Assembly (NCBI RefSeq): GCF_028745735.1
Contig: NZ_JAQZSM010000030.1
Location: forward strand, 1 to 36,472
Direction: 5' to 3'
Length of the DNA stretch: 36,472 nucleotides
DNA from: Roseinatronobacter alkalisoli
Lineage (GTDB): Bacteria > Pseudomonadota > Alphaproteobacteria > Rhodobacterales > Rhodobacteraceae
The translations under genes and the position numbers were made by a program. Within the stretch, counting starts at the first letter, position 1, and each line of letters begins with the position of its first letter. The notes beneath the pieces are model-generated. The model did not search any database and was not told the origin of the DNA. It was given only the letters and a program-made list of their open reading frames with translations. This document shows, one piece after another, positions 1-36,472 of this stretch.

Positions 1-157
1 CCGAGAAGACCGCAGGCCGACCGGGGTTGCCATCCTGCGGAGCGAGCCAGGTCATGTCCTTGTCCAGCCAGATCAACAGAGAACCGCGCTTGCGCAGCGA
101 TGCAGTGTAGCTGGACCAGTTCGTCGTACGGTCGGGGGTGGGTGATGGCTTGCTCAT
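1..157 (-). CDS. IS5-family (IS903-like) transposase, N-terminal fragment cut by window edge
   Basis: The minus strand from the ATG at 157 reads MSKPSPTPDRTTNWSSYTAS and continues through RGSLLIWLDKDMTWLAPQ to the window edge. This is the recognisable N-terminus of IS5-family transposases of the IS903 group, DDE enzymes that move the element by cut-and-paste or co-integration. Only about 52 residues are visible, so the catalytic DDE triad lies outside and intactness cannot be judged. The terminal inverted repeat lies 49 bp upstream of the start, as expected for this family. The family call is made from memory of the conserved N-terminus. Confidence 0.85.
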   Translation of the reverse strand, partial: MSKPSPTPDRTTNWSSYTASLRKRGSLLIWLDKDMTWLAPQDGNPGRPAVFS

Positions 158-205
158 GCAGCCTATCTAACTCCATGGATTCACAATGTTAATCCTCGGG
201 GACCA

Positions 206-223
206 GAGTTATGCAACAACGCC
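206..223. repeat. Terminal inverted repeat of the IS903-like element
   Basis: Read outside-in on the minus strand the sequence is GGCGTTGTTGCATAACTC. It resembles the IS903-type end (GGCTTTGTTGCATAAATC as I recall it), matching 16 of 18 positions. It sits just upstream of the transposase start and marks base 223 as the edge of the element. The other end and the target-site duplication are outside the window. Confidence 0.7.
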
Positions 224-432
224 GAAGCCACCGTTCGACCTGTTTCGTGTAGCGGTGGCTTCGGCCATACTGCTAACGTTCAGTCGCTCCGGAAGATCCG
301 GGAATTCCTGCGCATCCGGCTGTCCGCGCGAACGAGGCAAAGGCAGCTCTCGGATCGGTTGTTGAGACCCGAAAGGCTTTCAAAGTGGCCAATAATTGCT
401 TTGGTTTCACTCCAGATACCGGGACTGAATGC
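224..432. other. Non-coding gap between IS end and class II RNR gene
   Basis: No convincing gene is seen in these 209 bp. The IS-proximal part has a 13-bp perfect inverted repeat, GCCGAAGCCACCG at 221-233 and its complement at 253-265, separated by 19 nt. Its left arm includes the last three bases of the IS end. No clear U-run terminator for the RNR gene, which ends at 433, was found. The stretch may be remnant sequence from earlier insertions. Confidence 0.5.
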
Positions 433-2697
433 CTAGCCGCATTTCGAATGTCCGCAGGCGCGGCAGGTCATGCAGCCCTCTATCATCACCATTTCATAGG
501 CACCGCAAGACGGGCAGGCATGTCCTTTGGGGGTGTCGCCCGCCACCATGCGTGCCGCCTGTGGGTCGGTTTTCAGCCCCAGCCCTTCGCCCTCGATGAA
601 ACCGATGCGGATAAGGTGTTCCTCGATCACGCCGCCAATCGCTGCAAGAATCGACGGGATATAGCGCCCTTGCACCCAGGCACCGCCGCGCGGGTCGAAC
701 ACGGCCTTCAGTTCTTCAACCACAAACGACACATCCCCCCCGCGCCGGAATACGGCAGAGATCATCCGCGTCAGTGCCACGGTCCAGGCAAAATGCTCCA
801 TGTTCTTCGAATTGATGAAGATTTCAAAAGGCCGCCTGTGGCCATTGATGACCGTGTCATTGATCGTGACATAGATTGCGTGTTCTGAGCCGGGCCATTT
901 CAGTTTGTAGGTATGACCTTCCAGCGCGGCCGGTCGGTCAAAAGGCGTGGACAGATAGACGACATCAGCGCCCTTGTCGGCCTCCGGCGTGGCCTCGCTC
1001 TTCTCAGGCACTGACAGGACTGCGCCTGTCACATCATTCGGGCGATAGGTCGTGCACCCCTTGCAGCCCATCTCCCAGGCGACCATGTAGACATCCTTGA
1101 AGGCATCGAAACTGATATCTTCGGGGCAGTTGATTGTTTTGGAAATAGAACTGTCGACCCATTTCTGCGCCGCAGCCTGCATGCGCACATGATCCATCGG
1201 GTCAAGGGTCTGGGCATTGACGAAATATTCCGGCAGTTCCGCATCACCGTGCAGTTCCCGCCAGAGTCGCACTGCGTAATCCTCGACTGTTTCTTCTGTG
1301 CGGGAACCGTCTTTCTGCAGCACCTTGCGGGTGTACTCATAGGCAAAGACCGGTTCGATCCCGGAACTGACATTACCCGCATAAAGGCTGATCGTGCCTG
1401 TGGGCGCAATCGAGGTCAGCAGCGCATTGCGGATGCCGTGCGTGCGGATTTCCGCGCGCACATCGTCATCCATGGCCAACATATTCGCGGAAGCCAGAAA
1501 GCCATCCGCGTCGAACAGCGGAAACGCGCCCTTCTCGCGGGCCAGATCGACGCTGGCCAGATAGGCCGCGCGCGCAATCGCGCGCATCCATGCATCAAGC
1601 TGTGCAACCGCCGCGTCGGACCCATAGCGCAGCCCCACCATCAGCAGCGCATCGGCCAACCCCGTCACACCCAGCCCGATGCGGCGTTTGGCATGTGCTT
1701 CCTGCGCCTGCGCATCCAGGGGAAAGCGGCTGGCATCCACAACATTGTCCATCATCCGGACGGCCATGCGTACCAGATCATCCAGTTGCGCCTCGTCTAG
1801 CCGGGCTGTTGTGCTGAACGGGTCGCGCACCAGACGCGCCAGATTGAGCGACCCCAGCAGACAGGCCCCATAGGGCGGCAGGGGCTGTTCACCGCAAGGA
1901 TTTGTCGCCGCGATCGTTTCGCAATAGCGCAGATTATTGGCCTTGTTGATGCGGTCGATAAAGATGACGCCGGGTTCAGCGTAATCATATGTCGCGCGCA
2001 TGATCCTGTTCCACAGATCGCGCGCCTGCACAGTATGATAAACCCGTCCGTCAAATTGCAGATTCCATGCGCTGTCATCCGCGACGGCCTGCATGAACGC
2101 ATCGGTAACCAGAACCGACAGGTTGAACATGCGCAGCCGCGCGGCATCCTGCTTGGCGGTGATGAATTCTTCAATATCGGGGTGATCACAGCGCATTGTG
2201 GCCATCATCGCCCCACGGCGCGACCCTGCCGACATGATGGTACGGCACATCGCATCCCACACATCCATGAACGACAGCGGGCCAGAGGCATCCGCGGCAA
2301 CACCCGTTACGGGCGCGCCCTTTGGGCGGATCGTGCTGAAATCATAGCCGATACCACCACCTTGCTGCATGGTCAGGGCGGCTTCGCGCAGCATATCGAA
2401 AATGCCGCCCATGCTGTCGGGGATTGTCCCCATGACAAAGCAATTGAACAACGTGACGCTGCGCGCGGTGCCTGCGCCCGCAGTAATGCGCCCTGCGGGC
2501 AGGAATTTGAAATCTTCCAGCGCGTGAAAAAACCGGTCTTCCCATTGGTCGGGATCCTTTTCGACCGCAGCCAGTGCGCGGGCGATCCGGCGCCATGTAT
2601 CCTCGACGCTTTGGTCAATGGGGGTGCCATTCGCCTGTTTCAGCCGGTATTTCATGTCCCAGATCTGTTCGGCAATCGGGGCGGCAAAGCGGCTCAT
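433..2697 (-). CDS. nrdJ: Adenosylcobalamin-dependent (class II) ribonucleoside-diphosphate reductase, ~750-aa type
   Basis: This 754-residue enzyme reduces ribonucleotides to deoxyribonucleotides using an adenosylcobalamin-derived thiyl radical, so it works with or without oxygen. It shows the RNR N-terminal region, the NCF segment (Cys86, likely one of the redox pair), the finger-loop motif NPCGE at 266-270 (Cys268, the expected thiyl residue) and the APTGTISLYAGN segment. A TSCPD-type domain follows at about 590-700, and the C-terminal tail has paired cysteines (CPSC, CMTC). The start at 2697 gives MSRFAAPIAEQIWDMKYRL and has an AGGA ribosome-binding site; the longer upstream reading frame lacks family similarity. 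It differs clearly from the second class II RNR at 7.8-11.4 kb, which is larger and uses NPCSE. An IS end lies about 210 bp downstream. Confidence 0.95.
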   Translation of the reverse strand: MSRFAAPIAEQIWDMKYRLKQANGTPIDQSVEDTWRRIARALAAVEKDPDQWEDRFFHALEDFKFLPAGRITAGAGTARSVTLFNCFVMGTIPDSMGGIFDMLREAALTMQQGGGIGYDFSTIRPKGAPVTGVAADASGPLSFMDVWDAMCRTIMSAGSRRGAMMATMRCDHPDIEEFITAKQDAARLRMFNLSVLVTDAFMQAVADDSAWNLQFDGRVYHTVQARDLWNRIMRATYDYAEPGVIFIDRINKANNLRYCETIAATNPCGEQPLPPYGACLLGSLNLARLVRDPFSTTARLDEAQLDDLVRMAVRMMDNVVDASRFPLDAQAQEAHAKRRIGLGVTGLADALLMVGLRYGSDAAVAQLDAWMRAIARAAYLASVDLAREKGAFPLFDADGFLASANMLAMDDDVRAEIRTHGIRNALLTSIAPTGTISLYAGNVSSGIEPVFAYEYTRKVLQKDGSRTEETVEDYAVRLWRELHGDAELPEYFVNAQTLDPMDHVRMQAAAQKWVDSSISKTINCPEDISFDAFKDVYMVAWEMGCKGCTTYRPNDVTGAVLSVPEKSEATPEADKGADVVYLSTPFDRPAALEGHTYKLKWPGSEHAIYVTINDTVINGHRRPFEIFINSKNMEHFAWTVALTRMISAVFRRGGDVSFVVEELKAVFDPRGGAWVQGRYIPSILAAIGGVIEEHLIRIGFIEGEGLGLKTDPQAARMVAGDTPKGHACPSCGAYEMVMIEGCMTCRACGHSKCG

Positions 2698-2973
2698 GTT
2701 GTGGCATCCTTTGATGATCTGCGGCAGGAAACAACAAGATACGCCTGCCCGTCGCAAGGGTCAACGACGTTCCCCCTTTTGCGGCAGGCTGCCGGAAGGC
2801 GCTGCCTGTGCCTTGCATGGAACGGGGCAGGGTGCTTTTCTGGCAGCATTTTGTGCCCAACTCACAAATATGCGATGTCCACTGGAAAACTGTCACCGAC
2901 GCCATATCTGTATAGCAAGGCGCCGGATCGGAACTCCGCGTCTGAAACTGTTACTGTCCCTCGTTCCGCACTT

Positions 2974-3000
2974 GGCCCGGCCCGCTGGTCGGGCCTTTTT
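2974..3000 (+). terminator. Strong rho-independent terminator in the 342-bp gap 2698-3039
   Basis: GGCCCGGC (2974-2981) pairs with GTCGGGCC (2988-2995), giving an 8-bp stem with one G-U pair and a 6-nt loop, followed at once by five T. It acts on plus-strand transcripts, yet the gene on its left is on the minus strand. It must therefore end an unannotated plus-strand transcript or act as a leader attenuator for the CoA-binding gene that starts 40 bp downstream. Nothing else convincing was seen in 2698-2973: no B12 box and no clear promoter. Confidence 0.75.
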
Positions 3001-3039
3001 CTGCTTGCATATCGCCGGAACGCGCCCCAGTCTTGCACC

Positions 3040-3513
3040 ATGACATCTACAGTCCATGCCGAATTGAAACGAATTCTGCAACGTACGCGGGTCATTGCTG
3101 TTGTCGGTATTTCCGCCAATACAGTGCGCCCAAGCTACTTTGTCGCGCGGTATCTGAAGCTGAAAGGTTATCGGATCATTCCGGTCAATCCGGGGTTGGC
3201 GGGGCAGCCACTCTTTGGTGAAACCATCCGCCGCGATCTGGCCGACTGCCCGCCAGAGGTTGATATGGTGGACATCTTCCGGCGGTCCGAACATGTCCCC
3301 CCGATTGTTGATGACGCGCTCGAACATTTGCCGCAACTGCGCACGATCTGGATGCAGATCGGTGTGCAGAACGCTGAAGCAGCGGCCAAGGCGCGCGCCC
3401 GCAATGTTGATGTGGTGGAAAACCTGTGCCCGAAAATGGAATATCAGCGCCTGTTCGGTGAATTGCGCATGGGCGGTATCAACACGGGCGTAATTTCATC
3501 GCGGCTGAATTAG
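3040..3513 (+). CDS. CoA-binding domain protein (YccU-like)
   Basis: This 157-residue protein is a single Rossmann-fold CoA_binding domain of the YccU/succinyl-CoA ligase alpha type. It has the glycine-containing nucleotide loop VVGISAN near residues 21-27, the GYRIIPVNPG strand near 43-52, and the conserved tail NLCPKMEY. Proteins of this family bind CoA or a related nucleotide; their cellular role is not established. The start at 3040 was chosen because the family begins here; the open frame extends far upstream only as a shadow of the RNR gene. There is no clear Shine-Dalgarno sequence. Its stop overlaps the convergent exporter gene by 4 bp. Confidence 0.9.
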   Translation: MTSTVHAELKRILQRTRVIAVVGISANTVRPSYFVARYLKLKGYRIIPVNPGLAGQPLFGETIRRDLADCPPEVDMVDIFRRSEHVPPIVDDALEHLPQLRTIWMQIGVQNAEAAAKARARNVDVVENLCPKMEYQRLFGELRMGGINTGVISSRLN

Positions 3514-4412
3514 CGCCCGAACTCCACCACTATGGCCCCGATGGCAATCAGCATCATCAGCGCCAGTTTGCGCGGGCCAACCCGTTCGCGCAGGATGAAC
3601 CAGCCGATAAGTGCTGCAAACACGGTGGAGGTTTCGCGCAGGATCGCGGCCTCGCCCACTTTGCCCACCAATGTCGCGATCATGACACCGCCGAAACTGA
3701 TATAGGCGATCAAGGCCCCCGCCAGCCCGCGCAACAGCAAGGGCGTTGGGCGGGGCGGGTGGGTCATCCGCCTGTAGCGCGCCCATGCCAGAAACGGGAA
3801 ATCCAGCGCGGTCAGAAAGAAAAACCACGCAAGAAAGCTGAACGGGTCGCCGGACAACCGGATGGCCCATGCATCATATGTGGTATAGACCGCAACCATG
3901 ACGCCCCCGGCCAGCGCCCAGCCCAGGCCAATTTTCAGCGCCCGCAGGTCAATCTGTTCTTCCGACAGGTTGCGCAGGGCCAGCAGCAGAATGCCCCCTG
4001 ACAGGCAAGCCACACCGAGCCATTGCATCAGCGTGTAGCTTTCGCCGAATATGGCCATGGCCGCGATGACAGTAATGACCGGTCCGGTGCCGCGCACAAC
4101 CGGATAGACCACTGTATAAGCCGCCTTTTCATAGGCCAGCGCCATGGCCAGCTTATATATGAAATGAATTGCGACAACGCCCAGCAAGACCGGCCACATG
4201 ATCCCGCTGGGCCAGTTCACCATGAACAGCGCCACAGGCGCGGACAGAACCGCCAGCCACAGATCGATTGACCCGCGCGTCATCCATGGGTCATGCGCTC
4301 CCTTTTGCAGCGCACCGAAAACGGCATGTGCCAGCGCCGACGTCAGCGCCAGGAGTGTGGCCAGTCGCGCGCCTTCCGGCGTGCCAACAAGCGAAAGAAG
4401 CCAGTCACCCAT
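3510..4412 (-). CDS. DMT-superfamily EamA transporter
   Basis: This 300-residue, very hydrophobic protein has about ten membrane helices in two repeated EamA halves. Typical signatures are the VVYPVVRGTGPV segment in the first half and LRETSTVFAALIGWFILRER in the second. DMT exporters and permeases move small metabolites or drugs across the inner membrane; the substrate cannot be read from sequence. The gene is convergent with the CoA-binding gene and lies downstream of hisE on the same strand, 62 bp away. It could be read through from hisFE, but no functional link to histidine synthesis is evident. Confidence 0.9.
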   Translation of the reverse strand: MGDWLLSLVGTPEGARLATLLALTSALAHAVFGALQKGAHDPWMTRGSIDLWLAVLSAPVALFMVNWPSGIMWPVLLGVVAIHFIYKLAMALAYEKAAYTVVYPVVRGTGPVITVIAAMAIFGESYTLMQWLGVACLSGGILLLALRNLSEEQIDLRALKIGLGWALAGGVMVAVYTTYDAWAIRLSGDPFSFLAWFFFLTALDFPFLAWARYRRMTHPPRPTPLLLRGLAGALIAYISFGGVMIATLVGKVGEAAILRETSTVFAALIGWFILRERVGPRKLALMMLIAIGAIVVEFGR

Positions 4413-4474
4413 GCGCTATTGCCTGATATGTTAACCTGTTCAGGATATAGTGTTGCCGATGGAACGACAAGGGC

Positions 4475-4789
4475 TTAGCCCTTGCGCGCGGATTTCTCGG
4501 CCAGTCCGGAAACACCTTCGCGGCGTGCCAGTTCGGCGTCGATTCCGTCAAGGGTAACACCGCGTGCCGCGCACATGACCAACAGATGATAAAGGACATC
4601 CGCAGCCTCTGATGTCAGGCGCTCCGGGTCGCCCTTGACAGCTTCGATCACGGCCTCAATGGCTTCTTCGCCGAATTTCTCGGCGCATTTCTCGGGGCCT
4701 TTAGCCAACAATTTCGCCGTCCAGCTGCTGTCCGGGTCAGATCCGGCGCGTTCAGCGATGGTGGTAGCAAGACGTTCCAGCGCGCTCAT
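4475..4789 (-). CDS. hisE: Phosphoribosyl-ATP diphosphatase
   Basis: HisE (104 aa) hydrolyses phosphoribosyl-ATP to phosphoribosyl-AMP and pyrophosphate, the second step of histidine synthesis. It is an all-alpha MazG-like NTP pyrophosphatase with the expected metal-binding segments [13 protein letters not shown] and [12 protein letters not shown]. Length is normal for a stand-alone HisE (not fused to HisI). Its start codon overlaps the hisF stop in an ATGA arrangement, so the two are translationally coupled. A 17-nt palindrome (CAAGGGCT, T, AGCCCTTG, 4468-4484) spans the stop codon and may form a short hairpin in the mRNA. Confidence 0.97.
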
Positions 4790-5547
4790 GTCAGCCTCAC
4801 CGGCAGGCCAGCGGCGGCCATATGCGCCTTTGCCTGCCCTATTGTGTATTCGCCGAAATGGAAAATGGATGCCGCCAGCACCGCCGATGCGCCGCCTTTT
4901 GTCACCCCTTCGACCAGATGATCCAGCGTTCCGACCCCGCCCGATGCAATGACCGGCACCGGCACCGCATCCGCAATCGCGCGGGTCAGTGGCAGGTTGA
5001 AACCCGCGCGCGTTCCGTCGCGGTCCATGCTGGTCAACAATATCTCTCCCGCGCCCTTTGCGGCGACAGTGCGCGCAAATTCAACGGCATCAATGCCGGT
5101 TGGTTTACGCCCGCCATGGGTGAATATCTCCCATTTCCCGGGTGCGACGGTCTTGGCGTCAATTGCCACAACAATGCACTGGCTGCCGAAACGGTCCGCT
5201 GAACGGGCCACAACATCCGGGTCCGCGACCGCAGCGGAGTTGAAGCTGACCTTATCAGCCCCCGCCAGCAAAAGGGCGCGAACATCGGCCACGCTGCGCA
5301 CCCCCCCCCCCACGGTCAGCGGCATGAAGCATTGCTCTGCCGTGCGGGTGACCAGATCAAACATGGTGCCGCGGTTTTCATGGGTCGCGTGAATATCCAG
5401 AAAGCACAACTCATCCGCACCTGCCGCATCATAGGCGCGTGCGGCTTCCACAGGATCGCCGGCGTCAACAAGATCCACGAAATTGACGCCCTTGACCACG
5501 CGGCCATCAGCGACATCCAGACAGGGAATGATGCGTGTTTTCAACAT
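4786..5547 (-). CDS. hisF: Imidazole glycerol phosphate synthase cyclase subunit
   Basis: HisF (253 aa) is the (beta/alpha)8-barrel cyclase that, with the glutaminase HisH, turns PRFAR plus ammonia into imidazole glycerol phosphate and AICAR. Both catalytic aspartates are in place: Asp11 in [11 protein letters not shown] and Asp130 in VVAIDAKT. The phosphate-binding glycine motifs TVGGGVRS and IASGGVG are intact. The codons for Gly80-82 lie in an uninterrupted run of 11 G (plus strand 5301-5311), an unusual slippage-prone tract in an essential biosynthetic gene. hisH and hisA are not in the window, so hisFE here is a separate two-gene unit. Confidence 0.97.
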
Positions 5548-5659
5548 GGCGTATTCTTAGCGTGCCGTGCGCCCCGCGAAAAGGGGCATTTGACAAGGAT
5601 CAAAGACGTGCGCCCGGGATTGTATAACCATGGACCACCAGCAGAAGGAACAGATGCTC

Positions 5660-5986
5660 ATGACAGACCAATCGACATTGCGCGCCCGCAAAGAACAGTT
5701 GACCGAACGGCGGCTTGAACTGATGGCACGCATGAGCTTCGTTGATCAGGAATTATCCAGCCCCGGCAGTCCTGACTGGGAAGAAAATGCCGTGGAGCAT
5801 GAAGAAGATGAAACCCTGAATGCGCTGGGTCAGTCTGCGCAGGCTGAATTGCGCATGATCGCCGCAGCACTTGCCCGTCTGGAACAGGGGGAATACGGGT
5901 TCTGCACGATATGTGGTGCGGAAATAAGCGCCGCGCGGCTGGATTTGTTGCCCGCAACCCCGTTTTGCAAGCGCTGCGCGCGATAA
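5660..5986 (+). CDS. TraR/DksA C4-type zinc-finger protein
   Basis: A short DksA/TraR-family protein (108 aa from this start). It has an N-terminal coiled-coil region, LRARKEQLTERRLELMAR, and a C-terminal C4 zinc finger, CTICGAEI...CKRC. Family members enter the secondary channel of RNA polymerase and modulate transcription; whether this one does so is inferred. Three in-frame ATGs exist (5630, 5654, 5660). An AAGGA at 5645-5649 favours 5654 or 5660, and the downstream MTDQ start was chosen on spacing. The gene is divergent from hisF and 42 bp upstream of prfC. Confidence 0.85.
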   Translation: MTDQSTLRARKEQLTERRLELMARMSFVDQELSSPGSPDWEENAVEHEEDETLNALGQSAQAELRMIAAALARLEQGEYGFCTICGAEISAARLDLLPATPFCKRCAR

Positions 5987-6000
5987 CCCTGTCTTGCATG

Positions 6001-6028
6001 GGCGCGCGCCAGCGCATATACGCGCGCC
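6001..6028 (+). promoter_or_regulatory. GC-only hairpin abutting the prfC start codon
   Basis: GGCGCGCG (6001-6008) is perfectly complementary to CGCGCGCC (6021-6028), giving an 8-bp stem of only G-C pairs with a 12-nt loop. The prfC ATG begins at 6029, the base after the stem. No Shine-Dalgarno sequence is present. The hairpin could hinder ribosome loading if the mRNA includes it, or lie in promoter DNA if the transcript starts inside it (CATATA in the loop). Function is inferred. Confidence 0.4.
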
Positions 6029-7636
6029 ATGTTGGATCATGCCCCGAACCGCCCCGCATTGCCGCCCGAAATTGCGCGGCGCCGTACCTTTGCCATCATC
6101 TCGCATCCGGATGCGGGCAAGACAACGCTGACCGAAAAGTTCCTGCTTTTCGGCGGGGCTATCCAGATGGCGGGGCAGGTGCGCGCAAAAGGTGAAGCGC
6201 GGCGCACGCGGTCGGATTTTATGCAGATGGAAAAAGATCGTGGTATCTCTGTTTCAGCATCTGCAATGTCGTTTGACTATGACAAGTATCGCTTCAATCT
6301 GGTGGACACGCCCGGCCACTCTGATTTCTCGGAAGATACCTATCGCACCCTGACGGCTGTTGATGCCGCCATCATGGTTATTGATGGTGCCAAAGGGGTC
6401 GAGTCCCAGACCCGCAAACTGTTTGAGGTGTGCCGCCTGCGCGACCTGCCCATCCTGACATTTTGCAACAAGATGGACCGTGAAAGCCGCGATACTTTCG
6501 ATATTATTGACGAAATCCAGCAAAACCTTGCCATTGATGTGACCCCGGCAAGCTGGCCCATTGGGCAGGGCGCGGATTTTTTGGGATGTTATGATCTGTT
6601 GCGCAACCGGCTGGAACTGATGGACCGTGCGGACCGCAACAAGGTGGCTGAATCCGTTGTGCTTGAAGGGTTGGATGACCCCAAAATGGCTGATCATGTG
6701 CCGCCAGAGCTGTTGGCACAGTTGCGCGAAGAAGTGGAAATGGCGCGAGAATTGCTGCCCGCCCTTGACCCGAAATCAGTGATGGAAGGGCATCTGACCC
6801 CGATCTGGTTTGGGTCGGCCATCAATTCCTTCGGGGTGAAGGAGTTGATGCGCGGGATCGCAGAGTACGCCCCTGAACCCCAACCCCAGACCGCCGAATC
6901 CCGCCAGATTGCCCCGGAAGAAGACAAGGTGACGGGTTTTGTGTTCAAGGTGCAGGCGAATATGGACCCCAAGCACCGCGACCGTGTGGCCTTTGTGCGG
7001 CTGGCGTCGGGGCATTTTTCGCGCGGGATGAAACTGACGCATGTGCGGTCGAAGAAACAGATGACCGTGGCCAGCCCGGTGCTGTTTCTGGCGGCTGACC
7101 GCGAATTGGCAGAAGAAGCCTGGGCCGGTGACATCATCGGCATTCCCAACCACGGGCAATTGCGCATCGGGGACGCCCTGACAGAGGGGGAGGCGCTGCG
7201 CTTTACCGGAATCCCGTCTTTCGCGCCCGAATTGCTACAGGCCTGCCGCGCCGGTGATCCGATGAAAGCCAAGCACCTGGACAAGGCCCTGATGCAGTTT
7301 TCTGAAGAAGGCGCTGCCAAGGTTTTCAAGCCGGTCTTCGGTTCGGGTTTCATTGTGGGGGTTGTCGGTCAGCTTCAGTTCGAGGTTCTGGCAAGCCGTA
7401 TTGAGCTTGAGTATGGCCTGCCCGTGCGGTTTGAACCGACGCAATTCACATCCGCGCGTTGGGTGCAGGGTGAAAAACTGGCGGTGGATGCCTTTACCGC
7501 CGCCAACAAGCAGCATATGGCGACCGACAGCGATGGCGACCCGGTTTTCATGACGCGGCTGCAATGGGATATCGACCGCGTGGGCCGGGACTACCCGGAT
7601 ATCCGCCTGACCGCGACTAAGGAAATGATGGTCTGA
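6029..7636 (+). CDS. prfC: Peptide chain release factor 3 (RF3)
   Basis: RF3 (535 aa) is the translational GTPase that recycles RF1/RF2 from the ribosome after peptide release. The G domain shows the P-loop SHPDAGKT (25-32), DTPGHSDF (G3) and NKMDRE (G4), followed by EF-Tu-like domain 2 and the RF3-specific C-terminal domain. The segment GGAIQMAGQVRAKGEARRTRSD is typical of RF3 rather than EF-G. Length is normal. The start at 6029 leaves a short N-terminus before the conserved LPPEIARRRTFAIISHPD block. A GC hairpin directly precedes the ATG and no ribosome-binding site is visible. The gene is convergent with the second RNR gene. Confidence 0.97.
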   Translation: MLDHAPNRPALPPEIARRRTFAIISHPDAGKTTLTEKFLLFGGAIQMAGQVRAKGEARRTRSDFMQMEKDRGISVSASAMSFDYDKYRFNLVDTPGHSDFSEDTYRTLTAVDAAIMVIDGAKGVESQTRKLFEVCRLRDLPILTFCNKMDRESRDTFDIIDEIQQNLAIDVTPASWPIGQGADFLGCYDLLRNRLELMDRADRNKVAESVVLEGLDDPKMADHVPPELLAQLREEVEMARELLPALDPKSVMEGHLTPIWFGSAINSFGVKELMRGIAEYAPEPQPQTAESRQIAPEEDKVTGFVFKVQANMDPKHRDRVAFVRLASGHFSRGMKLTHVRSKKQMTVASPVLFLAADRELAEEAWAGDIIGIPNHGQLRIGDALTEGEALRFTGIPSFAPELLQACRAGDPMKAKHLDKALMQFSEEGAAKVFKPVFGSGFIVGVVGQLQFEVLASRIELEYGLPVRFEPTQFTSARWVQGEKLAVDAFTAANKQHMATDSDGDPVFMTRLQWDIDRVGRDYPDIRLTATKEMMV

Positions 7637-7765
7637 CGTCAGGATACGCGCCTGTTTGCGCGCGGTGTCGATCCGTTCAAAAACTGCGCTTGCTTTTGCT
7701 GCGTCAGGGATCTGGCTGGGGCAGCAGACTGTTGATGCACACTGCGCGCCCCACCCTGAATATGA

Positions 7766-7793
7766 GGGATCTTGCCCCAAGGGGCAAGATCCC
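7766..7793. terminator. Perfect 28-nt palindrome between convergent prfC and class II RNR genes
   Basis: GGGATCTTGCCCC (7766-7778) and its exact complement (7781-7793) are separated by only AA, giving a 13-bp stem. It lies 8 bp past the RNR stop codon and about 130 bp past prfC. There is no T-run on either side, so it is not a canonical intrinsic terminator. By position it most likely protects the 3' end or ends transcription in both directions. It could also be a member of a dispersed palindromic repeat family. The rest of 7637-7801 looks empty. Confidence 0.6.
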
Positions 7794-7801
7794 GATATGC
7801 C

Positions 7802-10800
7802 TCAGCTACACCCGCTGGTCCCGCCACAGGTATTGCACTTCATGCAAGTCCCGTTGCGCACCAGCGTGTAGTTGCCGCATTCCCCGCAGGGGTCGCCTTC
7901 ATAGCCTTGCATGCGCGCTTTCGTGCGCAGGTCCATGGGGGCAACTGTCAGGGTTTCTGAGGTGCTGGCTTCCATCGCTACCGCTGTGGCACCGTCAGAT
8001 GCATAGGCCGTCAGAGATTGGCCGCCCTGCAACACAGTCAGTTCATGTGGCAGGCGCTTGCGCAGATAGCCGGTGGAACTGATCTGGCGCAGCACGTCCA
8101 GTGACCGCGACGCAGCGGCGTCAGACAGTTCCGTGACATTGCGCACGCCTTCCTGTTCGCCGCCGCCCAGATCATCGAAGCTGGTGCCTGTAGGTTTGAC
8201 ATGGGCCAGATCGGTGCGGTCCAGATAGCTGACAGCCAGTTCGCGGAAGATATAGTCAAGGATCGATGTCGCGTTCTTGATGCTGTCATTGCCCTGCACC
8301 ATGCCCGCGGGCTCGAATTTGGTAAAGGTGAAGGCATCGACGAATTCTTCCAGCGGCACACCATATTGCAGACCCACCGACACGGCGATAGCGAAATTGT
8401 TCATCATCGCGCGGAAGCCGGCACCTTCCTTGTGCATGTCGATGAAAATTTCGCCCAGCTGGCCATCGGTATATTCGCCGGTGCGCAGATAGACCTTGTG
8501 CCCGCCGACAACTGCCTTCTGGGTATAGCCTTTGCGGCGTTCCGGCAGTTTCTGACGGTCGCGGCGGTTGACTTCCTTGATGATGATTTTCTCGATGATC
8601 TTCTCGGCCAGAACCTGTGCCTTTTCCTGCGGCGCACCGGATGCCAGAATTTCCTCGGCTTCCTCATCATCATCGATCAGGGCCGCAGCCAGCGGTTGTG
8701 ACAGTTTGGACCCGTCACGATACAGCGCATTCGCCTTGATGCCCAGCGACCAGCTGAGTTCATAGGCCGCAAGTGTTTCCTCGATAGAGGCGGTGTTGGG
8801 CATGTTGATGGTCTTGGAAATGGCCCCGGAAATGAAGGACTGCGCGGCCGCCATCATATAGATATGGCTGTCCACAGACAGGAAGCGCTTGCCTTTCTTG
8901 CCGCAAGGATTGGCGCAATCGAAGATCGAAATATGCTCCGCCTTCAGATAGGGCGCGCCTTCCAGCGTCATGGTGCCGCAGACATGGTCGTTGGCGGCAT
9001 CAATCTGTGCCTTGGTGAAGCCCAGATGGCGCAGCAGGTCAAAGCCGGGATTGTTCAGTTCCGCAGCCGGAATGCCCAGCGTTTCGCGGCAGAAAGCCTC
9101 GCCCAGGGTCCATTGATTGAACACGAACCGGATGTCGAAGGCCGAAGGCAGGGCCTTTTCGATCTTGGTGATTTCCGCTTCGCCAAAGCCGTGGCCGATC
9201 AGGCTGGTATGGTTGATGCCCGGTGCCTGACCAAGGCTGCCATGCCCCACCGCATAGGCGATGATTTCAGCAATTTCGGATTCGCGGTAGCCAAGCTTGC
9301 GCAATGCGGCCGGGACCGACTGGTTGATGATCTTGAAATACCCGCCACCGGCCAGCTTCTTGAACTTGACCAGCGCGAAATCGGGCTCAATGCCAGTTGT
9401 GTCGCAATCCATCACCAGCCCGATCGTGCCGGTGGGCGCGATTACGGTCGCCTGCGCATTGCGGTAGCCGTGACGCTCGCCCAGCGTCAGGGCTTCGTCC
9501 CATGCGGCGCGTGACAGGTCAATCAGGCGGGTATCAGGGCAGTTTGCAGCGTCAAGCGTGACAGGGGCCACGTTCACCGCTTCATAGCTGCCATCGCCAT
9601 AGGCCGCACGACGATGGTTGCGGATGACACGCAGCATGTGGTCTGCGTTTTTTGCATAACCGGGGAAGGCCCCCAATTCGCCCGCCATTTCGGCAGATGT
9701 GGCATAGCTGACGCCGGTCATCAGCGCGGTCAGTGCGCCGCACAGCGCGCGCCCTTCGTCGGAATCATAGCCATAGCCCATATTCATCAACAGGCCGCCG
9801 ATATTGGCATAACCCAGACCCAGCGTACGGAATTCATAGGACCGCTGCGCAATTTCCTTCGACGGGAATTGTGCCATCATCACGCTGATTTCCAGTGTAA
9901 TGGTCCACAGGCGCGTCGCGTGCATATAGCCTTCGGCGTTGAAGGTTTTGCTGTCATAGAATTTCAGCAGGTTCATGGATGCAAGGTTGCAGGCGGTGTC
10001 ATCTAGGAACATGTATTCCGAACACGGGTTCGACCCACGGATCGCGCCATCGGCCGGGCAGGTGTGCCAGGCGTTGACTGTGTCGTGGAACTGGATGCCG
10101 GGATCGGCACAGGCCCAGGCTGCGTGGCCCACCTGGTCCCACAAGTCGCGCGCCTTGATGGTCTTGGCAACCTTGCCATCGGTGCGGCGCAGCAATGCCC
10201 AGTCCGCGTCTTCCTTGACGGCCTTCAGGAAGGCATCGGTCACACGGACGGAGTTGTTGGAGTTCTGACCCGACACTGTGACATAGGCTTCCGAATCCCA
10301 ATCGGTGTCATAGGTCGGGAATTCGATGCTGCCATAGCCCTGACGTGCATATTGCAGCACGCGGCCGACATAGGTTTCGGGAATCATGCAGTTCTTGGCG
10401 GATTTGATTGCCGCTTTCAGCGCCGGGTTTTTTGTCGGGTCGACGGCATCCTCTGTGCTGCCATCCCATGCACGGATTGCGCCGAATATTTCATTCAGTC
10501 GCGCTTCATGCAATTTTGAACCGGCAACAAGAGAGGCGACCTTTTGTTCTTCGATCACCTTCCAGTTGATGAATTCCTCAATATCGGGATGGTCCATGTC
10601 ACAAATGACCATCTTTGCCGCGCGGCGCGTGGTCCCGCCCGACTTGATCGCGCCAGCAGCGCGGTCACCGATTTTCAGGAAACCCATCAACCCAGAGGAT
10701 TTACCGCCGCCCGACAGTTTCTCGCCTTCACCACGCAACGAGCTGAAGTTGGTTCCGGTGCCGGAACCATATTTGAACAGGCGCGCTTCGCGCACCCAAA

Positions 10801-11449
10801 GATCCATGATTCCCCCTTCGTTCACCAGATCATCGCTGACACTCTGGATGAAGCAGGCATGCGGCTGGGGGTGTTCATAGCTTGATTTCGATTTCACCAG
10901 CTTGTGGGTAAACGGGTCGACATAGAAATGCCCCTGGCTGGGGCCATCGATACCATAGGCCCAATGCAACCCTGTGTTGAACCATTGCGGGCTGTTCGGC
11001 GCTGCCATTTGTGCGGCCAGCATGAAGCGCATTTCGTCAAAATAAGCCTGCGCATCGGATTCGGTTTTGAAGTAACCGCCCTTCCAGCCCCAATAGGCCC
11101 AGGCGCCGGCCAGCCGGTCAAACACTTGCTTGGCCGATGTTTCGCCAACATAGCGTTCATCTTCGGGCAGGTCTGCCAATGCTTTTTCGTCAGCCACTGA
11201 ACGCCACAGGAATTCCGGCACACCCTTTTCGGCCACGCGTTTCAGACGCGCAGGGACACCGGCTTTGCGGAAATATTTCTGCGCAATGACATCGGACGCG
11301 ACCTGCGACCAGTCGCGCGGCACTTCTACAGCGTCGTTGCGAAACACCACTGTCCCGTCGGGGTTGCGGATTTCCGATACAGTCGTGGCGAATTCCAGGG
11401 CTGCGTATGCGTCTTGTCCTGCATTGGTAAAGTGCCGCTCGATGATCAT
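7802..11449 (-). CDS. nrdJ: Vitamin B12-dependent (class II) ribonucleotide reductase, ~1200-aa type
   Basis: This 1215-residue adenosylcobalamin-dependent RNR belongs to the long class II group. Landmarks are [17 protein letters not shown] (150-166), HACFIQSV with Cys199, and [11 protein letters not shown] (226-235). The finger-loop NPCSE is at 474-478 with Cys476 as the expected thiyl residue, and [14 protein letters not shown] follows. The C-terminus carries the cysteine-rich tail [20 protein letters not shown] used for re-reduction. The start at 11449 ([20 protein letters not shown]) fits the family; the frame upstream to 11671 has no family similarity. No intein is apparent. A palindrome resembling an NrdR box lies about 190 bp upstream. 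This is the second class II RNR in the window and a divergent paralogue of the one at 433-2697. Confidence 0.96.
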
Positions 11450-11636
11450 CTGCCTGACGTCCCTTTTTTGCTTCACGGTTTTTCGGGGGCGATCCCCGTT
11501 TGACTTTGCCGCAATCCCTGGGATCAGTGACTTAGGGGCCGCATGAAACACTATCTTCACCGGCAAATGCATCCGGCGGCTTGTGCAACAGCTTGTCCTA
11601 TTCCCTGTCCCGTTGCCCGTTTTGCAGTTTGCTCTT

Positions 11637-11648
11637 ACTACATGTAGT
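11637..11648. promoter_or_regulatory. Candidate NrdR box upstream of the long class II RNR gene
   Basis: ACTACATGTAGT is a perfect 12-bp palindrome. Its core CTACATGTAG agrees with the NrdR-box core CwAtATaTwG (my recollection of the published consensus) at all but two symmetric positions. It lies in the 400-bp gap 11450-11849 upstream of the RNR gene, where an RNR repressor site is expected. A clear second box 31-32 bp away, normal for NrdR, was not found, and no cobalamin riboswitch box was recognised. The rest of the gap appears to be leader sequence. Confidence 0.45.
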
Positions 11649-11814
11649 GGGTCTTGCGGCGACATCCACAATCTGACGTATGAAGGGGGGAGTCGTCAAC
11701 GAAAATATTTGCCGATGTGATGGAAAAAGCCGCTTGACCTTTTCTTCATTCCGCAGGGCAGCGGGTAAGACTCAAGGTGGGGCGTCACGGCGGGCACGGG
11801 GGGTGCAGAAAACG

Positions 11815-11838
11815 AAAAAGGCGGCCCGAAGGCCGCCT
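11815..11838 (-). terminator. Rho-independent terminator of tRNA-Gly
   Basis: On the minus strand AGGCGGCC, loop TTCG, GGCCGCCT forms an 8-bp stem capped by a stable UUCG tetraloop, followed by a T-run (plus-strand A at 11815-11819). It starts 12 bp beyond the CCA end of the tRNA gene, so the tRNA is probably a monocistronic transcript. Confidence 0.9.
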
Positions 11839-11849
11839 GTTTTCGAAAC

Positions 11850-11924
11850 TGGAGCGGGCGATGAGATTCGAACTCACGACCCTAACCTTGGCAAGGTTAT
11901 GCTCTACCCCTGAGCTACGCCCGC
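11850..11924 (-). tRNA. tRNA-Gly (anticodon GCC)
   Basis: The minus strand folds into a full cloverleaf. The acceptor stem is GCGGGCG/CGCCCGC, the D arm is GCTC...GAGC, and the anticodon stem TAACC/GGTTA holds the loop TTGCCAA (anticodon GCC). The T arm is GTGAG-TTCGAAT-CTCAT, with discriminator U and an encoded CCA. It decodes GGC and GGU glycine codons. A terminator with a UUCG loop follows. Confidence 0.98.
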
Positions 11925-12049
11925 CCCGTTTTCGGTATGCGCGATTTACAAACTATCCCTTCCCGCCGCAAGGGGGAAAAACCCATTATCTGTGAAATTT
12001 TCATCAGACTGACAGAATTCGCACCGATAACCATTTCACAAGCTTCCTG

Positions 12050-12402
12050 ATGCACACTGGAAACAGGGGATTCGCCCTGCATGACCGAAAGGGACATAGA
12101 TGCCTGAACATACCGGGCGTGATCGCGCGCTTCCATCCGGCCGGATCATGGCTGCTGATCTGCACACGATACGCCAGCTTGAAGGGGTGATTGACGGCGT
12201 TGAAACCGCATGCGCGGACCCGCCACGAATTGGCGCGATACTCCGGCGTTGGGCAATGCTATGTGGCGAAAGGGCCGCAGGAATACGCACAGGCGCGGAT
12301 TAAGGCTGATCGCACTGGGACGACGCGCTGCACCTGGCGGGCTTGGGGGCGCCGCTGGAAATGCCGGGCGAAGCTCTCTTCTGCCGCTTTCTGAATGCGT
12401 AA
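12050..12402 (+). pseudogene. Probably decayed small gene of unknown function
   Basis: Frame 2 from about 12050 has protein-like content (LNIPGVIARFHPAGSWLLI). It meets an in-frame TGA at 12188-12190 and then continues as RHELARYSGVGQCYVAKGPQ...ARIKADR. Around 12313 the protein-like reading passes to frame 1 (WDDALHLAGLGAPLEMPGEA...LFCRFLNA, TAA at 12400-12402), as if one base were missing between Arg and Trp. G/C-rich third codon positions support this path. I do not recognise the family. Alternatives are a short gene starting at TTG 12200 with one frameshift, a sequencing error, or chance. It occupies most of the 640-bp gap between the tRNA and the J-domain gene; 12403-12566 shows nothing clear. 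Confidence 0.4.
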
Positions 12403-12566
12403 CCGCATGCAAGTGCGAAAGCCTGCTCGCGCACCTGCGCATTCACGAGAAAGGCTTATGCTTACCTGTGTTCACACGTCCCGACACGGTTTTCCGCTGC
12501 ACCAACCTGCGGAGAAAATAGGCTATGGTTCGGCACGCGGATGCGGATGAACGCGGCGCATTCTGG

Positions 12567-13202
12567 TCAATCGCGGAAATTCCGGCTTTCCTTTATCTGG
12601 TCCCAGGCCCAGACAACTTCCTGCAAGCGGTCTTCATCCGTTCGCGCACCGGCATTGCGGTCAGGGTGAAGGTCTTTCACCAGACTTTTATATTGCTTGC
12701 GAATCTCCGGTCGGGTCCATGTGTCGCGCGCATCCAGAATTTCCAATGCGCGGCGCTCCGTTGGGGGGAGTTTGCGTGATGCCGCGCCACTGGTCGGGCG
12801 GCCGGGATTGCGTGTGGCCTTGTCGCCCAGAACCTGATGCGGGTCTTCTATGCCAAGGCGTTGCCAGGCCAGACGTTCATCCTTGCTGCCCAGTGGTTGC
12901 GTCGCGCGGCCCCAGACCCGGTCACGCTCCATGGCGTCCAGCATCTCTGCTTCGGACTGGCCGTCGAAGTAGTTCCACTTCAGGTTGTATTCCCGTGCGT
13001 GATCCTTGCAGAACCAAAGATACTCATTCAACTGGTCGGGCGATTTTGGACAGCGGTACTGCCCCGCTTCTTCACAGCCGGGATGTTCGCAGTTCCGCAC
13101 AGAGGTTTCCCATGCCCCTGACATGCCACGCCGTCCGCGCGTGCGTTTTTTCTTGTCGCTGGACGCGCGAATGTCAAAATCGAAGGGGGATTTGCGATCC
13201 AT
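12567..13202 (-). CDS. J-domain (DnaJ-like) protein
   Basis: This 211-residue protein has a C-terminal J domain (about 145-211) with the diagnostic HPD tripeptide at 179-181 (KDLHPDRN), which stimulates Hsp70 ATPase. The N-terminal half has cysteines (NCEHPGCEE, RCPKS, WFCKDH) that could bind zinc, and a conserved-looking block YNLKWNYFDGQSEAEMLDAM. It lacks the G/F and classic zinc-finger regions of DnaJ itself, so it is a specialised co-chaperone; its client is unknown. The ATG at 13202 has GCAGG upstream. It is divergent from the BolA gene across 134 bp. Confidence 0.9.
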   Translation of the reverse strand: MDRKSPFDFDIRASSDKKKRTRGRRGMSGAWETSVRNCEHPGCEEAGQYRCPKSPDQLNEYLWFCKDHAREYNLKWNYFDGQSEAEMLDAMERDRVWGRATQPLGSKDERLAWQRLGIEDPHQVLGDKATRNPGRPTSGAASRKLPPTERRALEILDARDTWTRPEIRKQYKSLVKDLHPDRNAGARTDEDRLQEVVWAWDQIKESRNFRD

Positions 13203-13336
13203 GCCTAAACCTGCTTTTGCCTGTGTCTGATGTCGGTTGTGCTGTAATGCCGTGAAAACGTCGTGCAGCCCTTTCCGACTCGGAGGCAGCAGCTTAGTTA
13301 TATTTTCGTCAGGTTAGAAGAGGGGTGTGGAACACC

Positions 13337-13594
13337 ATGCAGATTCGTGATCAGATCGAGGCAAATCTGCAAGCTGCGTTCAGTCCGGCGCGGTTGCAGG
13401 TCGTTGATGACAGCGAAAGCCACCGTGGCCATGCGGGCTGGCGCGAAGGGGGCAGTACACATTTCAATGTCCTGATACGGTCGGCGGCGTTTCGCGATAT
13501 GTCCCGCATCGCGCGACATCGTGCCGTACATGCGGCGCTGGGGGCTGAACTGGTCAGCCGCATTCACGCGCTGTCACTGGATATTGATACCTGA
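13337..13594 (+). CDS. BolA-family protein
   Basis: This 85-residue BolA/IbaG-type protein has the fold's helix-turn-strand pattern and the conserved block HAGWREGGSTHFNVLIRS followed by RIARHRAVHAAL. BolA proteins pair with monothiol glutaredoxins to carry Fe-S clusters, and some bind DNA; which applies here cannot be told. The histidines at HRGHAG and ARHRAVH are candidate cluster ligands. The ATG at 13337 is preferred over the upstream GTG at 13325 because GAGG lies upstream of it. Its stop directly abuts the stop of the convergent DUF4177 gene with no gap. Confidence 0.9.
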   Translation: MQIRDQIEANLQAAFSPARLQVVDDSESHRGHAGWREGGSTHFNVLIRSAAFRDMSRIARHRAVHAALGAELVSRIHALSLDIDT

Positions 13595-13987
13595 TCAGTT
13601 GTCAGCTTCGCCAGATTCGCTGCTGCGGGGGGCCGTTTCGCGCAACTGCGGCTCGCGCCGGGTTTGATGGACGGGACGCGCGCCCGATTGCAGGTTCAAC
13701 ATCGGCTCCGCAGGGCGTGTTTCGGCGACTTGCGGGTGTTCGGCCAGCATTTCGGCGCTGGGTCTGCGGAAAATCAGCATGTTGTTCTGAACAATGGTCG
13801 TTCCGGTCAGGCCCCTGCGTTCTTCGCTGGGCAGACAATCCGCACGCCAGAATTCCCAGCCTTCGCGGGCAACGTCGTTCAGAAGCACGGTAAGCTGATG
13901 CGCGTATCGTTCCGCAGGTGTTTTCAGGCCCTTGACCTTTTGTCCTTTAAGGGGCGCGGGCACAGCAAGGTATTCATAAGACTGCAT
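13595..13987 (-). CDS. DUF4177 domain protein
   Basis: This 130-residue protein begins MQSYEYLAVPAPLKGQKVKG and contains the DUF4177 core LNDVAREGWEFWRADCLPSE, with a strand NNMLIFRRP near residue 75. The C-terminal ~50 residues are low-complexity, rich in Arg, Pro, Ser and Glu. The function of the family is unknown. The start at 13987 is chosen because AGGAA lies five bases upstream; two further in-frame ATGs lie upstream without a spaced ribosome-binding site. It is convergent with bolA. Confidence 0.85.
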   Translation of the reverse strand: MQSYEYLAVPAPLKGQKVKGLKTPAERYAHQLTVLLNDVAREGWEFWRADCLPSEERRGLTGTTIVQNNMLIFRRPSAEMLAEHPQVAETRPAEPMLNLQSGARPVHQTRREPQLRETAPRSSESGEADN

Positions 13988-14079
13988 CGGCATTCCTGTC
14001 GTTTTGACACCACCAGGCGCTGGTGATGCCTGCTGCATTTACGTCAGACGACTGCAAGGTGCAACAACGTTGCCCGCGA

Positions 14080-14550
14080 TCAGCGCAAAGGGAGTGTCGC
14101 AAACAGATAGGCCGTGTTGAGGCCGGGATTCAGTTTGTAGATTGTCGCGTTTGACCGGTGGTCCGCGCCAATACCGAATTCCATGCCGGATGCGGCGGTC
14201 ATTCCCACATCAAGCGCGGTTCGGAACTGCAATGAACCACCAAGGTCGCGGCCGCCGCCACGTTTGTATATACCCGCCATTCCGGTCAGCCGCGCGAACA
14301 GACTGCCTTGCTGTGACCGCAGGGTATAGGCTGCTCCGACGCCAACATAGCCGGACCCATTGCCCGCCAGTGACACGCCTGCCACCGGCTGCAGCCCCCA
14401 GAAATATGGTTCGCCGATGTAGCGGACCTGCCCTTCAGCGGAGCCAACAGACAATTGGTTGCCGATGCTTCCGAACAATCGCGGGCTTTCGGCGACAGCG
14501 GGTTGAACAAGCAGGGCAAGCGCGACAAGCGCGGATTTGAACAGGTTCAT
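14080..14550 (-). CDS. PagL-like lipid A deacylase family outer-membrane protein
   Basis: This 156-residue protein has a clear signal peptide, MNLFKSALVALALLVQPAVA, and alternating hydrophobic strands expected of an 8-stranded outer-membrane barrel. It ends in a terminal arginine preceded by leucines. The C-terminal ADHRSNATIYKLNPGLN region matches the PagL active-site pattern, with His131 and Ser133 in H-x-S-N spacing. PagL removes the 3-O acyl chain of lipid A. From memory, the catalytic Glu of Pseudomonas PagL falls 14 residues after the His; here that position is Asn145. Activity is therefore uncertain, and the protein may be a non-catalytic or differently arranged homologue. Confidence 0.75.
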   Translation of the reverse strand: MNLFKSALVALALLVQPAVAESPRLFGSIGNQLSVGSAEGQVRYIGEPYFWGLQPVAGVSLAGNGSGYVGVGAAYTLRSQQGSLFARLTGMAGIYKRGGGRDLGGSLQFRTALDVGMTAASGMEFGIGADHRSNATIYKLNPGLNTAYLFATLPLR

Positions 14551-14594
14551 TATGCAAATCTCGACTTTTCCGGGCGCGGTTTTCCACGCTGATT

Positions 14595-14600
14595 ATTATA
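14595..14600 (-). promoter_or_regulatory. Candidate -10 box for the PagL-like gene
   Basis: The minus strand has an exact TATAAT 45 bp upstream of the PagL-like ATG, within an A+T-rich 230-bp gap (14551-14776). No convincing -35 sits 16-18 bp upstream, so the promoter may need an activator or may be fortuitous. Confidence 0.3.
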
Positions 14601-14727
14601 CTGCTCTGTCGCTCTGATCCGGTGAAAATTCCGCACAGGGACAAAGTTGCATACGTCAAAATTGCTTTCTAAACAATTAATTTGCTCGGACGGTCGGTGC
14701 TATGTGTTTTTTTGCAACTATTTGAAA

Positions 14728-14752
14728 GCTGCGGCTGGTTTCCCGCCGCAGC
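14728..14752 (-). terminator. Hairpin downstream of gatB
   Basis: GCTGCGGC (14728-14735) pairs with GCCGCAGC (14745-14752) around a 9-nt loop, 24 bp past the gatB stop. On the gatB strand it is followed by only three T, with a seven-T run further on, so it is a weak or factor-assisted terminator. Confidence 0.5.
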
Positions 14753-14776
14753 CAATGTCGCGCAGTCGTGTGGACC

Positions 14777-16291
14777 TTACAGTCCCAGTTTTGCGGTCAC
14801 AATCTCGTTCACCGCTTGCGGATTAGCCTTGCCGCCAGTGGATTTCATGACCTGCCCCACGAACCAGCCTGCCAGTTTCGGGTTCTGCCGGGCTTTTTCC
14901 ACCTGCGCAGGGTTGGCTGCGATGATCTCGTCCACCGCTTTTTCAATGGCGCCGGTGTCCGTGACCTGCTTCAATCCGCGGCTTTCCACGATCTGCGCGG
15001 GGTCGCCGCCTTCGGTATAGACAATTTCGAACAGATCCTTGGCGATTTTGCCGGAAATATCGCCCGATTTGATCAGTTTGATAATTCCGGCCAGTTGATC
15101 GGTGGAAACGGGGCTTTCATTGATGTCATGCCCTTCTTTCTTCAGGCGACCGAACAATTCATTGATGACCCAGTTTGCCGACAGCTTGCCATCACCGGCA
15201 TTGGCGGCCACTGCTTCGAAATAGGCGGCGTTGGTGACATCGGCGGTCAGGACACTTGCATCATAATCGGTCAGGCCGAAATCACGCATGAAGCGCGCTT
15301 TCTTGTCATCGGGCAGTTCCGGCAGGGTGGCTGCAATGTCATCCACCCAGCCCTGTTCGATTTCCAGCGGCAGAAGGTCGGGGCAGGGGAAATAGCGGTA
15401 ATCATGCGCTTCTTCCTTGGACCGCATGGACCGGGTTTCACCGCGGTCAGGGTCATAAAGGCGCGTTTCCTGCACCACACTGCCGCCATCTTCCAGAATG
15501 GCGATCTGGCGGCGGGCTTCATAGTCGATGGCGGCCTGAATGAACCGCATGGAATTCATGTTCTTGATTTCGCAGCGCGTGCCCAGATGGCTGAAATCCT
15601 GCGTTGCCTGATATTTTTCATACTGGCCAGGGCGGCAGACGGACACGTTTACATCCGCGCGCAGATTGCCGTTTTGCATATTACCGTCGCAGGTGCCCAG
15701 GTAGCGCAGGATCTGGCGCAGTTTGGTGACATAGGCGGCGGCTTCTTCCGGCCCACGAATGTCGGGACGGCTGACGATTTCCATCAGCGCGACACCAGTG
15801 CGGTTCAGGTCCACGAAGGACATGTTCGGGTCCATGTCATGGATGGATTTGCCCGCGTCCTGTTCAACATGAATGCGTTCAATCCGCACCAGTCGCGCCA
15901 CGCCCGGCCCCATTTCGACCAGAACTTCGCCTTCGCCCACCAGCGGGTGATAAAGCTGGCTGATCTGGTATCCTTGCGGCAGGTCAGGGTAAAAATAATT
16001 CTTGCGGTCAAAGGCCGAGACAAGATTGATCTGTGCCTTCAGCCCCAGCCCGGTGCGCACGGCCTGTTCAATGCAGAATTCATTCACGACCGGCAGCATG
16101 CCGGGCATGGCCGCATCCACAAAGGCCACGTTTGAATTGGGTTCTGCGCCGAATCTGGTCGAAGCCCCTGAAAACAGTTTGGCCTGGCTGGATACCTGCG
16201 CATGAATTTCCATACCGATGACCAATTCCCATTCTCCGGTTGCGCCGGATATGGTTTTGACTTGAGGTGCTTCATAGGTCAGATCAAGCAT
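14777..16291 (-). CDS. gatB: Aspartyl/glutamyl-tRNA(Asn/Gln) amidotransferase subunit B
   Basis: GatB (504 aa) is the kinase and tRNA-binding subunit of GatCAB, which converts misacylated Glu-tRNA(Gln) or Asp-tRNA(Asn) to the correct aminoacyl-tRNA. The cradle domain shows [42 protein letters not shown] and the HVEQDAGKS block. The C-terminal YqeY-like tail domain ends with [16 protein letters not shown]. The start at 16291 ([12 protein letters not shown]) matches family length; the longer upstream frame is spurious. gatA and gatC are not adjacent. It is transcribed away from the lipoprotein gene. Confidence 0.97.
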
Positions 16292-16479
16292 TGCGCATTT
16301 TCCTGTGGCTGTCCTGTTTCTGCCTTCTAGCGACAGGGCGGCTGCGCAGCAAGGGGGCGCATTTCGGCAGGGTTTCGCCGATTTGGGGGCATCTCGGGCG
16401 CGTGAATTGTGTTTCAGGGCCGAATCGGACAATGCCGCGCTGCAGCACATAGCGGTGCTGTGTAACTTCCGGATATCAG

Positions 16480-17127
16480 ATGATACGCATTTCGTCTTTG
16501 CGCCTGTTGGCTGTCGCCACTGCGGCAACGCTTTTGGGGGGGTGCATGGTTCAGGCAACCGATCAGGGTGACGGCCCTGAAATTGTGACCCGTTGGGACC
16601 ACCGCCCTGAAGCGACACTCTGGACAGCAGCCAAGTTTGACGCCCTTGACCACGAAGGGCGCGCATTGGTCGAAACAGTGCCTGATGATATTGCAAATTT
16701 CTGTCCCGGATATGAATCCGCCGATGCCGAAGGGCGCAAGGCCTTCTGGACGGCGCTTTTTTCCGGTCTGGCAGGATATGAAAGTACATGGCGGCCGGAA
16801 GCGGCGGGCGCAGGTGGGCGGTATCGCGGATTGCTGCAGATATGGCCCACATCGGCGCGGTTTTACGGGTGCGATCTCAGCCATCCGAACGGGTTGTATG
16901 ATGGCGCGACCAATCTGCGCTGTGCCGCGCGGATTGCAGCGCAAGCCGTGGAACGCGACCATGTAGTTGCAGGTGGCCCCGGCAACTGGGGCGGGGTGGC
17001 CAAGGACTGGCCGCCATTGCGCGATGCACGCAAGCGCAATGATATTGCGGGTTTCACGCGCAGTCTGCCAGTCTGCCAGATCCGTCAGGCACAGTCTGGT
17101 ACATTGATCGCGGATAAAAACCCCTGA
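16480..17127 (+). CDS. Lipoprotein lytic-transglycosylase-like protein
   Basis: This 215-residue protein has a type II signal peptide with the lipobox LLGGC (lipidated Cys22). It is therefore predicted to be anchored at a membrane facing the periplasm. The SLT fold is indicated by GLAGYESTW, with Glu101 as the expected catalytic acid, followed by [11 protein letters not shown], which corresponds to the GLMQI motif. Later come a cysteine-containing segment ([11 protein letters not shown]) and NLRCAARI, typical of goose-lysozyme/SLT repeats. It probably cleaves peptidoglycan glycan strands. The ATG lacks a clear Shine-Dalgarno. The 188-bp gap upstream holds only a small CAGCAC/GTGCTG hairpin. 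Confidence 0.85.
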
Positions 17128-17197
17128 CGGTCGTGACCTTCAGCATTTGCTAACCTTTTTGCGTCAAAGTTCAGATGCAAACGGGTGGCGATGCACG

Positions 17198-18352
17198 ATG
17201 GATCAGGCAGAAGCGGAACATACCAACCGGGCAGACCGGCAGACCCCTCTGGAACGGATGACAGCGCGCGCGCGTAAGGCCGCCAACGCCAGATCCGCGG
17301 CATTCGAAGGCGCGATCAGGGTCGCGTTCGGGCGCATGGCGCGGTCACGGCGGGGGTTGGACGCGGTAGCGAAAACCGTGATGATGTACCCTGCCAGTCT
17401 GGCGGAGGTTGTGGAACTCACCGAACCGGGCATGTTCCTTTCGCTGCTCGAAGGGCCGGAAGACAGGATCGGACTGGTCCTGATGTGCCCCAACATGATG
17501 GCCGGACTTGTCGAAGCCGTGACAACAGGACGTGTGGGCGAAGGGGCACCTGCGCCCCGTAAACCCACGCGCACCGATGCCGCATTGCTGGCCCCGCTTA
17601 TTGACCGATTCTTTCAGCAGATCGTGGCGCGGTTGGAAGCAGCGCCGCAATGCGATCAGTTCGCGGGTTATGTTTACGGGTCATTTCTGGATGACCCGCG
17701 CCCGCTTGGGGTTCTGCTGGAAGACGTGACCTATCAGATCCTGAAACTGCGTGTGAAATTCGTTGAAACATCGCGCCAAGGCGAATTGTATCTGATCCTG
17801 CCCGATATCGCGTTTGTGCCAGACGGAACAGGGCCGGATGACACCGCTGACGCGGCATGGGCCACCCGGCTGGAGGCCGCTGTTTCCACAAGTGAAGTCC
17901 AGCTTGACGCTGTTCTGTGCCGGATACAGATGAAGCTTTCCGCAGTGTCGACGCTGTCCTGCGGTGATGTTCTGTGCCTTCCTGAAAGCGCGCTGGAGGC
18001 GCTGTCACTGGAAACACTGGACGGCAGGGCGATTGCGCAGGCCCGGCTGGGGCAGGCGCGTGGCCAGCGCGCGCTGCGCCTGACAACACGCCCCGGCGAT
18101 ATGCCCGATGACGCTGATATTCCCTTCACACTGCCGACTTCGGCCGCGCGGGTCTTGCAAGTGGGTGTCGTTCCCGAAGACAGCACCCCCCGGTCTGAAG
18201 AAACCGCCGATGAGATGCTGGCCGGATTTACCCCGCCGGGCGATTTTTCGCAGACAGGGGCATTTACACAGCCGGATGCCATGTCACCGCTGGACGAAGG
18301 GCTGCTATTGGACGAAGGCGGGCCGCCGGATACAAGAGAGGAGCCGGAGTAA
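17198..18352 (+). CDS. FliM/FliN-family flagellar motor C-ring protein
   Basis: A 384-residue protein of the Rhodobacterales C-ring type. Its middle region includes LAEVVELTEPGMFLSLLEGP and the characteristic APAPRKPTRTDAALLAPLID. This is followed by YGSFLDDPRPLGVLLEDVTY and a C-terminal SpoA/FliN-like domain with LSCGDVLCLPESALEAL and ARLGQARGQRALRL. The acidic ~90-residue tail is low-complexity. It probably forms part of the flagellar switch or export ring. No other flagellar gene is in the window, so this is an orphan locus. The start at 17198 gives MDQAEAEHTN; the ribosome-binding site is weak. The stop is 42 bp from the convergent aminohydrolase gene. Confidence 0.85.
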   Translation: MDQAEAEHTNRADRQTPLERMTARARKAANARSAAFEGAIRVAFGRMARSRRGLDAVAKTVMMYPASLAEVVELTEPGMFLSLLEGPEDRIGLVLMCPNMMAGLVEAVTTGRVGEGAPAPRKPTRTDAALLAPLIDRFFQQIVARLEAAPQCDQFAGYVYGSFLDDPRPLGVLLEDVTYQILKLRVKFVETSRQGELYLILPDIAFVPDGTGPDDTADAAWATRLEAAVSTSEVQLDAVLCRIQMKLSAVSTLSCGDVLCLPESALEALSLETLDGRAIAQARLGQARGQRALRLTTRPGDMPDDADIPFTLPTSAARVLQVGVVPEDSTPRSEETADEMLAGFTPPGDFSQTGAFTQPDAMSPLDEGLLLDEGGPPDTREEPE

Positions 18353-18394
18353 TGCAGGCACAATTGCCCCCTTCCGGGTTTCCTGCGGCGCGCT

Positions 18395-19237
18395 TCAGGG
18401 TAATGCCGCGTGGCGGTTCACATCCTTATATAGCAGGTAGCGGAATGGTTCCGGTCCGCCCGCATAGCAGGCTTGCGGGCAAAACGCGCGCAACCACATG
18501 AAATCCCCGGCTTCTACTTCGACCCATTGCTGATTCAGATGATAGACACCCTTGCCACGCAAGACATACAGCCCGTGTTCCATTACATGGGTTTCGTCGA
18601 ACGGAATGCTGGCACCCGGCTGCAAGGTCACGATCGTTACATGCATGTCGTGGCGCATGTCGGTCGGGTCCATGAAACGGGTTGTGGCCCAGGCACCGTT
18701 GGTGCCGGGCATGGCGGCGGCGGGGATATCGTTTTCGTTGGTGAAAAACGGGTTCGGGTGGTCCAGCCCGTCCACTGCCTGATAGCGTTTGCGAATCCAG
18801 TGGAATACGGTTTTGTCAGCGCCGGAATTGTGTACTTGCCAATCCGTGCCAGCGGGCAGAAACGCGAATCCACCCGATGTCAGGTTATGGGTTTCGCCAC
18901 CAATCCGCACCGTCAGCGCCCCTTCGACAACAAAAAGCGCGCCTTCGGCCTGCGGGTCGGTTTCGGGGCGGTCACTGCCGCCATCCGGGGCAAGTTCGAC
19001 AATATATTGCGAGAATGTTTCGGCAAATCCACTCAGCGGGCGGGCCAGAACCCAGAACCGCGCCCCAGTCCAGAAGGGCAGATAGCTTGTCACAATATCC
19101 GAAAGCGTGCCTTTGGGGATGATGGCGAAGGCTTCGGTGAACATTGCGCGGTCGGTCGTCAGTTGCGATTGCGGCGGCAGCCCCCCTTGCGGGACATAAT
19201 AGGCAGGCGGCGGCGTGCGCGTGGCATCTGCGGTCAT
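18395..19237 (-). CDS. allE: (S)-ureidoglycine aminohydrolase, bicupin
   Basis: This 280-residue protein has two cupin barrels and matches AllE/YlbA (UGHY), the Mn-dependent enzyme that releases ammonia from (S)-ureidoglycine in allantoin breakdown. Visible features are PEGALFVVEGALTVRIGG-like cupin 1 strands, FLPAGTDWQVHNSG, and the cupin 2 metal site ETHVMEHGLYVLRGKGVYHL. The typical C-terminal region WLRAFCPQACYAGG precedes RYLLYKDVNRH. The start at 19237 has GGAG upstream. Other purine-degradation genes are not in the window. It is 124 bp downstream of the sugar dehydrogenase on the same strand. Confidence 0.92.
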   Translation of the reverse strand: MTADATRTPPPAYYVPQGGLPPQSQLTTDRAMFTEAFAIIPKGTLSDIVTSYLPFWTGARFWVLARPLSGFAETFSQYIVELAPDGGSDRPETDPQAEGALFVVEGALTVRIGGETHNLTSGGFAFLPAGTDWQVHNSGADKTVFHWIRKRYQAVDGLDHPNPFFTNENDIPAAAMPGTNGAWATTRFMDPTDMRHDMHVTIVTLQPGASIPFDETHVMEHGLYVLRGKGVYHLNQQWVEVEAGDFMWLRAFCPQACYAGGPEPFRYLLYKDVNRHAALP

Positions 19238-19361
19238 TCTGTGGTGCTCCGTCGTGATGGCTTGCTCTGGCGTAGCATGGCCGCAGCCGACCATGCCAGC
19301 GCCGATTTTGCAGACAGAGTTTCCTGAATTCCCGAAGAATTGGCCAACCCGCATGATACGG

Positions 19362-20513
19362 TCAGGGGGCGGGGGTAAGCCGTATCAGCGGCGCGTTTTC
19401 GCCATCAGCCAGAACATAGACCGACCCGTTCTGTGGATGGACGGCAACATCGCGAATGCGGTGACCTTCGCCGTCCAGAAGGCGTGCGACTGGTTCCAGG
19501 GTTCCGTTCTCTTCAGTGAACAGCCCCAGATATTCGTGAAACAGGTTCCCGATAAGTAAATGGCCCTGCCAGTCAGGAAAGGCATCCCCGGTATAAAAGG
19601 TCATGCCCGATGGTGGGAAATGATCCTCGCGCCCTGCTGGCCAGACATGGACGGGCGCAACGAAACCATCACCTTCCTGATGCGGTTCTGCAAAGCGCTG
19701 CCCGCCGCGATAGGTCACGCCATTGGCGGCCAATGGCCAGCCGTAATTCCCGCCGCGGGTGACAATGTTCACCTCGTCCCCGCCTGCTTCGCCATGTTCG
19801 GCAAGCCATATCTCGCCGGTTTGCGGGTGTATCGTCATCGCCTGAATATTGCGGTGGCCATAGGACCAGATTGCGCCTGCGGCCCCGTCATCATCAACGA
19901 AAGGGTTGTCTGCGGGAATGCCACCGTCCAGCGTCAGGCGGATCACGCTGCCGTTCTCGCTCGACAGGTCTTGCGAAATATGGTCCGGCCCGAAGTCCTT
20001 GGACCCGCGATCGCCAAAACCAACGAATACGTGCCCGTCAGAAAACACGATACGTGACCCGAAATGCGCCCCGGAATCGATCGCGGGGGTGACGCTGTGC
20101 AACACCTCCAGGTTGGTCAATGTGCCTGCATCGCGGTCCAGTCGTGCCCGACCCAGATGGGTTGTGGAATTCTGTCCGCCCACGCGCCCGGCCCAGGTCA
20201 GATATACCAGACCCGTTTGCGCAAAATCAGGTGAAAGGGCAATGTCCAGCAAGCCGCCCTGGCCGCGTGTGTCAACATCCGGTGTGCCGCTGATGGTCTG
20301 AACCTGCGCGCCATCCTGATCCAGTATCACAATCCCGCCGCCACGCTTTGTGACAATCACCTCATTGCTGCCTGGCAGAAAGGCCATTGCCCAGGGCCTG
20401 TTCAGGTCAGTGGCGATGGTTTCAGCTTCATATGCGGTCTGCGCGATTGCGGGCACGGACAAGGTTGCGGTAACGGCACATGTTGCCACGATCCGGCGTG
20501 TTGATATCAGCAT
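19362..20513 (-). CDS. PQQ-dependent soluble sugar dehydrogenase (Asd/YliI-like)
   Basis: A 383-residue periplasmic beta-propeller of the soluble aldose/glucose dehydrogenase family, which oxidises sugars with pyrroloquinoline quinone. A signal peptide ends near SVPAIAQT. Family landmarks are LNRPWAMAFLPGSNEVIVTKRGG, GQGGLLDIALSPDF, IDSGAHFGSRIVF (catalytic-site His), GHRNIQAMTIHPQTG, EHGEAGGDEVNIV and GGNYGWPLA. The start at 20513 is preferred to the ATG at 20525 because GAGGAT sits five bases before it. A 12-bp perfect inverted repeat lies just upstream. No PQQ biosynthesis genes are in the window, so cofactor supply is unknown. Confidence 0.9.
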   Translation of the reverse strand: MLISTRRIVATCAVTATLSVPAIAQTAYEAETIATDLNRPWAMAFLPGSNEVIVTKRGGGIVILDQDGAQVQTISGTPDVDTRGQGGLLDIALSPDFAQTGLVYLTWAGRVGGQNSTTHLGRARLDRDAGTLTNLEVLHSVTPAIDSGAHFGSRIVFSDGHVFVGFGDRGSKDFGPDHISQDLSSENGSVIRLTLDGGIPADNPFVDDDGAAGAIWSYGHRNIQAMTIHPQTGEIWLAEHGEAGGDEVNIVTRGGNYGWPLAANGVTYRGGQRFAEPHQEGDGFVAPVHVWPAGREDHFPPSGMTFYTGDAFPDWQGHLLIGNLFHEYLGLFTEENGTLEPVARLLDGEGHRIRDVAVHPQNGSVYVLADGENAPLIRLTPAP

Positions 20514-20521
20514 GTCTATCC

Positions 20522-20552
20522 TCATGTCTTTGGCAATATACCAAAGACATGA
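20522..20552. promoter_or_regulatory. 12-bp perfect inverted repeat upstream of the sugar dehydrogenase gene
   Basis: TCATGTCTTTGG (20522-20533) and CCAAAGACATGA (20541-20552) are exact complements separated by 7 bp. The repeat lies in the 91-bp gap between tolC and the dehydrogenase start at 20513. In DNA it looks like a dimeric-repressor operator. In mRNA it would form a hairpin whose 3' arm runs into the GAGGAT ribosome-binding site. Which applies cannot be decided. Confidence 0.55.
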
Positions 20553-20604
20553 CATTCCGGCGCGCATCGGCAAATCACAACCGCTTGTGGTCGCGATCCG
20601 GGGC

Positions 20605-21984
20605 TTATTCCCGCCCGATTGCGCGCAAGACGCGGTCCAGTGCCTCGCCCTGTTGCGATGTAACCGGGGCGTTGCGTACAGCGTTGAAATAGGCTTCCGG
20701 GTCATAGGTCGGAATACCCAGGCGCAAATGATCCACTGTCAGCAACCCCATCGCCGCCATCAAGCCGTAGCTGGCCACCTGCACACCAGCCTGCGATTGC
20801 AGAAGGGCTGTGCGCGCATCCATCAGGTCGTTCTCCGCGTTCAGCACATCCAATGTGGTGCGTGCGCCAAGCCGGGCTTCTTCGCGGGTGCCGTCAAATG
20901 CACTTTGGGCTGCACGTACCTGTTGCTGGCTGGCGGCGATGCGGGCGCGGGCAACGTCAAGACTGGCCCATTGCACAGCGACATTCTGAATGACCTGTGC
21001 AACGCTGCGGTGCAGGCCGGAACGCGCCGCGTCACGCCGCGCCAGCGCCTGACGGTGCTGCGCACTGATTGCGCCGCCCTGATATAGCGGGCGCGCATAA
21101 CGAACACCTGCTGAAGCAGAGCGTGTGCTGCCGCTGTTCAGCAAATCCGTGGTGACACCGATGCTTGCATCGGCGGTTACACTGCCATGGCGTGCTGCTG
21201 CCGCGCGTTCTGCGTTCAGTTCGGCGGCGGTCACTTCAAACTGTGCCTGCTTGATTACGGGGTGGCTGTTGCGCGCGATGTCCTGTGCCGTCTGCAGGTT
21301 TGCAGGCAGACCGGGCAGAGCAGGGGGCTGGCGCAACTGGCCGGGGTGGCGCCCGGTGACGAATTTGTATTCTTCGCGTGCGATGGCAAGATCCCCTTCG
21401 GCAGCGGCAAGCTGGCTGCGTGCTGCAGCCAGGCGGGCTTCTGCAAGGGAGACATCGGTGCGCGTGATTTCGCCCAGTTCAAAGCGTTCGCGCGCGGCGT
21501 TCAGTTCCTGCTGCGTCAGGCGCAACGTGGTCTGGCGCAATGTTACGGTTTCAATACCGCTGCGCACATCCATGAAGGCGCGCGCCGCATCCAGCAAGAC
21601 CTGCTGTTCGACATTCAGCAGCGCCTGCCGCGTTCCCATGACCAGTGCTTCTGCGCTTTGGCGTGCCAGTGCGCCGCGCCCGAAATCGATCAGCGTGATT
21701 TCTGCCGAAAGATTGACCGAGGCTGTCAGCGATTCGCGTTGCAGGCCAGCGCTTTGTTTCTGACCGCGCGCCTGTGCCACGAAATTCAGCACCGGGCGCA
21801 GTGAAGCAACCGCCTGAGCCACATCTTCATCCGCAGCGCGTAAAACGGCGCGGTTCTGTTCCAGAAGATCGGAGTTCTGATAGGCATTTATGAACGTATC
21901 TGCCAGCGACTGTGCGGCACCGGGTGCCCCCGAGAGGGCGGTGCTGCAAGCAATGGCAAATGCGGCGAAGGTGGTTCTGAACAT
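20605..21984 (-). CDS. TolC-family outer-membrane efflux/type I secretion channel
   Basis: This 459-residue protein has a signal peptide (MFRTTFAAFAIACSTALSG, cleavage near AQS) and the two-fold repeated alpha-helical pattern of TolC. Each half contains a long coiled-coil pair, for example LNAARERFELGEITRTDVSLAEARLAAA and ARLGARTTLDVLNAENDLMDA. TolC trimers span the outer membrane and periplasm and join inner-membrane export pumps. The start of the mature protein (SLADTFINAYQNSDLLEQNRA) is typical. It lies 62 bp downstream of pcm on the same strand, a pairing I recall from other alphaproteobacteria. No inner-membrane partner is in the window. Confidence 0.93.
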   Translation of the reverse strand: MFRTTFAAFAIACSTALSGAPGAAQSLADTFINAYQNSDLLEQNRAVLRAADEDVAQAVASLRPVLNFVAQARGQKQSAGLQRESLTASVNLSAEITLIDFGRGALARQSAEALVMGTRQALLNVEQQVLLDAARAFMDVRSGIETVTLRQTTLRLTQQELNAARERFELGEITRTDVSLAEARLAAARSQLAAAEGDLAIAREEYKFVTGRHPGQLRQPPALPGLPANLQTAQDIARNSHPVIKQAQFEVTAAELNAERAAAARHGSVTADASIGVTTDLLNSGSTRSASAGVRYARPLYQGGAISAQHRQALARRDAARSGLHRSVAQVIQNVAVQWASLDVARARIAASQQQVRAAQSAFDGTREEARLGARTTLDVLNAENDLMDARTALLQSQAGVQVASYGLMAAMGLLTVDHLRLGIPTYDPEAYFNAVRNAPVTSQQGEALDRVLRAIGRE

Positions 21985-22046
21985 TCCTGCCCTTTCAAGC
22001 GTTGCATAACTATGCTGGCCGGGCGTGGTTTTCCCGCCCGGTCTGA

Positions 22047-22700
22047 TCAGAAAGTGAACGCTTTCTGTTTTTCAAAGCCCGGCAACACAGGCGCGGCTGC
22101 ATTGAAAACGTCGCGCCAGGAAATCTGTGCGCCCTGCCTGACGCCAAGGCGCACAACACCCAGCGCCCCTTCCATGAAAAGGGCAATCACGCGCCCGTCT
22201 TCGCGCAACTGGTCTGTCAGTGTTTCGGGGAATTCCGATATCCCGCCTTGCACAATCATCGCGTCGTAGGGCGCATGCGCCGCCGCACCTTCGGTAAGCG
22301 GGCCTTTGTGAATGATCACCGCTTCTGCACCGACACGGGGCAGGATACTTTCCGCATCGCTGGCAAGGCTGTCGTCTTCTTCGACCGCGACGACCGCCTG
22401 GGCCATCCGTGCAAGCACGGCGGCCGAATAACCAGCCCCGCAGCCGATATCAAGCACCAGCTCATTCTGGGTCACGTCCAGCGCGTCCAGCATTTTTGCC
22501 AGTGTCCGGGGGTCCAGAATGACACGGTTGTCCCCGACAGTGATGTTTTCACCGACATAGGCGGTTTCGCGCAGCGCATCGGGAACGAACTCCTCGCGCG
22601 GGATACGCAGCATCGCGTCTATGATCGGAAATTTGGTCACATCAGACGGACGCACTTGCGTATCAACCATCATCACGCGGCGAGTTGCATAATCCGGCAT
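22047..22700 (-). CDS. pcm: Protein-L-isoaspartate O-methyltransferase family protein
   Basis: This 217-residue SAM-dependent methyltransferase of the PCMT family methylates isoaspartyl residues as a step in protein repair. SAM motif I is LVLDIGCGAGYSAAVLA. The family segments VDTQVRPSDV, PREEFVP, AYVGENITVGDNRVILDPRT and YDAMIVQGGISEFPETL are all present. The start at 22700 (MPDYATRRVMM) has GGAG upstream; an extension to 22835 has no family similarity. It is divergent from mscL across 227 bp and probably co-transcribed with tolC. In this lineage such proteins often drift from canonical Pcm, so exact substrate is inferred. Confidence 0.9.
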   Translation of the reverse strand: MPDYATRRVMMVDTQVRPSDVTKFPIIDAMLRIPREEFVPDALRETAYVGENITVGDNRVILDPRTLAKMLDALDVTQNELVLDIGCGAGYSAAVLARMAQAVVAVEEDDSLASDAESILPRVGAEAVIIHKGPLTEGAAAHAPYDAMIVQGGISEFPETLTDQLREDGRVIALFMEGALGVVRLGVRQGAQISWRDVFNAAAPVLPGFEKQKAFTF

Positions 22701-22927
22701 CGACTGAACTCTCCAGTTTGATTTTCTCAGATTGGTATTGCCACAGAACGGGCACCCTCGCAATATCCGTCGCGTTGAAAACGGCAAAGCAGGCAGAATC
22801 GGCACCGCCTGTGGCGGATGAATGCCGGGAATCAAGCTTTTCGCGCCCGAAACGCGGTTAATTTATCTTTTCAGTGCCGGGAGCACCGGTGCATAATACC
22901 TGAACAGAAAAAATCAGGAGAAAACCC

Positions 22928-23311
22928 ATGCTTAAAGAGTTCAGAGCCTTTATCACGCGCGGCAACGTCATGGATATGGCCGTGGGTATCATCATTGGTG
23001 CGGCCTTCACGGCCATTGTCACATCCCTTGTGGATGATCTGGTAAACCCGCTTATCGGCATTTTTGCGGGAGGTGTTGATTTCAGCGAAGTCAGCTTCGG
23101 TCTGGGCGAAGCGCAGTTCATGATAGGAAATTTCATCAATGCGATCATCAAGTTCCTGATCATTGCATGGGTTGTGTTCCTGCTGGTCAGGACGATGAAC
23201 CGGATCAGTAGTCTGAACAAGAAAAAGGAAGCACCAGTGCCCGAGGCCCCCAAAGGCCCCACAACTGAAGAACTTCTGATCGAAATCCGCGACACCCTGA
23301 AGGCGAAGTAG
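22928..23311 (+). CDS. mscL: Large-conductance mechanosensitive channel
   Basis: MscL (127 aa) forms the pentameric emergency valve that opens on hypo-osmotic shock. It has the N-terminal helix [22 protein letters not shown]1 with [20 protein letters not shown], a short periplasmic loop, TM2 [19 protein letters not shown], and a charged C-terminal helix ending [14 protein letters not shown]. The ribosome-binding site AGGAG is well placed. The 227-bp upstream gap (22701-22927) contains a GCACCGGTGC palindrome (22883-22892) followed by CATAAT, a possible -10 box without a clear -35. Confidence 0.97.
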
Positions 23312-23321
23312 GTCATCCCCC

Positions 23322-23373
23322 ACATATGAACTGGCGACGGGCCGCACCCCACAGGGCTGCCCGTTTCATATGT
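23322..23373. terminator. Bidirectional terminator-like stem between mscL and the Lrp-family gene
   Basis: ACATATGAA (23322-23330) pairs with TTCATATGT (23365-23373), and inside it ACGGGC (23337-23342) pairs with GCCCGT (23359-23364). This gives about 15 bp of stem with a 6-nt one-sided bulge. It spans the 54-bp convergent gap and the Lrp stop codon. No strong T-run is present, so termination in both directions is inferred from position. Confidence 0.5.
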
Positions 23374-23824
23374 CTATGGCGGTTGTCTGGACCACATTGC
23401 GCAAGGCAAAGGATGACTGCATCTGCACCACACCGGGCAGCCGGCTAAGGTGGCGGCGATGAATGCGTGCGAAATCATCGCTGTCGGCTGCAATGACCTT
23501 CAGCAGGTAATCGGCAGTGCCCGCCATCAGATGACATTCCAGCACATCGGGAACGCGCGCAACCGCGCGTTCGAACGCATCCAGAATTTCATTGCTTTGG
23601 CCTGACAGCTTGATTTCCACAAATACGACTGTGGCGCGGCCAATGCGCCTTCGGTCCAGCAAGGCGACATAATCGGCGATAATGCCGTCAGCTTCCAGCC
23701 GTTGTACGCGCCGGTGACAGGCCGATGGCGACAGGTTGACCAACTCTGCCAGTTCGGCGTTTGTCACGCGCCCCTGCTTTTGCAGTACCCGCAAAATACG
23801 ACGATCGGTGTCATCTAGCTGCAT
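23366..23824 (-). CDS. Lrp/AsnC-family transcriptional regulator, likely regulator of ald
   Basis: This 152-residue regulator has an N-terminal winged helix-turn-helix (LDDTDRRILRVLQKQGRVTN, then AELAELVNLSPSACHRRVQR). A C-terminal RAM/ACT-like ligand domain follows (ECHLMAGTADYLLKVIAADS). Lrp/AsnC proteins form octamers that bind amino acids. The gene is divergent from alanine dehydrogenase across 137 bp, the standard arrangement for an AldR-type alanine-responsive activator. The ligand is therefore inferred to be alanine. Convergent with mscL at its 3' end. Confidence 0.93.
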   Translation of the reverse strand: MQLDDTDRRILRVLQKQGRVTNAELAELVNLSPSACHRRVQRLEADGIIADYVALLDRRRIGRATVVFVEIKLSGQSNEILDAFERAVARVPDVLECHLMAGTADYLLKVIAADSDDFARIHRRHLSRLPGVVQMQSSFALRNVVQTTAIDI

Positions 23825-23961
23825 CGCAGCGCAATCCTTTTCCGGGAATTGGCCAATATGGATAAGATTATTTGAATATTTATGGCAATATGCGTGAAAT
23901 TGTCAAGAATTCACCCGGATGCGGCGATATTCTGCTACATATTCTATGAGGAGGACATGAC
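23825..23961. promoter_or_regulatory. Divergent lrp/ald regulatory region
   Basis: This A+T-rich 137-bp gap holds two direct copies of CAATATG (23854-23860 and 23886-23892), spaced 32 bp start to start, about three helical turns. This is compatible with binding by an Lrp/AsnC octamer. GAGGAGG at 23949-23955 is the ald ribosome-binding site. Promoter boxes are not clear enough to place. Confidence 0.45.
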
Positions 23962-25080
23962 ATGCTTATCGGTTGCCCGAAAGAAATCAAGCCACAGGAA
24001 TTCCGTGTCGGCCTGACGCCAGTTGCCGCACAGGAAGCCATAATCCATGGTCATCAGGTTATCGTCGAAACGGGTGCCGGGCAGGGTGCCGGGTTCGAAG
24101 ATGACGCATATCAGGCAATAGGCGCGCAGGTGGTGGATACGGCGGAAGAAATCTTTGCCCGCGCTGAACTGGTCGTCAAGGTCAAGGAACCTCAGGCGGT
24201 GGAGCGCAAGCAATTGCGCGAAGGACAGGTTCTGTTCACGTATTTGCACTTGGCACCCGATGAACTGCAAACCCGCGATCTGCTGGACAGTGGCGTGACC
24301 GCGATTGCCTATGAAACCGTGACGGACCGCGCCGGTGGGCTGCCGTTGCTTGCCCCCATGTCCGAAGTGGCCGGGCGACTGGCACCGCAGGTTGGGGCAT
24401 GGACCTTGCAAAAGGCCAATGGCGGGCGCGGGGTGCTGATGGGTGGTGTCCCCGGTGTGGCACCGGCACGTGTTGTGGTGATTGGTGGCGGCGTTGTCGG
24501 CACCCATGCTGCACGTATTGCGGCAGGCATGGGCGCGGATGTCACCGTGCTGGAAATGTCGCTGCCGCGCCTGCGCTATCTGGATGATGTCTTTTCCGGG
24601 GTGTTCAAGACCAGCTATGCATCAAAGGGCAACACGGCCGAATTGGTCGAACAGGCCGATATGGTCATCGGGGCCGTTCTTATACCGGGTGCCGAAGCCC
24701 CGAAACTGATAACACGCGAACAGTTGGCCCGCATGAAACCTGGTGCGGCGCTGGTGGATGTGGCGATTGATCAGGGCGGGTGTTTTGAAACCTCGCGCGC
24801 GACCACCCATGCGGACCCGATCTATGCGGTGGACGGGATCATGCATTACTGCGTAGCCAATATGCCCGGCGCTGTGGCGCGCAGTTCCACAATTGCACTG
24901 GGCAATGCGACCATGCCCTTCATGCTGGCGCTGGCCAACAAGGGGTGGCGGCAGGCCTGTGAAGATGATGCGCATCTGCTGGCGGGGCTGAACACACATG
25001 CCGGTCACCTGACCTATTATGCTGTTGGCAAGGCGCAGGGCATTGACGTGCTGTCAGCCTCCATGGCGCTGAAAGTTTAA
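23962..25080 (+). CDS. ald: Alanine dehydrogenase
   Basis: Ald (372 aa) reversibly oxidises L-alanine to pyruvate and ammonia with NAD. The catalytic residues fall exactly where expected: Lys75 in VVKVKEP and His96 in TYLHLAP. The substrate-binding arginine region (KPQEFRVGLTP) and the Rossmann glycine motif VIGGGVVGTHAARIA are intact. So are DVAIDQGGC and the C-terminal HLTYYAVGKAQ. Length is typical. A strong ribosome-binding site precedes the ATG. The divergent Lrp-family gene is the likely regulator. Confidence 0.97.
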   Translation: MLIGCPKEIKPQEFRVGLTPVAAQEAIIHGHQVIVETGAGQGAGFEDDAYQAIGAQVVDTAEEIFARAELVVKVKEPQAVERKQLREGQVLFTYLHLAPDELQTRDLLDSGVTAIAYETVTDRAGGLPLLAPMSEVAGRLAPQVGAWTLQKANGGRGVLMGGVPGVAPARVVVIGGGVVGTHAARIAAGMGADVTVLEMSLPRLRYLDDVFSGVFKTSYASKGNTAELVEQADMVIGAVLIPGAEAPKLITREQLARMKPGAALVDVAIDQGGCFETSRATTHADPIYAVDGIMHYCVANMPGAVARSSTIALGNATMPFMLALANKGWRQACEDDAHLLAGLNTHAGHLTYYAVGKAQGIDVLSASMALKV

Positions 25081-25112
25081 GCGTTAAATCGCCGGTTATC
25101 GGAGAAAAATAC

Positions 25113-25149
25113 ATTCTATTATTGCAATGTGTTTCGGGGTGGCTATATT
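25113..25149 (+). promoter_or_regulatory. Promoter and candidate SqrR-like operator of the sulfur operon
   Basis: A sigma70-type promoter is visible: TTGCAA (25122-25127), a 16-bp spacer, then TATATT (25144-25149), 31 bp before the persulfide dioxygenase ATG. Overlapping the -35 is ATTC-N8-CAAT (25113-25128). This differs by one base from ATTC-N8-GAAT, which I recall as the site of SqrR, the persulfide-sensing repressor of Rhodobacter. No SqrR/BigR gene is in the window, so the regulator would be encoded elsewhere. Confidence 0.4.
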
Positions 25150-25180
25150 GCAGTTCAGACATGAAAACGGAGAACGCGCC

Positions 25181-26044
25181 ATGCCCCCCGAAGTCACAGC
25201 ATTTTTTGACGAAGCCACCTTTACGGTCACCTATGTCGTGCGCGACCCCAACAGCGCGAAATGTGCGATCGTGGATTCGGTTCTGGATTTCGACTATGCC
25301 TCCGGCCGGACGGATACACGCTCGGCAGATGCGGTCGTGGCCTTTGTGCAGGACAAGGGCTATGAGGTCGAATGGCTGCTGGAAACCCACGTCCATGCCG
25401 ACCATTTGTCCGCCGCGCCTTATATTCAGGAACGTCTTGGCGGCAAGATCGCCATTGGTGAAAACATCCGTGTTGTTCAGGATACATTCGGCAAAGTGTT
25501 CAATGAAGGGACTGAATTCCAACGCGACGGATCGCAATTTGATGTGCTGTTCAAACATGGCGACAGCTTCCATATTGGCCAGATACGCGGCGATGTCATG
25601 CACACACCCGGCCATACTCCCGCCTGTCTGACCTATGTGATCGGCGATGCGGCCTTCGTGGGGGACACGTTGTTCATGCCCGATTTCGGTACGGCACGGT
25701 GTGATTTTCCTGGCGGGTCGGCTGAAACGATGTGGGATTCGGTTCAGAGAATCCTGGCGCTTCCAGATGACACCCGCATTTTCGTGGGCCATGATTACAA
25801 GGCCGATGGACGCGACACCTATGCCTGGGAAACCACTGTCGGGGCGCAGAAGCGCCTGAACAAACATGTGGGAGCAGGCAAATCGAAAGACGATTTCGTG
25901 CGCGCGCGCAATGAACGCGATGCTGAACTGGCAATGCCAAGGCTGATCATTCCATCCTTGCAGGTGAATATGCGCGCGGGCCAGATGCCGCCTGCCGAAG
26001 AAAACGGCACAGTCTATCTGAAAGTGCCGGTTGATAAACTTTGA
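25181..26044 (+). CDS. blh: Persulfide dioxygenase-like MBL-fold protein (Blh/ETHE1 type)
   Basis: This 287-residue metallo-beta-lactamase-fold protein has the metal site THVHADHLSAAP (69-80), HTPGHTPACLTY, the metal-bridging FVGDTLFMPDFGTARCDFPGG and the late VGHDY. Together these match the Blh/ETHE1 persulfide dioxygenases, which oxidise glutathione persulfide to sulfite with a mononuclear iron. The start at 25181 (MPPEVTAFF) has GGAG nine bases upstream. It is the first gene of a four-gene sulfur operon with two YeeE/YedE transporter halves and a DUF442 protein, the partner set known from bigR/blh operons. It is not fused to a rhodanese domain; the DUF442 protein is encoded separately. Confidence 0.9.
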   Translation: MPPEVTAFFDEATFTVTYVVRDPNSAKCAIVDSVLDFDYASGRTDTRSADAVVAFVQDKGYEVEWLLETHVHADHLSAAPYIQERLGGKIAIGENIRVVQDTFGKVFNEGTEFQRDGSQFDVLFKHGDSFHIGQIRGDVMHTPGHTPACLTYVIGDAAFVGDTLFMPDFGTARCDFPGGSAETMWDSVQRILALPDDTRIFVGHDYKADGRDTYAWETTVGAQKRLNKHVGAGKSKDDFVRARNERDAELAMPRLIIPSLQVNMRAGQMPPAEENGTVYLKVPVDKL

Positions 26045-26069
26045 GTTCCTTCCAAACCGGAAACACATG

Positions 26070-26091
26070 CGCGGCAGTGAATTCTGCCGCG
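26070..26091 (+). promoter_or_regulatory. Intercistronic hairpin in the sulfur operon
   Basis: CGCGGCAG (26070-26077) pairs with CTGCCGCG (26084-26091) around a 6-nt loop, in the 72-bp gap between the dioxygenase and the first transporter gene. Without a T-run it is more likely an mRNA processing or stability element that sets different transcript levels for enzyme and transporter. Confidence 0.45.
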
Positions 26092-26116
26092 TTGCTACGC
26101 GAACAGGACAGAAAAA

Positions 26117-26548
26117 ATGATCGAAACTGACTGGATATGGGGGCTTGTGGGCGGGCTGATGATTGGTGTTTCCGCGGCCATCTTCCTGCTGGGCAATGGC
26201 CGTGTCATGGGCGCAAGCGGGATTATCGGCGGGCTAGTGGACCGCAGCGGCCTGTCCAACTGGGATGAACGGCTGGCCTTTCTGGCCGCGCTGGTGGTGG
26301 CGCCTGCATTGGTGCTGCCCTTCTATAATGCAGAGGTGACGACCAATATCACGAATAACCTATGGGTTATCGTTGCTGGCGGGCTACTGGTGGGCATTGG
26401 AACACGTCTGGCCAATGGCTGCACGTCCGGCCATGGGGTGTGCGGCATTTCGCGGTTTTCGCTGCGCGGGATTGTCGCGACAGTGTTCTATCTGCTGGCA
26501 GGCGGGGTCGCGATGGTGTTGTTCCGGCATGTGCTGGGGGTGATCTGA
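26117..26548 (+). CDS. YeeE/YedE-family sulfur transporter, first half
   Basis: This 143-residue membrane protein has about four helices and the signature [19 protein letters not shown], with a cysteine pair in the pore region as in the thiosulfate transporter YeeE/TsuA. It corresponds to one half of a full-length YeeE (as PmpA in other species). The ATG has AGGA upstream. Its stop codon shares one base with the start of the next gene, so the two halves are translationally coupled and probably form one heteromeric transporter for a reduced sulfur compound. The substrate is inferred. Confidence 0.9.
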
Positions 26549-26982
26549 TGCAACGTATCATTCTTGCTGCCGCGTCAGGCGGGCTTTTTGGTGCCGGGTT
26601 GCTGGTGTCAGGCATGACCGACACGACCAAAGTGCAGGGGTGGCTGGACATTTTCGGCGCATGGGATCCGACGCTGGCCTTTGTCCTGGGCGGGGCCATC
26701 CTGCCGATGCTGCTGGCCTGGAACATGACAACGCGGCGCGCGCAATCGCTGGTTGGACAGCCCTTTCCGGCCAGACCGGACCCACGACTGGGGCATAACC
26801 TTGTTGTGGGGTCTGTCCTGTTCGGTGCGGGCTGGGGTCTGGTGGGGCTGTGCCCGGGACCGGCGATTGCATCACTCAGTTGGGGCGGGACAGGCGGGAT
26901 CGTCTTTATCCTTGCGATGATCGGCGGTATGGTCATCGCAAAGCCAATTCGTGTGCGCATCGACAAGCTTGCCGCATACTGA
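26548..26982 (+). CDS. YeeE/YedE-related transporter, second half (DUF6691)
   Basis: This 144-residue membrane protein has the features of the DUF6691/PmpB partner: GLLVSGMTDTTKVQGWLDIF near the start, LGHNLVVGSVLFGAGWGLVG and the cysteine motif LCPGPAI. Hydrophobic helices run along its length. It overlaps the preceding gene by one base (TGATG). The two half-proteins together resemble a single long YeeE/YedE with two repeats. The start was chosen at this coupled ATG; the frame extends upstream only as a shadow of the previous gene. Confidence 0.9.
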   Translation: MQRIILAAASGGLFGAGLLVSGMTDTTKVQGWLDIFGAWDPTLAFVLGGAILPMLLAWNMTTRRAQSLVGQPFPARPDPRLGHNLVVGSVLFGAGWGLVGLCPGPAIASLSWGGTGGIVFILAMIGGMVIAKPIRVRIDKLAAY

Positions 26983-26999
26983 CCCAGCAGGAGCACCAG

Positions 27000-27425
27000 A
27001 TGGACATTCGCCACCTGACCGACACGTACGCCGTATCGCCCCAGATCACCCCCGATGATGTGGCAGACATTGCCGAAGCGGGATTTACCACGGTTATCTG
27101 CAACCGCCCGGATGGCGAAATCCCCCCCGAGGTTCAGGCCGATGCCATAGGCCGCGCGGTAGAAGAGGCGGGCCTGCGTTTTATCATCAACCCGGTGATT
27201 GGTGGCGCGATCACCATGGAAAATGTCACCGCTCAGGGCGCGGCATTAACCGGAAGTGATGGCCCTGTGCTGGCATATTGCGCGTCAGGCAACCGGTCGT
27301 CCATTGTGTGGGCACTTAGTCAGGCGGGCCAGCGCCCCACGGATGAGCTGATCGAAATTCCCGCGCGTTTCGGCTACGCACTGGAACCCTTCCGCCCCAC
27401 ATTGGAACAGCTGGCCAGGGGGTAG
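27000..27425 (+). CDS. DUF442/TIGR01244 rhodanese- or phosphatase-like sulfur-transfer protein
   Basis: This 141-residue protein begins MDIRHLTDTYAVSPQITPDD and has the TIGR01244 features TTVICNRPDGEIP and the catalytic loop AYCASGNRSSIVWA. That loop is a dual-specificity-phosphatase/rhodanese-like Cys-loop with an expected persulfide-carrying Cys and an Arg. In many bacteria this domain is fused to the N-terminus of Blh; here it is separate but in the same operon, 17 bp after the transporter gene with GGAG six bases upstream. It probably passes sulfane sulfur to or from the dioxygenase. Confidence 0.9.
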   Translation: MDIRHLTDTYAVSPQITPDDVADIAEAGFTTVICNRPDGEIPPEVQADAIGRAVEEAGLRFIINPVIGGAITMENVTAQGAALTGSDGPVLAYCASGNRSSIVWALSQAGQRPTDELIEIPARFGYALEPFRPTLEQLARG

Positions 27426-27458
27426 GGCGTGATGACCTTGGCCTGAACGCCAGGTTGT

Positions 27459-27607
27459 TGAAAATGGCCTGAAGGGGACGTTCGCGCTTGGCTCAAGCCC
27501 GCGCCATCGGTGGGCCGCGGGACGGCCCGCCGATGGCGCGGCGGCCTTGCGGCCTTTGCTCCGCACCTTTGGGAATTTCCCCAAATGTCCCCTTCAGGCC
27601 AATTTCA
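27459..27607. repeat. 149-bp inverted-repeat element (MITE-like or large terminator structure)
   Basis: The ends are inverted copies of TGGCCTGAAGGGGAC (27465-27479 and 27587-27601), extending with one mismatch to 27459 and 27607. In the middle, 27499-27541 forms a hairpin of 19 pairs (one T-G wobble) with a 5-nt loop; GCGCCATCGG and GGGCCG are its main arms. The rest has no open frame with family similarity. It lies in the 265-bp gap between two convergent genes. It may end transcription on both sides or be a dispersed non-autonomous element. No obvious target duplication was seen. Confidence 0.6.
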
Positions 27608-27690
27608 CCTTGCGATCAGGTTGTCATGTCTTGATCTGTTCTTTTCGCCGCAGTCCTTGCGCGAGGCAGTTCCAGATTGACGCCATTACC

Positions 27691-28518
27691 TTAATCGCAC
27701 CCGTCGGGTTTGAAATTATCGATAATCTCAATCGCCTCAGACGCAGTTTCGACGAAATGGAACAGCTTCAGGTCCTCCGGGCTGATGGTGCCCGCTTCCG
27801 CCAGTGCCTCCCAGTTGATGATCTTCTGCCAGAACTCGCGCCCGAACAGGACAAAGGGCATTTTCTGCATGCGATCTGTCTGAATTAATGTCAGCGTCTC
27901 GAATAACTCGTCCAGCGTACCAAAGCCCCCCGGGAACACCGTTATTGCTTTCGCACGCATCAGGAAATGCATCTTGCGGATGGCGAAATAGTGGAAATTG
28001 AAGCACAGGTCAGGGGTTACATAGGCATTGGGGGCCTGTTCATGCGGCAGCACAATATTCAGCCCGATGGACATGCCGCCCGCATCCTTGGCTCCGCGAT
28101 TGCCCGCTTCCATTACGCCCGGGCCGCCGCCTGTAACAATCACATCTTCGCGGCCATAGCTTTGCACGGATCGCAATGTCATCAGGCGGGCGAATTCGCG
28201 GGCTTCGTCATAAAACCGCGCCAGACCGGCCAATGTGGGGGTGCGTGCCTGATCGGCGGCTTCAGGGCGGGGAATGCGCGCCCCGCCGAACATCACGATG
28301 GTGGAGCGGATGCCGCGTTCATTCATCAGCAATTCGGGTTTCAGCAGTTCCAGTTGTAACCGCACCGGGCGCAGTTCATCGCGCAGCATGAAATCCTTGT
28401 CGGCGAAAGCCAGTCGATAGGCGGGGTGCCGGGTTTGGGCGGTATCGGGGATGTCGTCCCAGTGCCGGATGTCTTCGCTGGCGTCAGGAAAGATGCGGTG
28501 TTTGGGGTTCTCGTTCAA
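27691..28518 (-). CDS. LOG-family (TIGR00730) Rossmann-fold protein
   Basis: This 275-residue protein has the lysine-decarboxylase-like LOG fold: [26 protein letters not shown] (PGGxGxxxE-type nucleotide motif) and [16 protein letters not shown] proteins release cytokinin-type bases from nucleotide monophosphates; bacterial members more generally hydrolyse nucleotide N-glycosidic bonds. The long N-terminal segment with [15 protein letters not shown] is typical of the long bacterial subgroup. The start is TTG at 28518, five bases after GGAGG; no ATG fits. It is divergent from dapD across 90 bp. Confidence 0.9.
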
Positions 28519-28608
28519 AAGGGCCTCCGTTTGCGCGTGGAAGTTGCGGTTTGCTTGCCCCAAGGCTATAGCCAAGCCCAACCGTTGACCAGAGGAATGG
28601 AGTCCCCG

Positions 28609-29439
28609 ATGACCGACACCGCCGCGCTTGAAACTGCAATCGAATCCGCATGGGATGCCCGCGACAGCATCACCCCTGATACCAGGGGGCAAACGCGCGA
28701 CGCCATTGAAGCGACGCTGGACGCGCTGGACAATGGCACCTTGCGCGTGGCCGAACGGCGCGACAGCGGTGAATGGCATGTCAACCAATGGGCCAAGAAA
28801 GCCGTGCTGCTGGGGTTCCGCATCAAGGATATGGAACCCCATTCAGGCGGGCCGCAGAATGGCGGCTGGTGGGACAAGGTTGACAGCAAGTTCAAGGGCT
28901 GGGACGCCGCGCGCTGGAAGGCTGCGGGCTTCCGTGCCGTGCCGAACTGTGTGGTGCGCAAATCGGCCTATATTGCACCGGGCGTGGTGCTGATGCCGTC
29001 TTTCGTCAACCTTGGTGCCTATGTGGACAGCGGGACGATGGTGGACACATGGGCCACCGTGGGCAGCTGCGCGCAGATCGGCAAGAACGTGCATCTGTCA
29101 GGCGGTGTGGGCATTGGCGGGGTTCTGGAACCCATGCAGGCCGGACCGACCATCATCGAGGATAACTGCTTCATTGGCGCGCGCTCGGAAGTGGTTGAGG
29201 GCTGCATCATCCGTGAAGGGTCCGTCCTTGGGATGGGAGTATATATCGGCAAATCCACCAAGATCGTGGACCGTGAAACGGGCAATGTGACCTATGGCGA
29301 AGTGCCGCCCTATTCGGTGGTGGTGTCGGGCACCATGCCGTCCAAGGGGGGGGTGAACCTGTATTGTGCGGTGATCGTCAAGCGTGTGGATGCACAGACA
29401 CGGTCGAAAACCGGCATCAACGAATTGCTGCGCGACTGA
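28609..29439 (+). CDS. dapD: 2,3,4,5-tetrahydropyridine-2,6-dicarboxylate N-succinyltransferase
   Basis: DapD (276 aa) transfers succinyl from succinyl-CoA to tetrahydrodipicolinate in the succinylase branch of lysine and meso-diaminopimelate synthesis. The helical N-terminal domain ends near [14 protein letters not shown] left-handed parallel beta-helix of hexapeptide repeats follows ([40 protein letters not shown]). The typical C-terminus includes [14 protein letters not shown]. The ATG at 28609 has GGAG six bases upstream. dapE is not within the window. Confidence 0.97.
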
Positions 29440-29454
29440 CCGCGCTGCCCGGCA

Positions 29455-29477
29455 GGGTGCGTGGTTTCCGCGCACCC
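29455..29477 (+). terminator. Likely dapD terminator
   Basis: GGGTGCGTGG, loop TTT, CCGCGCACCC form a 10-bp stem with one T-G wobble, 15 bp after the dapD stop. The following tract is only TTCAT, so efficiency may be modest. The rest of the 125-bp gap to the convergent mrr gene shows nothing else. Confidence 0.6.
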
Positions 29478-29564
29478 TTCATGGGGCGTGTTGATAGCGT
29501 GATAGGAACTGCGCGTTGGCACTTGCGCAGCGGGGATGCGTCCGACATTCGGTGCAAGCTATCG

Positions 29565-30491
29565 TCAGCGTTCCGAAAAATAATCTTCGTCAAGACTTTT
29601 TATTTTTACAACAGATCTGACTCGTACACCCACATCGTATTCAATCATAAGGCGTGCAAGAGTTTTTCCATTGATTAGCACAACCCTTTGCTGGATTCTA
29701 TCAATGTAGGCTACTGCTTCTCTTGAAAAATCGGATGTTGTAACAAATACGCCTTTGGTCGCGCTCTCGCCGGTTAATGAGCCAACAAATCTCTGAATGT
29801 CTGGCCTGGAGACTTTATTATTCTCAGCATACCGCTTTGCTTGAATATATACTGCGTCAAGACCAAGTGCGTCTTCGTTTATTACGCCGTCAATCCCACC
29901 ATCGCCAGTGGCCGGAGTCAGTCGTTTGTATTCAGCCTTGCCCCGCCCGAATCCCATAGCCTGCAAAAGATCAAGTATTAACTTCTCGAAGCCGATCGGC
30001 GACATTTGAAACAATGCAGAAATTAATTCTTCTGCAAGAGCAAGATCAATTTTTTCCTTCGCATTTTCTATTATGTCTTCGGGTGTGAGTGATGCGGCAT
30101 CTTCAAGTGCTTCAAGCGTAGAACTACTGTCTGCTTCGTCTTCTGCGCCGGCGGTTTGATTGTGCCAATCCAGAAAGTTATGGTACTCCTTGAGATCAGA
30201 AATGGTTATACGGTCCGGAGCTTTTAAAAGGAAATCTCTACCTTGCTGGGTTATAAGATGTGTGCCCCGTCTGGGAGATTCGAGCATACCTGCCTTCCCA
30301 AGATAGGTTCTCGCCCAATGAGCCCGATTGTACAAAACCGTCTGACCGCTTTGAAGAGTTTCTTGGGCGTCTTCTTCTGTTATGCCGAGGCGTTCTTTCA
30401 GGGGCTCTATGCATTCCTTGACGCTCGTTTTGCCTTCTGAAAAAAGTTGCAGAACAGGGCGTATAAGCGTTTGAAAGTCAGGAACCGGCAT
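29565..30491 (-). CDS. mrr: Mrr-type (type IV) restriction endonuclease
   Basis: This 308-residue protein has the Mrr architecture. An N-terminal winged-helix Mrr_N domain (about 1-90) includes YNRAHWARTYLGKAGMLESP. A C-terminal PD-(D/E)xK nuclease domain (about 170-290) has LLQAMGFG, the metal Asp region TGDGGIDGVI and YIQAKRY (QxK form), then VTTSDFSREA. Mrr enzymes cut DNA carrying foreign methylation. The gene is plainly richer in A+T than its neighbours and uses different codons, and it lies between parE and dapD, pointing to horizontal acquisition. The ATG at 30491 has AAGGA upstream. It begins 27 bp after the parE stop on the same strand, so it may be transcribed by read-through. Confidence 0.92.
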   Translation of the reverse strand: MPVPDFQTLIRPVLQLFSEGKTSVKECIEPLKERLGITEEDAQETLQSGQTVLYNRAHWARTYLGKAGMLESPRRGTHLITQQGRDFLLKAPDRITISDLKEYHNFLDWHNQTAGAEDEADSSSTLEALEDAASLTPEDIIENAKEKIDLALAEELISALFQMSPIGFEKLILDLLQAMGFGRGKAEYKRLTPATGDGGIDGVINEDALGLDAVYIQAKRYAENNKVSRPDIQRFVGSLTGESATKGVFVTTSDFSREAVAYIDRIQQRVVLINGKTLARLMIEYDVGVRVRSVVKIKSLDEDYFSER

Positions 30492-30518
30492 CAATTTTCC
30501 TTTTGTAATATTGTCTCG

Positions 30519-32468
30519 CTAAACATCCAACTCCTCCACGAACCGCGCATTTTCGCTGATATACTGAAAGCGCAATTCCGGTTTCTTGCCCATCAGCCGT
30601 TCAACCAGATCCGATGTTTCGCCCGGTAAATCATCATCCACATTCACCCGGATAAGGCGCCGCGAGGCCGGGTCCATGGTGGTTTCCTTCAGATCCTTGG
30701 CGTCCATCTCGCCCAGACCCTTGAAGCGCGACACGTCCACCTTGGCCTTGCCGCCAAACCCCTCGGCCATCAGCCGGTCCTTTTCGGCCTGATCCAGCGC
30801 ATAGACGCGCTTGGCCCCTTGCGTCAGGCGAAACAGCGGCGGGCAGGCCAGGTACAGATGGCCTGCGTCGATCATGGGCCGCATCTGGGTGAAGAAAAAC
30901 GTCATCAGCAGTGCCGCAATATGCGCGCCATCCACATCCGCATCGGTCATGATGATGATTTTGTCATAGCGCAGGTCATCGAGGCGGAATTTACTGCCCA
31001 TTCCCACGCCCATGGCCTGGCACAGATCGTTGATTTCGGCATTCGTGCCCAGCTTGTTGCTGGCCGCCCCCAATACGTTCAGGATTTTGCCGCGCAGGGG
31101 CAGGAGCGCCTGTGTCCTGCGGTCGCGCGCCATCTTGGCCGACCCACCCGCGCTGTCGCCTTCGACGATGAATAATTCGGTGCCCGCGCGGTTGGTGGCC
31201 GAACAATCCACCAGTTTGCCGGGCAAGCGCAGCTTCTTGGTGGCGGTCTTGCGGCTGGTTTCCTTTTCCTGCCGCCGCTTCAGGCGTTCTTCGGCGCGCA
31301 GCACAAGGAAATCTAGGATCGCGCCTGCGGCTTTGGGGTCGGCCGCCAGCCAGTTGTCGAAATGGTCGCGCACCGCCCCTTCGACCATGCGCGCGGCTTC
31401 GGTCGTCGCCAGCCGGTCCTTGGTCTGGCCCACGAATTCCGGTTCGCGGATGAAACACGACACCAGCGCGCAGCCGCCTGCGGCCATATCCTCTCGGGTG
31501 ATCTGGGCGGCTTTCTTGTTATTGGCCAGTTCGCCATAAGCGCGGATACCCTTCAGCACCGCTGCCCAGAACCCCTGTTCATGCGTGCCGCCTTCGGGGG
31601 TGGGTACAGTGTTACAGTAGCTTTGCACGAATCCGTCGCGCACAGGTGTCCAGTTAATTGCCCATTCCACCGAACCGGGCTGGTTGAATTTTTCCTGAAA
31701 GCTGACCTTGCCCGCAAAGGGTTTGTCTGAATAGGTGACATTGCCGGTCAGTTGTTCATTCAGGTAATCCGCCAGCCCGCCGGGGAAATGGAATGTCGCT
31801 TCCATCGGGGTGTCGCCATCGGGGATGGCGGATTTCCAGCGGATCTCCACGCCCGAAAACAGATAGGCCTTGGACCGCACCATCTTCAGCATACGTGCCG
31901 GGCGGAACCGGAGCGTGCCGAAGATTTCGGCATCCGGGTGGAAGGTAACGGTGGTTCCGCGCCGATTGGGGGCGGGGCCGACCTTGGCAACAGGGCCACG
32001 CGGAATGCCGCGCGAGAATTCCTGCGCGTAAAGTTCCCGGTTGCGTGCCACTTCCACGCGCATGTGATCCGACAGCGCGTTCACCACGGACGCGCCCACC
32101 CCGTGCAACCCGCCGGATGTCTGATAGGCCTTGCCGGAAAACTTTCCGCCTGCGTGCAATGTACACAGGATCACTTCCAATGCGGATTTGCCCGGAAATT
32201 TGGGATGTGGGTCAATGGGAATGCCGCGGCCATTGTCGCGGATGGTCACGCTGAAATCGGCATGCAATTCCACTTCGATGCGGTTGGCATGCCCTGCAAC
32301 CGCTTCGTCCATAGAATTGTCCAGCACTTCGGCCACAAGGTGATGCAGCGCGCGTTCATCCGTGCCGCCGATATACATGCCGGGGCGTTTGCGGACAGGT
32401 TCCAACCCTTCCAGCACTTCAATTGACGAAGCATCATAAGTTTCGGAATTCTGCAAAAGGTCACTCAT
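30519..32468 (-). CDS. parE: DNA topoisomerase IV subunit B
   Basis: ParE (649 aa) is the ATPase subunit of topoisomerase IV, which decatenates daughter chromosomes. The GHKL ATP-binding domain shows VLDNSMDEAVAGHA, IRDNGRGIPIDPHP and SGGLHGVGASVVNALS. The TOPRIM domain has LFIVEGDSAGGSAKMARDR and IIIMTDADVDGAHIA, and the C-terminus has SRFKGLGEMDAKDLKETTMD. The short N-terminus and missing GyrB-type insert favour ParE over GyrB. The start at 32468 gives MSDLLQNSETYDASSIEVLE. It is divergent from the ilv operon; the 365-bp gap contains the ilv leader. Confidence 0.95.
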   Translation of the reverse strand: MSDLLQNSETYDASSIEVLEGLEPVRKRPGMYIGGTDERALHHLVAEVLDNSMDEAVAGHANRIEVELHADFSVTIRDNGRGIPIDPHPKFPGKSALEVILCTLHAGGKFSGKAYQTSGGLHGVGASVVNALSDHMRVEVARNRELYAQEFSRGIPRGPVAKVGPAPNRRGTTVTFHPDAEIFGTLRFRPARMLKMVRSKAYLFSGVEIRWKSAIPDGDTPMEATFHFPGGLADYLNEQLTGNVTYSDKPFAGKVSFQEKFNQPGSVEWAINWTPVRDGFVQSYCNTVPTPEGGTHEQGFWAAVLKGIRAYGELANNKKAAQITREDMAAGGCALVSCFIREPEFVGQTKDRLATTEAARMVEGAVRDHFDNWLAADPKAAGAILDFLVLRAEERLKRRQEKETSRKTATKKLRLPGKLVDCSATNRAGTELFIVEGDSAGGSAKMARDRRTQALLPLRGKILNVLGAASNKLGTNAEINDLCQAMGVGMGSKFRLDDLRYDKIIIMTDADVDGAHIAALLMTFFFTQMRPMIDAGHLYLACPPLFRLTQGAKRVYALDQAEKDRLMAEGFGGKAKVDVSRFKGLGEMDAKDLKETTMDPASRRLIRVNVDDDLPGETSDLVERLMGKKPELRFQYISENARFVEELDV

Positions 32469-32616
32469 GGGGGTATTGCTCGATTCTCTCGGGGGAATAT
32501 CTACCAGCAATAGACCATTGCGCGGCCAATGACGCAAGACTTGGTGCTGCCCTGGCGGTCGCGCAATAAATGCAAAGTTTTTGGGGCGTTTTGCGCAATG
32601 GCCTGCATTTTCGGCA

Positions 32617-32645
32617 TTGACGTGGGCAAGAGGGGGGCTTAGGTT
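32617..32645 (+). promoter_or_regulatory. ilvBN promoter: Promoter of the ilv leader transcript
   Basis: TTGACG (32617-32622), a 17-bp spacer, and TAGGTT (32640-32645) form a reasonable sigma70-type promoter. The predicted start near 32652 precedes the leader peptide by about 17 nt. Upstream, 32469-32616 is the shared region with parE; no further element was clear there. Confidence 0.5.
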
Positions 32646-32668
32646 CTGGCCACGCTAAAGGGCGGTGA

Positions 32669-32725
32669 ATGGCTATGAAGAATGCACTTGTAATTGTGGT
32701 AGGAAAGATGCGCATGGGCCGGTGA
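32669..32725 (+). CDS. ilv leader peptide (18 aa) for transcription attenuation
   Basis: An AAAGGG ribosome-binding site precedes ATG 32669, which encodes MAMKNALVIVVGKMRMGR and a TGA at 32723. Residues 7-11 are Leu-Val-Ile-Val-Val, all end products of the downstream ilvBN pathway. This is the hallmark of an attenuation leader peptide. A second in-frame ATG at 32675 is less well spaced. The stop lies beyond the left arm of the antiterminator, so ribosome position can choose between the two RNA structures. It is too short to be found by ordinary gene calling. Confidence 0.85.
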   Translation: MAMKNALVIVVGKMRMGR

Positions 32726-32778
32726 CGGATACCCTATCTGACTTCCATGCGCCCCCGAAACACCACGGGGGCTTTTTT
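32710..32778 (+). terminator. ilv attenuator: antiterminator and intrinsic terminator
   Basis: Terminator: GCCCCCG (32751-32757) pairs with CGGGGGC (32766-32772) around an 8-nt loop and is followed by six T. Antiterminator: GCGCATGG (32710-32717, in the leader-peptide codons) pairs with CCATGCGC (32745-32752), which shares bases with the terminator's left arm. A ribosome stalled at the Leu/Val/Ile codons leaves 32710-32717 free to form the antiterminator. A ribosome reaching the stop codon covers it and lets the terminator form. The mechanism is inferred from the geometry. Confidence 0.85.
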
Positions 32779-32833
32779 ATTGCCTGAACGCGCGAATGCG
32801 ACCCTGAATTGATGCCTCGATGGAGCAACACAG

Positions 32834-34588
32834 ATGACACGTCAGATGACCGGAGCCAGAATGGTGGTACAAGCCCTGAAAGATCAGGGGGTGGAAGTGG
32901 TATTCGGCTATCCCGGCGGTGCGGTGCTACCCATCTATGACGAGATTTTTCAGCAAAACGACATCCGCCACATTCTGGTGCGCCACGAACAGGGCGCAAT
33001 CCATGCCGCCGAAGGTTATGCGCGTTCCACCGGCAAGCCCGGCGTGGTTCTGGTGACATCCGGTCCGGGCGCGACCAATGTTGTAACCGGTATTGTCGAT
33101 GCGCTGATGGATTCGATCCCGATTGTTGTCCTGTCGGGGCAGGTGCCGACATTCATGATCGGCTCTGACGCCTTTCAGGAAGGCGACACTGTTGGCATAA
33201 CGCGCCCCTGCACCAAGATGAACTGGCTGGTCAAGGAAACCGACAAGCTGGCGGAAACCATTCATCAGGCGTTTCATGTGGCGACTGCGGGCCGCCCTGG
33301 CCCGGTTCTGGTGGATATCCCCAAGGATGTGCAATTCGCCACCGGCACCTATATTGACAAGCCGAAGGTCAGGACCGACCACTACAAGCCCCGCGTCAAA
33401 GGCGATATCGACGCGATCACCCAGTTGGTGGAACTGATCGAAACTGCGGAAAAGCCGGTATTCTATACCGGCGGCGGTGTCATCAATTCCGGCCCTGCCG
33501 CCAGCCAGCTTTTGCGCGAACTGACCGAAGCGACCGGTTTCCCCGTCACATCAACCCTGATGGGGCTGGGGGCTTATCCGGCATCGGGGAAATCATGGCT
33601 GGGCATGCTGGGCATGCATGGCACATATGAAGCCAACTGGGCGATGCATGATTGCGACCTGATGGTCAATATCGGCGCGCGGTTTGATGACCGTATCACG
33701 GGGCGGCTGAATGCCTTCAGCCCCAATTCGAAGAAGGCGCATATCGATATTGACCCGTCCTCTGTCAACAAAGTGATCACGGTTGATCTGCCGATCATCG
33801 GTGATGTTGGCCATGTATTGGAAGACGTGCTGAAAATCTGGAAATCGCGCGGCCGCAAGGTCAACCGCGAGGCACTGGGGCGCTGGTGGAAACAGATTGA
33901 CGAATGGAAATCGATCAATTGTCTGGCCTATAAACCTTCTGTCGGCAGCATCCGCCCCCAACACGCGATCGCCCGCCTTGAAGCGCTGACCAAGGGCATG
34001 GACCGCTACATCACGACCGAAGTGGGCCAGCACCAGATGTGGGCCGCGCAATATCTGGGGTTCGAGGATCCCAATCGCTGGATGACCTCTGGCGGGCTTG
34101 GCACCATGGGGTATGGCCTGCCTGCCTCCATCGGTGTGCAGATTGCCCATCCCGATGCGCTGGTCATCAATGTCGCGGGAGAGGCATCCTGGCTGATGAA
34201 CATGCAGGAAATGGGCACCGCCATGCAATACCGCGCGCCGGTCAAGCAGTTCATCCTGAACAATGAACGCCTTGGCATGGTGCGCCAGTGGCAGGAACTC
34301 CTGCATGGGGAACGCTATTCCAGTTCATGGTCCGAAGCGCTGCCCGATTTCGTGAAACTGGCCGAGGCATTTGGGTGCAAGGGCATCCGCTGCGACAACG
34401 AGGCCGATCTGGACGACGCCATCCGCGAAATGCTGGCCTATGACGGGCCGGTGATCTTTGATTGTCTGGTGGAAAAGCACGAAAACTGCTTCCCGATGAT
34501 CCCGTCAGGCAATGCCCATAACCAGATGCTGCTGGGCGAGGCAAAAACGCAGGGCGTTATCGGCGCTTCCGGCGCGGTGTTGGTGTAA
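32834..34588 (+). CDS. ilvB: Acetolactate synthase large subunit
   Basis: This 584-residue ThDP enzyme catalyses the first common step of valine, leucine and isoleucine synthesis (pyruvate to acetolactate; 2-ketobutyrate plus pyruvate to acetohydroxybutyrate). The catalytic Glu52 lies in VRHEQGAIHAAEGYA. FAD-binding segments include TSGPGATNVVTGI and GMLGMHGTYEAN. The C-terminal ThDP motif reads NVAGEASWLMNMQEM...FILNNERLGMVRQWQ. The canonical GDG metal motif is GEA here, with Glu450 in place of Asp, which I recall as common in alphaproteobacterial IlvB. It follows the attenuator and precedes ilvN by 10 bp. Confidence 0.97.
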   Translation: MTRQMTGARMVVQALKDQGVEVVFGYPGGAVLPIYDEIFQQNDIRHILVRHEQGAIHAAEGYARSTGKPGVVLVTSGPGATNVVTGIVDALMDSIPIVVLSGQVPTFMIGSDAFQEGDTVGITRPCTKMNWLVKETDKLAETIHQAFHVATAGRPGPVLVDIPKDVQFATGTYIDKPKVRTDHYKPRVKGDIDAITQLVELIETAEKPVFYTGGGVINSGPAASQLLRELTEATGFPVTSTLMGLGAYPASGKSWLGMLGMHGTYEANWAMHDCDLMVNIGARFDDRITGRLNAFSPNSKKAHIDIDPSSVNKVITVDLPIIGDVGHVLEDVLKIWKSRGRKVNREALGRWWKQIDEWKSINCLAYKPSVGSIRPQHAIARLEALTKGMDRYITTEVGQHQMWAAQYLGFEDPNRWMTSGGLGTMGYGLPASIGVQIAHPDALVINVAGEASWLMNMQEMGTAMQYRAPVKQFILNNERLGMVRQWQELLHGERYSSSWSEALPDFVKLAEAFGCKGIRCDNEADLDDAIREMLAYDGPVIFDCLVEKHENCFPMIPSGNAHNQMLLGEAKTQGVIGASGAVLV

Positions 34589-34598
34589 GGAGCAAACA

Positions 34599-35162
34599 AT
34601 GTCCCCCCTGAAAATCAAAAAAGGTTCGTCCAGGCATTCCGCCTATGATCTGCGCGACCCGAATGCGGAACTCATCGAAACCCACACGCTTGCGGTCAGT
34701 GTCGATAATGAATCGGGTGTCCTTGCCCGTGTCATCGGGCTGTTTTCGGCGCGCGGCTATAATATCGACAGCCTGACCGTGGCCGAAGTGGACCACCTTG
34801 GTCACCGCTCGCGCATTACGGTGGTCACCTCCGGCACGCCGCAGGTGATTACCCAGATCAAGGCGCAGCTTGAACGCATGGTGGTCGTCCATGAAGTGCA
34901 TGATCTGACGGTCGAAGGTCCGTCCGTGCAGCGCGAACTGGCGTTGTTCAAGGTGCAGGGCAAGGGCGAACACCGCATCGAAGCATTGCGGCTGGCCGAA
35001 ATTTTCCGCGCCAATGTTGTCGATTCAACGCTGGAAAGTTTCATTTTCGAAATGACTGGCACACCGGAAAAAGTTGACGCTTTCGCCGTGCTGATGCAGC
35101 CCCTTGGCCTTGCAGAAGTCGCGCGCACAGGTGTTGCGGCACTGGCGCGCGGTATCCGCTGA
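34599..35162 (+). CDS. ilvN: Acetolactate synthase small (regulatory) subunit
   Basis: IlvN/IlvH (187 aa) activates the catalytic subunit and confers feedback inhibition by valine. The N-terminal ACT domain (THTLAVSVDNESGVLARVIG, then RGYNIDSLTVAEV) is followed by a C-terminal ALS_ss_C domain (RIEALRLAEIFRANVVDST). The size fits the longer IlvH-type regulators. The start at 34599 is supported by AAGGAG; the apparent upstream extension overlaps ilvB. It is co-transcribed with ilvB under the attenuator. Confidence 0.97.
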   Translation: MSPLKIKKGSSRHSAYDLRDPNAELIETHTLAVSVDNESGVLARVIGLFSARGYNIDSLTVAEVDHLGHRSRITVVTSGTPQVITQIKAQLERMVVVHEVHDLTVEGPSVQRELALFKVQGKGEHRIEALRLAEIFRANVVDSTLESFIFEMTGTPEKVDAFAVLMQPLGLAEVARTGVAALARGIR

Positions 35163-35193
35163 AACGGTTTGCCCGACGCGGCAACAGGCTTTG

Positions 35194-35238
35194 CCAATCC
35201 GCCCCAAAGGCAGTATGAACTGTGGCGTGGCGGATTGG
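35194..35238. repeat. 10-bp inverted repeat between ilvN and the sensor kinase gene
   Basis: CCAATCCGCC (35194-35203) and GGCGGATTGG (35229-35238) are exact complements 25 bp apart. The repeat ends 11 bp before the kinase ATG. No T-run follows. It could be a weak ilvBN terminator, a hairpin controlling kinase translation, or an operator. Confidence 0.4.
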
Positions 35239-35248
35239 GCAGGACGGC

Positions 35249-36292
35249 ATGACCGGGAAGCAGACCGATGACATACTTGCCGCGCTGATATCGGCGTTGT
35301 CAGAACCGGTCCTTCTGGTGGATGATGACGGGATCGTGACAGCCGCGAACCCCGCAGCGGTGGATCTGTTTGGCCGGCGCATTGATGGTGCGCAGATACG
35401 TGCGCATCTACGCCAGCCTGAAGTTGCGGCCATGCTGGGGCGTGTGCTGTCCGGCGGCGATGACGAACAGGCCGGTTTCACGACCAGCGGCGGCGCAATG
35501 GAGACCATCTGGCGGGTGAATGCGCGGCGGATGGCCGGGCGCGGTCTGGTGATCAGCCTGCGCGACATATCCGACATTGAAGCGGCCAGTGCGCAACGGC
35601 GCGATTTTGTCGCCAATGTCAGCCATGAATTGCGCTCGCCCCTGACGGTGCTTGCGGGTTTTATCGAAACATTGCAGGGGCCAGCGGGCGATGATCCGGC
35701 CGCGCGGGCGGAATTTCTGGACATCATGGCAGGACAGGCGACGCGCATGACCGGTCTGGTGGAGGATCTTCTGTCGCTGTCGCGCGTCGAAGCAGTGGGA
35801 AAAATCCGCCCGCGCGATCCTGTGGCCATTGAGGACGTGCTGCGCGTGACACTGGCCGCATTGCGCCCGCAGGCCGAAGCCGCGGGGATGGACCTGGTCT
35901 GTGACCTGCCGCCGGACCTGCCGCAGATACCCGGCGACCGCGATCAGCTTGTGCAGGTCTATCACAACCTGATCGAGAATGCCCTGAAATATGGTGGCAG
36001 TGGTGGCCGGGTTGAGGTGACAGCAAGTGTCAGCGCCACTATGGCCGGTTTCGACGGCGCGGTGCTGCGGGTTTTTGTGCGCGATTTCGGCGAAGGCATT
36101 GACCCGATCTTCATTCCGCGTCTGACAGAACGGTTCTACCGCATCGACAAGGCGCGGTCGCGCGACAGCGGGGGCACCGGGCTGGGGCTGGCGATTGTGA
36201 AGCATATTCTGGCGCGTCATCGCGGGCGGCTGGTGATCCAAAGCACGCCGACTGCAGGGTCGTGTTTTGTGACGTTTCTGTCTTGCGTGTGA
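35249..36292 (+). CDS. phoR: PhoR-like PAS-domain sensor histidine kinase
   Basis: This 347-residue protein has a PAS domain (about 10-105; PVLLVDDDGIVTAANPAAVD). The HisKA dimerisation domain carries phospho-acceptor His126 in NVSHELRSPL. The HATPase domain has the N box HNLIENALKYG, DFGEGID, RFYRID and GGTGLGLAIVKHI. No obvious membrane helices are present in this length, unlike E. coli PhoR, so it may be cytoplasmic or start further upstream. PhoR identity is supported by the HisKA/PAS pattern and by a Pho box and phoU directly downstream. The ATG at 35249 has AGGA upstream; a GTG at 35222 is the alternative. Confidence 0.85.
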   Translation: MTGKQTDDILAALISALSEPVLLVDDDGIVTAANPAAVDLFGRRIDGAQIRAHLRQPEVAAMLGRVLSGGDDEQAGFTTSGGAMETIWRVNARRMAGRGLVISLRDISDIEAASAQRRDFVANVSHELRSPLTVLAGFIETLQGPAGDDPAARAEFLDIMAGQATRMTGLVEDLLSLSRVEAVGKIRPRDPVAIEDVLRVTLAALRPQAEAAGMDLVCDLPPDLPQIPGDRDQLVQVYHNLIENALKYGGSGGRVEVTASVSATMAGFDGAVLRVFVRDFGEGIDPIFIPRLTERFYRIDKARSRDSGGTGLGLAIVKHILARHRGRLVIQSTPTAGSCFVTFLSCV

Positions 36293-36305
36293 GTGAGTGT
36301 GTTGT

Positions 36306-36323
36306 GTGTCATGGAACTGTCAC
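36306..36323 (+). promoter_or_regulatory. Pho box upstream of phoU
   Basis: GTGTCAT-GGAA-CTGTCAC matches the PhoB-binding consensus of two 7-bp repeats (CTGTCAT) with a 4-bp spacer at 15 of 18 positions. It lies in the 72-bp gap after the kinase and 42 bp before the phoU start. Phosphate-starvation control of phoU and anything downstream is therefore likely. Confidence 0.75.
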
Positions 36324-36364
36324 ATGGCTTGTTTATGGATTGCGAGAACTGAAGGGATGTTGCC

Positions 36365-36472
36365 ATGAAGCCGCATACGCTATCTGCCTTTGACCGTGAT
36401 CTGGAAGCGATCCGTCTGAATGTCCTGACGATGGGCGGTCAGGTGGAGGATGCGATATTGAATGCCTCGCGG
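36365..36472 (+). CDS. phoU: Phosphate signalling protein PhoU, N-terminal fragment cut by window edge
   Basis: The visible 36 residues, MKPHTLSAFDRDLEAIRLNV then LTMGGQVEDAILNASR, match the start of PhoU, a helical protein that links the Pst phosphate transporter to PhoR. The FD-x-DLE-x-IR and TMGG-x-VE patterns are diagnostic. AAGGGA precedes the ATG. The gene continues beyond the window. In many genomes pst genes separate phoR from phoU; here phoU follows the kinase directly. Confidence 0.9.
   Translation, partial: MKPHTLSAFDRDLEAIRLNVLTMGGQVEDAILNASR

Follow-up and report, generated by a model that had tools for sequence, protein, structure and literature searches.

Attenuation of ilvBN has been reported for Caulobacter crescentus (Tarleton, Malakooti and Ely, 1994, as cited in PMC4117421), and, judged by that citing description and not by structure, the Caulobacter system resembles the locus examined here in that both are alphaproteobacterial and both place a leader with Ile/Val codons and a terminator before ilvBN. 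An alphaproteobacterial ilvB leader peptide of the same sort, in a set that may already include Rhodobacter, is attributed to Vitreschak et al. (2004) and called previously described in the available text of PMC1273637. The cysS leader uORFC-8-2 of Rhodobacterales shares with our locus a leader peptide, two stems and a terminator in the same order, but it has Cys codons, its control codons lie inside the first stem and the downstream gene is cysS, as far as the available text of PMC8632094 describes it.

Published work already covers ilvB attenuation in alphaproteobacteria, and the leader described here is ordinary in kind and well conserved. An earlier note on this DNA had presented it as unannotated and of a very compact design; the layout is indeed compact, while its kind was already known in alphaproteobacteria. 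In place of a “possible ilv leader” there is now a defined, testable leader family, present in most of the Rhodobacteraceae genomes searched.

Layout of the ilvBN leader

The window (the whole stretch of Roseinatronobacter alkalisoli DNA analyzed, 36,472 nt) carries the leader in an intergenic region between ilvB and a divergent gene on the minus strand (30519-32537), which we take, from its translation, to encode a topoisomerase/gyrase B-type protein. With the ilvB start ATG at 32834, the promoter, leader reading frame, hairpin P1 and terminator all lie upstream of the structural genes (32617-32778). In window coordinates the features are:

32617..32645, plus strand: promoter TTGACG-17-TAGGTT, with TTGACG at 32617-32622, a 17-nt spacer and TAGGTT at 32640-32645
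32669-32725, plus strand: longer leader reading frame of 18 aa, via an in-frame ATG at 32669
32675..32725, plus strand: leader peptide reading frame MKNALVIVVGKMRMGR plus stop, 16 aa; the homologues L009 and L010 lack the upstream start
32687..32701, plus strand: control codons CTT GTA ATT GTG GTA (Leu-Val-Ile-Val-Val), with branched-chain and rare-codon enrichment in homologues
32710..32718, plus strand: left arm of P1, GCGCATGGG, within codons M-R-M-G
32719..32728, plus strand: mini-hairpin P2, CCG[GUGA]CGG, with a GNRA-type loop holding the stop codon
32744..32752, plus strand: right arm of P1, TCCATGCGC, its final 2 nt common to the terminator
32751..32778, plus strand: intrinsic terminator, a 7-bp stem at 32751-32772 followed by T6 at 32773-32778
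32834..34588, plus strand: ilvB, acetolactate synthase large subunit (NF006581, 1121.6 bits, cut-off 974)
34599..35162, plus strand: ilvN, acetolactate synthase small subunit, named from translation and position alone

The earlier observation is confirmed in that all of its pieces are in the sequence, including the promoter-like boxes, the five consecutive branched-chain codons and a terminator with six T that has bases 32751-32752 in common with P1. P1 consists of eight Watson-Crick pairs and one G.U pair, and its left arm lies in the peptide codons as had been stated for an 8-bp antiterminator, although at equilibrium the terminator can fold next to it. On the length of the peptide we depart from the earlier proposal of 18 residues; 16 are likelier, because the longest frame in the close relatives L009 and L010 begins at the position corresponding to 32675.

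The promoter was absent from the list of our mechanical scan, having eight of twelve matches when counted by hand at a threshold of nine, and the mechanical terminator rule was by itself uninformative in the window (one found, 0.7 expected). No Rfam family reached its gathering score in the leader region; the sole gathering-level match of the window is a tRNA gene at 11853-11924 on the minus strand. A 21-codon frame (32747-32812) has its ATG within the right arm of P1 and reads through the terminator.

As in ribosome-mediated amino-acid attenuators generally, a short reading frame with a run of codons for the amino acids of the pathway, an intrinsic terminator between this frame and the structural gene, and a cognate biosynthetic gene downstream are all found here. 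Judging from the sequence, this region is very probably a ribosome-mediated transcription attenuator that controls ilvBN via a branched-chain leader peptide, and the attenuation proposed in the earlier note is strongly supported by Rhodobacteraceae conservation, the rare control codons, the promoter, the terminator and the RNA-level constraint on P1.

Conservation and control codons

Among 81 ilvB loci for which similarity of ilvB was the only selection criterion (the window and the best 80 of 592 ilvB relatives), the leader precedes ilvB in 76. The five set aside are L058, truncated by a contig end inside the leader, and L014, L028, L039 and L069, which deviate or are without a recognized leader. 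All 76 homologous leaders have TTGAC upstream; in 70 a TANNNT hexamer follows after 17 nt, and in 33 this hexamer is TAATGT. A peptide end R-[MV]-[GAD]-R occurs in 74 of 80 parsed rows, the typical peptide being M..LVVIVGxxRMGR followed by the stop. Alignment A1 comprises 58 of the 76 leaders, the other 18 having been omitted by eye as near-duplicates, and from these 58 the covariance model R1 was built.

R1 matches 246 of 295 family genomes (E <= 0.001), among which at least two (G001, G004) carry the leader before an MFS gene only. In the genome of the window R1 matches one place at E < 1, the next match having E 3.3, so that no second copy was seen there. Of the 49 family genomes without an R1 match, 18 were inspected and ilvB is present in all of them; 11 of the 17 readable upstream regions have a branched-chain leader reading frame and a terminator with a different hairpin sequence, five have no leader upstream of ilvB and one more (L267) is doubtful. 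Beyond the window, 29 of 92 matching ilvB loci were read, and L234, from the same family, was the sole carrier of the leader. None of the 28 loci read from other families carries it, only L250 having a related layout, in a survey whose reading-frame rule may miss some leaders and in which L240 had just 95 nt upstream. L250 and L171 (family f70) are ilvB leaders with other peptides (MSKILVPRAPFLGRT and MSLLIVPCAPNEGLA), a long hairpin and the stop codon in its loop.

A chance origin of the leader is ruled out by this conservation. The P1 and terminator segments of the window fold better than shuffled sequences (z -2.8 and z -2.7), but the leader as a whole folds just mildly better than shuffles (z -1.4 and -1.8), so it is conservation that decides.

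The control codons were counted in 124 leaders (the 76 and 48 from genome searches), which reduce to 118 unique ones, of which 115 have an Arg-type codon (L155, L161 and L162 were dropped from the 115-leader counts); L091-L123 in these counts were chosen by model score and lean toward the consensus. At least four Leu, Ile or Val codons stand among the seven before the codon preceding CGC in 113 of the 118 unique ilvB leaders. The choice among synonyms is strongly shifted, with the Val codon GTA at 59% in leaders vs. 4% in ilvB genes, the Leu codon CTA at 41% vs. 1% and the Ile codon ATT at 46% vs. 12%. Selective-charging theory ties the choice of control codons to sensitivity (available text of PMC1183508). 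In the present leaders the control codons may be those read by limiting tRNAs.

The stop-codon hairpin and the terminator

G is the last base of the codon preceding CGC in all 58 A1 rows and in 113 of 115 leaders of the wider set, across twelve amino acids, compared with G-ending fractions of 0.38 in ilvB genes and 0.18–0.21 in the two preceding leader codons. This conserved wobble G is the outermost base of P1, and its partner is also used by the terminator (pair G36-C78). The Arg codon is CGC in 110/115 leaders vs. 0.63 of Arg codons in ilvB. At P1 pairs 36-43 the changes found in A1 (CGC to CGT, CGC to TGC, and ATG to GTG twice) keep a standard pair every time, and the last three of them replace a residue, R by C or M by V. 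Because of the wobble G, the pair-preserving changes, the CGC preference and the differing C-termini of diverged leaders, we favor an RNA constraint over a conserved function of the C-terminal peptide. P1 is under selection at the RNA level, and RMGR looks like a product of that constraint with no peptide function, contrary to the earlier suggestion that the basic C-terminus (GKMRMGR) could have a function of its own.

The comparison across Rhodobacteraceae that the earlier note recommended gave conserved frames, Val/Ile/Leu codons and stems, but covariation of P1 was nearly absent from the main clade (A1), where five of nine pairs are invariant and none has a two-sided change. One to three P1 mismatches occur in the lower-scoring ilvB leaders L058, L151, L152, L155, L157, L159, L160, L162 and L164. 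The terminator is paired in 100% of cells, with two-sided change at two pairs. The P2 consensus CCG-GURA-CGG adjoins P1, and four A1 cells are changed on both sides of P2 with the pair kept; the window's own P2 is disfavored (probability 0.01), its MFE taking another inner fold. The stop codon, which is TAA in 85, TGA in 24 and TAG in six of 115 leaders, is enclosed by P1 in the folds of 105/118 main-set and 10/11 diverged leaders.

Whether P1 and the terminator are mutually exclusive hairpins with about 2 bp in common, as the earlier note had it, can be answered only in part affirmatively. An overlap of two to three bases does exist, and in the main clade it is under selection, as the wobble G (58/58) attests, but there is no thermodynamic exclusion and 11 diverged Rhodobacteraceae leaders, which keep the layout, share no bases in their folds. 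In the window the MFE fold contains P1 and the terminator together, and the arrangement P1(7)+T(7) at −27.7 kcal/mol has an advantage of 1.5 kcal/mol over P1(9)+T(5) at −26.2 kcal/mol. With assumed ribosome footprints, the base-pair probability of the terminator over 58 leaders has a mean of 0.58 (median 0.76) for a ribosome stalled early, 0.98 for one at the stop codon and 0.99 for one on the last Val codon, a stall that leaves no overlap.

The gap between P1 and the terminator is 0 nt in 100 of 105 two-hairpin main-set folds (the other five have 1, 2, 4, 7, and 8 nt), and in 10 of the 11 diverged leaders a hairpin encloses the stop codon and stands 0–4 nt from the terminator. Since this spacing persists in diverged relatives whose folds share no bases, abutment is the conserved feature. 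Two leaders, L250 and the Atu_C8-type L170, have P1 6–7 nt away from the terminator. Under the folding rule no terminator forms in 11 of the 118 main-set leaders; in L016, the one inspected, the cause is that its GGG GGT codons pair with the terminator CCCCC. GGG GGN codons follow the control codons in L016, L019, L026, L030, L031, L032, L038, and L079.

With branched-chain aminoacyl-tRNAs abundant, a ribosome would translate the Leu/Val/Ile codons up to the stop codon inside P1-P2, and its presence there would open P1, so that the terminator could close and ilvBN would go untranscribed. With Val, Leu or Ile scarce, the ribosome is predicted to stall on the control codons, most of which are rare; P1-P2 would then fold flush with the foot of the terminator and hinder its closure, and RNA polymerase could read into ilvBN. 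Both the ribosome stall and the sign of the regulation are parts that we infer. Because folding shows no exclusion while the abutment is conserved, we favor a kinetic or steric hindrance by P1, which may take the last 2–3 bp of the terminator or crowd the RNA exit channel, over a competition by equilibrium pairing. A stop-codon hairpin that abuts the terminator, with no long shared arms, puts the textbook demand for strong mutual exclusion to the test.

The coexistence of P1 and the terminator in MFE folds, and the absence of any base common to both when diverged and Atu_C8-type members are folded, would also suit a P1-P2 that is no antiterminator at all but a pause or protector hairpin synchronizing ribosome and RNA polymerase, with termination decided elsewhere. 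We regard this as unlikely, given that the overlap pair G36-C78 is selected in the main clade, that an abutment of 0–4 nt is retained where bases are unshared, and that the L016 leader pairs with its terminator arm.

Two other explanations would assign the conservation to a product of the leader. The leader RNA left by termination, some 125 nt long for a presumed start near 32653, or the peptide might act in trans, as is reported for the leader RNA and peptide rnTrpL/peTrpL of Sinorhizobium in the available text of PMC10117765 and PMC7298713, and this would explain why P1 is more frozen than pairing needs, to judge by the CGC preference given above, and would fit the cataloguing of its relative Atu_C8 as a small RNA by Rfam; that both P1 and peptide have changed in diverged leaders makes it quite improbable in our estimation. 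The conserved C-terminus (RMGR, RRMG) might instead act as an arrest motif of the nascent chain and detect a compound that targets the ribosome, ilvB being a secondary user. Similar peptide ends do precede a Bcr/CflA-type efflux gene, and the leaders of that gene show little rare-codon bias (Val GTA 0.22 vs. 0.06, Leu CTA 0/19), but the rare-codon bias of the ilvB leaders points to tRNA charging, and both arginine and methionine give way to other residues at positions that keep their RNA pairing, so that we give an arrest motif very little credence.

Leaders before efflux genes and Rfam Atu_C8

A search with R1 over 385 class genomes gave 11 matches outside the family at E <= 1e-4 (L124-L134), all directly before a Bcr/CflA-type MFS gene as judged from the translated downstream frames; 14 class matches at E 5e-4 to 0.01 (L135-L148) stand outside these 11. 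One such MFS protein matches TIGR00710 at 217 bits (cut-off 200.9). Within the family, five further R1 matches (L158, L163, L166, L167, L168) precede an MFS gene, and for L169, the second R1 match of G126, neither ilvB nor an MFS gene was found nearby at E 1e-5. With the window leader as query, Roseobacter denitrificans plasmid pTB1 was matched (E 5e-5) before an MFS gene, and leader and MFS gene also occur together on Phaeobacter piscinae pP14_b, on a Leisingera caerulea plasmid and on a Burkholderia cenocepacia replicon; the first three of these replicons are typed as conjugative. No leader was found at four of eight plasmid MFS loci (L287, L296, L297, L299) or in 20 inspected MFS upstream stretches, the latter including that of a 44% identical MFS gene of the window's own genome (G000:C54:117368-118528, L223).

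Leaders directly before a Bcr/CflA-type MFS gene: L124-L134, L158, L163, L166-L168, L283, L285, L286, L298; many alphaproteobacteria, three conjugative plasmids, one Burkholderia
Atu_C8 copies or homologues, branched-chain peptide leaders before acetolactate synthase or an MFS gene: L170, L206-L210, L281, L282, L291, L284, L288-L290, L292-L295

In the MFS leaders 85% of P1 cells are paired, and two P1 pairs have two-sided changes; of 500 shuffles, 2 attained a covariation score for the whole structure as high as theirs, in an alignment fitted to the model. The MFS leaders (n = 22, some starts uncertain) are Val-dominated, with 83 Val, 19 Leu and 16 Ile codons, and their rare-codon use is mild (GTA 22% vs. 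6%). Since they are Val-dominated and only mildly biased, they may respond to a different signal than the ilvB leaders, and the link to the pump raises the concrete question of which signal the pump leader senses.

A relaxed Rfam scan brought out a second connection, in that two ilvB leaders, that of the window included, match RF02502 (Atu_C8) end to end at 30 and 28 bits, the window leader (L089) falling short of the gathering cut-off of 50 bits at 27.6 bits. Atu_C8 has similar P1 arms (GCGCAUGGG/CCCAUGCGC-like), and its consensus line contains, by our own reading and outside Rfam's definition, a frame MIILVVGPRMGRAV plus stop with branched-chain codons and RMG; it differs in a longer P2 and in a P1 that does not touch the terminator. 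In one order Atu_C8 scored above its cut-off six times, in each case ahead of the MFS gene. Compared with named plasmid records, the Atu_C8 consensus matches 15 Rhizobiaceae/Phyllobacterium replicons, a sixteenth match, in Paracoccus, covering 20%. Eleven of the 15 were opened, gene identity in unannotated records being taken from tblastn; acetolactate synthase lies downstream in three (two Sinorhizobium, one Shinella) and an MFS gene in eight (seven Rhizobium, one Phyllobacterium), and on S. meliloti Ak57 pSymB the downstream gene is annotated as acetolactate synthase, with ilvN. No link of Atu_C8 to ilvB or an efflux gene was found in the main text of open-licence papers, including the available text of PMC3738593, PMC2873474, PMC2245857, and PMC2881028. 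These contexts suggest that Atu_C8, a “Rhizobiales sRNA” in Rfam, is a leader of the same kind as the ilvB leader, which would give a function to an Rfam family of small RNAs and connect an efflux pump with an attenuator of biosynthesis.

As a leader marker, the free-standing P1 pattern GCGCATGG-N15..45-CCATGCGC was rejected, being unspecific (present in 53 of 289 class genomes, with leaders recognized in G000, G210, G055, G294, and G400), and for this reason only model or Rfam matches with context were used.

Leader type tracks lineage more than the downstream gene, as Rhizobium MFS leaders have a mean identity of 78% to Rhizobiaceae ilvB leaders and 52–53% to Rhodobacteraceae-type MFS leaders. 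The contrast is weaker on the Rhodobacteraceae side, where the identity of ilvB leaders is 60% with the MFS leaders on roseobacter plasmids, 61% with the MFS leaders of other alphaproteobacteria and 55% with the ilvB leaders of Rhizobiaceae. The tree of the leaders is weak, with stars on 4 of its 50 inner branches, and the tree of MFS proteins, with L169 left out, has Rhodobacteraceae-type leaders on both sides of its midpoint root. An exchange of leaders between ilvB and MFS genes is likely from these comparisons. As a tentative extension, a branched-chain-starvation attenuator may have been recruited more than once for a Bcr/CflA-type pump that would be induced when charged Val-tRNA is short, with Atu_C8 as its Rhizobiales form; the leaders that follow lineage and the leader-pump unit on conjugative plasmids and in Burkholderia would be in keeping with this. 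Such a pump would be induced by compounds that block branched-chain synthesis or the cognate synthetases, and would sense the damage, not the drug.
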